Below are positions 1 through 64,000 of a stretch of DNA of 64,000 nt, piece after piece. The stretch's first letter is position 1; the number at the start of each line of letters is the position of its first letter. This DNA comes from Ktedonobacteraceae bacterium. GTDB lineage: Bacteria > Chloroflexota > Ktedonobacteria > Ktedonobacterales > Ktedonobacteraceae. The stretch lies in the NCBI GenBank assembly GCA_035653615.1, contig DASRBN010000025.1, positions 124,001 to 188,000 of the forward strand, read 5' to 3'. The notes under the pieces are model-generated. The model had not been told where the DNA came from. It was given only the letters and a program-made list of their open reading frames with translations, and did not search any database. Position numbers and translations under genes: made by a program.

Positions 1-149
1 TACTACCTGCCGGCTCCGTGGTCACTGTCGAGCCGGGAGTCTATATTCCTGGCTGGGGCGGGGTACGCGTCGAAGATTTTGGTCTGATTACCGAAGACGG
101 ATTTGAGGCTTTCTCACACTCACCAACCCAACTTGTAATTGAGCGCTAA
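1..149 (+). CDS. Xaa-Pro aminopeptidase-like M24 peptidase, C-terminal end (partial)
   Basis: Only the last 48 codons are in the window; reading frame starts at base 3 and stops with TAA at 147-149. The visible residues include TVEPGVY and [11 protein letters not shown], which match the C-terminal metal-ligand region of M24 (pita-bread) aminopeptidases, where the Glu of EPG and the Glu of the R-x-E-D segment bind the dinuclear metal site. These cytosolic enzymes remove an N-terminal residue that precedes proline. It lies 12 bases before efp, the same neighbour pair seen in many Gram-positive bacteria, so it is probably the first visible gene of the operon that follows. Exact subfamily (PepP or PepQ) cannot be decided from this fragment. 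Confidence 0.85.
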
Positions 150-161
150 GGAGTTAAGCAG

Positions 162-719
162 ATGATATCGACAGGTGACCTGAAAAAGGGCATCACCATG
201 GAATTTGAGGGCCAGCCGTGCAGCGTACTGGATTGGCAGCATGTGAAAATGGGACGCGGCGGCGCCATTGTGCGTTTGAAGCTGCGCAATTTGCGCACCG
301 GCGCTACTTTTGATCGCACCTGTGATGCCGGCGATAAATTCAAACGTGTCTACCTGGATCGCAGCACCGTCACTTATCAATATCAAGACGGTGATCAGTA
401 CCATTTTATGGATACCAGTACCTATGACGATATCGTGTTGTCCGGCGATCAACTTGGTGATACCAAAAATTACCTCATCGACAACCTTGAACTCGATTTG
501 ATCCTGCTGGACGGAGAGCCAATATCGGTCGAACCACCTGAAAAAGTAGTGCTGCGCGTCGACTATACCGAGCCTGGTTTTAAAGGTGATACCGCTACAG
601 GTGGCACCAAACCGGCAACAACTGAGACAGGCCTGGTGGTGCAGGTTCCCCTTTTTATCTCGACCGGTGATATGATTCGTGTGAACACGACAACGGGCAC
701 CTACGTCGAACGCGCGTAG
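162..719 (+). CDS. efp: Elongation factor P
   Basis: Full-length EF-P of 185 residues, the usual size, with KOW-like domain I followed by two OB domains and the conserved C-terminal stretch LFISTGDMIRV. EF-P binds between the P and E sites of the ribosome and relieves stalling at proline runs. The tip loop of domain I reads VKMGRGGA: the residue that is lysine in E. coli (K34) is Arg32 here (codon 255-257), and the preceding proline is Met30. Arginine at this position is rhamnosylated by EarP in Pseudomonas and relatives; no earP-like gene is in the window. ATG at 162 follows AAGGAG. It is the second gene of the operon. Confidence 0.97.
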   Translation: MISTGDLKKGITMEFEGQPCSVLDWQHVKMGRGGAIVRLKLRNLRTGATFDRTCDAGDKFKRVYLDRSTVTYQYQDGDQYHFMDTSTYDDIVLSGDQLGDTKNYLIDNLELDLILLDGEPISVEPPEKVVLRVDYTEPGFKGDTATGGTKPATTETGLVVQVPLFISTGDMIRVNTTTGTYVERA

Positions 720-754
720 GATGCTATACAAAACTGTTCGCAATGGAGAAGATC

Positions 755-1303
755 ATGGACAGAGACAGCTATACTCCCCCTATCGAGGATGCGGAGTCAG
801 GGGAACACTATGCCGCACAGGAAGAGCAGCCAGCAGAAGTCATCAGTATCGAGCAATTGCGCCGCCTTGTGCGCTTACTTGACCAGAGCAGCGTTTCCGA
901 ACTCGAATTGAGGCGTGTCGAAGAGGGAACACGTCTGGTGCTGCGCAAAGCAAAAGCTGATCAGAATGCCGTTCCTCAAAATGGTGCGCTACTCAGTCCG
1001 CAAAGTGTTGTCTCTACAGTACATGAAGAAGCTGAGCCAGCGCCTTCGGAGATCGAACATAAGGTCCTTGCACACCTGGTAGGCACGTTCCATGTATGGG
1101 CCAGACCCAGGGGCGGGACATTAGTAGCCGTAGGTGATCGCGTCAAAGAAGGCCAGTTATTAGGCATCATCGAATCGCTAAATGTCTTTAACGAAGTTGA
1201 AGCGCCGGCAGCGGGCCGCGTCGTCGAGATTTTTGTGCATGAGGGTCAGCCGGTAGAATATGGACAGGTGCTCATGACTATCGCCAGTCCAGTCGAAGAG
1301 TAG
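755..1303 (+). CDS. BCCP-like protein lacking the biotinyl lysine
   Basis: A 182-residue protein with the architecture of the biotin carboxyl carrier protein of acetyl-CoA carboxylase: an N-terminal helical segment (LDQSSVSELELRR), an acidic linker, and a C-terminal biotinyl/lipoyl barrel beginning near GTFHVWARP. The diagnostic EAMKMMNE hairpin reads ESLNVFNE, so the acceptor lysine is Asn143 (AAT at 1181-1183). As read, it cannot carry biotin. The start at 755 is preferred over ATG 743 because GGAG lies five bases before it. The gene occupies the accB position between efp and xseA, but no accC follows. It may be a regulatory or structural BCCP paralogue, comparable to plant BADC proteins (inference), or a decaying accB. 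Confidence 0.88.
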   Translation: MDRDSYTPPIEDAESGEHYAAQEEQPAEVISIEQLRRLVRLLDQSSVSELELRRVEEGTRLVLRKAKADQNAVPQNGALLSPQSVVSTVHEEAEPAPSEIEHKVLAHLVGTFHVWARPRGGTLVAVGDRVKEGQLLGIIESLNVFNEVEAPAAGRVVEIFVHEGQPVEYGQVLMTIASPVEE

Positions 1304-1309
1304 GCTCCG

Positions 1310-2518
1310 ATGTTATTTTTAGATGCGCCATCAGTTTTGAGCGTTTCGCAGCTCTCTCGCTATCTGAAAGAACTGTTGGAAGTGAACGACACGTTGCAGG
1401 ATATATGGGTGCAGGGGGAAGTTTCCGGTTGCAAGGTATATCCCTCGGGTCACTGTTACTTCACGCTCAAGGATGCTGAAGCTCAGTTGCATTGTGTCTT
1501 CTTTAAGTATGCGCGCCTGCGTTCCTCAGCTCCCGAACTGCGCGATGGAATGGCCATCGCCGCCAACGGTCGCATTTCATTATATGAACGCGATGGCAAA
1601 CTCCAACTATACGTGGACAGCATCGAACCATTAGGGGATGGCGTCCTCTTTTTGCGTTTCGAACAGTTGAAGGCCCGCCTGGCCGCCGAAGGTCTTTTCG
1701 ATATCGAACGCAAACGCCCATTGCCGGAATTTCCTTCGGCCATAGGCATTGTCACTTCCCCGCAGGCGGCTGCGCTGCGAGATATGCTGCGGGTGCTGCG
1801 CACGCGTTGCCCGCTGGCCCAGGTCATCCTCTCGCCCACGCTGGTACAGGGAGCCGAGGCCCCCGCGGCGATAGCGAATGCACTTGATTTGCTCAATGAG
1901 TATGGCGATGTCGATGTGATTATCGTTGCGCGTGGCGGCGGCTCGATAGAAGAACTCTGGGCCTTCAACGAGGAAGTGGTGGCGCGCGCTATAGCGCGTT
2001 CGCGTATTCCCGTAATCAGCGGTGTGGGACACGAAACAGATTTCACCATCGCGGATTTTGTTGCCGACCACCGCGCATCTACGCCCACCGCTGCCGCTAC
2101 TGCCGCCGTTCCCGATATCTCCGCCTGGCTTGCGGATGTGCAGGCACACCGGCAAACCCTGACGGAACTCATGCAAGATATATTGATCGAACTGGCCGAC
2201 GAACTGGCACGTACCGAACGTGATTTACAACGCCAGAGTCCGCAGTACCAGCTTGATCGATTGCGCCAGCAGCTTGACGATACGACCGCGCTGTTGCAAA
2301 CGCGCCTGCAGCACATGCTTTCACTACGTAGTGAGCGCCTGCGCGGTACGGCATTGCAATTGCACTCGCTCAGTCCTTTGCTGACCATCGCCCGCGGCTA
2401 CGCGATTGTGCGCCGTGACGCTGATAGCGCCGTTGTAACCAGCACGCAACAGGTTGAGGCAGGTAACGAAATAACGATTCAGGTAACCGATGGACTTATC
2501 CATGCGCAGGTTCAATGA
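1310..2518 (+). CDS. xseA: Exodeoxyribonuclease VII large subunit
   Basis: 402 residues, slightly shorter than the roughly 450 of E. coli XseA. The N-terminal OB-fold is visible (LSVSQLSRYLKELLE, then WVQGEVSG and GHCYFTLKD), followed by the catalytic domain with GIVTSPQAAALRDML, ARGGGSIEELWAFN and GVGHETDFTIADFVADHRA, then coiled-coil helices rich in Gln and Leu, and a short C-terminal segment with the ARGYAIV motif. Together with XseB it degrades single-stranded DNA to oligonucleotides in both directions in the cytosol. The start lies 6 bases after the preceding gene, and xseB follows after 21 bases, so the three are probably co-translated or at least co-transcribed. Confidence 0.97.
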   Translation: MLFLDAPSVLSVSQLSRYLKELLEVNDTLQDIWVQGEVSGCKVYPSGHCYFTLKDAEAQLHCVFFKYARLRSSAPELRDGMAIAANGRISLYERDGKLQLYVDSIEPLGDGVLFLRFEQLKARLAAEGLFDIERKRPLPEFPSAIGIVTSPQAAALRDMLRVLRTRCPLAQVILSPTLVQGAEAPAAIANALDLLNEYGDVDVIIVARGGGSIEELWAFNEEVVARAIARSRIPVISGVGHETDFTIADFVADHRASTPTAAATAAVPDISAWLADVQAHRQTLTELMQDILIELADELARTERDLQRQSPQYQLDRLRQQLDDTTALLQTRLQHMLSLRSERLRGTALQLHSLSPLLTIARGYAIVRRDADSAVVTSTQQVEAGNEITIQVTDGLIHAQVQ

Positions 2519-2539
2519 TGAATCAATGAGGATAGAACA

Positions 2540-2764
2540 ATGGAAACACTCACCTTTGAAGAGGCATTCGCGCAGCTTGAAGCGGCTGTAGCGGCTTTAC
2601 AAGACGGGCAGATGCCCCTCGAACAGGCGTTGCGTCATTATGAAGAGGGTATGAAACTGGCGCACTATTGCAACGAACTGCTACAAAAAGCAGAACTTCG
2701 CGTGCAGCAATTGCGTGTTAATGATGAAGGGGTACCGGTGGTTATTCCGTTTGAAGCCGAATGA
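2540..2764 (+). CDS. xseB: Exodeoxyribonuclease VII small subunit
   Basis: 74 residues, typical size for XseB. The family pattern is clear: LTFEEAFAQLEAAVAALQDG, then LEQALRHYEEGMKLAHYCNELLQKAELRV. The small subunit forms helical pairs that bind the long coiled coil of the large subunit and is needed for nuclease activity. The ATG at 2540 is preceded by GAGGA. It sits directly after xseA in the usual order. Confidence 0.96.
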   Translation: METLTFEEAFAQLEAAVAALQDGQMPLEQALRHYEEGMKLAHYCNELLQKAELRVQQLRVNDEGVPVVIPFEAE

Positions 2765-2788
2765 AGCCTGAAGAATCAAACCAACAGC

Positions 2789-3226
2789 ATGAAGACTATC
2801 TTTGACAATCAAATCCTGATCGCTGCTTTCGCGGCCTGGGCGATTGCGCAGCTATCGAAGGCGCTATTTGAGCTATTGCGATACCGGCAGCTCAAGCTCA
2901 GTCGCCTCGTCTCATCCGGCGGCATGCCCAGTTCGCATTCAGCGCTGGTCACCGGCCTGGCCACGGCGACGGGGCGTGTCACGGGCGTTGCTTCTGCCTC
3001 TTTTGCCATCACCATCGTCCTGGCGAGCATCGTGATGTATGATGCCGCGGGTGTTCGTCGCGCCGTCAGCATCCAGGCGCGTATCCTCAATCAAATGATT
3101 GACGAGGCTTTCCAGGGCAAACCTTTTGCTGAAAAGCGCCTGCGCGAACTGATCGGCCATACTCCCTTACAGGTGATTGTTGGCGGGCTTCTCGGCATTG
3201 GTGTAGCGCTCATCCTCACTGCATAG
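2789..3226 (+). CDS. Divergent PAP2 / DUF212 (YuiD-like) membrane protein
   Basis: 145-residue hydrophobic protein with three or four membrane segments. The motif GGMPSSHSALVTGL (near residues 44-57) resembles the phosphatase motif of the PAP2 superfamily, and the YDAAGVRRAVSIQA segment is typical of the DUF212 family, known from B. subtilis YuiD. The family is annotated as divergent PAP2, but its substrate is not established. It is the last gene of the operon: it starts 24 bases after xseB and is followed by a rho-independent terminator at 3237-3266. Confidence 0.88.
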   Translation: MKTIFDNQILIAAFAAWAIAQLSKALFELLRYRQLKLSRLVSSGGMPSSHSALVTGLATATGRVTGVASASFAITIVLASIVMYDAAGVRRAVSIQARILNQMIDEAFQGKPFAEKRLRELIGHTPLQVIVGGLLGIGVALILTA

Positions 3227-3236
3227 CCGGCAGGGG

Positions 3237-3266
3237 ACCGGAAGGCGCCATTCTGGTTTTATTTTT
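3237..3266 (+). terminator. Rho-independent terminator of the efp-xseAB-DUF212 operon
   Basis: ACCGGAA (3237-3243) pairs with TTCTGGT (3251-3257), with one G-U pair, around a 7-base loop; a T-rich tract follows (to 3266). It lies 10 bases after the stop of the DUF212 gene. Confidence 0.75.
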
Positions 3267-3330
3267 CCATCCATGGCATTTATCCTCCGATAAGTTCGTG
3301 CCTTAATCTCTACCTCGTTGCTAATTTTTA

Positions 3331-3339
3331 TGGTATACT
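3331..3339 (+). promoter_or_regulatory. Extended -10 promoter candidate for the APC permease gene
   Basis: TGGTATACT is an extended -10 (TGn plus TATACT). No good -35 is present at 17 bases. The rest of the 3267-3569 spacer is AT-rich. It contains a strong ribosome-binding sequence at about 3398-3405 before a very short frame (GTG TTG TAC ACA AAA TAG at 3405-3422), which could be a leader or chance. Confidence 0.45.
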
Positions 3340-3569
3340 TTCGCACAAGATAAATTCCATTTATCTTCCACTCTTTTTTGTAATTCAGAATTTTAAGGAA
3401 GGAGGTGTTGTACACAAAATAGCAAGCAATCGGTGTATGCGCATTATTCTCCAATCCTGCTTTTGCGCTGTTCTACACATTCGGAAGTGAGCAGCGTAGC
3501 AGCAATTCAACTCATTAGTGTGTTGAACAAACGCCACAGTTAGACGTGGTACAATGGAGGGACACCACT

Positions 3570-5144
3570 ATGGCTTCAACAAGTTTCCGCGAAGTTACTA
3601 CTGAGGCAACGATCGAAGAGAAGAAGAAACTCCGCAAGGAGTTCAGAGTCTTCGATATGATTTTTATCACGATTGCCGCTATCATCGGCATCGATACGCT
3701 CGGTGCGGTTTCCTCTAATGGGGGCCAGGCCCTCACCTGGCTGGTTATCTCGGCGATCACGTTCCTTCTTCCTTATGGCCTGCTCACTGCTGAACTCGGC
3801 ACGACCTTTACCCAGGAGGGTGGCGTTTACGAGTGGTGCAAAATGGCAGGCGGGCGTTATTTCGCATCCCTGGCCGCCATGCTCTACTGGATCTCCAATC
3901 CGCTGTGGGTTGGTGGAACCCTCTCGGTGACGGCTATAGCGGCTATTGCGACCTTCTTCTTTGGTAACGCAAACTACCAGATCGGTGGGAGCGCTACAAC
4001 CAACGCCATTTTTAGAATTATTGTCGCCCTCATCTTCATCTGGGGCGTGACCTGGTCGGCCATTTTGTCGCTGCGTGTTGGCAAGTGGCTCTCAGTCTTT
4101 GGTTCCTATGCCAAATTTGCGCTGTTCGCGGTATTTGCCGTACTTGCCATCGTCTTTCTTGCCGGCGGTCACTCCACCGGCGATCACCTGACATTTGCCG
4201 ATTTAGCACCCTCCGCAAACTGGTACGCTATCCTGAGCGCCGTGATTCCGGTGTTGATTTTCCAGTGGGTCGGCTTTGAGCTGCAGAACGGCGCGGGCGA
4301 AGAAATGGTCAATCCCCAGCGCGATGTGCCGCGCGCTATTATCCGTGCTGGCATTATCGCGGTCATCGCCTATGCTATTCCTATCACGGTCATCCTCTTT
4401 ACCCTGCCGAAGTCGCAGCTTACCAATGTCGGGAGTTTCCTGGCTGCATATAAGACGGTCGCGGCAGTCTTGCCGTCGTTTCTCGCCACGGGCCTTGGCT
4501 GGCTCGTTGCTCTTGCTATCGTGCTGAGCCTGGCCTCTAGCGGTGGGTCCTGGATCATTGGCGCCGACCGCACTTATGCCATTGCGTCACTGGATCGCAC
4601 CGGCCCCGCTTTCCTGGGTCGATTCAGTGGCAGATACGGTACGCCGATTGTCGTGAATACCATGTCCGGCATCGTGGCATCTATAGCTATGATCGCGGCC
4701 ATCTTGATCACGGCATTTGGGAGTGGCAACATTACGACGCTCTTTGGACTGGTGTTTGGCTTCGTTGTCTCGACAACAACGCTTTCCTACCTGTTCATTT
4801 TCCCGGCGTTTTTCTTACTGCGTCTCCGCTATCCCGATGTTCACCGGCCCTATAAAGTGCCGGGTGGGATGGTAGGCGCGGTCATTGTGACGCTCCTGCC
4901 CCTGCTCTATGCGGCTTTTGCCAGCTACTTCATCCTTGTACCCACCGATGCCACTGTTGCGAACAATGGCGTCACCCGGCTCACCTATGAATTGACACAG
5001 TTCATACCGCTGGCTATCATTGTCCTGCTCACGACCGTCTTCTACATCTGGGGACACCTGGAGAAGCGGAACAAGGATGTGGTAGTCGAGGTCAACCTGG
5101 CCGAGCAAGGTTTTGAGGGGTTAAGTGGCGTTGCAGGCGATTAA
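3570..5144 (+). CDS. APC-superfamily amino acid permease
   Basis: 524-residue inner-membrane transporter with about 12 hydrophobic segments. The first helix contains IAAIIGIDTLGAVSSNGGQA, the unwound substrate-binding region of APC carriers, and a second signature is QEGGVYEWCKMAGGRYFA. It most resembles glutamate/GABA-antiporter-like and AGT-type amino acid permeases, but the substrate cannot be read from sequence. The start is ATG 3570, not the upstream in-frame GTG at 3546, because GGAGG lies at 3556-3560, nine bases before it. It is followed immediately by a strong hairpin (5164-5226). Confidence 0.9.
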   Translation: MASTSFREVTTEATIEEKKKLRKEFRVFDMIFITIAAIIGIDTLGAVSSNGGQALTWLVISAITFLLPYGLLTAELGTTFTQEGGVYEWCKMAGGRYFASLAAMLYWISNPLWVGGTLSVTAIAAIATFFFGNANYQIGGSATTNAIFRIIVALIFIWGVTWSAILSLRVGKWLSVFGSYAKFALFAVFAVLAIVFLAGGHSTGDHLTFADLAPSANWYAILSAVIPVLIFQWVGFELQNGAGEEMVNPQRDVPRAIIRAGIIAVIAYAIPITVILFTLPKSQLTNVGSFLAAYKTVAAVLPSFLATGLGWLVALAIVLSLASSGGSWIIGADRTYAIASLDRTGPAFLGRFSGRYGTPIVVNTMSGIVASIAMIAAILITAFGSGNITTLFGLVFGFVVSTTTLSYLFIFPAFFLLRLRYPDVHRPYKVPGGMVGAVIVTLLPLLYAAFASYFILVPTDATVANNGVTRLTYELTQFIPLAIIVLLTTVFYIWGHLEKRNKDVVVEVNLAEQGFEGLSGVAGD

Positions 5145-5163
5145 TCGCTAGACGCTTTCTTTT

Positions 5164-5226
5164 CCTTGTGCTATGCTTGTCAAAATGATTGGCGAAGAAA
5201 GGTAAGCATAGCACAAGGATTTTTTC
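5164..5226 (+). terminator. 15-bp perfect hairpin with U-tract that also covers the next gene's ribosome-binding site
   Basis: CCTTGTGCTATGCTT (5164-5178) and AAGCATAGCACAAGG (5204-5218) are exact inverted repeats with a 25-base loop, followed by ATTTTTTC. The ATG of the alpha/beta hydrolase starts at 5227, so its only Shine-Dalgarno-like bases (CAAGGA, 5214-5219) lie in the right arm. Confidence 0.8.
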
Positions 5227-6153
5227 ATGGCTTCCCCTACAACACGGCAAAAATCGTTCCCATTTGTACCAATCCTGTTAAGCATTGGCGTCTCTGCCGG
5301 TCTGACCGCCCTTGCCATGCGTTTCTATCGTCGCCCGTATGAAACGTTGCTCGACGCCGCGCGTGTCGGCATGCGTTTGAGTGGTATGCGCGAAGAAACT
5401 ATAGATGTGGCGGGCCTTCGCATGCATTTCTACAGCGCCGGAAGGCGAGGCGATCCTATCGTCCTGGTGCATGGCCTTGGCAGCTCAGCTGAAACCTGGG
5501 GGCCCCTGATGTGGCTGCTCAGCAAAGACTTTCTCGTCTATGCCCCCGACATGCCCGGCTTTGGCAAGACACCCATAGCGCCCGAAGGAGTCAATATCTC
5601 TACCCATGTCCTCTACCTGGAGCGCTTTCTCGATGCGCTTGGCCATCCGCGTGTGATACTCGCCGGCAATTCGTTGGGGGGTTGGATTGTCACGCGTTTT
5701 GCCGTGGAACATCCAGAGCGTGCCCAGCACCTGTATTTGCTGAATAGTGCCGGTTTGCGCCGCGAAGGACTCAACTCACCCTACGCAGTTGATCGTGACT
5801 CGGCTCGTCGTTCTATAGAATATATTTATGGCCGCTCTCTGCCGCTGCCTGGCTTTGTGCTGGATGCCGTCGTGCGCAATTCCCAGCAACCGGCCTATGC
5901 AGGTTTCATTCATGGGTACGATCCGTCCGAGGAGCTGGATAACGTACTCGCGCAGGTGAAGACTCCCACGACCATTATCTGGGGCGAGCAAGATGGCCTG
6001 TTCCCCGTCTCTATTGCCCATGAATTCCACGCCGCGATATCCAACGCTGAACTTGTACTCCTGCCTGGCGCCGCGCATATGCCTCAAACGCAGGCTACCA
6101 GAAAGGTGGCGGAAATCATTATGAAAGAGATGGGCGTCGAAGCGGTCGGATGA
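5227..6153 (+). CDS. Alpha/beta hydrolase with N-terminal membrane anchor
   Basis: 308 residues. Residues about 10-30 form a hydrophobic helix (FVPILLSIGVSAGLTALAM), suggesting membrane anchoring. The hydrolase core has the oxyanion motif HGLGSS, nucleophile elbow GNSLGG (Ser), acid in EQDGLFP and catalytic His in GAAHMPQ, so the triad is complete. A cap domain lies between the nucleophile and the acid. The family includes esterases, epoxide hydrolases, haloperoxidases and C-C hydrolases; the substrate cannot be deduced. The start codon abuts the U-tract of the preceding hairpin, so translation may depend on read-through and unfolding of that stem. Convergent with the Rieske oxygenase, 11 bases apart. 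Confidence 0.9.
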   Translation: MASPTTRQKSFPFVPILLSIGVSAGLTALAMRFYRRPYETLLDAARVGMRLSGMREETIDVAGLRMHFYSAGRRGDPIVLVHGLGSSAETWGPLMWLLSKDFLVYAPDMPGFGKTPIAPEGVNISTHVLYLERFLDALGHPRVILAGNSLGGWIVTRFAVEHPERAQHLYLLNSAGLRREGLNSPYAVDRDSARRSIEYIYGRSLPLPGFVLDAVVRNSQQPAYAGFIHGYDPSEELDNVLAQVKTPTTIIWGEQDGLFPVSIAHEFHAAISNAELVLLPGAAHMPQTQATRKVAEIIMKEMGVEAVG

Positions 6154-6164
6154 TCTAAGGGTCT

Positions 6165-7283
6165 TTATCCAACCTTCGCCACAATAAAATCCGCCAGCTC
6201 GCGTATATGCCGCTCAGCCGGAACGTAGATGCCGCCCGATTTGTAGGCCTTCGAACGCATGCTCAGTTGTGCCCACTCGCATACCTCCCAGTCCTGGCGA
6301 TTGACGATATCGAAGACCTCGACCGCGTCCATTGGATCAAAGCCGGGCTGGCTCATGGCGCCGGGATCGAAAAGCCATTCACATATTACCTGCGTGCGTC
6401 CAGGCTCCTGGGGAAGCAGTGTATGGATAACAACATGATCGTCGAGCAGGTTCACCAGCATATTCGGCAGAATAACGATGCCATAGTAGCGGCGTCGATC
6501 TTCCGGGAGCAGTCCCGGCAAAGGGGGGCGGCTGGCCTTGCCTGTAATAGTGAACGCCTCGACATCCTCAGCAAGCATCGCTGCATCTCCATCCATGTAG
6601 GTCTTGCCTGAGCGAAAGCCTGGCAGGAGATGGCAGAGTTCGGGGTGCATCGGCCCGCAGTGATAGCACTCCATAAAATTCTCAAGGATGAGCTTCCAGT
6701 TCGCCTGTATATCATAGGTGATCGTCTTACCGACCCGTAAACGCTCCAGACCATAGCGGGAGAACGGCTCGTAGCTGCCGAAACGCTCTACAACCGGCGT
6801 CGTAACCTGCTCCGCAACCGGCGCCGGATCGTCTGCGAGGTTCAACCAGATAAATCCCTCCCAGGTCTCCAGGGCTACCGGAAACAGGCCAAAGAGCCTG
6901 CGGTCAAATTGCTCATCGTTCAGGACGTTCGGCGCCCCGATCAGCTGCCCATTGAGTCCATATGTCCAGGCATGATAGCGGCACTGGATAGACCCTTTCA
7001 GTTGTCCGGCGGCTTCCGTGCATAACCGAGCGCCCCTGTGACGGCATACATTGAGAAACGCTTGCAGCCCGCCCTTGCGGTTGCGCACCACGATGATACT
7101 TTCATATCCTATGGTAACGGTCCGGTACGCGCCAGGAACAGGAAGCGCCTCGGCCCGACCCGCGCAAACCCACATCTCTGAAAAGATGCGCTGCTGTTCA
7201 AGTTCGTAAATTGCCGGGTCATAGTAATAGCGCCCCGGAAGCGTGGAAAGGAAAGGAGCCTCTGAACGAACTGTCGTAGTCAT
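6165..7283 (-). CDS. Rieske-type ring-hydroxylating oxygenase, alpha subunit
   Basis: 372 residues from ATG at 7283, chosen because GAGGTG lies six bases upstream; an in-frame extension to 7427 has no comparable site. The Rieske [2Fe-2S] ligands are present: CRHRGARLC, then CRYHAW, a C-x-H-x(16 or so)-C-x2-H arrangement. The catalytic domain has ENFMECYHCGPMHPEL, with the two histidines of the mononuclear iron. This family hydroxylates aromatic rings or acts on quaternary amines (choline/carnitine-type oxygenases) using electrons from a separate reductase. No reductase, ferredoxin or beta subunit gene is adjacent, so the substrate is open. Confidence 0.92.
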   Translation of the reverse strand: MTTTVRSEAPFLSTLPGRYYYDPAIYELEQQRIFSEMWVCAGRAEALPVPGAYRTVTIGYESIIVVRNRKGGLQAFLNVCRHRGARLCTEAAGQLKGSIQCRYHAWTYGLNGQLIGAPNVLNDEQFDRRLFGLFPVALETWEGFIWLNLADDPAPVAEQVTTPVVERFGSYEPFSRYGLERLRVGKTITYDIQANWKLILENFMECYHCGPMHPELCHLLPGFRSGKTYMDGDAAMLAEDVEAFTITGKASRPPLPGLLPEDRRRYYGIVILPNMLVNLLDDHVVIHTLLPQEPGRTQVICEWLFDPGAMSQPGFDPMDAVEVFDIVNRQDWEVCEWAQLSMRSKAYKSGGIYVPAERHIRELADFIVAKVG

Positions 7284-7364
7284 GTAATGCACCTCGCATG
7301 TGGCTATCGTCCATTGATATGGTTTTCGGCGGTTACGATGGAGTGGGGAGTCCATCTTAGAGGC

Positions 7365-7370
7365 ATTATA
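7365..7370 (-). promoter_or_regulatory. -10 candidate for the Rieske oxygenase gene
   Basis: Minus-strand TATAAT at 7365-7370, 80 bases before the ATG; no recognisable -35 at 17 bases. Confidence 0.35.
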
Positions 7371-7521
7371 CGACAGGAACCGCAGGGTATTCCAGGGGTT
7401 GATCAATTGCTTACTGGTCAGACCCATTAGTACTTTTCGATAGGTGAAAGTATCACTTCATGTTCCATTCATGCGATAATAGGGAACGTTGAGATACTGT
7501 ACGGTGCGCAATGTGGCGGCG

Positions 7522-7556
7522 GCAGGACAGGGACGAACCGCTGTCCCTACAGGACG
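7522..7556. repeat. Small palindromic repeat (REP/MITE-like)
   Basis: GGACAG (7525-7530) pairs with CTGTCC (7541-7546), flanked by GCAGGAC and CAGGACG. The flanks match those of elements at 56462-56541 and 59407-59473. Confidence 0.45.
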
Positions 7557-7626
7557 AGGCGAATCCCCGATTCGGTCGTCAAAATTCACCAGGCCATTGC
7601 GATAAGTCGGCAAGTTGGAAGAATGC

Positions 7627-7655
7627 TTGTAAGCAGAAGTTTCTCATGTTATACT
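7627..7655 (+). promoter_or_regulatory. Promoter of the sigma-like gene
   Basis: -35 TTGTAA (7627-7632), 17-base spacer, -10 TATACT (7650-7655) with an extended TG at 7647-7648. It lies 51 bases before the ATG at 7707. Confidence 0.65.
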
Positions 7656-7706
7656 TTTTAGGCGTCGAGTTTTACCTTGATTTTTGTTAGCAGGGAGCTA
7701 TTGTCG

Positions 7707-8471
7707 ATGGAGCCGCAAAACTCCTATGAGCCACTCGGTTCTGAAATCAGCCGGGCAGGGAAGGCTGAAAGCAAACCACAACTGGAGCTACTCTCAATTA
7801 ACGACCTGGCTCGTTGCTGCTCCGAAGAAACGAATAAGTTTCTCAAGCAAAGCGCTTCGAATGATCGCTACTGCTTAGAGCTATTTCGCCGCGCCATCAC
7901 TCGTCATGATGACGATGCCTGGGCCTGCATCTACCAGCAGTATGCGCCTCTGGTGCTTACCTGGGTCAATCAGCACCAGAGCGCGGCGCCATTGTTGGGC
8001 CAGGATGGAAGTGGGCCGCTTGTGAATGCCGCTTTTGCCAAGTTTTCACAGGCCCTCACCCCTGCCAAAATGGATAACTTCGACTCACTGGCAGCGATTT
8101 TGAAATATTTAAAAATGTGCGTGCATAGCGTCATTGCCGACGAGGTGCGCTCGCGGCAATCGCGGCAGTATGAAGAGACATTGGAATTGATCGAGAATGA
8201 ACCGGCGTCAGAGGACCCAGCCGATGATGTTGTTTCCACTATCTCGGCGCAGGGATTGTGGCAGGTCATTCAAGAAGAACTCAACGGGGAAGAAGAGCGC
8301 GTGCTGATCTATCTTGCCTATATTCACGGCATGAAGCCCAGCGAGATCAGCAGCCAGCACCACCGCCTGTTCCCGACGGTAGAGGATGTCTATCGTATCA
8401 AACGCAATGTGTTAGAGCGATTGAGACGGAATCGCCGTCTACAAACGTTATTTAAACATCAACATCTGTAA
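7707..8471 (+). CDS. ECF-type sigma-70-like factor
   Basis: 254 residues. After an N-terminal extension of about 60 residues, a region 2-like stretch is visible (AWACIYQQYAPLVLTWV, then SLAAILKYLKMCVHSVIADEVRSRQ), an acidic linker, and a region 4-like helix-turn-helix (EEERVLIYLAYIHGMKPSEISS, then VEDVYRIKRNVLERLRRNRR). It probably binds core RNA polymerase and recognises promoters, but it is divergent from housekeeping ECF factors and may have limited promoter range. ATG 7707 has GGGAG nine bases upstream. It is followed by the zinc-finger protein gene and a TPR-CHAT protease gene on the same strand, suggesting a regulated sigma/anti-sigma pair with a protease. Confidence 0.75.
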   Translation: MEPQNSYEPLGSEISRAGKAESKPQLELLSINDLARCCSEETNKFLKQSASNDRYCLELFRRAITRHDDDAWACIYQQYAPLVLTWVNQHQSAAPLLGQDGSGPLVNAAFAKFSQALTPAKMDNFDSLAAILKYLKMCVHSVIADEVRSRQSRQYEETLELIENEPASEDPADDVVSTISAQGLWQVIQEELNGEEERVLIYLAYIHGMKPSEISSQHHRLFPTVEDVYRIKRNVLERLRRNRRLQTLFKHQHL

Positions 8472-8720
8472 CGATCAAATGATCTTGCAATATTTGCTGT
8501 GCTTTCAAATGCGCGCAAGCGCAGATACTAAAATAGCAAATGTGTTCGTTTATTCTGTTGAAAAGGACAAAAGAAGCCTGCCGGAGACGTGCGGTTTACT
8601 GGAGACAAGGGGAGAGGTCGCCTGTATCACGCGCGTGCCATGCCGGTGGGGATGGTCTGGCCTCTTTACGAAGTGGACTGTGACCATCTGATCACTATCC
8701 TATAGTAAAAGGAAACGCTC

Positions 8721-9530
8721 ATGGAGTGTAGTGAACCTGGAACTATTCGCGATGAAGAACTGCTGGCATATCTGGCGGGGGAGAGAGTACGGCCGGCCGT
8801 TGTGCAGCATCTTGGACATTGTCCGCATTGTTCGGCGCAGCTAGCAGAGTACCGCAGAATAGAACATACGCTTGTCAATAAACTCTACCGGTGGGATTGC
8901 CCATCGAATCTCACGCTGGGCGAGTACCAGTTAGGGCTGCTCGATAAGGAACATGCCATGGCTGTCAGGCTGCATCTGAGCCAGTGCGTGCTTTGTGCCG
9001 CCGAAGTAGCAACCCTCACCGAATTTCTTGCCGATGATCCAATCCTCGTTGAGCGTGTGCCTGTTCGTCCCTCCTCCCTGAATAATCATCGTCCGGCTGC
9101 CCAGGAAGTCAGAAGTGTGCTGGATCGCCTGGCGGAGCGTTCGCGCGAGCAAGTGCGGCGTATCAAAGCAACCCTGCTGCCACCGCAGCCTCGTTTTGCC
9201 TACCAGCGCAATGTGGCTCAACCCTCCGTCTGGCCGCGTCGCTATACTGCCGAGGATGTCAGTATTTCTATCCAGGTCGAGCGGGCTGCCGGTCGCAAGG
9301 AAGATGTACAATTGATAGGATTCGTCACACGCAAGGGAGCCACGTTGGAAGCATTGCAGGGCATTCCGGTCCTTCTTTCCTTGCAATCGGATGCCGTCTA
9401 CACGCAAAATATCGATGAACTCGGTAATTTCGTCTTTTCCTCGATCTCTCCCGCAACCTATACGCTGGAGTTGCAGTTGCCGGAAAGTACGATTGTGATC
9501 GAACAACTTCCGGTCACTTTGCAGGATTGA
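8721..9530 (+). CDS. Double zinc-finger anti-sigma-like protein with C-terminal beta-sandwich
   Basis: 269 residues, no membrane segment. Two successive zf-HC2-type motifs are seen: LLAYLAGERVRPAVVQHLGHCPHC (His-x3-Cys-x2-Cys, residues about 15-37) and VRLHLSQCVLCAAEVATL (residues about 80-97). A basic/proline-rich linker follows, then about 80 residues resembling a transthyretin-like or carboxypeptidase-regulatory beta-sandwich (GFVTRKG through PVLLSLQSDAVYT and GNFVFSSISPATYTLEL). Zinc anti-sigma proteins bind and silence ECF sigma factors. Its place between a sigma-like gene (249 bases upstream) and a CHAT protease gene suggests it is the sigma inhibitor and a possible CHAT substrate (inference). 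Confidence 0.78.
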   Translation: MECSEPGTIRDEELLAYLAGERVRPAVVQHLGHCPHCSAQLAEYRRIEHTLVNKLYRWDCPSNLTLGEYQLGLLDKEHAMAVRLHLSQCVLCAAEVATLTEFLADDPILVERVPVRPSSLNNHRPAAQEVRSVLDRLAERSREQVRRIKATLLPPQPRFAYQRNVAQPSVWPRRYTAEDVSISIQVERAAGRKEDVQLIGFVTRKGATLEALQGIPVLLSLQSDAVYTQNIDELGNFVFSSISPATYTLELQLPESTIVIEQLPVTLQD

Positions 9531-9554
9531 TGAAAGAGTTGACTATTATGCCGC

Positions 9555-9588
9555 CAGCCCCTACAATGTCCATTGTAGGGGCTGTTTT
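9555..9588 (+). terminator. Hairpin terminator between the zinc-finger and TPR-CHAT genes
   Basis: CAGCCCCTACAATG (9555-9568) and CATTGTAGGGGCTG (9571-9584) are a perfect 14-bp stem with a 2-base gap, followed by TTTT. It would end or attenuate the sigma/zinc-finger transcript before the TPR-CHAT gene. Confidence 0.7.
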
Positions 9589-9629
9589 GTGAACCCCGAG
9601 ATCATCTTTCACAGGACCTGCCCCGTAAT

Positions 9630-9658
9630 TTGAGATGCATAGACATACAATGTACAAT
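9630..9658 (+). promoter_or_regulatory. Promoter of the TPR-CHAT gene
   Basis: -35 TTGAGA (9630-9635), spacer of exactly 17 bases, -10 TACAAT (9653-9658), 29 bases before the ATG at 9688. The protease therefore has its own sigma-70-type promoter. Confidence 0.72.
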
Positions 9659-9687
9659 CCAGGTGAATTAGCGGAAGCCTTGCTTGC

Positions 9688-12639
9688 ATGACACCTCAAG
9701 ACCTGTTTGCCACGCTACTTGATATGGATGAGGAAGAGGGGCGGCATGTACTGCGAACTGAGATCCCCGCGTATGATAGCGCCTCGATTGATGTGCTGGT
9801 GGAATTGATGAAGCGCGAGGCGGACCGCCAGTGGGTCAAAGATTCGCAGCGCTCGTTTGTGATGGCCGGTTACCTGCTGTGTATTGGCGATCTGCTGCGT
9901 GATAAATATGTACACGCGCTTGGGTTAATGGCCCGTGGTGATGCGCTGCGACGTATGGATCGAGACAACGATGCGCTGCCATTTTTGGATGCTGCCGGAG
10001 AGGAATTTCTCGCAATCGGCGATGAGGTGGGCTGGGCGCGAACTCGTATTGGGCGTGTCAGCGCCTGCCTGCGCTTGAATCGCACGACCGAGGCGCTGCG
10101 CGACGCAGCTGCCGCCCGCGAAGTCTTTGTACGTCATGGGAAGCTGCTGCGGGCCGGGCAAATTGATGTCAATGCAGCGCTCATCAATTACGAGCTGGGT
10201 CAATACGACCAGGCTTTGCGTCTCTTCGACCGCGCAATTGAAACATACACACGCCAGGGGGAAGGCGTTGATCTCCATATCGCCCGCGCGCGCGGCAATA
10301 AGGCTATTACACTCGCGGCGATGGGGAGATTTCGCGAAGCCGTAGCATTGCATGAGCAAGCGCGTGCCACTTTTGCCAGGCACCGGGGCCAAGAAATCTC
10401 TGTAGCGCGAGAAGAATTAAACATCGCCCAGATTTATGCCGCCCAGGGCCATTATAGTCCGGCCCTACTGCTCTTCAATCGCAGTCGCGCAAACTTTCTG
10501 CAACACAATATGCTATCGGAAGCAGCTGAAGTCGCCCAGCAGACCTGTCTTTGCCTGTTGCGCTTGAATCGCGCTCAAGAAGCCTACGAGCTTGCCGGTG
10601 AGACAATTAAGTATTTTCGCACGTCGAAGCACCAGAATCGCCATAATCTTGCCCACTCGCTGATGTATCGCGCTGAAGCTGCTATGTTGATGGGCGATGT
10701 GGGTGGGGCCGATGAGATGCTACAAGAGGCGAGCAATATTCTCGAATCGATCGGCTTTATGGCTCTGGCGACGGTTGTGCGATTGAAAAAGGCCGAACTC
10801 TACTTTGCCGATGGTCAACTGGAAGCGAGCTTACGTGAGGCCCGTCATGTGGCCGATGCTTTCGCGGACCAGGAAGCCTTGCCCCAGCTGGCACGTGCCT
10901 CGCTGCTCCAGGCTCGCATTGCCGCGACGCTTGGTGATACCGCGACGGCGGGTGATCTCTGCGACCAGGCGCTCGATATCGCAAAGGGTCAGGGACTGCT
11001 TGAAATGCAATATCTCTGCTATTACCTGCTTGGCCAGATTGCCGAATATCATGATGATCTGGAGACGGCGGCAGGCTATTATGATCGCGCTATCCAGGGC
11101 ATTGATGATGTACAGAGCCTCCTGGTGATGGATGAACGCAGCACGTTCTTACAGGATAAAGGCGATGTGTACCGGCGCGCGATCATCCTGGCGCTGAGAC
11201 GCGGGAATATCGATAGGGCGCTTGTCTATGTCGAAAAGGCCAAATCTCGCGTCCTTGGCGATTACCTGCGCAACAACATAGATATTCGCCTGCGGGCCGG
11301 AGATAAGGCGAGCGAGGCGATTCTTGAAGACCTGGCGCGGCTGCGTGAAGAACAGGCCTGGTATAGCTCGCTGGTCTACGAGTCGGAACAGGAAGGTAAT
11401 CTGAGCGATACAGCCATCATGCGTATTCGCGCTATGAAGCCTGGAGAAGCGCGGCGCGAGATGCAGAAGCGCGAACGCTATATTGAGCGCCTGCTGGAAC
11501 AGATGCAGCTGCGCCTGGCCGGAGACCTGGTGTCGCGCCCGCGCACAAAATGGACGGATAGTATCGTCACTTCGCTGTGGCCCAAACTTGAGCGCTCGAT
11601 GATCATACTGGAATATTACCTGACCGGGCAGGACCTGTATATTTTCCAGCTTACTCGCGATGGTATCGATGTACAGGTTGTTGCGGGAGCCGTTCCCAAA
11701 GTGGAGCGCCTGCTCTCGCTCTGGCGCGTCAACCTGGAACTGGCGGCGCAGGCGAGCGGCGCGCAGGATCGCGCCCAGGCCTTCGCAGGCCTGCAAGAGA
11801 ACAGCCTGGGATTGTTGCAGCGGCTTTACGATCTCCTGCTCAAGCCGGTCTCCCATGCCCTCGAAAGGCGCGAACACCTGACGATCATTCCTTACGGCAT
11901 GCTGCATTACCTGCCCTTCCATTGCTTGTTTGATGGCGTGCAATTTGTAGTGGAACGCCTCGACGTTTCCTACCTGCCTGCTGCCGCGCTGCTAGATATC
12001 TGCCGCCAACGGGGGCAGCGTATCGCGGCAAAAGGCGTACACCTGCCGGATTCGCTGGTGATGGGGATAAGCGATGGCGGTCGCCTCGCCTTTGCGGTGC
12101 AGGAAGCTGAGGCTGTGGCGAAGCGTCTGGGCGCCCCATGCTTGCTGAATGAAGCAGCAACTACTACCATCTTGCAGCAGAAGGGGGCGCGCAGTCCTAT
12201 CGTTCATATCGCGGCTCACGGCCTGTCGCGCCTCGATGCCCCGAACTTTTCGCACATCAAGCTCGCGGATCGCCAGCTCAGCACCATCGAAGTGTTCAAC
12301 CTCGATCTCTCATCCTGTTCGCTGGTAACCTTGAGCGCCTGCGAAACGGGACGCGCCATGATCGGCGGTGTTGACGAGGTAATCGGCCTGGGACGGGGTT
12401 TCCTGTACTCCGGCGCGGCCTCGCTGTTGCCGACACTGTGGAAGGTTGACGATGCCAGCAGCGCGGAACTGATGGAAATGTTTTACCAGGCCCTGCTCAG
12501 CGATTATAGCAAAGCTGCTGCCCTCGCCGGCGCCCAACGCGCTTTCCTAGCACGTGCGCGAACCTCCATTCGCCCCTATCGCGTGCATCCGTACTTCTGG
12601 GCGGCATTTCATCTGATAGGCGACCCTGGCAAGTTATAA
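9688..12639 (+). CDS. TPR-CHAT caspase-like protease
   Basis: 983 residues. Residues from about 60 to 500 are repeated alpha-helical TPR units (for example AALINYELGQYDQALRLFDR and AKGQGLLEMQYLCYYLLGQI). A charged helical linker follows, and the C-terminal quarter is a CHAT domain. The catalytic dyad is visible as His844 in HIAAHG and Cys885 in LSACETG, with the typical following VDEVIGLGRGFLYSGAASLL and LPTLWKVDD stretches. CHAT proteases are caspase/separase relatives that cut specific protein partners when their sensor domain is triggered. It is transcribed from its own promoter, 157 bases after the zinc-finger gene; the neighbours suggest the substrate is the anti-sigma-like protein (inference). 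Confidence 0.9.
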   Translation: MTPQDLFATLLDMDEEEGRHVLRTEIPAYDSASIDVLVELMKREADRQWVKDSQRSFVMAGYLLCIGDLLRDKYVHALGLMARGDALRRMDRDNDALPFLDAAGEEFLAIGDEVGWARTRIGRVSACLRLNRTTEALRDAAAAREVFVRHGKLLRAGQIDVNAALINYELGQYDQALRLFDRAIETYTRQGEGVDLHIARARGNKAITLAAMGRFREAVALHEQARATFARHRGQEISVAREELNIAQIYAAQGHYSPALLLFNRSRANFLQHNMLSEAAEVAQQTCLCLLRLNRAQEAYELAGETIKYFRTSKHQNRHNLAHSLMYRAEAAMLMGDVGGADEMLQEASNILESIGFMALATVVRLKKAELYFADGQLEASLREARHVADAFADQEALPQLARASLLQARIAATLGDTATAGDLCDQALDIAKGQGLLEMQYLCYYLLGQIAEYHDDLETAAGYYDRAIQGIDDVQSLLVMDERSTFLQDKGDVYRRAIILALRRGNIDRALVYVEKAKSRVLGDYLRNNIDIRLRAGDKASEAILEDLARLREEQAWYSSLVYESEQEGNLSDTAIMRIRAMKPGEARREMQKRERYIERLLEQMQLRLAGDLVSRPRTKWTDSIVTSLWPKLERSMIILEYYLTGQDLYIFQLTRDGIDVQVVAGAVPKVERLLSLWRVNLELAAQASGAQDRAQAFAGLQENSLGLLQRLYDLLLKPVSHALERREHLTIIPYGMLHYLPFHCLFDGVQFVVERLDVSYLPAAALLDICRQRGQRIAAKGVHLPDSLVMGISDGGRLAFAVQEAEAVAKRLGAPCLLNEAATTTILQQKGARSPIVHIAAHGLSRLDAPNFSHIKLADRQLSTIEVFNLDLSSCSLVTLSACETGRAMIGGVDEVIGLGRGFLYSGAASLLPTLWKVDDASSAELMEMFYQALLSDYSKAAALAGAQRAFLARARTSIRPYRVHPYFWAAFHLIGDPGKL

Positions 12640-12656
12640 AGGAATGAGGAATCGTC

Positions 12657-13958
12657 ATGAAGTACCTGGCGCCGGAGTATGTCTATACGCCTCAAGGCTT
12701 GCAGGCCGGTATGGTTATCTCTGTCTCTGACGAGGGGTTCATCGCAGATGTTACAAATGCGAAGGAACAGGTCGATGGCTCCTCAAAGATTGAGATGCTT
12801 CCAGGTGTCGCGCTCCTGCCAGGCTTCGTGAATGCGCACAGCCATGTTTTCCAGCGCGCCTTGCGAGGTCATACCCACCGTCCTCTTTCGCGACAAGATA
12901 CGTTCTGGACGTGGCGGTATGCCATGTACGCGGAAGCGCAGCGTCTGAACCCTGATCTACTCTATGCGCAGGCCCTGAACGCGTACCGTGAAATGCTGGC
13001 GGCAGGCTATATCAGTGTGGGTGAATTTCATTACGTTCATCATCAATCAGGCGGGCAGCCCTACGCGAACCCAAATGCGATGGCAGAGGCCATCTTACAG
13101 GCGGGGCATGACGCGGGCATTCGCGTCGTCTTGCTCATGACGGCCTATGCCCAGAGCGGCTTTCACCAGCCGCCAGAGGAAGGCCAGCGCCGCTTCTGTG
13201 ATGCCTCGGTTGAAGCTTTTCTTGAGCGCGTCGAGGCTTTGCGCGTGACGGGCATTCCTATTGGCATCGCGCCGCATTCTGTGCGGGCCGTACCCGAATC
13301 CTGGTTTCGTGCCATTATCGACTATTGCCGTAGCTATCACCTGCCCATGCATATTCATGCTGACGAGCAGATGGCCGAGATCGAGCAATGCCGGGCCGCC
13401 TATGACTGTACTCCCATAGAACTATTGGAGCGTTTCGGCGCGCTGGATTCGTTGACGACGATTGTTCATGCTACCCATGCCAATGCCACAGAGATCGAAC
13501 TGCTCGCGCAGCATGGATGTACGGTATGCGTCTGTCCAACCACCGAGGGCGATTTAGGTGATGGCATCGCGCCTTATGCAGAACTGCTCGCCGCGCGGAT
13601 TCCGCTGGCGATTGGCTCGGATAGCAATACGCGCCTCGATCCCATCGAGGAGTTGCGCTGGGCCGAATATACGGCTCGCATGCGCTACCAGCGGCGCCGG
13701 GTCCTGGTTGCCGGGAAAATGGCCTCTCCTGGTCCGCTTTTGCTCGCGTATGGCACGCAAATGGGAGCAAAGTCCCTTACCTTAAAGACAGGGACAATTG
13801 CTCCCGGAATGAGCGCCGATTTTGTTGCCATAGACCTGGAACATCCTTCGCTATCGGGCTGGACTCCAGAAGATTTCCTGGATGTCCTGTTCTTCGGAGC
13901 GGCAGCGGATGTTATTAAACAGGTGTGGGTGCAGGGGAACAGCGTGAAAATTGGATAG
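12657..13958 (+). CDS. hutF: Formimidoylglutamate deiminase
   Basis: 433-residue amidohydrolase-fold enzyme, full length. Metal-binding HSHVFQRALRG lies near residue 60, followed by HIHADEQMAEIEQC, the histidine in IVHATHAN, and CPTTEGDLGDGI with SDSNTRLDPIEEL, the pattern of N-formimino-L-glutamate deiminases rather than guanine or cytosine deaminases. It converts N-formimino-L-glutamate to N-formyl-L-glutamate and ammonia in the five-step histidine degradation route. No other hut gene is in the window, so the rest of the pathway must lie elsewhere. It starts 17 bases after the CHAT gene with GGAATGAGGA upstream and is convergent with the tricorn gene, 8 bases apart. Confidence 0.9.
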   Translation: MKYLAPEYVYTPQGLQAGMVISVSDEGFIADVTNAKEQVDGSSKIEMLPGVALLPGFVNAHSHVFQRALRGHTHRPLSRQDTFWTWRYAMYAEAQRLNPDLLYAQALNAYREMLAAGYISVGEFHYVHHQSGGQPYANPNAMAEAILQAGHDAGIRVVLLMTAYAQSGFHQPPEEGQRRFCDASVEAFLERVEALRVTGIPIGIAPHSVRAVPESWFRAIIDYCRSYHLPMHIHADEQMAEIEQCRAAYDCTPIELLERFGALDSLTTIVHATHANATEIELLAQHGCTVCVCPTTEGDLGDGIAPYAELLAARIPLAIGSDSNTRLDPIEELRWAEYTARMRYQRRRVLVAGKMASPGPLLLAYGTQMGAKSLTLKTGTIAPGMSADFVAIDLEHPSLSGWTPEDFLDVLFFGAAADVIKQVWVQGNSVKIG

Positions 13959-13966
13959 GAAAATCC

Positions 13967-16900
13967 TCATCTTCTTGCTTTCCTCGGCTTCTCCTCGGGC
14001 TTCGGTTCCAGCGCCGGCACCTCTTCGATGCGCCGCAGCGCCTCCGCGATGGCGCGTTCCAATTGTGGATCGAGACCCCTGGTATAGTCCTGTGGCGCGA
14101 TATCGACCTCGATGTCGGGATCGGTACCGTAGTTTTCTACGCGCCAGCCTACATCCTTAAACCAGAAGGCGAATTCTGGCTGCGTGGTCACCGTACCATC
14201 AACCAATCTATGGCGCGCGCTAATGCCGATAACGCCGCCCCATGTGCGCATGCCGATGAGTGGCCCCAGACCCATCAGTTTGAAGCTGTGGCTGAAGATA
14301 TCGCCGTCTGAACCCGCGTGTTCATTGGTGAGCGCTACCATAGGCCCGCGTGGTGACTCGTAAGGATAGCCCGTTGGCTGCCCCCAGCGCCGGAATGAAT
14401 AGGCGACGCGTCGTCGAGTCAATTTCTCAAGCAGCAGCCCCGAAACATTACCCCCGCCATTCCAGCGCACATCGACGAGCAGCGCGGGATAATCGAATTC
14501 CGCCAGGTAGCTGCGGTGAAATTCGGCGTAGCCGTTCGCTCCCATATCAGGAATATGGATGTAGCCGACACGTCCCTGCGATGCCTCGTGTACGATGCTG
14601 CGGTTGCGCTCTACCCACTCGCGATAGCGCGCATCCCATTCGCTCTCCAGGGCTTTCACTGTAATCACGCGAATTTCTCCAGTGGCTGCTTCCTCGATGG
14701 TCAGCTGCACCTCGTTCTCGGCCTGATTGACCAGCAGTTCCTGCGGACTACGATTCGGCCCGACGCGCTGGCCGTTAATAGCAATGATTGCATCCCCTTC
14801 GTTGACATTCAATCCCGGCCCGGTCAGCGGTGAGGTTTCCATTTCATTCGCGGGGTCGCCCTTGACGATGTGCGCGATACGATAGCGCTCGCTTTCTGCA
14901 TCATAGCTCCAATCAACACCCAGGAATCCCTGCCGGTAATAGGGGCCGCGCCGGTATTCCCCGCCAAATTCATAGGCATGGGAAGTTCCCAGTTCGCCCT
15001 GGATTTCCCAGAAGAGATCGGAAAGTTCCGCACGCGAGCTAACACGCTCCAGTAGTGGGGCATATTGTTTATAGACCGCGTCCCAATCGATGCCCGACAT
15101 ATCCTCCGTCCAGAATTGCTCGCGCTGGAGCCGCCACGCCTCGGCAAACATCTGATTCCACTCTGCTGCCGGTTGCACCGAGACTTTCACACGATGCAGA
15201 TCAATCCAGCCACTTTCACGACCTGGCTCCTTCTTTTCCCCCTTTGGGGGTTTGTCGCCCGCTTTGAGCACGCGCAAACGATGATGCGCCCTGTAAATCA
15301 TCGTCTTGCGGTCGCGTGAAAGATCGAAGCCGCTCACTTCTCCCGTGAGATATTCCACTTTGTGGGCTGCGAAGTCGTAATACTCGATATGTCCTTTGGG
15401 GTGCGGGTCGTCCGTAGGCTGGTGAAGAGTCCCCGTAATAGGAAATGACAGGAATAAAGCCTTGCCCTTGATACCGAGCACCGCGCTGTAACGTCCTTCT
15501 GCTACCGGGAAAGGTAGGACACGCGAGGTGATTCCATCCAGGTCGATTTGTAAGGCTTCTGGTGTTTCTTCACCCTCCTCTTTTTCTTCCTCCTCAACTT
15601 CGTCCTGATCGTTAGATTCTCCATTATCTTGCGAGGTTGAGGATTTTTCTGACTTGCCGTTGTCCTTCTCGTTCTTTTTCTCATCCGGGGCCTTCGGCTC
15701 TGGAATGAAAGGCGAGCGCAAGTCGCGTTGCAGCATGATCGCGTAAGGTTTGACGCCGCGTGGGAAACCTAGCTCGAATTGCAGGCTATCATAAACCGGA
15801 TTGAGGATGCGATAGCCCAGGAAGTGGAGATATTTGCCCTCGGGATCGAAGGAAGGACGAACATCTTCCAGAACGGGTTCGGTCGCGAAGTGTGTTTCGC
15901 CGCTTTCCACGTTGCACAGTTTAATGGCCGTTTTTTGCTCCGTAAAAGTAAATCCATAGGCCAACCAGCGTCCATCAGGTGACCAGTCCATGCCGCGTAT
16001 ACGCGCGTAGTCGCTGCGGTCAAGCACGCGAACTGTCCCTTCCTCCAGATCGGCGACGAGCAGTTCATTCCGGTGATTGGTAATAGCAACTTTGTCGTCG
16101 GTAGGTGAAACGGCCAGATCGACCGCGCGACCAAATTCGATATCAGGAAATGTTTTTGCCTCGCCGGTACCATCCGGGTTGAAGACAATCAGGCCTTCGC
16201 GCCCGGCAGCGTCGTGAATCGCTATCAGGCGTTTGCCGTCGTTGAGCCATTCAAGGAAGCGATAGCGCACACCATCTGGCTCGCCATGTTGTAATACCGG
16301 CCCCTCCCAGTTGCCCATTGTGAAAGCTTTACCACGCGTGGTAAGCGCTAAGGCATATCCCTGCGGGTGTAGCGCGTAGGTATCGAGGTATTCCGAGGCC
16401 GAGACAAATTTGCGGTTGCGCTGGGTGCGTATGCTCGGCAAATCCACGTCCAGGTGTTGGACGGTATCAGTATCGGGATCGAGCACGTAAAGCTCAGCGC
16501 CGGCGTGATAGACCAGCCGCTGCCCGTCGCTTGAGAGGTTGCGCGCATAGAACTCCTGGTGATCGGTATGACGGCGAATATCCTCACCCGCCGGTGTGCA
16601 GGAATAGACATTTCCAACACCCTCATGGTCGGAGAGGAAGTAAATACGCTCTCCGACCCAGCATGGAGTAGCAATGTTGCCTTTTAGATTGAGCAGTCTC
16701 TGGAATACGCCATTCCCGCCGGCATCACACCATAAATGACCAGCTGTGCCCCCGCGATAGCGTTTCCAGTACGCGGGTTCGCGAATGTTGCGGCCGATAA
16801 CGATACCTCCACGAGGACCATACGATATAGCATTCGCCATCCCTACCTCTACCTGGCGTGGTTGTCCTCCAGCGGGATCGATGGCATAGATCACGCTCGC

Positions 16901-17239
16901 GCGAGGTGTAAACTGGCCTGCGTTGCTGGCATAGAGGATAGAAGCGCCGTCGGGAGACCACCCCGCCACACGGCAGGTAGCGGATTGGAAAGTGAGCCGC
17001 CGGGTTATCCCGCCATCGGACGGCATGATATAGACTTCACCCGGCCCTTCCTCGCGGCCCGTAAATGCCAGCCATTTGCCATCTGGTGAAAAATGTGGAT
17101 GGCTTGCTTCGTTCACTCCGGCAGTCAGGCGCTCAGCCCGCCCGCCCGCGCTCGACACAAGCCACAGATCATCCTCCGCGACAAACACAATCTGATCCTG
17201 GTAAATGGTTGGGTAGCGTACATATCCTTTCGATGGCAT
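13967..17239 (-). CDS. Tricorn protease (S41 family)
   Basis: 1090 residues from ATG 17239, which has AAGGAG 7 bases upstream. The order of domains is typical: N-terminal beta-propeller repeats (HPHFSPDGKWLAFTG, VAGWSPDGASILYAS), a second propeller (DWSPDGRWLAYGF), a C1 helical region, a PDZ domain (NVNEGDAIIAINGQRVGP) and the S41 catalytic domain. His in GTSHAYEFGG and Ser-Asp in EHAGSDGDIF match the tricorn His and Ser/Asp residues. It degrades oligopeptides released by other proteases in the cytosol. An unusual low-complexity insert of alternating Lys/Glu/Asp/Ser lies at about residues 515-570, between the propellers and the PDZ part. Confidence 0.93.
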   Translation of the reverse strand: MPSKGYVRYPTIYQDQIVFVAEDDLWLVSSAGGRAERLTAGVNEASHPHFSPDGKWLAFTGREEGPGEVYIMPSDGGITRRLTFQSATCRVAGWSPDGASILYASNAGQFTPRASVIYAIDPAGGQPRQVEVGMANAISYGPRGGIVIGRNIREPAYWKRYRGGTAGHLWCDAGGNGVFQRLLNLKGNIATPCWVGERIYFLSDHEGVGNVYSCTPAGEDIRRHTDHQEFYARNLSSDGQRLVYHAGAELYVLDPDTDTVQHLDVDLPSIRTQRNRKFVSASEYLDTYALHPQGYALALTTRGKAFTMGNWEGPVLQHGEPDGVRYRFLEWLNDGKRLIAIHDAAGREGLIVFNPDGTGEAKTFPDIEFGRAVDLAVSPTDDKVAITNHRNELLVADLEEGTVRVLDRSDYARIRGMDWSPDGRWLAYGFTFTEQKTAIKLCNVESGETHFATEPVLEDVRPSFDPEGKYLHFLGYRILNPVYDSLQFELGFPRGVKPYAIMLQRDLRSPFIPEPKAPDEKKNEKDNGKSEKSSTSQDNGESNDQDEVEEEEKEEGEETPEALQIDLDGITSRVLPFPVAEGRYSAVLGIKGKALFLSFPITGTLHQPTDDPHPKGHIEYYDFAAHKVEYLTGEVSGFDLSRDRKTMIYRAHHRLRVLKAGDKPPKGEKKEPGRESGWIDLHRVKVSVQPAAEWNQMFAEAWRLQREQFWTEDMSGIDWDAVYKQYAPLLERVSSRAELSDLFWEIQGELGTSHAYEFGGEYRRGPYYRQGFLGVDWSYDAESERYRIAHIVKGDPANEMETSPLTGPGLNVNEGDAIIAINGQRVGPNRSPQELLVNQAENEVQLTIEEAATGEIRVITVKALESEWDARYREWVERNRSIVHEASQGRVGYIHIPDMGANGYAEFHRSYLAEFDYPALLVDVRWNGGGNVSGLLLEKLTRRRVAYSFRRWGQPTGYPYESPRGPMVALTNEHAGSDGDIFSHSFKLMGLGPLIGMRTWGGVIGISARHRLVDGTVTTQPEFAFWFKDVGWRVENYGTDPDIEVDIAPQDYTRGLDPQLERAIAEALRRIEEVPALEPKPEEKPRKARR

Positions 17240-17442
17240 AGGTTCTCCTTTTAGCCTCTGCACATATGTTTACCGGTTGCTGCTTTAGAGCAAAAGCATA
17301 CCATAAATAATAAAGAACTGATTTTTGGAGTGGCATAGTCTATTCTACCACAGCGGCAGACTGATTGTCGAGGCTAAAATGACTGCGCTCGCTCACAACC
17401 TGATCAGGTAGCAGCTACTCTAAAAGCCCTGTACAAACGTCG

Positions 17443-17448
17443 TATAAT
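17443..17448 (+). promoter_or_regulatory. -10 candidate for the first MFS gene
   Basis: Perfect TATAAT at 17443-17448, 57 bases before the ATG at 17506; the -35 region (about 17420-17426) is a poor match. Nothing else is recognised in 17240-17505. Confidence 0.4.
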
Positions 17449-17505
17449 AAAAGCGCCAAAGAAATCCGTAGTGTTTATCACCAGATAGATAGGTTATCAG
17501 TATTT

Positions 17506-18828
17506 ATGACAGGTGTGGTACCAGTTACCGGCAATCCCGAAACCCCGCCAGAGCCAAAGCTCAGGATACAGACCTTTCGCGCCCTGCACTATCGTAACTT
17601 TCGCCTCTTGTGGATAAGTCTGATTGTCTCCTCGGTCGGTACGTGGATGCAAATTGTCGCCCAGAGCCTGCTAGTACTGTTGATCTCGCATGGCTCGGCG
17701 CTTGCCCTTGGTATTGTATCGTTGGCTCAAGCCTCATCGTTCTTCCTGTTTGCCCTGATTGGGGGAAGTATCGCCGACCGCGTCGATAAGCGGCGCTTCC
17801 TGCTTGTCACGCAGAGCCTGTCGATGCTGCTGGCTTTTATCCTGGGCATTCTCACGCTTACAGGCGTAATACAGGTATGGATGGTCGTCATCCTCGCTTT
17901 CTGTTCCGGTACTGTCCTGAGCTTCGACCAGCCGACGCGCTCTTCTTTCATTCCGGTGCTCGTTCCTCGCCAGGACCTGATGAATGCCATCTCGTTGCAG
18001 TCGATTGTCTTCAACGGCTCCGCGGTACTTGGCCCGACGTTGGCCGGCATTGCTATCGGCCTGCTGGCATACGCAGGACAACTGATCGGGCTGACGGGAA
18101 AACTGGTTGGCTACGCGGGCAACTTTTTCTTGAACGGTATCAGTTTCATCGGCGTACTCGTTGTACTCTACCTCATTCACGTGCCTGAAGAGGCGGCTGA
18201 GCAAAGTATGGAGAAACGTGGGCCGATGCTGAAAGCTATTCGTGCAGCGCTTGGGGCAGTACGGCGCGATGAGGCCCTGCCGTGGGTACTTTCAGGCTAT
18301 GCCGCTCTCTTGTTCTTTGCCCCATCTGCTACGCTCATCCTTCCCATTTTCGCGACGCAGGTACTCCACCTCAATCCGTTTGAACTGGGCCTGCTCTTCT
18401 CCGCGTCGGGCCTGGGGACATTGGTCGGAGCATTAACCATTGCCTCGCTGGGAGATTTTAAGTACAAGGGAGCGCTGCTGCTGGTCTCGTTTTTCATCTG
18501 GACGGGTGCGCTGGTCCTGTTTGCGCTCAGCCGCACGTTATGGCTCTCGCTGCTGGCCTTGCTGCTCTACGGCATTTCACAGAATGGCGTTGGAGCGACA
18601 GTGATTACGCTTGCCCAACTGCGTGTACCACCACAGATGCGAGGGCGTGTCATGAGTCTCAATACGCTGCTCATCATGGGTGTGCGCCCGCTTGGAGATT
18701 TTCCGGCCAGTGGTCTGATCGCCTTGATCGGCGGTCCATTGACGGTGATCATCAGCGCTCTGATTGTTGGTAGTTACTCGCTGTACTTGCTTTTGGGGCG
18801 CCCGGTAATTCGCACGCTGCGGCAATGA
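17506..18828 (+). CDS. MFS transporter (drug/siderophore exporter-like)
   Basis: 440-residue, about 12 transmembrane helices. Signature regions: FRALHYRNFRLLWISLIVSS at the first helix, the A-motif-like loop GGSIADRVDKRRFLLVTQ, and FDQPTRSSFIPVLVPR, which are typical of EntS-like and MFS_3 exporters. It probably exports a small hydrophobic or chelating compound using the proton gradient. The ATG at 17506 has no strong ribosome-binding site nearby, so the start is less sure. The next gene (19130) is a second MFS carrier on the same strand with its own leader. Confidence 0.85.
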   Translation: MTGVVPVTGNPETPPEPKLRIQTFRALHYRNFRLLWISLIVSSVGTWMQIVAQSLLVLLISHGSALALGIVSLAQASSFFLFALIGGSIADRVDKRRFLLVTQSLSMLLAFILGILTLTGVIQVWMVVILAFCSGTVLSFDQPTRSSFIPVLVPRQDLMNAISLQSIVFNGSAVLGPTLAGIAIGLLAYAGQLIGLTGKLVGYAGNFFLNGISFIGVLVVLYLIHVPEEAAEQSMEKRGPMLKAIRAALGAVRRDEALPWVLSGYAALLFFAPSATLILPIFATQVLHLNPFELGLLFSASGLGTLVGALTIASLGDFKYKGALLLVSFFIWTGALVLFALSRTLWLSLLALLLYGISQNGVGATVITLAQLRVPPQMRGRVMSLNTLLIMGVRPLGDFPASGLIALIGGPLTVIISALIVGSYSLYLLLGRPVIRTLRQ

Positions 18829-18885
18829 AGGAACTGCGCAACGCCTTCACTCACTCTGCTTATTTAACGTCTATGTAACGTGAAT

Positions 18886-18900
18886 GTTGTATAGTACAAC
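18886..18900. promoter_or_regulatory. GTTGTA-TAG-TACAAC inverted repeat
   Basis: Exact 6-bp arms with a 3-base spacer, in the spacer 18829-19129 between the two MFS genes. The spacer also contains a TATACT at about 19011 without a clear -35. Operator function is a guess. Confidence 0.3.
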
Positions 18901-19129
18901 AGTACTCGCCGGAGCAGCGATCCATTAGTGGTCAGTCTGGATCGCACAGCAATTCCAGAAATGTAGCCTTATTCTCACAAAAGGGTCGCATATTAAGGGG
19001 ATATCATAGTATACTGAATAGACACGAAGGCATGGCGAAAGAAAGCCGTATTTGTGCTCACTGGAAGGCATTGCTCCTTTTCAGGTAAAATAAAGAAAGT
19101 AGTTACTCTAGAATATTAGAAGGGGCTGT

Positions 19130-20524
19130 ATGAAGGTGGAACGACGAGACGATGATGTGCTGGTTACACCGGTCCTTCTTCCAGAGCATGATCCAGAAGG
19201 ATCGTTTCGCAGCGTGCTGAAGAATCGCTCGTTTTTATTGCTCTGGCTGGCGCAGCTCCTTTCACAGGTTGGCTTCAATGCGGCCAATTATGGCATCATT
19301 GCCCTTGTTACAGCGGTCACCCATTCGACAGAATTAGTCGGTCTTGCCATCGTTTCCTTCACGCTTCCTGCCGTCCCGTTCTGCTTGCTGGCCGGGGTGT
19401 ACGTTGATTACTTGAACAAGCGCATGGTACTCTGGGTAAGCAATGCCTTGCGTGCGGTGGCTACCGGGCTGATGGTGTTTGCCCTGCTGGTGAACTCGCA
19501 TGCTATCTGGCCGATCTACTTGCTGGCATTTTTCATCTCACTGGTGACGCAGTTCTTTACCCCCGCTGAGGCGTCCGCCATCCCGCTCCTGGTGGGCAGG
19601 AGAGACCTGGTGTCTGCCATCTCGCTCTTCAACATCACGCTCACTCTGGCGCAGGCACTGGGTTTTCTGGTACTTGGCGGGCTCATCACAGCACTGGTTC
19701 CAACATTTCAAATTTCGCTCGGCTTTACACACATTCCGGTCGTCTCATTTGATGTCCTTTTCGCCGTAGTCGCCATCCTCTACATAATCTGCACGCTCTT
19801 GATCCTGGCAATTCCTCGTCGCGCTTTACATCAGGAACTGAGCAGGAAGGTGGGGTTGGTTACGGTTTTTGGGAAAGAGACATGGGAAATGATACGGCTC
19901 GATCTGCTCGAGAGCTGGTCATACATTCGCAAGGACCGGCAGTTGCTGCTCGCCTTATTGCGCGTCTCGTTCATCAGTGTCCTGCTGCTCGTCGTTGGTG
20001 AGCTGGCAGGTCCATTCGTCGTGAATGTCTTGAACCAGCCCGTCGGCTTTTTACCACTCATTTTTGCGCCTGCCGGTGTTGGGCTGGTGCTTGGCGGAGT
20101 ACTGATGCCCTTGCTCACGCGCCGCTTTGGCACAAACCGCGTCATTGCCATTGGCAGCCTCAGCACTGCTGCCGGGCTACTGCTCATCCCGGTTGGTCGC
20201 TTTGTCTGGATACACGTGGGCCTGGCTCCGGCAGGATTTCTCTTTGTTATAGCCGCGCTGATGTTTTTCGTAGGGATTGCGCTTGATATGGTCAATATTC
20301 CCGCTCAAACTATTATGCAGGAGCACGCGCCGGAGGAGGAACGCGGGCGCATATTCTCCTTCCAGGCGATGTTGTATAATGCCGGTTCTATCCCCGTCCT
20401 GCTCTTCGCCGGCGCGATTGCCGATATTCTGGGGGTTGAGACGGTTATCATTCTACTGGCATCGACGGTGCTGGGATTTCGCCTGTGGGCTGCAAGGTAT
20501 ACTCATAGCCCAATAGTGCCGTGA
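19130..20524 (+). CDS. MFS transporter
   Basis: 464 residues, about 12 membrane helices, with the first-helix region FRSVLKNRSFLLLWLAQLLSQVG and the loop AGVYVDYLNKRMVLWVSN at the position of the MFS A motif. FFTPAEASAIPLLVGRRDL resembles the PTRSS/PADAA-type motif after helix 4, as in macrolide efflux and EntS-like exporters. Substrate unknown. ATG 19130 is preceded by GAAGGGG at good spacing. Convergent with the next gene, 9 bases apart. The two MFS genes are related paralogues rather than halves of one gene. Confidence 0.85.
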   Translation: MKVERRDDDVLVTPVLLPEHDPEGSFRSVLKNRSFLLLWLAQLLSQVGFNAANYGIIALVTAVTHSTELVGLAIVSFTLPAVPFCLLAGVYVDYLNKRMVLWVSNALRAVATGLMVFALLVNSHAIWPIYLLAFFISLVTQFFTPAEASAIPLLVGRRDLVSAISLFNITLTLAQALGFLVLGGLITALVPTFQISLGFTHIPVVSFDVLFAVVAILYIICTLLILAIPRRALHQELSRKVGLVTVFGKETWEMIRLDLLESWSYIRKDRQLLLALLRVSFISVLLLVVGELAGPFVVNVLNQPVGFLPLIFAPAGVGLVLGGVLMPLLTRRFGTNRVIAIGSLSTAAGLLLIPVGRFVWIHVGLAPAGFLFVIAALMFFVGIALDMVNIPAQTIMQEHAPEEERGRIFSFQAMLYNAGSIPVLLFAGAIADILGVETVIILLASTVLGFRLWAARYTHSPIVP

Positions 20525-20533
20525 AGCGTATCC

Positions 20534-22030
20534 TCAGGTAAACTCGATCAATGGGAAAGCCCGGTGCGCGCGCGGCGGTACGAGAAAGTTCTGGCGGCGT
20601 GTGGCGGTCAGAAAGCGCTCTATTCCATTATTATTATCTGATACGCCATACTTGTTCACCAGGTCCAGGGAAGCCGAATTCTCGCGCAACTTGACGAAAA
20701 AGTCAGCGGTGGGTACGAAAATCGTGAATTGCAGCTTCGGCTGGTTGGAGCCGTCTGGCATATCCATTGAGTCATAGCCGGGCCCGTCCATGCGAATATG
20801 AATGGGAGTGCCATTTTTAGCGCGTGAAGAGCGCTGCAAACCGGTGAGATGCCCCATGCGGTGCTGGTGCTGGTACGTGCCCTTGCCTTGCGCGTTTTTC
20901 TGAGCGTCGTTTGGACCCTGGAAGATATTATCCAGGTATGCCGGACCACCACCATTCTTGAATTGATCCTTATTGCCAAGTGATGGAATGGGGTCCGAGC
21001 GGAACATGTACTGGCAGCGCTCGATAAATGTCTCGGTATCGCCATAGAACTGCCCTAAGTCTTGAATTACATGGGAAAGGTGCTGGATTGAGCCGTCATA
21101 GAAGTAATCCCCCGACTTTGTATTTGTAAATCTTGCCGAGGAATTGCCCTGGAAAGTCGTAATCGTGGCGGGTCCTGAACCGTCTACCTGTTGATCTGCA
21201 AACCCCATCCACATTGGCGAGGATGGATTTATTCGTTCAGCATACGGCAAGGTATTGGCATCGGCTAATTGGCGCGGCAATCCTTTTTGCAGGAACATGA
21301 GACGCGAAGAGGTGAATGTCAATAGTGTTGAAAAGTCGGGTGGCGGTATATGCTGGCCGTTCAAAATGTCGGTGGTACCCTGTAGCCAGCTTGACACGTT
21401 CTGCAGGTTGCTCAACGAATCACTGCGTATAGTAAAGAGGAGATCATTTGATTCGATGACCACGGGTATATTGAAATTGAGCTTGTGTATGCTGGGATTC
21501 TGGGGTGAAACATCGGTGGGGCCGGGAACCGCCTCTTCCAGCGCAAAGCGTTGAGGGTCTGATAGCAGGCGCGGTATGTACGTGTTAAATAAATTTTTGG
21601 GCAGGCGATGGAAATAGGGGAGGCCATAGGAAATAAACGTGAAGACTCCCTGCGGACTGAACGGATAGGCAGATTCGATGGTATCCAGCGCGTTAGCCAG
21701 CGTACTGGCATCGTTCTTCGTTGGCGTGCGCTGCAATTGGGCCGTGAGGAACAGGCTGTGAACCGGCCCGAAACGGAAGGCGATGCCATTGATGTTGTGC
21801 GCCGGCGGCAAATATTTTTCAATGTCGTATTGAATATCCGGCAAAGTGGCCGGAGCAGCATGGGCTGTGCGTTCGGGCACCCAGCTGAAAGACTCGATGG
21901 CGGCGAGGGTAGCTGCGCTTAGACCGAGTGTTCCCAGACCCAGTTTCAGCACGGTGCGCCGGTGTAATTTTGGCGCACTCTCGTTATGATCCTGCTCAGA
22001 ATCAGGGGATTGAAAGCGTTGCGTGTCCAT
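20534..22030 (-). CDS. Tat-exported DyP-like protein (DUF7405-like)
   Basis: 498 residues. The N terminus carries a twin-arginine signal (HRRTVLKLGLGTLGLSA, residues about 23-42) ending in ...TAHAAPA, so a folded, probably cofactor-bearing protein is exported. The body shows weak resemblance to dye-decolourising peroxidases: a VHSLFLTAQL strand, GFADQQVDG in place of the GFxDG motif, and a late KLQFTIFVPTADFFVKL strand plus FLVPPRAHRAFP. The distal catalytic Asp-Gly is not conserved in the usual form, so peroxidase activity is uncertain. It may instead belong to the DUF7405 group described as a DyP relative. Promoter at 22107-22134. Confidence 0.55.
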   Translation of the reverse strand: MDTQRFQSPDSEQDHNESAPKLHRRTVLKLGLGTLGLSAATLAAIESFSWVPERTAHAAPATLPDIQYDIEKYLPPAHNINGIAFRFGPVHSLFLTAQLQRTPTKNDASTLANALDTIESAYPFSPQGVFTFISYGLPYFHRLPKNLFNTYIPRLLSDPQRFALEEAVPGPTDVSPQNPSIHKLNFNIPVVIESNDLLFTIRSDSLSNLQNVSSWLQGTTDILNGQHIPPPDFSTLLTFTSSRLMFLQKGLPRQLADANTLPYAERINPSSPMWMGFADQQVDGSGPATITTFQGNSSARFTNTKSGDYFYDGSIQHLSHVIQDLGQFYGDTETFIERCQYMFRSDPIPSLGNKDQFKNGGGPAYLDNIFQGPNDAQKNAQGKGTYQHQHRMGHLTGLQRSSRAKNGTPIHIRMDGPGYDSMDMPDGSNQPKLQFTIFVPTADFFVKLRENSASLDLVNKYGVSDNNNGIERFLTATRRQNFLVPPRAHRAFPLIEFT

Positions 22031-22106
22031 TCCTATACCTACCCTTTTCTAGAAAGACGGGCATAAAAATACGATGCATCGAAGGAAAACGTTGTAACAA
22101 GCAAAG

Positions 22107-22134
22107 GCTATACCCAATATATATCCAACGTCAA
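22107..22134 (-). promoter_or_regulatory. Promoter of the Tat-exported DyP-like gene
   Basis: Minus strand: -35 TTGACG (22129-22134), 16-base spacer, -10 TATAGC (22107-22112). The rest of 22135-22335 holds nothing I recognise. Confidence 0.55.
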
Positions 22135-22335
22135 GGAAAAACCGGTTGAGATTTCTTAACCATGCTGTAAGTCAGGAGGTATGCTATGTCCAGGGTCGAG
22201 CATTCCATGATCTTTCCCGAATAACGAAGAATCCCTGCGGCGCTATCGCTTCGTATACCTGATCTGCGCTACTTTGGGGAATCATCAAATCGCTTCTGCA
22301 AAGGCAGGGATGCCTATTCTCAAGCGCCGGGTCTG

Positions 22336-23190
22336 CTACGAAGTGAGCGATGCCAGGAAATCCAGCACGATCTGGTTGAACTCAGCCGGCTTCTCCATAA
22401 ACGGATGATGAGCAGCTCCTGCCATGACCACCGTTTTCGCTCCTGGGATTTCTGCTACCAGTTGCTCCAACGGATTTGGCCCGTCCCACTCTCCTAGAAT
22501 GACGAGCGTAGGGACGGCAATCTGCGAAAGACGACCAATAGCCGGTGGCTCTAATCGCACCGGTGGTGTCTCGGCCTGCGCCTCATCATCTGGCCGCGTC
22601 CAGTTGCGAGTCGTCATCTCGCGTACCCGCTCGCGCACATCGGGAGCCGCCTGCCCCGGCAATCGTCCCGGCCCATCCGTCCACAGTTCGAGCGAGATTT
22701 CAACCGCCCGCGCTATGTCGTGCTGCTCAAAAGCTTTATCCAGACTCGTATACATGCGCACTACATCTGGATACTGCTTCATCATGTCTTCTGATGGCCG
22801 GAATCCGCTGACGCCTGCTGTGACCGGGATCAGCGCGTTGACCATCTCAGGATGCTCAAGCGTAAAGTCGATTGCCAGCGCGCCCCCGCCAGAGACTCCC
22901 ATCAGATAGGCGCTCTCGATGCCCAGGAATTTCATCAGTTCATAGAGGTCCTGGCGATCAGAATACGATTCTCCTTTTGTAATTAACCCTGAGTCGCCAA
23001 AGCCTCGCTGGTCATAGCGGATGACCCGGTATCGTTGCGCAAAGACATCGAACTGATCATCCCACGATCTTCTATCCAGAAGGTGTCCATGGATGAGTAT
23101 GAATGGATGTCCTGTACCAGCAACCTCATAGTACAGTGTTGTGCCGTTTACCTCCGCGTATCCCGCCTGGATGTGTTCTGCGTTTGACAT
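22336..23190 (-). CDS. Alpha/beta hydrolase
   Basis: 284 residues, cytosolic. Oxyanion motif HGHLLDRRSW, nucleophile elbow GVSGGG (Ser), acid in GEWDGPNPL, catalytic His in GAAHHPFMEKP: a complete triad. General resemblance is to 3-oxoadipate enol-lactonase, haloperoxidase and related hydrolases, but no specific substrate can be assigned. ATG 23190 is preceded by AAAGGGATGATACT. The spacer 23191-23469 up to the phosphoesterase stop codon contains no recognisable gene. Confidence 0.88.
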   Translation of the reverse strand: MSNAEHIQAGYAEVNGTTLYYEVAGTGHPFILIHGHLLDRRSWDDQFDVFAQRYRVIRYDQRGFGDSGLITKGESYSDRQDLYELMKFLGIESAYLMGVSGGGALAIDFTLEHPEMVNALIPVTAGVSGFRPSEDMMKQYPDVVRMYTSLDKAFEQHDIARAVEISLELWTDGPGRLPGQAAPDVRERVREMTTRNWTRPDDEAQAETPPVRLEPPAIGRLSQIAVPTLVILGEWDGPNPLEQLVAEIPGAKTVVMAGAAHHPFMEKPAEFNQIVLDFLASLTS

Positions 23191-23469
23191 AGTATCATCC
23201 CTTTCTTTTCATGTGTCTATCGATATGATAGCATGGAAAGCGGTCAGGAACGACCCTGTATTATTAGGAAACTTGGACCAGGACACGGCAAGCCGTCACT
23301 CCAGAGTGATACGCTGGTAAACAGCGTCAAAAGGGAAGCCCACGCCGATACTTTTGAGTTCCACCAGGTCACCGGATTGATAGTAATCTGGCATCCAGTT
23401 GTTTTCACGCCGGTAGATGACGATCTCTCTCACCTGACTACCAACCAGCAAGTATTCCATCTTCCTGTA

Positions 23470-24759
23470 TCAATCGTCAAAGACCATATCCGGGTAATTC
23501 GGTGCCGCCGGACATGTTCTTTGTTGAAGCACCAGGGGTGGCAAGGGTTGCTGATTGAAGTTAAAAGAAGTCATCATGTCATTGGAACCCCCATCCAGAC
23601 TTGTAAGAGATGGCAACCCCCAGTTATCCTCCACAAACTTCAAAATGGAACTGAAGGTGAAGAAGGTATGGTCGATGTAGCCAGGGATGGCATACGGTGA
23701 AATTACGATTGTCGGAACTCTGAAACCATATTGGATAACGGGATTGGGGCCTTGCGGCGGAACAACGTGATCGTAGAATCCGCCCCAGTCATCCCAGGTG
23801 AGTATGATTGCTGTACTCGCCCATTCGTCTGGATTGCCCATGATGGCGTTGATTTGCGAGACCGTCCAGTTCTCGCCCTTGCAAATGCTATAGGGTGGAT
23901 GATCGCTAATTTTACCGGTCTGCACCAGCCAGCTTACCTGTGGAAGTTGACCGCTCGCCGCGTCACTGGCAAATTGCGTGTAGGGCACAACATTCTTTGT
24001 CCAGTCCGGGCCATTGCGAATGTGATTAATAGTATCGTAGGTAGACCAGCTATAGCCATTGACGCCTTGAGGTGGCGCGTAGTATTTCCATGTTATACCT
24101 GCCTGATCGAGCAAATCGCCGAGCGTCTGGAAGTCAAAACAAGGAAATACGTCTGTGACCTGGTTGTACTCGTTGCGTTCCTCTACGCGCGTTTGCGGTG
24201 GTGAGTCACAGCCCCAGCCTGAAGTGCCACGTGGTTTACTGTTATGTACCACCCCATCTACGTTATTATCCTCTCCGGCAATAGTGAAGATATGATTGGG
24301 AAAGGATGGCCCCAGGATGGTGGAGAAGAAATTGTCGCTGAGAGCGAAGGTCTGGGCATACTGCCAGTAGTTGGGGATATCAGATTGCAGGAACTGCGCA
24401 TCGGAGACATCGATGCCGTACTGCTTTGCGTCGACGTTCTTGCAAAATTTGTCCATCAGCCCGTTATCGTAGGCGGCGGTCGCATTCTGCCAGGTGTGTC
24501 CCAGGTCTGCCTTCAGGTGGTCAGGTTCGTGATTCATGGGAAGTATTTGCCCTTTGCAGTCATATGTCGTGGCCCCATTAGCTCCTGGAAAGGTGCCGAA
24601 CATGTTATCGAACGTTCTGTTTTCCTTGACCATGATCACGATGTGCTGAATGAGGCTATCAGCATGGGCACGTGGAATAGATTCCCTGGATTGAATGAGC
24701 GTATTGCTTGCGACAAAGAGTGTAACGAGGATCAGCAGGATGCGCAGGTACCTTTTCAT
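23470..24759 (-). CDS. Exported phosphoesterase (phospholipase C / acid phosphatase family)
   Basis: 429 residues with a cleavable signal peptide ([20 protein letters not shown], cut after an alanine-rich HADS-type site). The mature start has [16 protein letters not shown], equivalent to the ENRSFDHYFG signature of the PF04185 phosphoesterase family; later [13 protein letters not shown] and [15 protein letters not shown] complete the conserved metal/phosphate-site motifs. Family members are bacterial phospholipase C (PlcC/PlcN) and acid phosphatase AcpA, so it probably releases phosphate from lipids or other esters outside the membrane. Substrate not determinable. Own promoter at 24836-24863 and a GGGGGA ribosome-binding site. 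Confidence 0.88.
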
Positions 24760-24835
24760 AGAGAGTTTCCCCCAATTGTAAAAAGGATAAACACATCAAA
24801 TTGCGAGTATGGAAAGAAATTTGTCCCCTGCTGCT

Positions 24836-24863
24836 ATTATAACATATAACGTTTGGAGTGCAA
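24836..24863 (-). promoter_or_regulatory. Promoter of the exported phosphoesterase gene
   Basis: Minus strand: -35 TTGCAC (24858-24863), 16-base spacer, -10 TATAAT (24836-24841) with extended TG. Confidence 0.65.
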
Positions 24864-24873
24864 TGAGTAATGT

Positions 24874-24905
24874 AAAAAAAGAGGTGAGTCGATTAGCTCA
24901 CCTCT
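24874..24905 (-). terminator. Rho-independent terminator after the phosphosulfolactate-synthase-like gene
   Basis: Minus strand: AGAGGTGAG stem (24880-24888 with 24897-24905) followed by a run of seven T (24874-24880). Confidence 0.78.
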
Positions 24906-24910
24906 CACTT

Positions 24911-25732
24911 CTATCCTTTATATGTCAGGACGCGCCCCCACAGGCTCTTGGTTCCCCATATCCCTGCTCGCAAGCATTCCAGTTGAACAATCTGGCTATG
25001 ATCGACGAAGAGGTTGACTTCAGGCCCGTAATTCTTGATATACCACGCGAACACTTCCGGGTCGGCGGCCTCGAACATCACCTTCTCTAAGCCCAGAGCG
25101 CCAATGATTTTGGCCGCGGCATCGGTTCGCCATGTTTTGACGTTTTCGGTAATCCCCTCGGACTCGAGCATAATCATATAGGCACCGGCCTCTAGAAATC
25201 TCCTGGCCTGCCCGATGGCCCATTCCACGTCCCTGGTGCCCTCGGACTCAAGCTCCTCGGCAGCACTGGCGCCGCCCGCGCCAAACTGAATCCCGACTTC
25301 CGGCTTGGCCTTGAGTCCCGTTTTCTGCACCTTCTCGACCAGCCGCAGCCAGTCGTCGACCGGAATGGTGATGAAGCCGCTGGAGATTTCGAGAATATCG
25401 AAGCCCACGTTACGGCACTCTTCAATGTAGCGGTTTACTATCTCGGGTCCCTGGGTAAGCACATGCTCGATGAAGCCGCCGGTGGAGACCAGCACATTGT
25501 AGCGATGCGCAAGATCAATGATTTCTCGTAGTTGCTTTTCCGGCATCAGTGTGAATGATCCGCCCGCGAATTTCAACGAGTCGACGTAATCACCCATCGT
25601 CTCCAGGATATCTTCCAGGTAGCGTTTGCCCATGGGTGTATAGTATGGTCCCCGAATTTCGGTGATACCTCGTGTGCGCGGCTTGCCCGCGCGCTCGTTC
25701 ATACGAATAAATGGAAATGCACGTTCGCTCAT
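24911..25732 (-). CDS. Phosphosulfolactate synthase-like protein (ComA family)
   Basis: 273 residues, TIM-barrel type. Segments DSLKFAGGSFTLMPEKQLRE, VSTGGFIEHVLTQG, FDILEISSGFITIP, KPEVGIQFGAGG and MIMLESEGI match the ComA family, whose archaeal members add sulfite to phosphoenolpyruvate to give (R)-2-phospho-3-sulfolactate, first step of coenzyme M biosynthesis; B. subtilis YitD makes sulfolactate, and plant HSA32 is a relative of uncertain activity. The immediate partner is a MmgE/PrpD-family gene, 22 bases upstream on the same strand, and a divergent LysR gene controls the pair. No other coenzyme M gene is nearby, so the real substrate is open. Confidence 0.85.
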   Translation of the reverse strand: MSERAFPFIRMNERAGKPRTRGITEIRGPYYTPMGKRYLEDILETMGDYVDSLKFAGGSFTLMPEKQLREIIDLAHRYNVLVSTGGFIEHVLTQGPEIVNRYIEECRNVGFDILEISSGFITIPVDDWLRLVEKVQKTGLKAKPEVGIQFGAGGASAAEELESEGTRDVEWAIGQARRFLEAGAYMIMLESEGITENVKTWRTDAAAKIIGALGLEKVMFEAADPEVFAWYIKNYGPEVNLFVDHSQIVQLECLRAGIWGTKSLWGRVLTYKG

Positions 25733-25754
25733 GATATAGCCTCTCTTTCTCTGT

Positions 25755-27128
25755 TTAATGGATATGCACAGTAGATGTGCCCAATAATGCGGTCAACTCC
25801 ACTACATCTTTCGTTTCCAGGCCGGCCACAGTCTCTATGATTGAGGCGCGTTGTGTGGCGTCCGTGTATGGTGCGGCCAGCCGCTCGAATTTGGCGATGA
25901 CCTGCTCCCACGACATTGGACGTGTGTAAAATCCCTCGTAGTCCTGCTTCTCTACATGGAATGTTTGCCCATTTTTGAGCGTGATTTGGATGCGGCAGGG
26001 CATTTCATCCGGGAAACGTTTGCTCAATTCGTCGTCAGGCCGGATCGTTACCTTGCGCAACAGGCTTTGCACATCCTGGCGCACGATGCGCTCCGGCGCG
26101 TATTGCTCAGGCGTCACCTCGCCATCCAGCAGGGCAACTGCCACTATATAGGGCAGGCTGTGATCGGCCTCTTCCTTGGTGTGTATCTGTCGCTTATCAC
26201 CCTCTTCACCCCCGCCGATGATGTTATAGGCGACATCAAAAATGTCGATGTTAACGCTCTCGATCTCTTCTGCACGCAGGTGATGGGCAGCGCGCAGTTC
26301 AAGAACGCCTTCGAGCGCGGTCTGCGAGTGGAACTCCGCGTTGTACTTCTTGACGCTCGTGCGCCGGACGGCCTCGAGGTTCTCCTTACTCCAATCCATT
26401 TCAAAGTGCCCGGCAATGGAGTCCATGAAGCCCTTGTTTCCCTCGAAGACTTCCAGGGGGCCGCTAATACCGCGCATGGCGAGGAAGGCGGCATGGGTGG
26501 CGCCGAAGGCAGTGTCAGGATAGGCCAATCCTTTCCAGTTAGAGAGGCTTCCAGTTCGCGTGACACGCAGGGCATTGTAAGCCGTTCCGCTTATTGCAAT
26601 AGCGTTCGCGGTTCTCTTCTGATCGAGGCCGAGCGCCTTACTCACACCGGCGGCCACCGCGTAAGCTCCCTGCGTTGTGTGGTCGAAGCCCTTCGCGCGC
26701 ACCGGAGCTACATCTGAGAGCCGGCACTGTACCTGGTAGGCGATGGCGAGGGCCGTCAGGAGTTGCTTGCCGTTGCCATGCGCATACTCGCTCGCGGCCA
26801 GCACCGCCCCAAGATTATCGCTGGGGTGGCAGGTTTCCTTTTTGGCAAGGTAGCTATCATTGAAGTCGAGGTAGCGCACCAGCGCCGAGTTGTAAAAAGC
26901 AGCGCGGTCGGGCGCGTTTTTCCCATCGCCAATCAACGTCGCCAGGGGTTTGCCACCGAAATCCTGAAGCTGCTCCCTTATCAGCGCGATGGGTGGCCCC
27001 TCAAGCGCACCAAAAGCGCAGCCGAGGGCGTCGAGCATGTGAATCTTGAGCTGCTGGCTTGCTTCCTCGGAAAGGTCTTCATACCGCATGCGTTCTACGA
27101 AGGCGGCAAGTTGTTCAACCTGTGTCAT
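25755..27128 (-). CDS. MmgE/PrpD family protein
   Basis: 457 residues, the usual size. Conserved features include ALGCAFGALEG near the N terminus, NSALVRYLDFNDSYL, HPSDNLGAVLAASEYAHG, and SNWKGLAYPDTAFGATHAAFLA. Known members are 2-methylcitrate dehydratase, cis-aconitate decarboxylase and immune-responsive IRG1-type enzymes; assignment of the exact reaction needs more than sequence. Located with the ComA-like gene in a two-gene operon, divergent from the LysR-family gene. ATG 27128 lies 58 bases downstream of the promoter at 27186-27215. Confidence 0.88.
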   Translation of the reverse strand: MTQVEQLAAFVERMRYEDLSEEASQQLKIHMLDALGCAFGALEGPPIALIREQLQDFGGKPLATLIGDGKNAPDRAAFYNSALVRYLDFNDSYLAKKETCHPSDNLGAVLAASEYAHGNGKQLLTALAIAYQVQCRLSDVAPVRAKGFDHTTQGAYAVAAGVSKALGLDQKRTANAIAISGTAYNALRVTRTGSLSNWKGLAYPDTAFGATHAAFLAMRGISGPLEVFEGNKGFMDSIAGHFEMDWSKENLEAVRRTSVKKYNAEFHSQTALEGVLELRAAHHLRAEEIESVNIDIFDVAYNIIGGGEEGDKRQIHTKEEADHSLPYIVAVALLDGEVTPEQYAPERIVRQDVQSLLRKVTIRPDDELSKRFPDEMPCRIQITLKNGQTFHVEKQDYEGFYTRPMSWEQVIAKFERLAAPYTDATQRASIIETVAGLETKDVVELTALLGTSTVHIH

Positions 27129-27185
27129 ATTTTTCTCTTTTCTGCTCCATGCGAAAGTTCTTCACAAGACAAGGATCATATTCAT

Positions 27186-27215
27186 AGTATAGGCAAGAAG
27201 ACTTGATGCGTCCAA
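27186..27215 (-). promoter_or_regulatory. Promoter of the MmgE/PrpD - ComA-like operon
   Basis: Minus strand: -35 TTGGAC (27210-27215), 18-base spacer, -10 TATACT (27186-27191). It overlaps the divergent LysR promoter at 27203-27232. Confidence 0.6.
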
Positions 27216-27232
27216 CACCTGTTTGATATAAT
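27203..27232 (+). promoter_or_regulatory. Promoter of the LysR-family gene
   Basis: -35 TTGATG (27203-27208), 18-base spacer, -10 TATAAT (27227-27232). Confidence 0.65.
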
Positions 27233-27233
27233 G

Positions 27234-27254
27234 TTGATCTTAAAATGAGATCAA
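27234..27254. promoter_or_regulatory. LysR-type operator candidate
   Basis: TTGATCT, 7 bases, AGATCAA: perfect inverted repeat (27234-27240 and 27248-27254) just downstream of the LysR -10 and within reach of the divergent promoter. It fits a LysR autoregulatory site. Confidence 0.55.
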
Positions 27255-27272
27255 TAGATGAAAGGAACCCCG

Positions 27273-28184
27273 ATGGAGTTCTACCAGCTTACCTATTTTC
27301 TGGCCGCGGCCCAGACACAAAACTTTCGCAAAGCGGCTGAATTGTGCCTGGTAGCGCAATCCGCGTTGAGTCGCCAGATCGCGGCGCTGGAGGACGAATT
27401 AGAGGTCGAACTCTTCACGCGCAACAAGAAGCGGGTGGCGTTGACCCCGGCAGGGCAGGAATTTGCCATCTACGTGAGAAATGCGATGGAGCAGCTACAG
27501 GAGGGCCAGCAATTTCTGGCCGAGTTGCGGGCGGGCGAGCGCGGCACGATTCGCATTGGCTGCATCGAATCGCTGGCCAGCGCGTTTCTGCCATCTCTCT
27601 TTGCCTCTTTTCACCGGCAATTTCCCAATGTGCGCTTGAAGGTGAGCGTGAACCATACAGATGAGTTGGTTACAGCGGTAGAGCAGGGCGAAGTGGAACT
27701 TGGCCTGATCCTTGATCCGAGATTGCAATCGGAGTTGCTGATCGTCAAAGAGTTATTTCGCCAGCCGCTGCACCTGCTCATTTCGGCTCAACATCCGTTG
27801 GCTCAGGCAAAGACTGCGGCAGTTACATTGGAGCAGATCACGACAGAACCCATGATACTACTGGATGAAACTTCGCGCATGGGTCAGATCACTAAAAGAA
27901 TCTTTTTTCAACGGGGAGTGCCACTTCATCCTCTCATTGAAATAGAATCGGTTGAGGGACTGAAAGAGATGGTCAGGCAGGGCATAGGCGTGACGCTGAC
28001 CCTTCCCGCTCTGATTCGTCCATCTCAGGTTGGCAATGACCTGGTGCTGTTACCGGTTAGCGATTTGCGAGAGGAGTTTATTTTCGCGCTGGTCTACAGG
28101 CGCGTCGGGTCTATTTCGCGGGCGGCGCGGGAGTTTATTCAGATGATTGTGCGACAAGCGACGGCTTCTTTTCGTGAGGTCTGA
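27273..28184 (+). CDS. LysR-family transcriptional regulator
   Basis: 303 residues. The N-terminal winged helix-turn-helix is typical (MEFYQLTYFLAAAQ, FRKAAELCLVAQSALSRQIA, LFTRNKKRVALTPAG), followed by the two-lobed effector-binding domain. ATG 27273 is chosen over ATG 27258 because AAAGGA lies at 27261-27266. It is divergent from the MmgE/PrpD-ComA-like pair, with overlapping promoters and an operator palindrome, so it probably regulates that pair and itself. Effector unknown. Confidence 0.92.
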   Translation: MEFYQLTYFLAAAQTQNFRKAAELCLVAQSALSRQIAALEDELEVELFTRNKKRVALTPAGQEFAIYVRNAMEQLQEGQQFLAELRAGERGTIRIGCIESLASAFLPSLFASFHRQFPNVRLKVSVNHTDELVTAVEQGEVELGLILDPRLQSELLIVKELFRQPLHLLISAQHPLAQAKTAAVTLEQITTEPMILLDETSRMGQITKRIFFQRGVPLHPLIEIESVEGLKEMVRQGIGVTLTLPALIRPSQVGNDLVLLPVSDLREEFIFALVYRRVGSISRAAREFIQMIVRQATASFREV

Positions 28185-28245
28185 AGCTGATTGTTTCATT
28201 TCTACCGGCCTAAAACGCCATAATCCCTGGTGATTCCTTATAAGT

Positions 28246-28364
28246 GGGCGAGGGATGCTTCGTTACACTCAGCATGACAGAGCTGGGGCGAGGGATGCTT
28301 CGTTGCACTCAGCATGACATGCCCGGACATGTCATGCTGAGTGCAACGAAGCATCCCTCGCCCC
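28246..28364. repeat. Repeat cluster with 37-bp perfect hairpin
   Basis: Two tandem copies of a unit starting GGGCGAGGGATGCTTCGTT (28246-28279 and 28285-28321) and a third, inverted copy (28328-28364). The last two form exact 37-bp arms around a 6-base loop. A degraded copy is at 28572-28591. The remaining spacer to 28669 holds the shared repeat at 28391-28418 and the promoter at 28474. Confidence 0.75.
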
Positions 28365-28390
28365 TTTCCATGCACTGAGCCACCTCAACT

Positions 28391-28418
28391 GAGCCGCCCG
28401 ACTTCTGGGGAATCACCA
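28391..28418. repeat. 28-bp dispersed repeat, copy 1
   Basis: Starts GAGCCGCCCGACTTCTGGGG and is exactly repeated at 53982-54009. Confidence 0.7.
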
Positions 28419-28436
28419 AATAATCCAGGTTGAAAA

Positions 28437-28449
28437 TGCATTCAATGCA
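28437..28449. promoter_or_regulatory. Operator candidate of the BTAD/NB-ARC gene
   Basis: TGCATTCAATGCA is a perfect palindrome about a central C. It sits 24 bases before the -35 at 28474. Confidence 0.35.
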
Positions 28450-28473
28450 TGCGTTTGTTCTGAATACGCTCGC

Positions 28474-28502
28474 TTGACAATAGATGTATTTTACGGTATG
28501 GT
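28474..28502 (+). promoter_or_regulatory. Promoter of the BTAD/NB-ARC gene
   Basis: -35 TTGACA (28474-28479), 17-base spacer, -10 TATGGT (28497-28502). Confidence 0.6.
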
Positions 28503-28669
28503 TAAGCTGTAATCTCATTTGGTTTGATATGCAGTTATGATAATGCTGTGCTATGAAAAACCTGACCGGGACGTGTCATGCTGAGCGCAACATGACATGC
28601 GAGAGAGCCTGTTTCATGGCTTACTGTGGTACCTGATCCTTACCCTGAATGATGCCAAATGGAGTACGT

Positions 28670-30478
28670 ATGGCGGCTATTAACCTGTATTTATTCGGCC
28701 TACCTCGCATAGTCTATCAGGGACGGGCGATTGAGGTCGTCCGTCGCAAGGCTCTCGCACTGGTCGCCTATCTTGCGTTAACGCATTTACCACAGAGTCG
28801 TGATGCATTGGCAACCCTGCTCTGGCCTGATCTCGATCAAGAACACGCGCGTGCGGCACTGCGCAGTACGCTCCCCGCGTTGACTTCGCTCTTCCCTGAA
28901 AGCTGGCTCACAGTTGATCGTCAGACGATCGCGCTCAAACACGAGCTAATCTGGGTGGATACGGCAGAATTCCTGGCATTACTGGCGCAAGGCCGGTCGC
29001 ACCAGCACCCATCAGACAGCTTATGTCCCCAATGTCTTAGCCTGCTCGAACATGCGATTGCTCTATACCACGATGATTTCTTGACCGGCTTCACGATTCC
29101 GGATAGCGTCGAGTATGATGATTGGCAGATGTTTCAAAGGGGGTGGCTGCGGCGAGAATATGCGGGAGCGTTACGTAAGGTGGCAGGATATTATGGCGGG
29201 GAGGGCCACTACCAGGAGGCCTTAGCGTACGCGCGTCGCTGGCTTTCCCTCGATCCTCTGCACGAGCCTGCGCAACGCATGATGATGCAACTGTATGCCG
29301 CCAACGGGCAGCGAGCCGAGGCATTGCGCCAGTATAGCGATTGTGTTGCGATCCTCGATGCCGAACTGGCTACGCCGCCCGAGGAGGAAACCACAGCTCT
29401 GTACAAAGCTATCAGAGCCAATACAGTCGCGGCTTTGCCAAAGGCTAGCGCCATTTCCCCGGCTTACGGAGTTTTGCCACCGCTGCCTTCCCTGGTGGTT
29501 GGGCGCGAGCGAGTGTTACAGGATCTCAAAGAACGGGCCGGCATCGGCGGTGAATTGCGGCCCGTAACGGTTGTGCAAGGCTGGCCTGGTGTGGGCAAAA
29601 GCACCATCGTGGCAGCGCTGGCGCATGATCCTGATATCGCACAGGCTTTCCCCGATGGCGTCCTCTGGACGTCGCTGGGCGAAGCACCTGATCTGCTGGC
29701 AGAACTGATGGTCTGGGCCGGGTCCCTGCATCTCACCACCCCTGGACAGGTTCCCCAGTTGGAGACAATTACCGCCCAACTCACTGCCGCCTTACGCGAC
29801 CGGCGGATGCTGCTGATCATCGATGATCTCTGGCAAGTGGAACATGCCGCACCGTTCAAGGTTGGTGGGCATGGCTGCGCCCTGGTCATGACCAGCCGCC
29901 TGAATGATGTGGCTCAGGCCCTGGCTCCAACATCGACTGACCTGTATCGCTTGCCGGTCCTTTCCGATGAACCGGCCCTCGAACTTCTCGGCATCCTGTC
30001 ACCCAAAACAGTTGTCGATTACCCGGACGAAGCACGCGCCCTGGTGCGCGACCTGGAAGGGCTGCCGCTTGCTATTCAAGTGGCCGGGCGATTATTGCAA
30101 AATGAAGTTCGCCTCGGCTGGGGAGTGGGCGAATTACTCGCCGAACTGCGTGAAGGCGCGGGATTGCTCGCAGCTCAAGCTCCCAGCGACGTAGTCGGTG
30201 CCGGGCGCGATACGACGCCCACCATTGCTGCCTTGCTCAAACGCAGCACCGATGCGCTTGATCCCGAGACGCGCGAGCGCTTCGCCTACCTGGGAATGTT
30301 CGCCCCCAAACCTGCTACCTTCTCTTTGCAGGTCATGGCTGTCGCCTGGGGCATAGACGACCCGCGCCCCACCATCCGTGCCCTCGTCAATCGCGGACTA
30401 TTGGAACCGGTCAGCGGCGGGCGGTTTCAACTGCATGCTCTCCTTGCATTGCACGCCCGTTCGCTTCTGGAGGAGTGA
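28670..30478 (+). CDS. BTAD/NB-ARC transcriptional regulator (SARP/AfsR-like)
   Basis: 602 residues from ATG 28670, which has GGAG five bases upstream (ATG 28649 has none). Domain order: an OmpR-like winged HTH (INLYLFGLPRIVYQGRAIEV, RRKALALVAYLALT), a bacterial transcriptional activation domain with TPR-like helices (residues about 95-250), and a STAND ATPase of NB-ARC type with P-loop GWPGVGKST, Walker B MLLIIDDLW and GLPLAIQVAGRLL. Such proteins sense a ligand or partner and switch transcription. The C-terminal TPR sensor usually fused here is instead encoded by the next gene, which overlaps this one by four bases. Confidence 0.85.
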   Translation: MAAINLYLFGLPRIVYQGRAIEVVRRKALALVAYLALTHLPQSRDALATLLWPDLDQEHARAALRSTLPALTSLFPESWLTVDRQTIALKHELIWVDTAEFLALLAQGRSHQHPSDSLCPQCLSLLEHAIALYHDDFLTGFTIPDSVEYDDWQMFQRGWLRREYAGALRKVAGYYGGEGHYQEALAYARRWLSLDPLHEPAQRMMMQLYAANGQRAEALRQYSDCVAILDAELATPPEEETTALYKAIRANTVAALPKASAISPAYGVLPPLPSLVVGRERVLQDLKERAGIGGELRPVTVVQGWPGVGKSTIVAALAHDPDIAQAFPDGVLWTSLGEAPDLLAELMVWAGSLHLTTPGQVPQLETITAQLTAALRDRRMLLIIDDLWQVEHAAPFKVGGHGCALVMTSRLNDVAQALAPTSTDLYRLPVLSDEPALELLGILSPKTVVDYPDEARALVRDLEGLPLAIQVAGRLLQNEVRLGWGVGELLAELREGAGLLAAQAPSDVVGAGRDTTPTIAALLKRSTDALDPETRERFAYLGMFAPKPATFSLQVMAVAWGIDDPRPTIRALVNRGLLEPVSGGRFQLHALLALHARSLLEE

Positions 30479-31914
30479 ACGAGATGGAACAAGCACCACG
30501 CCTGCGGGCCGCGCAATACCGTCTCGCGCAGTACTACCTGGAGCAGTTACAGGCGGCAGAGCGAGCTTATCAGTTGGGCGGTGAAAGCGCGGTTCAGGCG
30601 CTGAGCTTGTTTGATCTGGAACGTGAACAGGTGCAGCTGTGGCACGCATGGAGCGTAGCACACGCCGGACAGGATGAAAAGGCATCCGCATTGTGTAGTG
30701 CTTACGCGGGAGCTTGTCCGGATATTTACAAACTCCGCCTGCTTCCTCAGGACTATCTGCGCTGGCTTGAAGCTGGTCTCATCGCTGCACGCCGGTTCAG
30801 CGATCGACGCGTGGAATTGATGCTGTTACTCGATTTAACTGAAACACATATGCGGGTCGCCGAGTATGAAAGGGCCGTTGAGTATGCCGGGCAGGCTCTT
30901 CCCATTGCCCGGCTCATCCATGATGAGCCTCTGCTTGCCCTCAGCCTGAACACGTATGGCAACGCTCTCAGGAGCCAGAGGCAGTATGAGGAAGCCCAAA
31001 AATGTTATGAAGAAAGCCTTCTTCTCTATGAAAAGATCGGTGATCGCCGGGGGATGGCGGAGGTCCTGAATAATCTCGGCGTACTTGCCATTTACACACG
31101 GAAGAATGACGCCGCGCAGCTCTACCTGGAACAATGCCTCACACTCAATCGGGAAATCGGGAATCAGGAAGGGGCCGCAACTTGCCTCAACAACCTGGGC
31201 TATCTGGCCAACCGGCTTGAACAATATCGTACCGCCGGCGATTACCTGGAGCAGGCTCTTGCTCTCTTCCGTGTGCTTGGAGATATCGCTGGCACAGCTA
31301 TGGCGCTGACAAATCTAGGGCTGGCCGCGTATTATCAGGATGCCTATGCGCTCGCCAAAAATTACCTGGAGCAAAGTCTTGATGCGGCTCACACGGCTGG
31401 CATTCTGGAAAGAGAGATCTTATGCTTGTACAGGCTGGGTGAGGTGACGATGACTCAGGGGGATCTGATCAGCGCGCAGGCGTATTTCGAGCAGAGTCTT
31501 ACTCGCGATCCCGAACCATCCAGTAGTCTGCTGGCGGACATCTTAAGCAATCTCGCCATCATTTATCAGCAGCTTCATCGAGATGACCGTGTCCGTCCGG
31601 CATTGCGAGAAGCATTGGAAGCGGCATTCCGCTTTGCGGGTGAAAACGATAAACTGAACGTTCTATGCAGAGCGGCGCGTCTCTGGGTACTACAGGGCAA
31701 ACCGCTGCAGGCAGCGACCTGGTTAGGGCTGGTTGAAAATCAGGCGCACCCTGCCATCAAGATGGCGGAAATCAAGCGAAGCATACGTCTTGCACGAGCA
31801 GAGTGTGAAGCGGCACTTTCGCCAGAGCAGTTTGCCTCCGCCTGGGAAGCGGGGAAATGTCTGAACCTGGATGCCGTGCTAGCGGAAATCCTGGGCGAAC
31901 TGCAAGACATCTGA
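30475..31914 (+). CDS. TPR repeat protein, partner of the BTAD/NB-ARC regulator
   Basis: 479 residues from GTG 30475 (or 476 from ATG 30484). It begins inside the stop codon of the upstream gene (GTGA overlap), with GGAGG just upstream, so it is translationally coupled. From about residue 120 it consists of tetratricopeptide repeats, for example LNNLGVLAIYTRKNDAAQLY, LNNLGYLANRLEQYRTAGDY and LTNLGLAAYYQDAYALAKNY. This corresponds to the C-terminal sensor part of AfsR/MalT-like proteins and would regulate the NB-ARC protein. Whether the split is natural or a frameshift in one ~1080-residue gene needs checking. Confidence 0.78.
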   Translation: MNEMEQAPRLRAAQYRLAQYYLEQLQAAERAYQLGGESAVQALSLFDLEREQVQLWHAWSVAHAGQDEKASALCSAYAGACPDIYKLRLLPQDYLRWLEAGLIAARRFSDRRVELMLLLDLTETHMRVAEYERAVEYAGQALPIARLIHDEPLLALSLNTYGNALRSQRQYEEAQKCYEESLLLYEKIGDRRGMAEVLNNLGVLAIYTRKNDAAQLYLEQCLTLNREIGNQEGAATCLNNLGYLANRLEQYRTAGDYLEQALALFRVLGDIAGTAMALTNLGLAAYYQDAYALAKNYLEQSLDAAHTAGILEREILCLYRLGEVTMTQGDLISAQAYFEQSLTRDPEPSSSLLADILSNLAIIYQQLHRDDRVRPALREALEAAFRFAGENDKLNVLCRAARLWVLQGKPLQAATWLGLVENQAHPAIKMAEIKRSIRLARAECEAALSPEQFASAWEAGKCLNLDAVLAEILGELQDI

Positions 31915-31995
31915 TAGGACGAAACGGCCCCTTTCTTGAGGCCAGGCCAGCTTGATGTTTCCTTTCTGGCAGCGCTTCGGTGCTGCCTTGCCAAC

Positions 31996-32049
31996 AATTA
32001 CTCTGGGTCATGTCCAGGCAAACAAGCCTGGGCATGACTCTGAGTAATT
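31996..32049. terminator. Long stem-loop between convergent genes
   Basis: Two 24-base arms (31996-32019 and 32026-32049), 21 of 24 positions pair plus two G-U types. Between the TPR gene and the convergent beta-helix gene; no clear U-tract. Confidence 0.5.
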
Positions 32050-32076
32050 CACTGAGAACGAAGGGTACGCAATCGC

Positions 32077-33714
32077 TTACTTGACGGTCATAATCACGGT
32101 GATTGTTGCCAGGCTGCCACCGCTATCCGTGACGGTAAGTATCACACTGTAGGTGCCTTTCCTGGTATACTGATGCACCCCGGTCAGCACAAAGCCCTTG
32201 CCATGGGGATTTTTGCTGATGTTCACCTGGGTGGTATTGCCGTCCCCCCAATTGACAGTGGCCGTATAATCGCCGACCTGTCCGTGAGGATCAGCATCAG
32301 TGAAGCTGGCCTGCAGAGCCGCAAACAGATTTTTCAATGGCCTGGGCTGCACATGGGTCAGCGTGAGTTGCGCATCGCTGACCGTTGCCGCACTGGTGAC
32401 GTTAACGCTATTGCCTTTACCGGCGCTGACGGTGATGCTGATGGTGTAGCTGCCTTCCTCGGCATAGATATGGCGACCACTAACCGTAAAGGTGCCTGTG
32501 CCACTGATGATGCCACGACTGTGAGCGCCGTCCCCCCAGTTGATGGTCGCCGAGAGTTTGCTACTGCCGGCGTAGGTGCCACTGGCCACTGCTCCACTGA
32601 AAGCCGCGCCTTCGGTGGCGTTGACGGTGGTTCCGTTCAGACTGAGTGAGGCATAGTTCGACTCGTAGGCGCCCATATCGCAGGCGCTCTCCCCATCGTC
32701 GGGGCGAACATCGCCGCGCTGATCGGTGCTGGGACAGAGATTGCTGCTGGTAGGGATGATGTCGATAGCCGGGCTGCCTTGCTGCAAGGCCATGGTCTGA
32801 GTTGGCCCGCCATTATTGGCCAGCGCGGCCAGCTGCGGGTTGGTGTGCAGGCTCGTTGGGGCCGTGAAGCAACTGCCATCGCTGTCCAGGTTGTAGCCCT
32901 GGTCCTGCAGGCTGGCAAAGTTCAAGCAGTCACCGCCGGTGTTGTTGGCCACGATGCTGCCGTCGCTGCTCAGCGTGCCACTACTGTTGTAGATGCCGCC
33001 GCCGTCGGCGGCCGAGTTGTTGGCGATGGTGCTATTGCTGATGCTCAGGGTGCCATCGTTGTAGATGGCGCCGGCGACGCCGGAAGTGGAATTGCCGCTC
33101 AGTGTACTGTTGCTGATGCTCAGCGTACCATAGTTGGAGATGCCACCGGCGGAGGCATGCGCGCCGGGAGTGGAGTTATTGTTCAGTGTGCTATTGCTGA
33201 TACTCAGCGTGCCATCGTTGTAGATGGCGCCGGCGCTACCAAACTGCTGGGTAATGGAATTGTTGCTCAGTGTACTGTTACTGATACTCAGCGTGCCCCC
33301 GTTGTAGATGGCGCCGCCGCCGCTCACAGAGGAGCCATTGGCGATGGTGAGGGCGTTGAGGATGAGGTCGCTACTGGAGGTGGAGATCACCTGCACCTGA
33401 TTGTATCCATCCAGGGTGATCGTCTGCCCGCTGCCATCAATAGTCATGCTGCCAGTGATGTAGAGTGTATCGTTGAGCTTGATGTCGCCGCTGCAACTGA
33501 AGGTAATGCTATCGCCAGCATTATCAGTGTTGGCCTGGCTGACGTCGGCTTGCAGCTGGCTATCATCGCTACAATCACTGACGACGAGGGTGGTTGCGGC
33601 ATGGGCTTTGCTTCTGGCCAGCGCCGTGCCGCTCAGCAAGCCAAAGCCCAGCAGGCAACTGAACGCGAGGAGGCGCACCCAGGAGGCGAGAGAAAATGTC
33701 GTTCGGTACTTCAA
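32077..33714 (-). CDS. Exported beta-helix/choice-of-anchor-Q surface protein
   Basis: 545 residues with a signal peptide (FSLASWVRLLAFSCLLGFGL, residues 7-26). Residues about 100-260 are a right-handed beta-helix of repeated units of the form GTLSISNSTLSNNS, encoded by obvious DNA repeats. A choice-of-anchor Q segment follows (ANNGGPTQTMAL, then DQRGDVRP and CDMGAYE). Two PKD/Ig-like domains with NWGDG motifs (VNWGDGNTTQVNI) complete the C terminus. It is probably a secreted or cell-wall-associated protein binding polysaccharide or mediating adhesion. The start is TTG at 33714 with AAAGGA nine bases upstream. Confidence 0.8.
   Translation of the reverse strand: MKYRTTFSLASWVRLLAFSCLLGFGLLSGTALARSKAHAATTLVVSDCSDDSQLQADVSQANTDNAGDSITFSCSGDIKLNDTLYITGSMTIDGSGQTITLDGYNQVQVISTSSSDLILNALTIANGSSVSGGGAIYNGGTLSISNSTLSNNSITQQFGSAGAIYNDGTLSISNSTLNNNSTPGAHASAGGISNYGTLSISNSTLSGNSTSGVAGAIYNDGTLSISNSTIANNSAADGGGIYNSSGTLSSDGSIVANNTGGDCLNFASLQDQGYNLDSDGSCFTAPTSLHTNPQLAALANNGGPTQTMALQQGSPAIDIIPTSSNLCPSTDQRGDVRPDDGESACDMGAYESNYASLSLNGTTVNATEGAAFSGAVASGTYAGSSKLSATINWGDGAHSRGIISGTGTFTVSGRHIYAEEGSYTISITVSAGKGNSVNVTSAATVSDAQLTLTHVQPRPLKNLFAALQASFTDADPHGQVGDYTATVNWGDGNTTQVNISKNPHGKGFVLTGVHQYTRKGTYSVILTVTDSGGSLATITVIMTVK
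32930..33330. repeat. Coding tandem repeats of the beta-helix domain
   Basis: Imperfect repeats of about 66-90 bases containing ATTGCTGATGCTCAG- and CATCGTTGTAGATGGCGCC-like blocks; they encode the ISNSTL(S/N)NNS units. Repeat number may vary between strains. Confidence 0.6.
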
Positions 33715-33833
33715 GAGAGATGATCCTTTCTGGCGCTATTCAGGCGCCGCTCTGCTGCTAGAAGACCCTGGCGCTCTTTGGAGTAGTCAGTTCGTGGTCT
33801 TCAACTCTGTGAAGGTAGCATACGGAATTGGCA

Positions 33834-33855
33834 CAACAGAAACGCAACAGAAACG
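33834..33855. repeat. Two tandem copies of CAACAGAAACG
   Basis: Exact 11-bp repeat at 33834-33844 and 33845-33855, in the spacer 33715-34037 upstream of the beta-helix gene; no clear promoter seen there. Confidence 0.35.
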
Positions 33856-34037
33856 CAACAACAGCCAGTTTCTATTTTCGGACTCCGCAATTGCTTCTGG
33901 TTAGTAGATAAAGCGTTTGTGCCTGCCAGGGTAGTTATTAATGGGGAAAAATCGGTCGATGAATTACTGTGTAAGGCGTTGTCGGTTTTCCTCTTTATGT
34001 TCCCTTTCAGTCAAAAAGTACAGAGGATTTACCAGAT

Positions 34038-34085
34038 AGAAACAGCCTGGTGGAAGTATATATAGGCTTCCACCAGGCTGTTTCT
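34038..34085 (-). terminator. 19-bp perfect hairpin after nrdJ
   Basis: AGAAACAGCCTGGTGGAAG (34038-34056) pairs exactly with 34067-34085 around a 10-base loop, 29 bases after the nrdJ stop; no strong U-tract. Confidence 0.55.
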
Positions 34086-34113
34086 CAGGCCTTCTCTAAA
34101 ACTTAGTCTGAAC

Positions 34114-37100
34114 TTAGCACTCACTATGCCCGCAGTTATAGCACTTCTTGCATCCCTCCTCGTACACCATCGTATTGCAACCACATTGAGGGCAGAGGTT
34201 GCCCGTGATGCTCAGACGGCTGAGGCGCAATGGGCTTGAATTCGAGGCATCCGTTTGAGCGCCGTTTATCCCATTAGCGGCAGACGATGAATCCGCCTGC
34301 TGCTCGGCCTCCTGTTCCAGGGATTCGACATGCAGTTCGAGCGCGCGGGCGACCGCGTCGGGCAGCGAGCGTACCTGCTGCGGGCCGAAGCCCACCGAAC
34401 GACTGCCACCAATACCGCGCAGTTGGTCGGCGATTTCCTTGACACGGTCAGTCTGCGAGAGCGGGCTGAGGATGCGCAGGTTTAAGGAGATCAGACGACC
34501 CAACGCCTCCGCCAGGGCTGCTATATCGCTGCCGGCCTTGCCAACGTTGACAAACACTTCCAATGGCCCATGCTCGTCGCTGTTGATTGTGACGTTGATC
34601 TTCCCCTCCGGCGCGTTCACCTGGCGCGTGTATCCCTGCACGACCGGCGGTCGCGGCTTGACCCCCTGCTGGATCGAAGTCACCGGCGTCATTACGGCGG
34701 CCTGCTGCTCCTGCGGTTCCGGTTTCTTCTCCTCGATATGCGAAAGCACGCCCACACGCGAGCCGTCACGCATATAGGTGATGCCCTTGCAGCCCAGTTC
34801 GTATGCCAGCCGGTAGAGCGTCTGCACATCTTCTACCGTATGGCTGTTGGGTGCGTTGACCGTCTTGCTGATACTGGAGTCCGTATACTTCTGGATGGTT
34901 GCCTGCACGCGCACGTGTTCTTCAGGCGTCAGGTCGTTCGCGGAGACGAAGTATTTCGGCGTTGGCTCGTCTGGATGCTTCTCGCGCCACTCCTGTAACA
35001 GTGGATGATACAGGATATGCTCGCCCGTGCGGTCACGACGCACCATCGCGAAGTCGTACACCGGCTCGATGCCCGAACTTACGCCTGAAAGCAGGCTCGT
35101 CGTACCCGTCGGAGCCTGCGTCAGCAGGACGGCGTTGCGAATGCCCTGCTTTCTGATCTTCTCCTGGATGGCCTTGGGCAACTTCTGGATGAACTTGCCC
35201 TGCATATACTTGTCGCGCTCGAAACTGGGGAACGAGCCTTTTTCGACGGCAATATCGGCGGAAGCCTCGTATGCCGCGTCGCGAATGGTGCTATAGATGC
35301 GCTCGATCACCGGAATCGACTCTTCGCTGCCATAGGCCACTTTCATCTTAATCAGCGCGTCTGCCAGCCCCATCGTCCCCAGGCCGGTACGTCTCGTGCC
35401 AAGTTGCGCCTGGCGATTCTCCTCGATGAAGTACTCGTTGGCATCGATGACATTGTCCAGGAAGCGCATTGCTACCTTGCTCATTTCTGCCAGGCGCGAG
35501 TAATCCATCTTGCCGTCTTTCACAAATGCTGAAAGATTTAATGCACCTAAATTACAGACGCCCCAAGGCGGCAGACCTTGTTCGCCGCAATCAAGTGAGC
35601 AGTATCCATTCGTAACCCAGGTAAGCGTATCGGGTTCGTACAGGTCATAGACCTCTTCTTCTCGCTCGGTATCCTCAATTGAAACGACCGAAGCTGTCCA
35701 CGTACCTCCGATATAATGCCAATCTTCGGCGATCTCTTTCAGACGTACTGCTTTTTCAGGATGGCTTAGACCGATTTCTGAATAGAAGCGGGCGATACCC
35801 TCGTTCATGATAACGACATCATATTTCTCGCCGGTACCATACATCGAGCGGCCATCGTACATGATATCCTCGTCGCCAGTTGCGCGATAGATGCGCCCGT
35901 GAATGCCGAACTGGAGCAGGATCAAACGTACCTGCTGTGCCAGTTCATATGATGCCGTATGGAAGCGCAGCAACGGGTTATCCTGTTTCATCAGGACGCT
36001 GCCGTCCGTTGAAAAGAGACCATCAAGGACGCCGGCCAGGAAATCTTTTTCCATGCGCATGAAAGCAGCAGGAATAGCCTTTTGTGGTGCCTTAACATTG
36101 GTTTTCAAGCCAATGCGAACAAGCAACGTTGCCAATTTGTAGCATTCTAAACGTATGGATGCATGCTTGATAGCAATGCCGCCTTCGCCAACAAAATCTT
36201 TTTCGAGGAATGTGCGATGAGTATGGATATTCATATCTGTCATCAGATTCGCGAAGGTATCATACCAGCCATCTTCGCGGGTGCCGAACGCCACAACGCA
36301 CTGATAAGAATGGCTGTTCCTGATCTGTACTTCACGCAATAATCCATCGCCCAGTACGGCGCCAACGATCAGACCAAGTCTGCGATCATAAAAGTTGGCA
36401 ACGTTGAGTTCGCGTTTGGTAATATACTCCATCGCTTCTCTTGGAAGGTTCTGGCGTGGTCCAAATGCTTCATTGGGTACAACCAGGACTTTATCATTTT
36501 CAGTCAACTCTGCTATGGGTACCCACTGGTACTTTTTGCCACGCACAACTTTCAGCTTGTGATCGGCGGTGCCTTCCAGATAGCCACCATCAGAAAAGTT
36601 CACACGATAAATGCGCTTAAGCCCATTGTTATATACCTTTTCAATGGGCTTTAGTCCTGCTGGCGTGCGAATTTTCATGCCTACCTGCAAGTCACGTGCG
36701 TATGTATAGCCGTGTTCAGTTGAAACAAGAGTATCGCCGGTTACACATGGATTCACGCAGCGAATATCCTCGTAATACCAGGTATTCGACAGCTTATTGT
36801 ACCTGTCCATGAAGACGACGCCGGGTTCGGCGGATTCCCAGGCCGACTTGCAGATCAGGTCCCATAAATCGCGGGCGCGGATGGTCTTCTTAACCTCACC
36901 CTGCCAGACCAGGTCCCAGTCCTCGTCATCCTTTACCGCCTGCATGAACCTGTCGGAGATGGCCACCGAGAGATTGGCATGCTCGATCTTGCCCTCGGTG
37001 CGCTTGACCGTGATGAACTCTTCGATATCCGGGTGGTTATCGTCAAGCATGAGCATTAAGGCGCCCCTTCTCGAGCCACCCTGCTGTATCACATCCCCCG

Positions 37101-38541
37101 TCGCCACCGAATAGAGTTGCGCCCACGAACACGGACCAGAAGCAGTGCCGTTCACCGTCTTGATATAGGAGCCGCGCGGGCGTAGCGTCGAAAGATTGAT
37201 GCCAACGCCGCCACCGCGCGCCATAATCTCGGTCATCGTCTTCAAATTGTCGAGGATGCCCTGGCGACTGTCTTCGGGGCTGGGAATCACGTAGCATTGC
37301 CCGGTCAGGTAGCCGTGACTGATGGTGATGGTATGCGTCTCAGGCTCAACGCAGCAGTAAACTTCCTCGTAACGGTCGGTTTCTTCGACAGACTCTACAC
37401 GAATCGAAGCATTGCGTGCTGCCGGCGATTGAAGGAAATTCTCCTGGTGCTTCGGATGCAAGATATCACGCTGGTTGATAGTTGCTTTGAAGAGTTGCAG
37501 CCGGTACACGGGTTTTTCTTCCCCGCTATAAGGAGAAATCTCGCGTGTCATGGTGATACCGGATGAGACGAAGCCCGCTATAGCCATTCCTTCAGCTATG
37601 CGTTCCAGGGCTTCTCTGTCTCTATTGTAGATTGCGACCGAGCCACGTTCGTCAACATGACCATCCGTTGCGATCAGGCCTGCTACGAAGCCGCGCCAGT
37701 AAGATGCAGAAGCCGTTTTCGTGGGTAGCTTCTTCCATGTGGCGGGAAGTCCCTGAACGCGGATATGCTCTTTAGTCGCGACCGAGCCGCCGCTCTCCTT
37801 GTGTCTATAGGAGCCAAACCAGCCAGCTAGCTGTTCTTTTTCCTCAACCAGGCAGACGTGAGCCTGGTCATATTGTACGGAGCCATCGCCGTAGACAATG
37901 CCGTGCCGTACACCTTCGGAAAAGTCGTTGTCATAATCTGGAGCAGGACGGGGATTGATAGGAATGCATCTCCCCTCAAGATCGCGAGTTGTGACACGTT
38001 CGGTACCACCTTTTTCTTTGTTCACAACCCATTGGTGGTCAACGGTTGCATATATCTGGGTGCCATTGGCTAACGTGACTTTCCAGAGCTGCTGTTTGCC
38101 GTAGCTTTTGAAGAACGCGGGCCGGTAAACGCCGCCTTCGCTCAAAACAGCATGTTCTCCCTGAAGAGTACCGATCGGTACTAGCCCTTGCTTTGTATGT
38201 ACAAGAGTATCAGCGCTCAAACAATTGTAAAACGTCACCTGGTGACCCGACCCGGCTCCTGCCAGGATGCGACCGCCGGGTACGAACTGGAAACCGGAGA
38301 GCGCCTCGTAGAAACGCTGTTCCCAATGCTCGCGCAATTCCTCGGTAGGCTCTACGGCAGCAATGCCACGCGCTACTCTGGCCCACGTTTGCTCGGGATA
38401 AAATTCCAACGGCTGACCCGATGGGTCCTTGAGGGAATATCTATCCATGAACACCTTCTGGCGAATCCCCTCTAACTGCGTCATTTGCTGCGGGTCTGTA
38501 CCCGGCTGGGCTTTTCTGGCAGGCCCCTTCTGCTCCAACAT
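34114..38541 (-). CDS. nrdJ: Vitamin B12-dependent ribonucleotide reductase with two inteins
   Basis: 1475-residue precursor; removal of two inteins gives about 780 residues, normal for class II NrdJ. Extein motifs: VTFYN/CYVIPSPEDSR, GGGVGINLSTLRPRGS, QGGSRRGALMLML, VNP/CGEQGLPPWGVCNLGALNLS, and a C-terminal zinc-like CPQCGCNTMVYEEGCKKCYNCG. The enzyme makes deoxyribonucleotides with adenosylcobalamin. Intein 1 interrupts before the Cys corresponding to a redox-active Cys, and intein 2 before the Cys of NPCGE, the thiyl-radical position (family knowledge). ATG 38541 follows AAGGAG. Promoter at 38668-38696 lies beside two NrdR boxes. Confidence 0.95.
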   Translation of the reverse strand: MLEQKGPARKAQPGTDPQQMTQLEGIRQKVFMDRYSLKDPSGQPLEFYPEQTWARVARGIAAVEPTEELREHWEQRFYEALSGFQFVPGGRILAGAGSGHQVTFYNCLSADTLVHTKQGLVPIGTLQGEHAVLSEGGVYRPAFFKSYGKQQLWKVTLANGTQIYATVDHQWVVNKEKGGTERVTTRDLEGRCIPINPRPAPDYDNDFSEGVRHGIVYGDGSVQYDQAHVCLVEEKEQLAGWFGSYRHKESGGSVATKEHIRVQGLPATWKKLPTKTASASYWRGFVAGLIATDGHVDERGSVAIYNRDREALERIAEGMAIAGFVSSGITMTREISPYSGEEKPVYRLQLFKATINQRDILHPKHQENFLQSPAARNASIRVESVEETDRYEEVYCCVEPETHTITISHGYLTGQCYVIPSPEDSRQGILDNLKTMTEIMARGGGVGINLSTLRPRGSYIKTVNGTASGPCSWAQLYSVATGDVIQQGGSRRGALMLMLDDNHPDIEEFITVKRTEGKIEHANLSVAISDRFMQAVKDDEDWDLVWQGEVKKTIRARDLWDLICKSAWESAEPGVVFMDRYNKLSNTWYYEDIRCVNPCVTGDTLVSTEHGYTYARDLQVGMKIRTPAGLKPIEKVYNNGLKRIYRVNFSDGGYLEGTADHKLKVVRGKKYQWVPIAELTENDKVLVVPNEAFGPRQNLPREAMEYITKRELNVANFYDRRLGLIVGAVLGDGLLREVQIRNSHSYQCVVAFGTREDGWYDTFANLMTDMNIHTHRTFLEKDFVGEGGIAIKHASIRLECYKLATLLVRIGLKTNVKAPQKAIPAAFMRMEKDFLAGVLDGLFSTDGSVLMKQDNPLLRFHTASYELAQQVRLILLQFGIHGRIYRATGDEDIMYDGRSMYGTGEKYDVVIMNEGIARFYSEIGLSHPEKAVRLKEIAEDWHYIGGTWTASVVSIEDTEREEEVYDLYEPDTLTWVTNGYCSLDCGEQGLPPWGVCNLGALNLSAFVKDGKMDYSRLAEMSKVAMRFLDNVIDANEYFIEENRQAQLGTRRTGLGTMGLADALIKMKVAYGSEESIPVIERIYSTIRDAAYEASADIAVEKGSFPSFERDKYMQGKFIQKLPKAIQEKIRKQGIRNAVLLTQAPTGTTSLLSGVSSGIEPVYDFAMVRRDRTGEHILYHPLLQEWREKHPDEPTPKYFVSANDLTPEEHVRVQATIQKYTDSSISKTVNAPNSHTVEDVQTLYRLAYELGCKGITYMRDGSRVGVLSHIEEKKPEPQEQQAAVMTPVTSIQQGVKPRPPVVQGYTRQVNAPEGKINVTINSDEHGPLEVFVNVGKAGSDIAALAEALGRLISLNLRILSPLSQTDRVKEIADQLRGIGGSRSVGFGPQQVRSLPDAVARALELHVESLEQEAEQQADSSSAANGINGAQTDASNSSPLRLSRLSITGNLCPQCGCNTMVYEEGCKKCYNCGHSEC
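35590..36747 (-). other. Intein 2 in nrdJ (LAGLIDADG, C-terminal Asp)
   Basis: 386 residues (599-984 of the precursor). Starts CVTGDTLV (block A Cys1), with GTADHKL as block B, two LAGLIDADG-like helices (RLGLIVGAVLGDGLL and FLAGVLDGLFSTDGSVL) and ends YDLYEPDTLTWVTNGYCSLD before extein Cys. The last residue is Asp instead of Asn. Confidence 0.92.
37297..38223 (-). other. Intein 1 in nrdJ (LAGLIDADG, C-terminal Gln)
   Basis: 309 residues (107-415). Starts CLSADTLV, block B TVDHQW, LAGLIDADG motifs near HGIVYGDGSV and FVAGLIATDGHVDE, and ends ITISHGYLTGQ before extein CYVIP. The last residue is Gln and the penultimate is Gly rather than His-Asn. Confidence 0.92.
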
Positions 38542-38667
38542 GAACTAGCTCTCCTTCACTACACTGGTCGTACTACATGCAGGGATGCGATGCATCACGC
38601 TTACCATACCTATATGCATCGTTCGTTTCAAATACATAAGGTCATATTGTTTTGACCTACGCCACAC

Positions 38668-38696
38668 AGTATACCTGGTAAAACGTCGAAATTCAA
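38668..38696 (-). promoter_or_regulatory. nrdJ promoter
   Basis: Minus strand: -35 TTGAAT (38691-38696), 17-base spacer, -10 TATACT (38668-38673). Confidence 0.72.
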
Positions 38697-38701
38697 GGTT
38701 T

Positions 38702-38750
38702 TGGCACAACATATTGATTTTCTAATGTTTTCTGGCACAACATATTGATT
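38702..38750. promoter_or_regulatory. Pair of NrdR boxes
   Basis: TGGCACAACATATTGATT occurs at 38702-38719 and 38733-38750, exactly 31 bases apart. The core CAACATATTG fits the NrdR consensus CwAtATaTwG, and the 31-bp phasing (three helical turns) is the usual NrdR pair arrangement. Confidence 0.75.
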
Positions 38751-38776
38751 GACATGATTGTGTGATATGATATAAG
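38749..38776 (+). promoter_or_regulatory. cinA promoter candidate
   Basis: -35 TTGACA (38749-38754), 16-base spacer, -10 TATAAG (38771-38776). It overlaps the second NrdR box by two bases. Confidence 0.55.
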
Positions 38777-38900
38777 CACGTCTGCCGGAAAATCTAACGG
38801 CTTGCCATTACTCTACCACTGAACATAAACGTGTCATGTTCTATGGTATGACATCTTTACTAATACCGCCTGCTTATTAGCTATCAATTTTGGAGGAATT

Positions 38901-40142
38901 ATGCGCGCGGAAATTATTTCCTGCGGTACCGAATTGCTGCTCGGTCATATTACCGATACCAATGCCACCTATCTTGCCCAGAGTCTCGCGGCCCTGGGCA
39001 TCGATCTCTATTTTGTCTCGCAGGTAGGGGATAACCAGGGGCGCATCGTTGAAACGCTACGGCGTGCCTGGGAACGTTCCGACCTCATTGTCATGACCGG
39101 CGGCTTAGGTCCGACCGAAGATGATCTCGCCCGCGAATCCATCAGTGCTCTGTTAGGCGAAACGATGCGGGTAGACCCTAAGTTGGAAGCCGAGTTGCGA
39201 TCAATGTTCGCGGCCCGCAATAGCCAGATGCCCGAGCGCAATGTCAAACAGGCCACGCTGATCCCCTCGGCGCAGGCGCTGCCGAATCCGCGGGGAACCG
39301 CGCCCGGCTGGTGGGTGCAGAAGGATGGGCATATTATTGTGGCGATGCCCGGCGTGCCACGCGAAATGTATCGCATGTGGGAGGAGGAGGTCATTCCCCG
39401 GCTTAGCCCCTATACGGGCGGCCTGATCTTCACGCGTATCTTGCGCGTCTGGGGCCTGGGGGAGTCTGCTGTCGAGGAACGCCTGCAACCCTTACTGCAC
39501 AACACCAATCCCACAATTGCGACCTATGCCAAGCTCGATGCCGTCGATGTGCGTATCACCGCCAAGGGCGAAACACGCGCGGAGGCCGAGCAGAAAGTCG
39601 CGGATATGGAGGTACAGGCGCGCCAGATTCTGGGGCATTATGTTTTCGGCGTAGATAAAGCCACCTTACAAGGGGTAGTAGGTGAGTATCTGGTAGCCCG
39701 TAACCAATGGCTGGCGGTGATGGAATCACTGACCGGAGGGCTGCTATCGAGTACGATTACAGATAGTCCCGGCAGTTCTAAGCATTTTATTGGCGGTATC
39801 GTATCATATAGTCCTGATCTCAAAATACAGATGGGCGTACCACGTGAGGTGATAGAGGAATATGGCGTCATCAGCGAACAAACGGCACGGGCTATGGCAC
39901 ATGCGGTTCGCGAACTGCTGCATACCGACTACGGCCTGGGTATTACCGGAGTGGCAGGCCCTGATACGCAAGAGGGTAAGCCGGTTGGTACCGTTCATAT
40001 AGCCATAGAAGGGCCGGATGGGGTAGTAACGGGAATGGGGCCGGGCTGGCGGGCCAGCCGCGAAGACACCAAACGTTTATCCGTGCTGGCGGCCCTCAAC
40101 CTTTTGAGGCTACACCTTGAGGGAGTGAAAAAAGGGGAATAA
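38901..40142 (+). CDS. cinA: Competence/damage-inducible protein CinA
   Basis: 413 residues with the N-terminal MoaB/MogA-like domain (MRAEIISCGTELLLGHITDTN, GGLGPTEDDLARE, PGVPREM) and the C-terminal NMN-deamidase-type domain (ESLTGGLLSS, GGIVSYS, GVAGPDTQEGKPVG). CinA is linked to recycling of pyridine nucleotides and, in some species, to competence. GGAGG lies just before the ATG. It is divergent from nrdJ, sharing the regulatory region with NrdR boxes. Confidence 0.95.
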   Translation: MRAEIISCGTELLLGHITDTNATYLAQSLAALGIDLYFVSQVGDNQGRIVETLRRAWERSDLIVMTGGLGPTEDDLARESISALLGETMRVDPKLEAELRSMFAARNSQMPERNVKQATLIPSAQALPNPRGTAPGWWVQKDGHIIVAMPGVPREMYRMWEEEVIPRLSPYTGGLIFTRILRVWGLGESAVEERLQPLLHNTNPTIATYAKLDAVDVRITAKGETRAEAEQKVADMEVQARQILGHYVFGVDKATLQGVVGEYLVARNQWLAVMESLTGGLLSSTITDSPGSSKHFIGGIVSYSPDLKIQMGVPREVIEEYGVISEQTARAMAHAVRELLHTDYGLGITGVAGPDTQEGKPVGTVHIAIEGPDGVVTGMGPGWRASREDTKRLSVLAALNLLRLHLEGVKKGE

Positions 40143-40251
40143 CGCCTCTTGTCAGAGCTTGAGAGAGCGTGATATCATCTGCTGAAAGGTTGGATGAAAG
40201 GAAAAACAGGTAAGAATAGTCTGTATCTCTTCTTTCCTGGGTGAGTAGCCC

Positions 40252-41586
40252 GTGGATACTCCACGCGAGAAGACAGAGGAACTCAAAACCAAAGACCGCG
40301 CTCGCCACAGGAAGACAGCGCGGTCGCGTTTTGGCCTAACTCGTTCATCATCACTATTTCGGCTCTTTGCCGTGTTAGGGCCAGGACTGATTGCGGCCAA
40401 TGCGGGTAATGACGCGGGGGGCATTGCAACTTTTTCGCAGGCGGGCGCCAGCTATGGCTATAGCCTGCTGTGGGCGCTTGCCATCTCCGGCTTTTGCCTG
40501 GCAATTGTGCAGGAAATGTGCGCTCGCATGGGAGCTATTACCGGCAAAGGATTGGCCGACCTCATCCGCGAACAATTTGGAGTACGCCTGGCTGCTCTCG
40601 CGATGCTGGCGCTGCTGATCGCCAATACGGGAGTAACCGTCTCCGAATTTCTTGGCATCGGTGCCAGCGTGCAGGTGCTGGCCAATGATCCACATACTCC
40701 ATTTGTCTATCTCGTCGTGCCACTCGCGGGCCTCATTCTGTGGTGGCTTGTCATCAAGGGGTCGTACCGGCGCGTCGAAAAAGTCTTTCTCATTATGTCG
40801 CTGGGCTTTCTCGCCTATATCCCGGCGGCATTTGCCGCTCACCCTGCCTGGAGCGAAGTTGGCCGGCAGATCATTGTACCACCACTCAGTACGAGCAGCG
40901 GCTTTTTGCTCACGGCGGTTGCGCTGGTTGGCACAACCATCAGCCCATATATGCAGTTTTTTGTCCAGTCTTCCGTGGCCGATAAAGGTATTCATGCCGG
41001 TGAATATGTCTACGAACAGCTGGATATCTACAGCGGCACCATTTTCGCGATGATCATCGCCGGATTTGTGGTTATTGCCACTGGCGCTACCCTCTTTCCG
41101 GCGCATCATAGCGTGCAAACCGCGCTCGACGCGGCATTTGCGCTCGCGGCATTTGCCGGTAAGTATGCCTCGCTACTTTTTGGCATTGGCCTGTTTGGGG
41201 CATCATTGCTTGCCGCTGCCGTTCTGCCACTTTCCACATCCTACGCCATCTGTGAGGCTTTCGGTTTTGAGCGTGGGGTCTCACGCAGTTTCAGTGAAGC
41301 TCCAGTCTTCCAGAGTATTTTCACCGGCCTGATTATCCTGGGCGTGCTCATCACGCTTATTCCAGGACTTCCCATCATCCAGGTGCTGATCATCTTGCAG
41401 GACCTGAATGCGGCTATGCTGCCCATTCTGCTGGTATTCATCATTTTGCTGGTCAATAATCGCCGCCTGATGGGACGGCATGTCAATGGGATTGTCTTCA
41501 ACGTCATTTCCTGGACGACGGTCGTCGTTATCAGCATTCTGATCATACTCTTGCTGCTGAATACGATTTTCGGTGTGACGATATAA
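40252..41586 (+). CDS. Nramp-family metal transporter with altered metal site
   Basis: 444 residues, 11-12 membrane helices, from GTG 40252. The Nramp fold is clear (GPGLIAANAGNDAGG at helix 1; VGTTISPYMQFF at helix 6). The usual helix-1 DPGN becomes DAGG (Asp54 kept, Asn replaced by Gly57), and the helix-6 MPH becomes SPY (Ser231 for Met). Methionine at this position is central to Mn/Fe preference, so this carrier may prefer Mg2+ or another cation, as in Nramp-related magnesium transporters (inference). The start lacks a good ribosome-binding site. Confidence 0.88.
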   Translation: MDTPREKTEELKTKDRARHRKTARSRFGLTRSSSLFRLFAVLGPGLIAANAGNDAGGIATFSQAGASYGYSLLWALAISGFCLAIVQEMCARMGAITGKGLADLIREQFGVRLAALAMLALLIANTGVTVSEFLGIGASVQVLANDPHTPFVYLVVPLAGLILWWLVIKGSYRRVEKVFLIMSLGFLAYIPAAFAAHPAWSEVGRQIIVPPLSTSSGFLLTAVALVGTTISPYMQFFVQSSVADKGIHAGEYVYEQLDIYSGTIFAMIIAGFVVIATGATLFPAHHSVQTALDAAFALAAFAGKYASLLFGIGLFGASLLAAAVLPLSTSYAICEAFGFERGVSRSFSEAPVFQSIFTGLIILGVLITLIPGLPIIQVLIILQDLNAAMLPILLVFIILLVNNRRLMGRHVNGIVFNVISWTTVVVISILIILLLLNTIFGVTI

Positions 41587-41718
41587 TTTCAATCCCAACT
41601 TGCACTCTACCGGATTATCCATGGTATGTAACCTCTTCGTTTCGTATTTCGTATATCTTTTGTGGTACAATGCAATACAGTGAAACATCTGGTCAAGCAG
41701 AATTGAGGCGAAGAACGT

Positions 41719-42834
41719 ATGTCCTGGAATCCGGGTGATTTTTCCGAATATAGCGAAATGCCAGCCGAAGTAGATTACTCCACCCCTGCCTATTATGAGC
41801 AGGATGCAGAGAGAGCGCCGCGTTCTGCCCAGCCGGTACAATCCCTGCAACCATTGCGATCCTACCCCGATTATGACAACGCGCAAGGTCCCACGCTCGT
41901 CAACAGCTACGACCCGGCTCCGATGAGCGAATATCGCGGGCCTACGAATCTGGAGGGCTATACGATAGATGCCGGCCAGGAGCAGCGCGAGGCCGCCAGA
42001 CGTGGCACTGCCGGCGATGGCAAGAAACGCAAAGGTCTCGCGGGTCTTGGCGGTATCGGTGCCAGTATTATTGCGTTGCTGCTCAAGTTCAAGACGCTGT
42101 TATTACTCCTGTTCGACTTCAAGTGGCTGGCTTTCTTCGCGAAATTTGGGCTGGCAAGCATTACCGCTCTCATTTCGATTGCCGCCTACGCATGGATTTT
42201 TGGCTGGCCCTTCGCCATCGGCCTGGTCGCACTGCTATTCATACACGAAATGGGTCATGCGCTGGTCATGAAAATGAAAGGTGTGCCTATTGGGGGCGTG
42301 GTTTTTATTCCCCTGCTCGGTGCCGCGGTTTTTATGCGCCAGATGCCGAAAAATGCCAAAGATGAGGCAGAGGTGGGTATCGCCGGGCCGATTGCGGGCG
42401 CGATAGCCTCGTCGGTCTGCCTGTTTCTGGCACAGTTGACGCCTGGTGTGCATACGATCTGGGCGCCACTGGCCTACTTCGGCTTTTTCATCAACCTGTT
42501 CAATCTGATACCGATAGTGCCTTTCGACGGCGGGCGTGTTCTTGCCGCGATAGATCGCAGAATCTGGATCATCGGCTTCCTGGGCCTGCTCGCTTTCGAA
42601 ATCTGGTCGTGGTTCAACGGCAACTTTTCCATCTGGCTGCTCTTCTTCATCTTTATGGCGGGTTCTCAGCTCTGGGCGCGCCGCCATGTTCCGAATACGC
42701 CCGAGGCGCGCGCGTACTACGCCGTACCCGTGTTCGAACGTATTGTACTGAGTCTTGTCTACTTTGGCCTGGCCGCTGTGCTGGTGTTGGGGATGTCGGT
42801 TTCGCATGGGCTGATCTTTGGGCCGGGATACTGA
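41719..42834 (+). CDS. Site-2 protease family M50 metalloprotease
   Basis: 371 residues. The first ~115 are polar and low-complexity (many Pro, Tyr, Gly). Five or six membrane helices follow. Zinc-site HEMGH is at residues 176-180 in the third helix, and NLIPIVPFDGG gives the second conserved N-P-x-D-G type ligand motif. Such enzymes cleave proteins within the membrane, often anti-sigma factors; the substrate here is unknown. The 3' end overlaps the convergent kinase-like gene by 76 bases (42759-42834). Confidence 0.88.
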   Translation: MSWNPGDFSEYSEMPAEVDYSTPAYYEQDAERAPRSAQPVQSLQPLRSYPDYDNAQGPTLVNSYDPAPMSEYRGPTNLEGYTIDAGQEQREAARRGTAGDGKKRKGLAGLGGIGASIIALLLKFKTLLLLLFDFKWLAFFAKFGLASITALISIAAYAWIFGWPFAIGLVALLFIHEMGHALVMKMKGVPIGGVVFIPLLGAAVFMRQMPKNAKDEAEVGIAGPIAGAIASSVCLFLAQLTPGVHTIWAPLAYFGFFINLFNLIPIVPFDGGRVLAAIDRRIWIIGFLGLLAFEIWSWFNGNFSIWLLFFIFMAGSQLWARRHVPNTPEARAYYAVPVFERIVLSLVYFGLAAVLVLGMSVSHGLIFGPGY

Positions 42835-43826
42835 TCAAAGACCTCTTGCTGTGCTGTAGAGCCTGATTCGTTTCTTTCCATACGCTGGCGCGCGCTTATC
42901 ACGTGATAGAGGACGATGAGCTGGGTGAGGGCAAGTGTATCGCTCTGCCGCTGGATGTTACCGGTGTAGAAGCGGCCCAGGTCTTGCAAGCGATCAGGAC
43001 GGAGATGGCTGGCTTCCTGCATGTGCGACCAGATGCGGTCTTCAAGTTCGCGCGCTTTTTGATGCGTGATGGTGCCATCGATTTCCAGCACATCGCGCAT
43101 CGACCCTTGATAGATGGCTTCGGTGAGCCGTAGGGCCGGCTGCGAGCCATTGTGAGACATTTCCAGGACATCGGTAAGGTCGATTTTGGGGGCGTGCTTG
43201 GCCTCAATCAGGCGCACATCGAGGTGCGCCAGGTCACGCGTGCGGTAATACAGGTCGCCGCGTGAGAAGCGGATGATGATATCGGCAAACTGTTTTTGCG
43301 GCTGAATAAAAAGGCGACTATCACGACGGCGAATCTTCATTTGTTGGCGAACTTGCTCAACTGTGTAACCACGTGAAGTGCTGTCGCGCATGATTTTCCA
43401 TTGCTGCAAGAGGGCAGTTTCAGGGTCGAGATAAATACGGACATGTGCCAGGCTGCGTAGTTCTTCCGTAAACAATGGATGCAGGCCATGCACGATGATG
43501 ATCTCGGATGGGCAGGCGCGTTCAGGAGCGGCAAACGTACCGGTCTTATGGTCGTAAACAGGCTTGACCACAGATTCGCCGCGGGCTAACCGACGAATAT
43601 GCTCGGTCATGAGCGGCAAATTATTGGCTTCAGGTCGAAGAGCGGTGATGGACTGCTGCAAGCGGGTCGCCCGGTCAAGGATGTGATAGTCGTCGAGACA
43701 GATATGTGTGATGCGGTCCTGCCCAAAAACCCGCACCATGCCATCTGTCAGTGTTGTTTTGCCCGAACCGCTGTCACCACAGATTGCTACTATGAGGGGC
43801 TGGAGAGCAGTTGTCATTCTTTGCAT
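42759..43826 (-). CDS. Phosphoribulokinase/uridine kinase-like P-loop kinase
   Basis: 355 residues. P-loop GDSGSGKTT at about residues 17-25, then LDDYHILDR and the YDHKTGTF segment with a catalytic-type Asp, as in the PRK/uridine-kinase family. IVHGLHPLF and RDSTSRGYT are further family motifs. It is longer than uridine kinase and similar to phosphoribulokinase, but no RubisCO or other Calvin-cycle gene is near, so the substrate is not assigned. Convergent with the M50 protease gene with a 76-base overlap. Start ATG 43826 or 43817; neither has a strong ribosome-binding site. The spacer 43827-44114 has a possible TACAAT at about 44057. Confidence 0.8.
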   Translation of the reverse strand: MQRMTTALQPLIVAICGDSGSGKTTLTDGMVRVFGQDRITHICLDDYHILDRATRLQQSITALRPEANNLPLMTEHIRRLARGESVVKPVYDHKTGTFAAPERACPSEIIIVHGLHPLFTEELRSLAHVRIYLDPETALLQQWKIMRDSTSRGYTVEQVRQQMKIRRRDSRLFIQPQKQFADIIIRFSRGDLYYRTRDLAHLDVRLIEAKHAPKIDLTDVLEMSHNGSQPALRLTEAIYQGSMRDVLEIDGTITHQKARELEDRIWSHMQEASHLRPDRLQDLGRFYTGNIQRQSDTLALTQLIVLYHVISARQRMERNESGSTAQQEVFDQYPGPKISPCETDIPNTSTAARPK

Positions 43827-44114
43827 AGGCTAAAACTCAGCAGTATTGCGTTTGCTGTTGGGTTCTGCCAAAATCATACGCGCTACCTTTCCGAGTAATC
43901 GACTCAAAAAAAAGTTGCTCATTGCGATGCCTACAGGCGAAAACATTTGGTACTTATAAGTATAGCAGAGGGAAGCGGCTTTCAACCATATGTCACCTCT
44001 CTTATCGATCACAAATAATTGTGTGTTCTCACATTTCCTAAAGCAGCCAAATGAGGGTACAATAGAGGACGATGAGTAGCTGTCAAGATTAGCTGGTGGG
44101 AGAAACTTTTTTCT

Positions 44115-46061
44115 ATGGAACACGTGTTACTGCAACAACTGCGACAGCGACCTTTGCTCTGCGATGGAGCGATGGGTTCGCTTTTATATGCGCGAGGAAT
44201 CACCTATGAACAGTGCTTTGATGCTCTGAATTTAACGCAGCCGGAATTGATCGCGGGCATCCACCGTGAATATATCAGCGCGGGCGCCGAGATTATTGAA
44301 ACGAATACCTTTGGGGCGAACCGCACGAAGCTTGAGACATATAATCTGGGAGACCAGGTACGTGAGATCAATTTCCGCGCGGTACGACTGGCACGAGAGG
44401 CGCGCGAGATCTCGGGTCTGCCGGTTTTTGTGGCGGGAGCCGTCGGCCCGACAGGTCGTCCCTTGCAGGCGCCCGATGAGCATCGTTTGAGTGAATTGCG
44501 CGCAATTTTTCGCGAACAAATTGGTGCGTTGCAGGAGGGCGGCGCCGATCTTGTGATCCTGGAGACGTTTTCGAGCCTGGCGGAGTTGCGACAGGCAGTG
44601 CTGGCGGCTCAAGAGGTGGGAGGACTACCCATTGTCGCGCAGATGAGTTTCTATGAAGATGGGCACACGCTTTCAGGCCAGTCGGCGGCACGGGTGGCGA
44701 CGGTTCTCTATGATATGGGGGTAGATGTGATGGGCGCGAATTGTAGCGTTGGCCCGGCAGCGACGCTCGATGCCTTGCAGGAGATGATCGCTCAGGTTCG
44801 CCAGTCAGAGGGTGATGCGACGGGCGAACCCAGCCTGTTCTCCGCGCAGCCCAATGCAGGTTTACCGACCCGCATCGGCAACCGTTTCTTCTATGTAGCG
44901 ACGCCCGACTACTTCGCGGATTATGCCCTGCGTTTTGCGCAGGCAGGGGTAAGGTTGATTGGTGGATGTTGTGGTACAACGCCACGGCATATCGCCGCCA
45001 TGCGCAAAGCGTTGGATGAGCAATATGGCGCGCGTACTCCGGTAACCGCAAGCGCACCGGTCGATGTTGCGCAACTGCAAACTGTCGCACCCTCTAATGG
45101 CAAGGCCGTGATTGCGCGATTGCTCGAAGAGGAAGTCATTCTACCGCAGGAGGGATCGAGAACGCGCCTGCAAGAAAAGCTGGATGCGGGGGAGTTCGTT
45201 GTCTGCGCCGAGCTTGATCCCCCCAAGGGCCTGAATCCGGCGAAAATACTTGAGGGGGCGGTATTTTTGCAGGAAGCTGGTGTGCATTGCATCAATATTG
45301 CCGATAGTCCTATGGCGCGCGTGCGTATGAGTTGCCTTGCGCTTGCGCGTTTGATTCAGGACCACCTGGGTATCGAAACAATAATTCACTTTACGACGCG
45401 CGACCGCAATTTGATGGCGCTGCAATCGGAGCTCCTGGGAGCACACGCGCTGGGTATACGTAATATCCTGGCGCTCTCCGGCGATCCGTTACGGGTGGGC
45501 GCTTATCCCAATACAACGGGGGTATGGGATGTAGATTCGGTAGGGTTAATCCGAATCATCCGCGGCATGAATGAGGGACACGACGCGGCGGGATCATCGA
45601 TAGGGGCGAGAAGTTCATTTCACATTGGAGCGGCGCTCAATTTGAATATGACCGATGAACAGCGGGAACTTGAGATCGAGAAATACAGGCGCAAGATCGA
45701 CGCAGGCGCGCATTTTATTATGACACAGCCGATATACGAGCTGGCCCCATTATTGCGCTTCCTGGATCGAGTGGGGAAACCGCCGATTCCCATGTTGCTG
45801 GGCTGTATTCCGCTGCATAGTTCAAGGCATGCAGAATACCTGCACAATGAGGTACCCGACATTACTATTCCTGAACACGTGCGCTCGCGCATGCGCGCTG
45901 CCGGCGAGCAGGGGCGCGAAGAGGGCCTGAGGATGGCGCAGGAACTCCTGACCCAGGCGCGTGAGCTGGTGCAGGGCGTCTATTTGATGCCGTCTTATGG
46001 GCGCTATGACGTGGTAGCAACGCTAACGAAGATGTTGATCGAGCAGGCGGCGCAACGATAA
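44115..46061 (+). CDS. Homocysteine S-methyltransferase/methylenetetrahydrofolate reductase fusion
   Basis: 648 residues. Residues 1-300 are a Zn-dependent homocysteine S-methyltransferase: DGAMGSLLYARG, ETNTFGANR, NCSVGP, AQPNAGLP and GGCCGTTPRHI with Cys285-Cys286 as metal ligands. Residues about 350-640 are a methylenetetrahydrofolate reductase (ELDPPKGLNP, ALSGDPLR, FIMTQPIY). This matches YitJ-type fusions. It makes 5-methyl-THF and transfers the methyl to homocysteine, giving methionine; the SAM/folate link is domain knowledge. The gene stops at 46061, five bases before the infC promoter. Confidence 0.93.
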   Translation: MEHVLLQQLRQRPLLCDGAMGSLLYARGITYEQCFDALNLTQPELIAGIHREYISAGAEIIETNTFGANRTKLETYNLGDQVREINFRAVRLAREAREISGLPVFVAGAVGPTGRPLQAPDEHRLSELRAIFREQIGALQEGGADLVILETFSSLAELRQAVLAAQEVGGLPIVAQMSFYEDGHTLSGQSAARVATVLYDMGVDVMGANCSVGPAATLDALQEMIAQVRQSEGDATGEPSLFSAQPNAGLPTRIGNRFFYVATPDYFADYALRFAQAGVRLIGGCCGTTPRHIAAMRKALDEQYGARTPVTASAPVDVAQLQTVAPSNGKAVIARLLEEEVILPQEGSRTRLQEKLDAGEFVVCAELDPPKGLNPAKILEGAVFLQEAGVHCINIADSPMARVRMSCLALARLIQDHLGIETIIHFTTRDRNLMALQSELLGAHALGIRNILALSGDPLRVGAYPNTTGVWDVDSVGLIRIIRGMNEGHDAAGSSIGARSSFHIGAALNLNMTDEQRELEIEKYRRKIDAGAHFIMTQPIYELAPLLRFLDRVGKPPIPMLLGCIPLHSSRHAEYLHNEVPDITIPEHVRSRMRAAGEQGREEGLRMAQELLTQARELVQGVYLMPSYGRYDVVATLTKMLIEQAAQR

Positions 46062-46065
46062 AAAT

Positions 46066-46094
46066 TTGACTTGCTTCAAGGAGTATGCTACACT
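46066..46094 (+). promoter_or_regulatory. infC promoter
   Basis: -35 TTGACT (46066-46071), 17-base spacer, -10 TACACT (46089-46094). Confidence 0.68.
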
Positions 46095-46178
46095 TTATAA
46101 GTCTCCTCAGCATGTTTTTTTGCCAGGAGCAGTTTGATTACCATTTTTTGATGTATTCGAAATAAGGAGGTCCAGCCT

Positions 46179-46865
46179 ATTAACAGGGATTTTCGGGGGA
46201 GCGACCGTCCGCGAGAGACGCGGGTGAATGAGCGTATTCGGACGCGTGAGGTGCGCCTGATCGATGAAAACGGTGAGATGATCGGCGTGATGCCCACGCC
46301 GCGCGCGCTCGATATTGCCCGCGAACGAAATCTCGATCTGGTCGAGGTATCGCCCAATGCTGTGCCGCCCGTGTGCAAATTGATGGACTACGGCCGGTAT
46401 AAGTATGAGCAGGCGAAGAAAGAGAACGAAGCACGTAAGAATCAGAAGACCATCACACTCAAAGAGATCCGGTTACATCCACGTACAGACGAACATGATA
46501 TTGACGTGAAGACTCGTAAAATCCAGGAATTTTTGGCCGAAGGCGATAGGGTGCGAGTCAGCGTTCAATTCCGAGGAGCGGAGATGCGCCACCCGGATAT
46601 TGGACGAAAGTTGCTGGATGGAATTGCGGAGGTGTTGAAGGGGACAGCTATCATCGAGCGCTCTCCCAGTATGGAGGGCAGGATGATGTCGATGATTGTT
46701 TCCCGCGCACCTGGCTGGGAGCCGGCTAAGAAGCAGCAACCGGGCGCTCCCGAAAAGAAGAAAGCGCATCCGGCAACAACAAATAATGGAGCCACGACGC
46801 CGGCACCTGAACCCGCCCTTGTTCCCGAGAGTAACGAGGCAGCAGGCGGTGCAAAGGATATGTAG
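46179..46865 (+). CDS. infC: Translation initiation factor IF-3 (AUU start)
   Basis: 228 residues from ATT at 46179. AAGGAGG (46164-46170) is spaced correctly for this codon, and the frame runs into the IF-3 N domain (RTREVRLIDENGEMIGV). AUU is the classical IF-3 start that permits autoregulation by discrimination against non-canonical starts. The C domain (KTITLKEIRLHP, DVKTRKIQEFL) is complete, followed by a 50-residue Ala/Pro/Lys-rich tail that is not essential to the family. An internal GTG at 46224 would give a shorter form but has no ribosome-binding site. rpmI and rplT, which usually follow, are not here. Confidence 0.93.
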   Translation: MNRDFRGSDRPRETRVNERIRTREVRLIDENGEMIGVMPTPRALDIARERNLDLVEVSPNAVPPVCKLMDYGRYKYEQAKKENEARKNQKTITLKEIRLHPRTDEHDIDVKTRKIQEFLAEGDRVRVSVQFRGAEMRHPDIGRKLLDGIAEVLKGTAIIERSPSMEGRMMSMIVSRAPGWEPAKKQQPGAPEKKKAHPATTNNGATTPAPEPALVPESNEAAGGAKDM

Positions 46866-47184
46866 GCTTCTTTCCCTTACCGGCATATGCAGATGCACAT
46901 AGCCTATAGTTGAAGAGGACACAAACTCGATGGGGCGCTGAAGCCTGGCGAACGCATGAATTACCTCTCCGTTTGTAGATAAAAATACGGTAAGAGTGTT
47001 CGGTGCGAGTAGCGGGTACGCATGCGCCCCTATTTTTTATTATCACTAAGCGGTTGACTTTTCAGAATATGGGCTACTACGATAGAAGTATCGCACTGAT
47101 TCATTCTGTTTTGCGCGTAACTAATGATACCCATTGGTATGAAAACTATAAACGCTTCATGTATTGAGATATGGGAGGCCACAG

Positions 47185-48633
47185 GTGAGTAGCTACGACG
47201 ATCCACGCTGGTATGAACAGCCCGAACATTTTCCCCAGAACGATGCAAATCAACTTCCTGCGCCAGCTGAAAATGCTGGCTCTTTGGGTCAGATAGGCTT
47301 CAATGCGAATGATACAAATGTACCCGGTCAGCAGAATTCGACGCATTCACAACCTGCATCTAATCCTTTATCGGGCAATAAGCGCAATAGAAGCCGCATA
47401 TTTGGGCAAATTGTGGTGACGCTTGCCTTGATGGTGATCGCTTTTCTGGCCGGCTGGTTTGGCCACCAGGCATTCAGCACGCCAACCTTCAATGCGAATA
47501 ATCCATCGCAAAGCTACTTGAGCCTGTTCGACCAGGCCTGGAACATTGTCAATCAGAATTATGTTGACCGCAAAGCCGTGAATTATAAGCAAATGTCCTA
47601 CCAGGCGATTCAGGCGATGCTGAATGTGCTGGGTGATACCGGTCATACGCGCTTCCTGACACCACAGGAGGTGCAGGCGGAGAACCAGCAGTTAAGTGGC
47701 TCTTTTGTTGGCATCGGCATTTACCTGGAGCAAGACCCTAAGACACAGAATATCATCATTACTGGTACCATCCCCGGCTCACCTGCTGAAAAAGCAGGCT
47801 TTAAATCGGGCGATATTATTGTCGCCGTCAACGGTACCAACGTAGCCGGCAAGAGCCTGGATGCAATTCATTCGCTGATCGACGGACCGGCAGGTACCAG
47901 CGTTTCCATCACAGTGAAGCGTCCCTCGACAAATTCTACGCTGACGATTAAGGTCACACGGGAGCAAATCACCGTTCCGAGTGTTATCATGCATTATATT
48001 GCGCCGGATCATATAGCGGATATTCAGATCGTGCAGTTCTCCGATGGGACCTCGAGCCAGTTGAAAGCCGCGCTCACCCAGGCAAAGAAGTTGGGCGCGA
48101 AGAAAATCATTCTGGATTTGCGCGATAACCCTGGAGGCTACCTGCAGGAGGCCATCGACACCGCCAGCGAGTTTATGGGCGGCAATAAAACCGTGCTGAT
48201 CGAGCAGGATAGTTCGGGCAATAGAAAAGCCGATACCGTGACGGGTCAGACCGTCGATACAACGGATCCAATTGTGGTGCTGGTGAACGGGAATACTGCA
48301 AGCGCGGCGGAAATTGTTTCCGGTGCATTGCAGGATAACCACCGGGCGATCATCATGGGGACGAAAACGTTTGGGACGGGCACGGTTCTGCAAGAGTTTG
48401 ATCTTGCCGATGGCTCGGCTATCCTGCTGGGAACAAGTGAGTGGTTAACGCCGGATGGTCATTTTATCCGCGGCAATGGCATTACTCCCAATATCACCGT
48501 AAATTTAAACCCCAAGGCTACTGAAGTGACGCCTACCATCGAGAATCAACAGAATATGACGGAGCAGCAAATCCTGAGTAGCGGAGATAATCAGCTGGTG
48601 TCGGCGATTAAGTACCTGGAGGGGCATCCTTAG
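47185..48633 (+). CDS. C-terminal processing protease (S41, CtpA-like)
   Basis: 482 residues from GTG 47185, with GGGAGG six bases upstream (an upstream TTG at 47164 is less likely). A polar N-terminal 65 residues, one membrane anchor (IVVTLALMVIAFLAGWF), then PDZ (AGFKSGDIIVAVNGTNV) and the S41 catalytic fold. Catalytic Ser is in NGNTASAAEIVSG and the Lys in GTKTFGTGTV. It trims or degrades exported proteins at the outer face of the membrane. The leader (46866-47184) shows nothing I recognise beyond AT-rich sequence. Confidence 0.93.
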   Translation: MSSYDDPRWYEQPEHFPQNDANQLPAPAENAGSLGQIGFNANDTNVPGQQNSTHSQPASNPLSGNKRNRSRIFGQIVVTLALMVIAFLAGWFGHQAFSTPTFNANNPSQSYLSLFDQAWNIVNQNYVDRKAVNYKQMSYQAIQAMLNVLGDTGHTRFLTPQEVQAENQQLSGSFVGIGIYLEQDPKTQNIIITGTIPGSPAEKAGFKSGDIIVAVNGTNVAGKSLDAIHSLIDGPAGTSVSITVKRPSTNSTLTIKVTREQITVPSVIMHYIAPDHIADIQIVQFSDGTSSQLKAALTQAKKLGAKKIILDLRDNPGGYLQEAIDTASEFMGGNKTVLIEQDSSGNRKADTVTGQTVDTTDPIVVLVNGNTASAAEIVSGALQDNHRAIIMGTKTFGTGTVLQEFDLADGSAILLGTSEWLTPDGHFIRGNGITPNITVNLNPKATEVTPTIENQQNMTEQQILSSGDNQLVSAIKYLEGHP

Positions 48634-48798
48634 GAACCAGGCTTATTGTACCAGGTGCAGAACAATTTCTCCCTTGACTTTGTCCTGTTTTGCAGCACAA
48701 TTGCTACATGGAGAGGGAATCTACTATATTGTTACTGCCCGGCCAGCTTACAAGACGGAACGACGGTACTATCGCGAGCAGAAAGCGCAGGAGCAACC

Positions 48799-49092
48799 AT
48801 GAATGAGCAAAGTAAACCAACCGAAACCGGAGATAGCCGTATTCCTGACTTTGCAAGTCGTGAAGAGGAAGCCGAGTTTTGGGATACCCACGACTTTACA
48901 GAATTTCTTGACGAGCTTACCCCAACAAAAGTGCGAGTCGCTAAGCCGCTTTCTGTCAAGGTAGAGGTGCGCTTTGAGCCAGACACTGATCATGAAGTGG
49001 AAGCTATTGCGCGCGAAAAAGGATTAAAGAAATCTACTCTTATACGTTCCTGGGTACTTGAGCGTCTCCGTAAGGAGCGCCACGCGTCATAG
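48799..49092 (+). CDS. CopG-family antitoxin-like protein (solitary)
   Basis: 97 residues from ATG 48799, with CAGGAG at 48788-48793. The acidic N terminus DFASREEEAEFWDTHDFTEF matches the CopG-type antitoxin family (PF12441). The C-terminal third has a ribbon-helix-helix-like pattern (VKVEVRFEPDTDHEVEAIAR, KSTLIRSWVLERLR). Such proteins bind toxin and operator DNA. I see no toxin gene (BrnT/RelE type) on either side, so the gene may be an orphan regulator. -35 TTGACT at about 48674 lies upstream. Confidence 0.75.
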   Translation: MNEQSKPTETGDSRIPDFASREEEAEFWDTHDFTEFLDELTPTKVRVAKPLSVKVEVRFEPDTDHEVEAIAREKGLKKSTLIRSWVLERLRKERHAS

Positions 49093-49213
49093 AAATAACT
49101 CAGTTTTGGGATCAGGTCATCCGGCGTTTGTTCTACTTCATCCTGAAAGGTCTGCAATTACCTGTCCCCTGGATAGAGTTTCCCTACTCCACACTCATCG
49201 CAGGTCTAATCTG

Positions 49214-50161
49214 CTATTGGCATGTACTCTCGGCAGCTTGAAAATATTTACTCGTTGGCGCGTGTCCCAGGAATGCTGCGATGAAGCGCGTAGCGGCAAC
49301 TACTTTGTCGAGGTCCACTCCGGTTTGAATGCCCATGCCATGCAGCATGTAGAGCAGGTCTTCGGTGGCGAGGTTGCCAGCTGCTCCGGGGGCGTAGGGG
49401 CAACCGCCCAGTCCACCGGCGGAAGAGTCCACGATGCTGATACCCATTTGCAGCGCCATGAGTACGTTCGCCAGGGCTGTGCCGCGTGTATCGTGGAAGT
49501 GAACCGCGAGCTGCTCGATAGGAATTGCTCCCTCGTTGACGAGCAGGCCGATGACTTCGACAACCTGGTTGGGTGTGGCAACGCCGATAGTATCCCCCAG
49601 TGAAAGTTCGTTGACACCCATTTCTAGCAAAGCCTGCGCAACGTTTAGAACCTGACGAGGGGAAACATAGCCTTCATAGGGACAGCCGAAGACGGTGGAG
49701 ATATAGCCACGTACCGGAATATTGTGCTGCCCCGCCAGTTGCACCACGGGACGAAAGTTGGTCAGGCTCTCAGCAATAGTAGCGTTGATGTTGTGGCGGG
49801 TGAAACTTTCGCTGGCAGCGGTGAATACGGCAATAGATTGCACGCCGGCGGCTAATGCGCGTTCCATACCCTTAATATTGGGCACCAGCACAGGATAGGA
49901 AGTGGTGGGCAGGCGCTTTATACTCGTCATAACAGCGCTGGCGTCGCTTAGTTGCGGGATGGCGCGCGGGCTAACGAATGACGTGGCTTCGACGACGGGT
50001 AAACCGGCGCCGGCAAGCATCTCGATGAATTGAATCTTCTGTTCGGTTGGCACGAGGGCCTTTTCGTTTTGCAGTCCATCACGGGGACCCACTTCAACAA
50101 TGCGTACTGAACGCGGAAATTGTGGAGAAAACTCCTGAGATGGTCCTGGACTTGGTATCAT
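49214..50161 (-). CDS. mvaB: Hydroxymethylglutaryl-CoA lyase
   Basis: 315 residues. EVGPRDGLQNE (N-terminal), ATSFVSPRAIPQL, and the lid motif GLGGCPYAPGAAGNLATED are diagnostic for HMG-CoA lyase; HFHDTRGTAL holds metal-binding histidines. It cleaves HMG-CoA to acetyl-CoA and acetoacetate in leucine breakdown. The ATG lies 5 bases after the stop of the CNNM-type gene, so it is the last gene of the glmU-CNNM-lyase operon. No other leucine catabolic gene is near. Confidence 0.92.
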   Translation of the reverse strand: MIPSPGPSQEFSPQFPRSVRIVEVGPRDGLQNEKALVPTEQKIQFIEMLAGAGLPVVEATSFVSPRAIPQLSDASAVMTSIKRLPTTSYPVLVPNIKGMERALAAGVQSIAVFTAASESFTRHNINATIAESLTNFRPVVQLAGQHNIPVRGYISTVFGCPYEGYVSPRQVLNVAQALLEMGVNELSLGDTIGVATPNQVVEVIGLLVNEGAIPIEQLAVHFHDTRGTALANVLMALQMGISIVDSSAGGLGGCPYAPGAAGNLATEDLLYMLHGMGIQTGVDLDKVVAATRFIAAFLGHAPTSKYFQAAESTCQ

Positions 50162-50166
50162 GAGCG

Positions 50167-51630
50167 TTACACTCCTCGAATTTCATGATGAGAAGGCTCA
50201 TCGGAATGCCTGTTGTTTTCGTGATCTGGCGGCGGAAGCATGGCGGACTTCGAATCCTCGTTCTGCCGGTTAGCAGGATTACTTTCCTGTGGCTGGTTGC
50301 GCACGACCCTGACTTTGGTAATGCGCCTGCCGCGGGTTGCTAAGACCGTATAGGTGATATTTTCGTGGGTGATGGTATCGCCTGCCACCGGTATTTTGTC
50401 GAGCTTGTCATACAAAAATCCGCCTAGCGTGTCGTAATCCTCGTTTTCCAGGTCCGTATCCATGACCTCGTTGAAATCGTCGATGCTGATTTTCGCGTCG
50501 AAGATGTATTCGTTCTCATTGACGCGTTCAAACAGGACTTCTTCGCGGTCGTACTCATCTTGAATGTCGCCGACGATCTCTTCGACCAGGTCTTCGATGG
50601 TCACGAGTCCTGCTACGGAACCATATTCGTCGATGACGATGACCATGTGGACGCGACGCTGGCGAATTTCGTGCAGTAAATCGTCGAGTTTTTTAGTTTC
50701 GGGCACGAAGTAGGCCGGTCGCACCAGTTCGCGTATGGGAAGAGAGTTGTGTCCTTCGCGCAGTTGCCGGAGCATGTCTTTGGTGTAGAGGATGCCGATG
50801 ATTTCGTCGATGCCAACGCTTTCTTCATAGACGGGGATACGTGAGAAGCCACCCTGTAAGGCGAGGTCTACGGCTTCATCAACGGTGGCGGTACTGGGCA
50901 GCGTGACCATGTCAATACGCGGTATCATAACTTCGCGCACGGTAGTATCGGCGAACTCGAAGATACTATTGATCATGTCGGTCTCTTCCTCTTCGAGTAC
51001 GCCCTCTTCCTCACCGACCGTGACGAGCAGGCGCAGTTCTTCCTCTGTCACGAATGGTCCGCGGTGCTTGATCTGTCCGCCAAGGAGTCGCACAAGCGAG
51101 TTAGTGATAGCGCTCAATGCCCAGACAATGGGGCGCAGGACCCAGGCGGCTCCACGCACGGGATCGACGAGCATACGTGCCCAGCGCATAGGGTTTTGCA
51201 CGGCGGCGGTTTTAGGCGTGATCTCACAGAAAATGAGGACGACCAGTGAGGTGAGGATAGTCGAAATCAGTTCGCCAAGTGTGGCCGAGAAGTGCAACGC
51301 CAGGATAGTGGCCATGCTCGAAGCAACGATGACGGCGACGTTGTTGACGATGAGAATGGTGGAGAGGAAGACATTCGGTTGAGTAAGCAGATGATCAATC
51401 TGAATCGCTTTGCGATCACCCTCTTCGACCTGGTTTTTAAGCTTGATGCGGCTGATGGAGGTAAAAGCGGTTTCCGCGGCGGAGGCCATGCCGGCGAGTA
51501 TGAGTGATAAGATGAGTACAAAGATTTGGATCCAGGTTCCACTATCAATTTGTGGAGCCTGTGTATTGATGGCAGCGTGGATGACTGCAGAGGCACTTGC
51601 CAGTATTCTGGCTAAGCCAGGGCCGTCCAT
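50167..51630 (-). CDS. CNNM/HlyC-CorC family transporter with CBS domains
   Basis: 487 residues from ATG 51630 (AAGGAG lies within the end of the glmU gene; GTG 51654 is also in frame). N-terminal DUF21 membrane domain (MASAAETAFTSISRIKLKNQ), followed by two CBS motifs (MIPRIDMVTLPSTAT and MVIVIDEYGSVAGLVTIEDL) and a C-terminal CorC_HlyC domain (YDTLGGFLYDKLD). Relatives are CorC/CNNM Mg2+ or Co2+ exporters; the old name is hemolysin-like. It is translationally coupled to glmU. Confidence 0.9.
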   Translation of the reverse strand: MDGPGLARILASASAVIHAAINTQAPQIDSGTWIQIFVLILSLILAGMASAAETAFTSISRIKLKNQVEEGDRKAIQIDHLLTQPNVFLSTILIVNNVAVIVASSMATILALHFSATLGELISTILTSLVVLIFCEITPKTAAVQNPMRWARMLVDPVRGAAWVLRPIVWALSAITNSLVRLLGGQIKHRGPFVTEEELRLLVTVGEEEGVLEEEETDMINSIFEFADTTVREVMIPRIDMVTLPSTATVDEAVDLALQGGFSRIPVYEESVGIDEIIGILYTKDMLRQLREGHNSLPIRELVRPAYFVPETKKLDDLLHEIRQRRVHMVIVIDEYGSVAGLVTIEDLVEEIVGDIQDEYDREEVLFERVNENEYIFDAKISIDDFNEVMDTDLENEDYDTLGGFLYDKLDKIPVAGDTITHENITYTVLATRGRRITKVRVVRNQPQESNPANRQNEDSKSAMLPPPDHENNRHSDEPSHHEIRGV

Positions 51631-51637
51631 AACTATA

Positions 51638-53125
51638 CTACTCCTTTTCGCCACTCTCCGCCCTGGAGCGATCTACGGGGCTATCAACGGAATAACTCAC
51701 AGAGCCATCGTTAGAGTTTCCCGTGCTATCGATAGGCTGGCGCGTGCGCAAAAAACGCGCCGGGACACCAACAACCACAGCCCCAGGAGGCACGTCGCGA
51801 TTGACGACGGAACCGGCTCCTGTCTGCGCATATTCACCGACGGTAACAGGAGCTACTAACATTGTATCACTTCCAATGGACGCCCATGCGCCGATCTCGG
51901 TATGATTTTTATGTATGCCATCGTAATTGACGGTGATGGTGCCTGCGCCAATGTTGACATGCTCGCCCAGAGTGGCATCACCAATATAGCTGAAGTGATG
52001 AATGTCGGTTTCCGAACCAATATAGGAGTTTTTGACTTCTCCAAAGTTACCCATACGTACATTACGTGCCAGGTACGCGCCTGGACGACAATGACTGAAA
52101 GGACCGATACTGACGCCATCTTCAAAAGTGGTTTCTTCCAGCACGGAATTGCGGACGATGCAGTGGTCGCCGATGGTGGATTGATCAATAGTGGTGCCGG
52201 GTCCAATACGACAGTGGGAACCGATGCTTGATTTGCCGGTGATGATGGTGCCGGGCAATATGATTGTATCCATGCCGATTTCTACTTCCACTCCGATATA
52301 GGTAGTGGCAGGATCAATGATGGTGACGCCATTGTACATGTGGCGCTCGAGGATGCGACGGCGCAGGAGCTGCTCAACGGCGGCGAGCTGGACGCGGTCG
52401 TTAATGCCCATGGTTTCGTCGAGGGAGCCGCTGACGGTGATGATGGTGCGCTGTTGCGAGCTGGCGATGGCGACAAGGTCAGTAAGGTAGTATTCTCCGG
52501 AGGGGTTGCGCGGCAGGTTGTGCAAAGCCGGCCAGAGCCAGCTTCGATCAAAGCAATAGACGCCGGAATTAACTTCGCGGATGCGTTTCTGTTCTTCGGT
52601 AGCGCGTTTCACCTCGACGATCTCACGCGCCTGGTCCTGGTCGTCACGGATGATACGACCGAAATCAGATGGCAGATCGGTGATGGAGGTTAAGAATGTG
52701 ATGGTGGCCCGCTGCTTGAAATGTTCGATCAGGATGCGAGCAAGTATTTCGTTGCTAATGAGAGGGGTATCGCCGTAGCAGACAAGGACGGCTTGCGGTT
52801 GGGGCTGCAGGCCGTCAATGGTTTGCTGCGCAGCGAGAACGGCGTGTCCTGTCCCAAGTTGTTCTGACTGAATAGCGTAGAGGCAGCGGTCGCCAAGAGT
52901 CGCTTCAACCTGCTCTGCTCCATAGCCGAGGACGACGATGGGGCGATCAGCAGAGGGGCTGGCAAGGTGCGGCGAGAAGGCTGAAGCGGATGGAATGGTT
53001 TCGACAGCATTGAGTACGTGCGCAATGAGCGGCAGGCCCGCCACCTGGTGAAGGACCTTCGGTAAAGTTGAACGCATCCGTGTGCCCTTGCCGGCGGCAA
53101 GCACGACGGCCGCATACGTGTTCAT
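51638..53125 (-). CDS. glmU: GlmU: UDP-GlcNAc pyrophosphorylase/glucosamine-1-P acetyltransferase
   Basis: 495 residues from ATG 53125, the start that gives the normal MNTYAAVVLAAGKGTRM terminus. The N-terminal uridylyltransferase has the GKGTRMRSTLPKVLH nucleotide loop and GDTPLIS; the C-terminal left-handed beta-helix has hexapeptide repeats (IGPFSHCRPGAYL, HVNIGAGTITVNYDG). It makes UDP-N-acetylglucosamine for cell wall precursors. An in-frame GTG at 53173 gives a longer form without support. It lies 143 bases after a tRNA-Gln gene and may share its promoter. Confidence 0.93.
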   Translation of the reverse strand: MNTYAAVVLAAGKGTRMRSTLPKVLHQVAGLPLIAHVLNAVETIPSASAFSPHLASPSADRPIVVLGYGAEQVEATLGDRCLYAIQSEQLGTGHAVLAAQQTIDGLQPQPQAVLVCYGDTPLISNEILARILIEHFKQRATITFLTSITDLPSDFGRIIRDDQDQAREIVEVKRATEEQKRIREVNSGVYCFDRSWLWPALHNLPRNPSGEYYLTDLVAIASSQQRTIITVSGSLDETMGINDRVQLAAVEQLLRRRILERHMYNGVTIIDPATTYIGVEVEIGMDTIILPGTIITGKSSIGSHCRIGPGTTIDQSTIGDHCIVRNSVLEETTFEDGVSIGPFSHCRPGAYLARNVRMGNFGEVKNSYIGSETDIHHFSYIGDATLGEHVNIGAGTITVNYDGIHKNHTEIGAWASIGSDTMLVAPVTVGEYAQTGAGSVVNRDVPPGAVVVGVPARFLRTRQPIDSTGNSNDGSVSYSVDSPVDRSRAESGEKE

Positions 53126-53268
53126 AATAAAGTTCACAAACCTTTTTTGCTCTATTTTTTGAGGTGGTATCACAGTTGATATGCTGCAAACGTTTCAGCG
53201 CAATCTCCGGTCGTTTATTTATCAGATATACAACTAGCGAGAACTGCACTGCCCATTCAAGAAGAAAA

Positions 53269-53343
53269 TTGGCTCGGGTGCCAGGATTCGAACCTGGGAT
53301 CGTGGATCCAAAGTCCACTGCCTTACCGCTTGGCCACACCCGA
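53269..53343 (-). tRNA. tRNA-Gln (UUG)
   Basis: 75 bases including an encoded CCA. Acceptor stem TCGGGTG/CACCCGA, anticodon loop CTTTGGA with anticodon TTG, T-loop GGTTCGAATCC, discriminator G. All stems fold by eye. Confidence 0.95.
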
Positions 53344-53376
53344 TTATTGATCAGCTAGCACTATCACTATGCCGCG

Positions 53377-53405
53377 ATTATAACATGCTGAAAAAGTATT
53401 GACAA
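53377..53405 (-). promoter_or_regulatory. tRNA-Gln promoter
   Basis: Minus strand: -35 TTGTCA (53400-53405), 17-base spacer, -10 TATAAT (53377-53382) with extended TG, 34 bases before the tRNA. Confidence 0.82.
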
Positions 53406-53435
53406 GATACCGAAGCATTGTAATTTTCCAAAAAA

Positions 53436-53627
53436 TTATTTGTCCTTATCTCGCCTGATTTTTCGCTCTTCCACAAACTTCTCAAAATCATCAACACGAA
53501 CACGAAGAACATTCCCAAAACGATAGGCATTGAGCAAGCCTTGACGGATATATGTGCGTATTGTTTCTTCCTTTAAGCCAAGACGTTTCGCAACCTCTTC
53601 AACGGAAAGAAAATCCTTACCACTCAC
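53436..53627 (-). CDS. Small HTH excisionase-like DNA-binding protein
   Basis: 63 residues from GTG 53627. LSVEEVAKRLGLKEETIRTYIRQGLL is a MerR/excisionase-type winged helix-turn-helix and VLRVRVDDFEKFVEERK completes it. Such proteins are found as phage/transposon excisionases or as small regulators. No integrase gene or duplicated att core is seen beside the tRNA-Gln, so I favour a small regulator. Upstream (53705-53771) two similar 17-bp direct repeats could be its sites. Confidence 0.72.
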   Translation of the reverse strand: MSGKDFLSVEEVAKRLGLKEETIRTYIRQGLLNAYRFGNVLRVRVDDFEKFVEERKIRRDKDK

Positions 53628-53704
53628 GGTAGTACCCCATTTTTCTGGTAATTATAAGCCAGGACGCAAATCGATGTCAATGAGCATTGACAGAACAGGA
53701 AAAA

Positions 53705-53771
53705 TTCGGTTACACTTGTATTAACCACTAAAAACAAGTACTTAATAAGATAAATTCAGCTACACTAGTAG
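53705..53771. repeat. Two 17-bp near-identical direct repeats, 50 bases apart
   Basis: ATTCGGTTACACTTGTA (53705-53721) and ATTCAGCTACACTAGTA (53755-53771), 14 of 17 identical, between the HTH gene and the 54189 gene. The wider spacer 53628-54188 is AT-rich with no gene seen. Confidence 0.5.
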
Positions 53772-53981
53772 AGACTTGCTAAAAGAAGCAGCTATGTAGT
53801 AACATAGGCAATGAGTCCTTTAAAAAATGTGACAACAATATATATGGTCATGGACTGGTTTCCAGTATTTACTAGTTTCACTATGGTGACACGTTAGGTA
53901 CCTCTCCTACTACTGCAATGCTGTCAAGTTCATCAAAGACAACATGATTGAGCCAGCGCAGAAGGGGTTTCTTAATGAGCG

Positions 53982-54009
53982 GAGCCGCCCGACTTCTGGG
54001 GAATCACCA
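53982..54009. repeat. 28-bp dispersed repeat, copy 2
   Basis: Exact copy of 28391-28418, in the gene-free spacer. Confidence 0.7.
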
Positions 54010-54188
54010 GGAATAACTTCTATGCGTACGGAAGAATGAATGGTATAATGTGCAGAGCATGGATTCATGCGTTCAGCAAGATGTTATCAAGCCATTCGTC
54101 TAGCTCGTCAAATAGATTCATGAGCGAACACTTTTGCGGCTCTACGTTGAGAAAGGAGGGCGCAGTAGTACAATGGGCTGCGCTTTGA

Positions 54189-54545
54189 ATGGAATTTATG
54201 GAAGATATTCGTTTTGAGAGACATTTTCGCACACCTTACTCTGAAAGCTATTACATTATGCAGGGTTCGAGCTTGCAGAGCAATAACCGGCTAGGGACGG
54301 TAGATATTCACTTTACGACGACAACGGTTCACGGGACGCTTATTTTGGAACGCGAACTGGAAGAGACAGATCTAACGAAGCTGATCGAGCAGATCGATGA
54401 GGACCTTGTGCTGTCCGCTGATATGCCGCGAGATGATTTTCTGGTGAGCGTGTATATTGGCAAGGATGTCGGCTTTTATAGCGATGAATATTTCGCGGAA
54501 GAAGACGATTCTGGCCTGGATTTTGGCGAGGATGACGAGACATAA
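54189..54545 (+). CDS. Hypothetical acidic protein
   Basis: 118 residues, or 115 from ATG 54198. No membrane segment or known motif recognised. The middle has strand-like segments (GTVDIHFTTTTVHGTLILE) and the C terminus is strongly acidic (EEDDSGLDFGEDDET). It is convergent with the response regulator gene. Real gene status is supported by its length, codon pattern and separation from shadows, but function is unknown. Confidence 0.6.
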   Translation: MEFMEDIRFERHFRTPYSESYYIMQGSSLQSNNRLGTVDIHFTTTTVHGTLILERELEETDLTKLIEQIDEDLVLSADMPRDDFLVSVYIGKDVGFYSDEYFAEEDDSGLDFGEDDET

Positions 54546-54588
54546 CGCAGCTTGTAGAGGGTTTCCAAAATTTAGATGCGATTGCCTT

Positions 54589-54623
54589 GCATCGGCCTCT
54601 ACAGAGCTTGTAGGGGCCGATGC
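54589..54623. terminator. 15-bp hairpin between convergent genes
   Basis: GCATCGGCCTCTACA (54589-54603) pairs with 54609-54623 with one G-U, loop GAGCT. The spacer also repeats CTTGTAG-type motifs seen near other small palindromes. Confidence 0.5.
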
Positions 54624-54631
54624 ATCGCGTG

Positions 54632-55282
54632 CTAGTCTTCAAGCAGGCCACGTCGCATGGCATATTTGACGAGTTCGGCCCGGCTGTGCAGGTTAAGCTT
54701 ATCCATGATGTGCGTGCGATGGGTATCGACGGTTTTGGGGCTGATGACAAGGCGTTCGGCGATCTGGTTATTAGTGAAGCCCTCGGCGACAAGCTTTAAT
54801 ATTTCTCGTTCTCTCTCGGTAAGGCTTGAGTAACTATCCTTCTCTTCACCTGCATGGACGCGCTGCAGGTAATCTCCGACCATGACAGACTGAGCGCTGG
54901 GTGAGAGGTAGAAGTTGCCGTTCTGAACGACATGCAGGGCTGAGATGAGCTCGGTGTCTGCTGCCTCTTTAAGCATGTAACCAGATGCGCCTGCGCGTAA
55001 AGCCTGGAAGACGTATTCATCATTTTCATGCATGGTCAATATGAGGACTTTGACGTCAGGCAGGAGTTTTTTGATCTGGCGCGTGGATTCGATGCCACTC
55101 ATATCAGGCATGGTAATATCCATGAGGACGATATCGGGGTGCAGGCGTTGGGCTTCATGAATGGCCTGGCGACCATCCTGGGCTTCGCCTACGACTTCCA
55201 TGTCGGGCTGCGCGTTGAGCATCATTTTAAGTCCCGCACGTAAGATGGTGTGGTCGTCGGCTAATAATATATGCATTTTCAT
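54632..55282 (-). CDS. NarL/LuxR-family response regulator
   Basis: 216 residues. The receiver domain has the acidic pocket (ADDHT), phospho-acceptor Asp55 in IVLMDITMPD and KE in YMLKEA. The C-terminal LuxR-type HTH is LTEREREILKLVAEGFTNNQIAERLVISPKTVDTH. Partner of the histidine kinase gene 14 bases upstream. The nearby operator palindromes at 56746-56843 may be its binding sites (inference). Confidence 0.95.
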   Translation of the reverse strand: MKMHILLADDHTILRAGLKMMLNAQPDMEVVGEAQDGRQAIHEAQRLHPDIVLMDITMPDMSGIESTRQIKKLLPDVKVLILTMHENDEYVFQALRAGASGYMLKEAADTELISALHVVQNGNFYLSPSAQSVMVGDYLQRVHAGEEKDSYSSLTEREREILKLVAEGFTNNQIAERLVISPKTVDTHRTHIMDKLNLHSRAELVKYAMRRGLLED

Positions 55283-55296
55283 AACCTTCTCACGAT

Positions 55297-56412
55297 CTAT
55301 TGCGCCTCCTGGGGGGCCAACTCATCTATTGACGGCTTGCGCCATTCGGCGGAGGATGGCAATGGAATATGGGCTTCGACCCTTGTGCCACGCCCAGGTG
55401 TTGAATGAATGGTCAGAATACCGTCAAGCAATACTGCTCGCTCTTGCATGCCTGCCAATCCAATGCTGCGTTCCTGACCGCCGGTTTTCACAAGAGTCTC
55501 GTAGTCAAAGCCGTGGCCATCATCGATAATAGTAGCGTGGACGGCTTCACCATCTTCTTTCAAAGTGATGGTGACTTTATGGGCATTGGCATGCCTGGCT
55601 GTGTTGGTTAACGATTCCTGGACAATACGGTAAAGGGCAGTCTCCATTTCGGCGGGCAGGCGTTCTTTGAGGCCGGAAGCCTGAAATTCGACTTCGATGG
55701 CGCATTTTTTCTGATACTCTTTGATATACCAGCGCAAAGCGGGCAGCAGTCCTAAGTCATCGAGGGCGCTTGGCCGCAGGTCGATGCTGAGATTGCGAAT
55801 GGCGCGCAGGGTTTGATGAGCAAGCGCGCGGGTTTCGGCGATCCGCTCGCGGGCTTCGGATGGGCCGATGGATTCTTCGAGGAGGGCAAGGCTAATGAGC
55901 AGGGAAGTGAGTACCTGGCTTGTCTCATCGTGTAGCTCGCGGGCAATGCGCTTGCGCTCCTGCTCCTGGGCTTTGATGATCTGGTTGGCACGCTGGTGAG
56001 ATGCCTCGTCGAGAGCTTCGAGCATCATGTTAAATGTGCGTGCAAGCTGATCAGCTTCAGGGTCAACACCCGTGAGGGGCGCGCGCAAGGAACGCTCGCC
56101 TTGCTGGACGCGGTTCATGACTTTACCGAGGTGGAAGAGCGGGCGAAAGGCGACCTGCAAGACAACGAAGTTGAGGACGATGCTTACTAGCCAGCCAATG
56201 GCGATAAAGATGATGAGGGACATGGGCGTTGCGTATGGCTCCTTGTTCAGATGGGTAGCCAGCCATGTGCCCCCTGTTGCGCCAATGAAGATGATCAGGC
56301 TGTTGGCAATGAGAACTTTATAGAAAACAGGGATGCTGAGCAATGGTTTGAGCATGCGGTTCCTTTGTACCGGCTCTGTTTCCGTCTCAAGATTCGTTCG
56401 AGAATAAATCAT
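55297..56412 (-). CDS. Sensor histidine kinase (NarX/DesK-like)
   Basis: 371 residues from ATG 56412 (GAGG about 9 bases upstream; the longer frame to 56607 has no support). Two membrane helices (residues about 30-50 and 62-88) flank a short extracytoplasmic loop, then HAMP, HisKA_3 dimerisation with His161 in ARELHDETSQ, and an ATP-binding domain (NTARHANAHKVT, DDGHGFD, GLAGMQERAVLLDG). It phosphorylates the adjacent response regulator. The signal sensed by the short periplasmic loop is unknown. Confidence 0.93.
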   Translation of the reverse strand: MIYSRTNLETETEPVQRNRMLKPLLSIPVFYKVLIANSLIIFIGATGGTWLATHLNKEPYATPMSLIIFIAIGWLVSIVLNFVVLQVAFRPLFHLGKVMNRVQQGERSLRAPLTGVDPEADQLARTFNMMLEALDEASHQRANQIIKAQEQERKRIARELHDETSQVLTSLLISLALLEESIGPSEARERIAETRALAHQTLRAIRNLSIDLRPSALDDLGLLPALRWYIKEYQKKCAIEVEFQASGLKERLPAEMETALYRIVQESLTNTARHANAHKVTITLKEDGEAVHATIIDDGHGFDYETLVKTGGQERSIGLAGMQERAVLLDGILTIHSTPGRGTRVEAHIPLPSSAEWRKPSIDELAPQEAQ

Positions 56413-56461
56413 GGTGATATCCCTCGGAGGACGGTCTGTCTCGCGATGCTGGTTCCTGATT

Positions 56462-56541
56462 CGTCCTGCCTGGAACCTGCAAGGATGTGCCGGACCCATA
56501 GACGGGCAACCACGAGGGTCGTCCCTACATGTAGGAGGACG
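56462..56541. repeat. MITE/REP-like palindromic element, copy A
   Basis: Begins CGTCCTGC and ends AGGACG, with internal GGGCAACC/GGTCGTCCC. The same ends and a similar core occur at 59407-59473 and partly at 7522-7556. Confidence 0.5.
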
Positions 56542-56745
56542 AAAGGAGAATTGAAATCCTTCTCTAATATTACTTCTATTGTACTGGTTGTACGGATAAC
56601 ATGTCAAACCCGGTTCTCGCTCAAATCACTTGAGGAAGTCTCGTTCCTGTTACCTATCCAGCAGACCGGTGACGATCGATCCGGCCCTGGTTGGTGTCCT
56701 ACTAATACGTGAGGATGCCAGCTTTGCGTGCTGAGAGCGCATGAA

Positions 56746-56843
56746 ATCAGGTGTATACGGCAGGAATATCAGGTATATACCTGATACGCCATTGCTGGGG
56801 GTTAGAGTAATCTAAATTTGAGTAGGAATCCGGTGTACCTGAT
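56746..56843. promoter_or_regulatory. Operator cluster with the palindrome ATCAGGTATATACCTGAT
   Basis: Half-site ATCAGGTGTATAC (56746-56758), perfect 18-bp palindrome ATCAGGTATATACCTGAT (56768-56785), and half-site GGTGTACCTGAT (56832-56843), in the 706-bp spacer between the two-component genes and the cytochrome b gene. Confidence 0.6.
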
Positions 56844-56927
56844 AGTGGTACATCACCTTTGAACTCTTCTCAATTCTTTACGTTTGCGTTACAATCAGAA
56901 CAGAGACCAAATTGTTTCCAGGCCAGA

Positions 56928-56959
56928 GTTGAAACAGAATTTCTCACTTCAGTTTCAAC
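56928..56959. promoter_or_regulatory. GTTGAAAC-N16-GTTTCAAC inverted repeat upstream of petB
   Basis: Eight-base perfect arms (56928-56935, 56952-56959) extend by GAA/TTC around a mismatched A. It ends 30 bases before the extended -10 at 56987. Confidence 0.5.
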
Positions 56960-56986
56960 AAGAGGTATACAGCAAGATAGTTTGTA

Positions 56987-56995
56987 TGCTATAAT
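56987..56995 (+). promoter_or_regulatory. Promoter of the cytochrome bc operon
   Basis: Extended -10 TGCTATAAT (TG 56987-56988, TATAAT 56990-56995); weak -35. Confidence 0.6.
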
Positions 56996-57118
56996 CGGCC
57001 ACAGAAGTTGGCACCAGGCCACACCGTCAACGCTAATGTGACGAGTGCGGTAAACCAGCTCTCTACGCATCCCAGATGATGTGTAGACAAAGGACTTTTT
57101 AGTTGAAAGGCAGGCACT

Positions 57119-57931
57119 GTGAGTTCTGTACCGAAGAAGAGCTTGCTCGACACAATGACGCAGAAAATGGTCGAGAGCCAGGTCTGGCGCTCTATATTTC
57201 GTCATGGTTATCCTGACACCCCACTCAACCAGTCGCTGGTGATGATGGGCAATGTATTTCTGCACCTGCATCCGGTGAAAGTCAGCCGCCAGGCAATGAA
57301 GATTACCTATACCTGGTGCATGGGCGGTATCTCTTTTTTCTTATTCCTGCTGCTGACAATCACGGGTGTCTTCCTGATGTTCTACTATGTCCCAGATACT
57401 AATACGGCGTATCAGAACATCAACCAGTTGAGCACCGCAGTGTCGTTTGGTCACCTGACGCGTAATATGCACAGGTGGGCAGCTCACTTGATGGTGGTTT
57501 CGGTAACGTTACACATGATTCGCGTCTTTTATCATGGCGCGTACAAGCCGCCCAGAGAGTTTAACTGGGTCGTAGGCGTTGGACTTTTCTTTGTAACCCT
57601 GTTCCTGAGCTTCACCGGCTATCTCCTGCCGTGGGACCAGATCGCTATCTGGGCTATTACTGTAGGCACCAACCTGGCGCCATATACGCCGATCCTGGGC
57701 AACCCGGTGTACAGCGTGCTTGTTGGTGGCGCAGCAGTAAGCCAGGCCACGCTGATCAGGTTCTATGTAGGACATGTGATCCTGTTGCCCCTGGCGGGAG
57801 CGCTGTTGATGGCTGTTCATTTCTGGCGTATTCGTAAGGATGGCGGCGCGGCCGGTCCACCACCACCTTCTCGCAGGGAGTTGGAAGCGCGAACCCAGGC
57901 CGAGCGTGCATTGACGGGCACAGTTCGTTAA
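57119..57931 (+). CDS. Cytochrome b N-terminal subunit (b6-type)
   Basis: 270 residues from GTG 57119, with AAAGG eight bases upstream. Membrane helices hold the heme-ligand histidines (HRWAAHLMVVSVTLHMIRVFYH; FYVGHVILL and MAVHFW) and the quinone-site LPWDQIAIWA. The N-terminal half of cytochrome b is a separate gene, as in cytochrome b6, and the rest is the next gene. It forms the quinol-oxidising core of complex III. Confidence 0.93.
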   Translation: MSSVPKKSLLDTMTQKMVESQVWRSIFRHGYPDTPLNQSLVMMGNVFLHLHPVKVSRQAMKITYTWCMGGISFFLFLLLTITGVFLMFYYVPDTNTAYQNINQLSTAVSFGHLTRNMHRWAAHLMVVSVTLHMIRVFYHGAYKPPREFNWVVGVGLFFVTLFLSFTGYLLPWDQIAIWAITVGTNLAPYTPILGNPVYSVLVGGAAVSQATLIRFYVGHVILLPLAGALLMAVHFWRIRKDGGAAGPPPPSRRELEARTQAERALTGTVR

Positions 57932-57980
57932 TGGCGATGATGTGGAGGCCGGTAATTAGCGATTACGGCTTCACCGTAGT

Positions 57981-57996
57981 GGCCGATTTATCGGCC
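57981..57996. repeat. GGCCGAT-TT-ATCGGCC palindrome within the bc operon
   Basis: Perfect 7-bp arms in the 107-base spacer between the two cytochrome b genes. Confidence 0.4.
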
Positions 57997-58038
57997 TGTA
58001 GACGGTTCTATCCATTGAGATGAGAGGAAGTACGCATC

Positions 58039-58581
58039 ATGTCGATTGAACAAAAAGAACCAAGAGTGCAGACGCAAGCGTCGGCAACTCAGCGGCGCTA
58101 CCGCACACTGGCAGTAGTCAAACAGGAAGCGATCACACGTGTTGAGAAGCCTCTGGAAGACTCGGTCTTTGTATGGCCGCACCTGCTTGTGCGCGAGTTT
58201 TTCGCCGCAACCATCGTGATGGTGATGGTGACGCTGCTGTCGATTAAAATCGATGCCCCGCTGCAAGGGCCTGCCAATCCAAATGTGACACCGAACCCGG
58301 CCAAAGCACCCTGGTACTTCCTCGGGTTGCAGGAACTCCTGCACTACTTCGAGCCTACTACTGCCGGCGTGCTGGTTCCCGGATTGGTGCTGGTTGGTCT
58401 TGCGGTATTGCCTTATGTGGACCGCAACCCAAGCCGCGCCTATGCCGACCGTAAAGTAGCAATTATTACCTTTACCATGTTTGCCGTATTCTGGGCTGTG
58501 GTCACCTTGTTTGGTAGCTTCTTCCGCGGCCCTGGCTGGGTCTGGGTCTGGCCCTGGCAGCACATCTACTTTGATTTGTAA
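58039..58581 (+). CDS. Cytochrome b C-terminal subunit (subunit IV-like)
   Basis: 180 residues, three membrane helices. AKAPWYFLGLQELLHYFEP is the quinol-site (PEWY-type) region of subunit IV/C-terminal cytochrome b. It completes the split cytochrome b together with the preceding gene. ATG 58039 is preceded by GAGGAAG. Confidence 0.9.
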   Translation: MSIEQKEPRVQTQASATQRRYRTLAVVKQEAITRVEKPLEDSVFVWPHLLVREFFAATIVMVMVTLLSIKIDAPLQGPANPNVTPNPAKAPWYFLGLQELLHYFEPTTAGVLVPGLVLVGLAVLPYVDRNPSRAYADRKVAIITFTMFAVFWAVVTLFGSFFRGPGWVWVWPWQHIYFDL

Positions 58582-58623
58582 TACCATCAATTCGGCCAGC
58601 CATTCTCTAGAAGAGGTTAAAAT

Positions 58624-59322
58624 ATGAGTATTGAGAGTAGCGATAGACCTGCTCTTACACCACAGCAGTATGAGGTCTTGCACGGTGGAGGCGCCGAGGC
58701 GGCTGAAATAGCCAAACAGCGTCTCTCGCGGCGAAAGTTCCTGCGCAGGTCAATGCTGGCAGTCTGGGGTTTGTCTACGACCGCTGCCGTGGGTGGAGCA
58801 TTGTACATGTTGTATCCAAATCTGGCAGGTCAGTTTGGTTCGGATATCGCCGTTGGCAAGAAGACGGACTTTCCTGCTGCCAAGCCTGCTAATTACATAT
58901 TAGGCCAGAAGGGTGTATTTTACGAACAGCTCGCCAAAACGTACATTTCTCACCTGGCCGCGGATACGCCTTTCCTGTTGCATGGTTCCGATCTAAAAGA
59001 GCAGCTGCAATCGGAGAACTTCGTCAAAGATAGCGATGGCTCCTACTGGGTTGCGCTGTACCAGCGCTGTGTTCACCTGGGCTGTACCGTTCCGTTCCGC
59101 GATGACTGCGATAGCTTTAAGTGTCCATGTCACGGTTCGCACTATAATGTTAATGGAGAATGGCTTGATGGACCGGCTCCTAGAAGCCTGGACCGTTTTG
59201 CCATGTACTTTGATAAGCAGGGTAACGTCGTAGTGAGTACAGGCACCCTGAATCAAACTGTCCAGCACCCGGACGCCAGCACACGCTTGATTGCTATTCC
59301 AAGCGTACCATGCAGCGTCTAG
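58624..59322 (+). CDS. Rieske iron-sulfur protein
   Basis: 232 residues. The N terminus has an RRKFLRRSMLAVWG-type Tat/membrane anchor. [2Fe-2S] ligands: CVHLGC and CPCHGSHYN. It is the iron-sulfur subunit of the bc complex, taking electrons from quinol and passing them to the cytochrome c partner encoded next. Confidence 0.95.
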   Translation: MSIESSDRPALTPQQYEVLHGGGAEAAEIAKQRLSRRKFLRRSMLAVWGLSTTAAVGGALYMLYPNLAGQFGSDIAVGKKTDFPAAKPANYILGQKGVFYEQLAKTYISHLAADTPFLLHGSDLKEQLQSENFVKDSDGSYWVALYQRCVHLGCTVPFRDDCDSFKCPCHGSHYNVNGEWLDGPAPRSLDRFAMYFDKQGNVVVSTGTLNQTVQHPDASTRLIAIPSVPCSV

Positions 59323-59357
59323 TGATAGGCGCCTTCGGGGCAAAGATAGGGTAAGGC

Positions 59358-59378
59358 GGGCGACCCTGGTGGTCGCCC
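59358..59378. repeat. GGGCGACC/GGTCGCCC palindrome
   Basis: Perfect 8-bp arms, loop CTGGT, part of the small-repeat family in this spacer inside the operon. Confidence 0.5.
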
Positions 59379-59406
59379 CTACATTATTTATTAATCGGCA
59401 TCTATC

Positions 59407-59473
59407 CGTCCTGCGTGGTGTCCGCAAGGGATGAGGCGGGCGACTACCAGGGTCGCCTCTTCATGGCAGGACG
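59407..59473. repeat. MITE/REP-like palindromic element, copy B
   Basis: Ends CGTCCTGC (59407-59414) and GCAGGACG (59466-59473) are exact inverted repeats, with the GGCGACTACCAGGGTCGCC core inside. Related to 56462-56541. Confidence 0.55.
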
Positions 59474-59492
59474 ATAGGAGAGGTAGTGTGTT

Positions 59493-60485
59493 ATGATAGA
59501 TCCAGTACAGGCTGTAATAGGTATTGTTATCCTGTTAATAGTCGTTGGCGCCCTGCTCTTCCTGTTCTATTCACGCACAAATGCGGTTGAAAAGACCGGG
59601 TATGGCGCCTTGATAATGCTTGCCGTGGTCTCAATGTTTATTCCCGTACTCTGGATCATGGAGACAAACGCGCAGGCTATGGCCAAGGTGCAGCAGCATA
59701 CTCTCGCCGTATCAAATGGCGCCGGGCTTTACGCGCAGTATTGTCAGCAATGCCATGGTCTTAAGGGGCAGGGTCTGAGTACCGGCCCGCAACTCAATGG
59801 GAGCGCTGCCGTAAATAACCTGAGTGATGCGCAGTTGCTGGCGATTATCAGTGCCGGTATTCCTAATCCCACTAATCCCTCGCAATATCTCAGTCCGCCA
59901 ATGAGTCAACAATATAATGGTCCCCTGGATTCAAATCAAATTCAATATCTATTTGAACTGCTTCGCTCGGCCGACCCTGCCTATTTACAGAAGAACGGCT
60001 ATCCTACCGGTGCAAGCGCTAACGGTTTTAGCCAGGTAGGGCCTGATCTGCAGGCGAGCGCTCCATCTACCTATCAGACGGCTGTCGCGAGGGATGCCGC
60101 GGGCCAATTCGGCGCACCGCAGGATTTTACGAACCAGAAGAGCGTGACCGTTGATATCATCCAGTCGCCACCTGGCGCTACCTGCACCCCCGCGTGCTTC
60201 CAGTTGATAAACATCAAGGTCAAGGTTGGCACCACCATCACCTGGGTGAATAAGAGTACTTCGCCGCATACTGTGACTGCGATGAAAGGCGAGAGCCCGA
60301 CTTCTCCAACACCTGCCTCGAATATATTCGACTCAGGTAACTCACCTGCGAAGTATATCCAGCCAGGCCAGTCGTTTACCTGGACGGTGACAACGGCAGC
60401 TTATAACTTTAATAGCAATCATCAGGTGCTCTACTACTGTCAGATTCACCCTAGTATGGTAGCTGAGATAACCATTGTGCCATAA
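59493..60485 (+). CDS. Membrane-anchored cytochrome c-cupredoxin fusion
   Basis: 330 residues with two N-terminal membrane helices. Cytochrome c domain: CQQCH at residues 84-88 (heme c) and PPMSQQ as a likely axial Met. The C-terminal cupredoxin domain has copper ligands His259 (SPHTVTA), Cys316, His319 and Met322 (CQIHPSM), like plastocyanin/pseudoazurin. The fused pair suggests direct transfer of electrons from the bc complex to a copper centre. It follows the Rieske gene in the operon. Confidence 0.9.
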   Translation: MIDPVQAVIGIVILLIVVGALLFLFYSRTNAVEKTGYGALIMLAVVSMFIPVLWIMETNAQAMAKVQQHTLAVSNGAGLYAQYCQQCHGLKGQGLSTGPQLNGSAAVNNLSDAQLLAIISAGIPNPTNPSQYLSPPMSQQYNGPLDSNQIQYLFELLRSADPAYLQKNGYPTGASANGFSQVGPDLQASAPSTYQTAVARDAAGQFGAPQDFTNQKSVTVDIIQSPPGATCTPACFQLINIKVKVGTTITWVNKSTSPHTVTAMKGESPTSPTPASNIFDSGNSPAKYIQPGQSFTWTVTTAAYNFNSNHQVLYYCQIHPSMVAEITIVP

Positions 60486-60576
60486 ATCGTTCGCATCATA
60501 CATCTTGCGATATGCCTTTCGCCATCCCAATGCAGGCGAGGCGAAAGGCGCAGAGTGTTGAAAGGGATTGCAAGTT

Positions 60577-62064
60577 ATGCAACAAGCTACACAACGGGAG
60601 GTGCCTGATCGCATATCCTGGTCGAGAGCAATGATATTTGGCGTCGGCTTTTTCTTCATTGCCGCCTTGCTCATCGGGCAAATCCCCAGCTATATTAATC
60701 TGGAGATGACTTCCTCGTCGCTCACCGGCTTTGAGCAAGGTGTACTGGCGTTAGGAGTCATTTGTATTGCCGCCTTCGTCATTGTTCAGGTGATTGTGAT
60801 GCTCTTTGACCCCAAGCCGTTGATACCACCGATTATTTTCACCGGATTGGGCGTGATTCTTGGCGTCCTCGGCCTGTTGTTGCTTCTGTGGGCATCGTAT
60901 ACGGGAAATCAGTATTTTCCACACACCAATGTGTTTTGGAATCCCGTCCTGGGCGGAAATGTACTCTGGTTGGAACCCGCTGCTATAGACCTTGTGATGA
61001 TAGGCACAGTAATCATGGCCGTTGGCGTCGGTATGGTCTTCTACAGCATGCTTGCTCTGCGCGAGCTGCGCAATCCAGACCGCAGCGACCCTGGTACGAC
61101 GCGCACAATTCGCACCCTGCTCATCGTGGGCAGCGTTTTGCTGGTCGCCTTTATGTTCTTTTATACCTTCGTAACCGACCAGAGCTTAGCACCCATGATT
61201 TACCCGCAGTGCCCCTATGCCATCAACGCGGCTAAAGGGTGTCCTGGACCATTCACCGGGCTGGCTATCATAGACACCATTTTGAATGTCATTCTCGGTG
61301 CGGCCATTTTTTGCACGTTGGGGGCATTTGCCTTGCGCCTGCACTATTTGATGCGCCCGGTACGCAAGCGCACCATGTCGAACCTGTACATTACAGGTAT
61401 CGTAGTCGCGCAGGTAGGAGCAGTTTGCCTGCTTGCCTGGTTCGTGATCTATCCATTAATCACGTGGATACACTCCTGGACCTTCATCGGCCTGGGTAGC
61501 TATCTGACGGTCTGCGGCAAGCCATCCGCCGTTCCGCAAAGTTGTGGCTTCTCCCAGCAGGCAGGATACATCATAGATGCTGTTATCACGATGAATAACT
61601 TCGTCCTTTTGATTGCCGCCGTGGCTTTCTGGAAGACCAGGCGCAACCTTGTTGTCATCGCAGGAGTAACGACCGCGGCATTACTCGCGCTGGCGACACT
61701 GGTCACACACATGCATCCAGATGAGCTTTTAATCGCTATGCTGGTTAGTGGAGGGAGCCTTATCCTCGCTGTCATCTGGACAAGCGTCGCGCGTCGCGAG
61801 TTCGCAGTCGTGGGAGAAAACAACCTCGGTTGTCTGGGTCAATGGTTGGTCATAGGCACCTGTTTGCTGATTTACCTGACGGCATTCGCCTTCTTCTCTA
61901 TACCCGGCTTCCGAGAGACAAACCCGAACATTCCTTTCGTTCCTGGAGCCGGGCTGAATGCTGGTATAACCAATAGCATCAACGCGGTGCTGGTTATTAT
62001 CATCACCGGCGTGCTCACGGCTGTTCAGTTCTACTTCCTGACACGTAACCGCTATAAGATATAA
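60577..62064 (+). CDS. Polytopic membrane protein of the bc operon, unknown
   Basis: 495 residues from ATG 60577 (AAAGGG nine bases upstream). About 11 membrane helices, no heme-binding CxxCH, no clear transporter signature. Conserved-looking segments include CPYAINAAKGCPGP and PLITWIHSW. It sits at the end of the operon, after the c-cupredoxin gene, and is followed by a 27-bp terminator. Role may be assembly or an extra subunit of the quinol-oxidising complex (inference). Confidence 0.6.
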   Translation: MQQATQREVPDRISWSRAMIFGVGFFFIAALLIGQIPSYINLEMTSSSLTGFEQGVLALGVICIAAFVIVQVIVMLFDPKPLIPPIIFTGLGVILGVLGLLLLLWASYTGNQYFPHTNVFWNPVLGGNVLWLEPAAIDLVMIGTVIMAVGVGMVFYSMLALRELRNPDRSDPGTTRTIRTLLIVGSVLLVAFMFFYTFVTDQSLAPMIYPQCPYAINAAKGCPGPFTGLAIIDTILNVILGAAIFCTLGAFALRLHYLMRPVRKRTMSNLYITGIVVAQVGAVCLLAWFVIYPLITWIHSWTFIGLGSYLTVCGKPSAVPQSCGFSQQAGYIIDAVITMNNFVLLIAAVAFWKTRRNLVVIAGVTTAALLALATLVTHMHPDELLIAMLVSGGSLILAVIWTSVARREFAVVGENNLGCLGQWLVIGTCLLIYLTAFAFFSIPGFRETNPNIPFVPGAGLNAGITNSINAVLVIIITGVLTAVQFYFLTRNRYKI

Positions 62065-62122
62065 GCATAAGAGCAAAAAATAGGAGCGCACGCGTTGCGC
62101 TCCTATTTTTTGCTCTTATGCT
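62064..62122 (+). terminator. 27-bp perfect hairpin ending the bc operon
   Basis: Arms 62064-62090 and 62096-62122 are exact inverted repeats with loop CGCGT; the right arm includes a run of six T. Its left arm starts on the last base of the upstream stop codon. Confidence 0.85.
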
Positions 62123-62124
62123 CG

Positions 62125-62133
62125 TGTTATAAT
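62125..62133 (+). promoter_or_regulatory. Extended -10 of glgA
   Basis: TGTTATAAT (TG 62125-62126, TATAAT 62128-62133) directly after the terminator; no -35. Confidence 0.6.
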
Positions 62134-62164
62134 GCGAAAAATGGAAACGTAGGGGAGTAGAGCA

Positions 62165-63634
62165 ATGCAGGACGAACAGCCACTGAAAATACTGATGTTG
62201 GCCGCTGAAGCGGTGCCATTTGCTAAAGTGGGCGGCCTGGCCGATGTGGTAGGTGCCTTGCCCAAAGCGTTGCAGAAATTGGGACACGATGTGCGCATAG
62301 TGATGCCCCGCTTTGGACAGATTTCCACGGAACGGTTCGAACTGAAGCCCGTAGTCGATTCGCTCACAGTACAGATGTCCAGTTTCCACGAGCACGTGAG
62401 CGTCCTACAGGGGAGCATCGGCAATGGCATACCGGTCTATTTTATAGATGCTCCACGCTATTTTGATCGCGAGAATATTTACGGCTATACTGACGATGGC
62501 GAACGATTTATCCTGTTTTGCCGTGCGGCACTTGAAGCAGTTCGCGCTTTGAACTGGTCTCCCGATGTCATTCATTGCAATGACTGGCAAACCGGCATCG
62601 TGCCTAACTGGACGCATACCGTGTATCGCGATGATCCTTTCTTTGCTGCAACTGCAACTGTATATACCATCCATAATCTCGCGTATCAAGGGATTTTTGG
62701 CTATCGCATCCTGGAAGTTGCGGGTGTAGCCGCGGGTGGTTTTCTCTATCCACAAATCGTTGAACTCGCCAATGTGGTCGATATCATGGGGCGTGGCATT
62801 CTCTTTGCCGATGCCGTCACAACTGTGAGCCAGCGTTACGCGCAAGAAATACTCACTCCCACTTACGGCGAGAAACTCGATCACCTGCTGCGCTCGCGCC
62901 GCGACCGTCTCTTCGGTATTCTCAACGGCATAGATTATACCGAATTGAATCCCGCTACCGACCATTATATTGCCGCACAATATGATGCCGAAACGCTGGA
63001 TAAACGCGCCGAAAATAAGCGCGCGCTACAAGAAAGGGCGCATCTGCCCATCAAGCCCGATGTCCCGCTGATCGCCATGATCTCGCGGCTCACAGACCAG
63101 AAAGGGTTTGATCTCCTTGCACAGATTGTTCAACCCTTGTTTGCCCAGGGCATCCAATTCGTTATCCTGGGTATTGGCGATCAGCATTATCACGAAATGT
63201 TTCAGAACCTGGCTGTTCGCTATCCCGAGCAGGTCGCTACTTTTCTGACGTTCAATACGGAACTGGCGCAGATGATTTACGCAGGCAGCGACATGTTCTT
63301 AATGCCCTCGCGTTTTGAACCCTGTGGCCTGGGCCAATTGATCGCCATGCGCTATGGCAGCGTTCCCATCGTGCATCATGTTGGCGGGCTGGCAGATACA
63401 GTACAGGAGTATGATCCAGACACAAGGCAGGGTAATGGTTTCGTTTTTACTCATTATGATCCCTGGGAACTGTTTGCTGCCATTGTGCGCGCTCTGGAGC
63501 TTTATCGTTTCAAAGATATCTGGCGTACCTTGCAACAACACGGCATGGCTGCTGACCATTCCTGGCACGCATCCGCAAAAGCCTATGTCGATGTCTACCG
63601 CGATGCCATCGAGTTTCACAACAGTGGCCAATAA
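62165..63634 (+). CDS. glgA: Glycogen synthase (ADP-glucose)
   Basis: 489 residues, GT5 family. KVGGLADVVGALPKAL is the ADP-glucose binding N-terminal loop; YTIHNLAYQGIF, TVSQRYAQEI, and the C-terminal SRFEPCGLGQLIAMRYG are the family motifs. It transfers glucose from ADP-glucose to alpha-1,4-glucan. AGGGGAG lies seven bases before ATG 62165. Confidence 0.96.
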   Translation: MQDEQPLKILMLAAEAVPFAKVGGLADVVGALPKALQKLGHDVRIVMPRFGQISTERFELKPVVDSLTVQMSSFHEHVSVLQGSIGNGIPVYFIDAPRYFDRENIYGYTDDGERFILFCRAALEAVRALNWSPDVIHCNDWQTGIVPNWTHTVYRDDPFFAATATVYTIHNLAYQGIFGYRILEVAGVAAGGFLYPQIVELANVVDIMGRGILFADAVTTVSQRYAQEILTPTYGEKLDHLLRSRRDRLFGILNGIDYTELNPATDHYIAAQYDAETLDKRAENKRALQERAHLPIKPDVPLIAMISRLTDQKGFDLLAQIVQPLFAQGIQFVILGIGDQHYHEMFQNLAVRYPEQVATFLTFNTELAQMIYAGSDMFLMPSRFEPCGLGQLIAMRYGSVPIVHHVGGLADTVQEYDPDTRQGNGFVFTHYDPWELFAAIVRALELYRFKDIWRTLQQHGMAADHSWHASAKAYVDVYRDAIEFHNSGQ

Positions 63635-63654
63635 TTGCGCTCCGGCATCATTCG

Positions 63655-64000
63655 TCACAATGCAGGCATTCTCAGCTGTCCTCCATATTTAGCGCTGTAG
63701 GATGACCAGCCGTCGGGGCCTGTTGTGCGTTCGCAATGTTCAATAAAACCGCTCAGGCTGGCCTCTGCCTTATCGGCAAGATGAACGATCAAGGCTTCAA
63801 TACTCACGGGGCTTACAGGCGAACCGTATTCCCTGGTGTGATGGGCCAGAATGATATGAAGCAGATCGTTGCGAATGGCCGCGTCTAATGTGCTCATTTG
63901 CTGTGCTCGCTCCTGAACATATTGCAATCCGCGCACGATATGGCCGAACATACGGCCATCAGGCGTGAAGCCCGATCCAACCTGCTCTTCCAATTCTTCC
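63655..64000 (-). CDS. YhaM-family 3'-5' exoribonuclease-like HD protein, C-terminal part (partial)
   Basis: Minus strand, continuing past the window end; only about 115 residues are visible. LLHIILAHHTREYGSPVSPVSIEALIVHLADKA resembles the HD domain of YhaM-family exoribonucleases (HLILSHHG, then GSPV and EA, then H-x2-D). Complete N-terminal OB part is outside. Convergent with glgA, 20 bases apart. Confidence 0.7.
   Translation of the reverse strand, partial: EELEEQVGSGFTPDGRMFGHIVRGLQYVQERAQQMSTLDAAIRNDLLHIILAHHTREYGSPVSPVSIEALIVHLADKAEASLSGFIEHCERTTGPDGWSSYSAKYGGQLRMPAL

Follow-up and report, generated by a model that had tools for sequence, protein, structure and literature searches.

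The window (the whole stretch of DNA analysed, 64 kb, from a soil bacterium) carries three open reading frames in one direction, as the first-pass annotation had described, encoding a divergent ECF-type sigma factor, a protein with two zinc motifs and a TPR–CHAT protease of 983 residues (Table 1). The leading gene had been described as that of an ECF-like sigma factor. In a profile search its product scored just below the TIGR02937 (sigma70-ECF) cut-off of 42.9 bits, a value exceeded by the sigma factors of equivalent loci from other phyla (79.8 bits, for example). The identity to type-A relatives is mostly 62–87%, and a TTG codon at 7677 is likewise open as an alternative start.

Table 1. Features of the sigma, zinc-protein and CHAT genes and their flanks; positions are those of the window.
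Feature	Position	Strand	Basis or remark
TGCGATAATA, conserved element upstream of type-A sigma genes	7472..7481	+	motif comparison
Promoter-like TTGTAA-N17-TATACT with extended -10 TG, ahead of sigma gene	7627..7655	+	consensus match
Divergent ECF-type sigma factor, 254 aa	7707..8471	+	ATG start; TIGR02937 42.1 bits
Predicted cytosolic anti-sigma, two ZAS zinc domains and C-terminal β-sandwich, 269 aa	8721..9530	+	motifs, profiles, AlphaFold
ZAS motif 1: C3, H30, C34, C37	8727..8831	+	conserved in most homologs
ZAS motif 2: C60, H85, C89, C92	8898..8996	+	invariant in 69/69 homologs compared
Linker, residues 145–175 (RRIxATL ... QR163N ... WPRxY), candidate region for recognition or cutting by CHAT	9153..9245	+	R163 conservation, disorder
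C-terminal β-sandwich, in every CHAT-linked homolog	9246..9515	+	homolog comparison, AlphaFold
13-bp hairpin followed by TTTTG, terminator-like	9555..9584	+	one of ~10 similar genome palindromes
Promoter-like TTGAGA-N17-TACAAT, ahead of CHAT gene	9630..9658	+	consensus match only
TPR–CHAT protease, 983 aa; TPR superhelix ~1–530, CHAT 709–979	9688..12639	+	PF12770 200.7 bits
Catalytic His844 codon	12217..12219	+	family alignment, relatives
Catalytic Cys885 codon	12340..12342	+	family alignment, relatives

The second protein had been read as cytosolic, with a pair of HxxxCxxC motifs and a C-terminal β-sandwich, and our analysis agrees. The spacings C3-x26-HxxxCxxC and C60-x24-HxxxCxxC are those of two canonical ZAS motifs in tandem, and inspection of the sequence revealed no transmembrane stretch. 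The β-sandwich appears as strands in the AlphaFold model and gives weak CarboxypepD_reg and SdrD_B profile matches; the model predicts disorder for linker residues 157–169. Compared with PDB sequences, the protein weakly matches the anti-sigma factors RslA, DdvA and ChrR, and no Csx30 chain is found among the matches. Together the ZAS spacing and these weak matches support its assignment as the putative anti-sigma of the neighbouring sigma factor. Class I ZAS anti-sigmas (RsrA, ChrR, RslA, DdvA) likewise carry C-x(24–26)-HxxxCxxC beside an ECF-type sigma gene; here, however, two ZAS domains lie in tandem, a cytosolic β-sandwich replaces the cupin or membrane part and a CHAT gene is linked. The sigma and zinc-protein genes share one reading frame. 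An AlphaFold model of the read-through fusion (pLDDT 66, pTM 0.41) did not resolve the complex, and a Foldseek search with it returned weak matches only, sigma factors and immunoglobulin-like domains included.

The PF12770 match, the TPRs and an intact His–Cys dyad place the third protein within the CHAT family. His844 and Cys885, previously reported as intact, show no substitution in any of 18 diverse relatives and are conserved across the family alignment, which argues that CHAT catalysis is under selection. The AlphaFold model of the protease (pLDDT 88.7, pTM 0.83) finds its best fold matches among solved structures in the PDB in Csx29 of Craspase, ranked first, and separase. The NCBIfam Csx29 model gives 59.2 bits for the CHAT part, far below its 300-bit cut-off.

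A promoter and a separating terminator had also been assigned to the CHAT gene, and this claim survives in part: a hairpin and a promoter-like site exist, but the split is not kept in relatives. Eight promoter-like sites occur in the region against 4.2 ± 1.8 in shuffled sequence, and one such site on its own therefore carries little weight. The zinc-protein and CHAT genes overlap or lie no more than 20 nt apart in 20 of 48 relatives; since the gap is so often absent, a separate CHAT transcript would be a local feature at most, and we rejected the split as a general trait.

Twenty-six loci of the family share the order sigma–zinc protein–CHAT (25 plus one ending at a contig edge), a conservation that places the triad beyond chance. 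A paralogous second copy lies within the same genome. The same order is found in further Chloroflexota families, a looser form in Acidobacteriota and Planctomycetota, and the cultured Dictyobacter aurantiacus has the module in its type-A form (L193). Conserved co-occurrence of the three families had been proposed as a check on the original interpretation, which the 26 loci and the other Chloroflexota families leave unrefuted. Among the papers listed by literature searches, none has a title or abstract describing the module, which is not proof of absence. In three loci (L147, L159 and L170) sigma, ZAS and β parts form a single polypeptide adjoining CHAT, so that proteolysis would be a natural route to their separation. 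In another (L167) the β domain alone adjoins CHAT.

The zinc protein also varies with the protease. The β domain is present in all 48 CHAT-linked zinc proteins and CHAT linkage in none of 20 zinc-only proteins, while R163 is found in 48/48 CHAT-linked and 12/21 CHAT-less homologs. In type B, CHAT-less copies have a linker identity of 0.29, down from 0.47, and a zinc-part identity of 0.46, down from 0.49; after CHAT loss the linker and β domain decay, whereas the zinc part holds. This co-occurrence, the decay after loss and the fusions beside CHAT tie the protease to the zinc protein. One genome (G004) retains an 84-residue CHAT remnant next to an intact linker. The linker is also intact in the CHAT-less copies L064, L087, L092 and L099; G008 and G015 carry CHAT elsewhere. 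An independent-pairs phylogenetic sign test gave about two of six pairs in the same direction and none in the opposite one, too few events for power.

Within the linker, WPRxY is near-invariant in CHAT-linked Ktedonobacterales-type copies and absent in other families; it was discarded as a universal cut site, and the wider linker with R163 is therefore preferred. R163 was likewise not retained as a separase-type P1 arginine, the residue aligned with the P1-reading position being A926, which is not acidic. Since A926 aligns with K670 of Csx29, which is reported to correspond to the residue of separase that reads the P1 arginine, and Craspases cut at non-conserved sites (PMC11106740), R163 need not be P1. 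We regard it as a candidate for recognition only.

Starting from the gene order, the domains, the intact catalytic and zinc residues, the fold and the conservation of the triad, we propose with moderate confidence a relay operating in the manner of Craspase but without CRISPR, the CHAT protease cutting the tandem-ZAS anti-sigma to free the sigma factor. At rest the tandem-ZAS protein would hold the ECF-type sigma factor, and the β-sandwich and linker, judging from the co-variation, would contact the protease. The His/Cys dyad would be activated by a cytosolic signal that reaches the TPR superhelix or a factor docked there. Cleavage would then fall within or close to the disordered linker that joins the zinc part to the β-sandwich, destabilizing the sigma-binding half and presumably releasing the sigma factor to its putative regulon. 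In support of such a relay, we note the experimental precedent that Csx29 cleaves Csx30, lifting sigma inhibition (PMC10028731). The N-terminal fragment in Craspase nevertheless keeps sigma bound after the cut (PMC9729208), so cleavage alone may not free the sigma factor.

The analogy with a CRISPR-free Craspase, drawn in the first-pass annotation, is partly supported, by the Csx29-first fold and the co-variation of zinc-protein and CHAT domains. The type III-E output arm (Csx29, Csx30 and CASP-sigma) has the same TPR–CHAT fold, an ECF sigma factor and a two-part partner, encoded together, and the sigma binding shown for the N-terminal part of Csx30 may extend to the zinc protein. The partner here, in contrast, is a tandem-ZAS and β-sandwich protein not recognisably Csx30, and the CHAT protein has 983 residues against about 670–750. 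No gRAMP/Cas7-11 or other cas gene was noticed among the neighbours of the triad; the two type III RAMP clusters of the genome are on other contigs (C33 and C44) than the window (C25). None of the three proteins matches a PADLOC anti-phage system. A protease should likewise free a sigma factor from an anti-sigma in CalpL–CalpT–CalpS, a type III CRISPR system of SAVED-Lon protease, anti-sigma and sigma factor; CalpL, however, is a Lon-like protease switched by cyclic oligoadenylate, and the system is not known to have CHAT or a ZAS–β partner. Caspase-fold protease genes are encoded with sigma factors in the EACC2 systems, with an ECF sigma and DUF1822 (PMC8195603), and in Myxococcus metacaspase operons, with a sigma-70 (PMC3501461). 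These are other caspase-fold families, with a DUF1822 partner or none stated, and the portions of the two papers drawn on here describe no zinc–β protein.

The zinc protein might instead be a securin-like inhibitor or docking factor of CHAT, which, with or without a subtilase, would degrade other targets or kill the cell, the sigma factor mainly setting expression of the operon. The separase fold is consistent with this, and CHAT proteases elsewhere are executioners acting through gasdermin activation (work cited in PMC9729208). Of 30 non-type-A loci with sufficient room, 22 have a subtilase after CHAT; it also follows in loci of Acidobacteriota and Planctomycetota, and looks like an output. 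We nevertheless consider such a role unlikely: type-A loci, the window's own included, have a subtilase in 0/21 cases yet keep sigma and zinc protein, and the persistence of the ZAS domains and sigma factor after CHAT loss argues that the sigma arm has a function in its own right.

Some ZAS anti-sigmas, RsrA and ChrR among them, react to oxidants or singlet oxygen, and the switch could operate by non-cutting control, the ZAS domains sensing redox or zinc, or the TPR binding the β-sandwich and shifting the ZAS grip on sigma. The β domain and CHAT co-vary whichever mechanism applies, but the invariance of His844 and Cys885 makes control of this kind rather improbable. It is very unlikely that the three genes only share their regulation as neighbours within a stress island, CHAT and zinc protein having no direct biochemical connection. 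Several lineages indeed lack CHAT and still hold sigma and zinc protein, and some CHAT genes are unlinked from this dyad; against this, other families repeat the triad with overlapping genes, sigma–ZAS–β fusions occur and the linker/β region decays in CHAT-less copies.

With Craspase it was shown that cleavage of an inhibitor by a CHAT protease can relieve the inhibited sigma factor, and a conserved CRISPR-free equivalent bears on the origin of that arm. It is possible, though doubtful, that sigma–ZAS/β anti-sigma–TPR–CHAT (–subtilase) is a CRISPR-independent module of Chloroflexota and, in divergent form, Acidobacteriota and Planctomycetota, in which a separase-like protease frees sigma by anti-sigma cleavage, and that the type III-E arm descends from this older module by capture into CRISPR. 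The trio recurs across numerous families of bacteria, so that proteolytic gene switching, hitherto known chiefly in a single CRISPR system, looks like a general bacterial mechanism; if the same logic holds, a CRISPR curiosity becomes a general class of switch, testable in cultured relatives. The zinc protein and its ZAS–β linker further offer a concrete candidate substrate and region for CHAT proteases, a group with few known substrates.

Upstream of the sigma gene, TGCGATAATA was considered as a regulon motif and rejected, with 11 genome-wide sites against 13 in the control and hence no enrichment. TGNGATAAT precedes 13 sigma entries, all of type A, and occurs once in the window. Several type-A sigma genes also have TGNTATAMT upstream.

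The three genes described in the first-pass annotation as lying in one direction, a sigma factor, a double-zinc protein and a TPR-CHAT protease with His844 and Cys885, are confirmed by open reading frames, domain matches and alignment. The sigma-like product scores 42.1 bits against the sigma70-ECF superfamily model, slightly under the cut-off of 42.9. Two C-x(24-26)-HxxxCxxC motifs give the zinc protein the ZAS spacing of anti-sigma factors; no transmembrane stretch was found in it, and its C-terminus matches beta-sandwich families weakly and has strands in the structure prediction. PF12770 is matched by the protease at 200.7 bits, and its His844/Cys885 pair is kept in 18 of 18 diverse relatives.

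Features of the window and of compared loci (L)
Feature	Position	Strand	Remarks
TGCGATAATA element	window 7472-7481		upstream of sigma gene; conserved before type-A sigma genes
Sigma-like gene, 254 aa	window 7707-8471	+	ORF
Zinc protein, 269 aa	window 8721-9530	+	ORF
TPR-CHAT protein, 983 aa	window 9688-12639	+	ORF
Subtilase (PF00082) after CHAT	L045:3092-5173		four-gene unit; own genome, C38
CHAT gene remnant, 84 residues	L098:7805-8056		directly after zinc protein
Sigma-ZAS-beta fusion, natural	L147:4214-5710
Sigma-ZAS-beta fusion, natural	L159:6900-8450
Sigma-ZAS-beta fusion, natural	L170:5066-6595
Sigma paralog and adjoining STAND protein	L047:7420-11651		own genome, C37
Sigma paralog and adjoining STAND protein	L048:6980-10603		own genome, C37

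The proposed co-occurrence of these families is conserved. Close zinc-protein homologs, sought in 101 genomes, were found in the window's family, where the order sigma, zinc protein, CHAT is retained in 26 loci (25 complete, one ended by a contig edge before sigma). A profile of the zinc protein run over 400 genomes of the phylum located triads in further families, many with genes that overlap or nearly touch. The window's own genome has a paralogous second triad on contig C38, adjoining a Usp gene.

Four comparative observations point to CHAT acting on the zinc protein. The beta-sandwich occurs in 48/48 CHAT-linked zinc proteins and CHAT adjoins 0/20 zinc-motif-only proteins (Fisher p 7e-9, for proteins that are not phylogenetically independent). 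Arg163, in the linker between the zinc part and the beta-sandwich, is present in 48/48 CHAT-linked versus 12/21 CHAT-less zinc proteins, and in CHAT-less proteins of type B, another subtype, erosion has affected the linker and the beta domain but spared the zinc region. At L167 CHAT is adjoined by a lone beta domain, and in L147, L159 and L170 sigma, ZAS and beta form a single ORF directly before TPR-CHAT. A CHAT-less copy in genome G004 keeps its linker beside an 84-residue CHAT remnant; the remnant at L098 is a recent loss of CHAT. On the sigma tree CHAT linkage changes eight times and linker integrity five times; in independent pairs the trait shifts the same way in about two of six and the opposite way in none, too few for significance.

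In Craspase, CASP-sigma is inhibited by Csx30, which Csx29 cleaves (PMC10028731). The triad would be a variant within the protease-released sigma kind, in which a TPR-CHAT protein without CRISPR would work as a Craspase-like release switch for sigma. We give this, the best reading of the mechanism, roughly an even chance; the interpretation in the first-pass annotation, which shares it, has partial support. The comparative link and the fold favour it: the CHAT model (pLDDT 88.7, pTM 0.83) lies closest, among solved structures, to Csx29 as complexed with Cas7-11 and to human separase. The sigma/zinc read-through model (pTM 0.41), however, resolves no complex; its zinc-protein residues 157-169 are of low confidence, as a disordered linker would be. 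PADLOC returned no match, and the genome's two type III CRISPR RAMP gene clusters (C33, 74056-80557; C44, 21189-25993) are unlinked to the window.

Since the Craspase N-terminal fragment may remain on sigma (PMC9729208) and cut sites differ between orthologs (PMC11106740), a putative cut site in the window's zinc protein is not readable from sequence. Arg163 was dropped as a predicted P1 residue because the window CHAT has Ala926 at the position of Csx29 Lys670, which is reported to correspond to the residue that reads the P1 Arg in separase; Arg163 is instead a recognition candidate.

Ahead of CHAT, where the first-pass annotation placed a terminator and a promoter, a hairpin and a promoter-like site are present, but the gap is not kept in relatives. 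This hairpin is one of a class of palindromes with about ten sites in the genome. Many sigma genes of type A, the window's subtype, have TGCGATAATA upstream; no genome-wide enrichment of it was found.

By Pfam, a subtilase follows CHAT in 22 of the 30 non-type-A loci with room, versus none of 21 type-A loci, and so brings the unit to four genes; loci with PF00082 there include L045, L134, L136, L138, L141, L143, L166 and L168. Some of these subtilases have an N-terminal hydrophobic stretch, and most score low in a 19-residue hydropathy scan. Acidobacterial and planctomycete loci of named genomes, looser than the Chloroflexota triads, combine ECF sigma, TPR-CHAT and subtilase, some with a small protein weakly similar to the zinc/beta profile. 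A Saprospiraceae locus (L231:5433-10706) has in a row an ECF sigma, an anti-sigma-like protein, a lipoprotein-looking 231-aa protein and a CHAT protein, and is possibly a distant, looser cousin in Bacteroidota.

Two sigma paralogs on contig C37 of the window's genome adjoin NB-ARC/TPR/LuxR-type STAND proteins in place of the zinc protein and CHAT; one of these STAND proteins has a weak TIR match.
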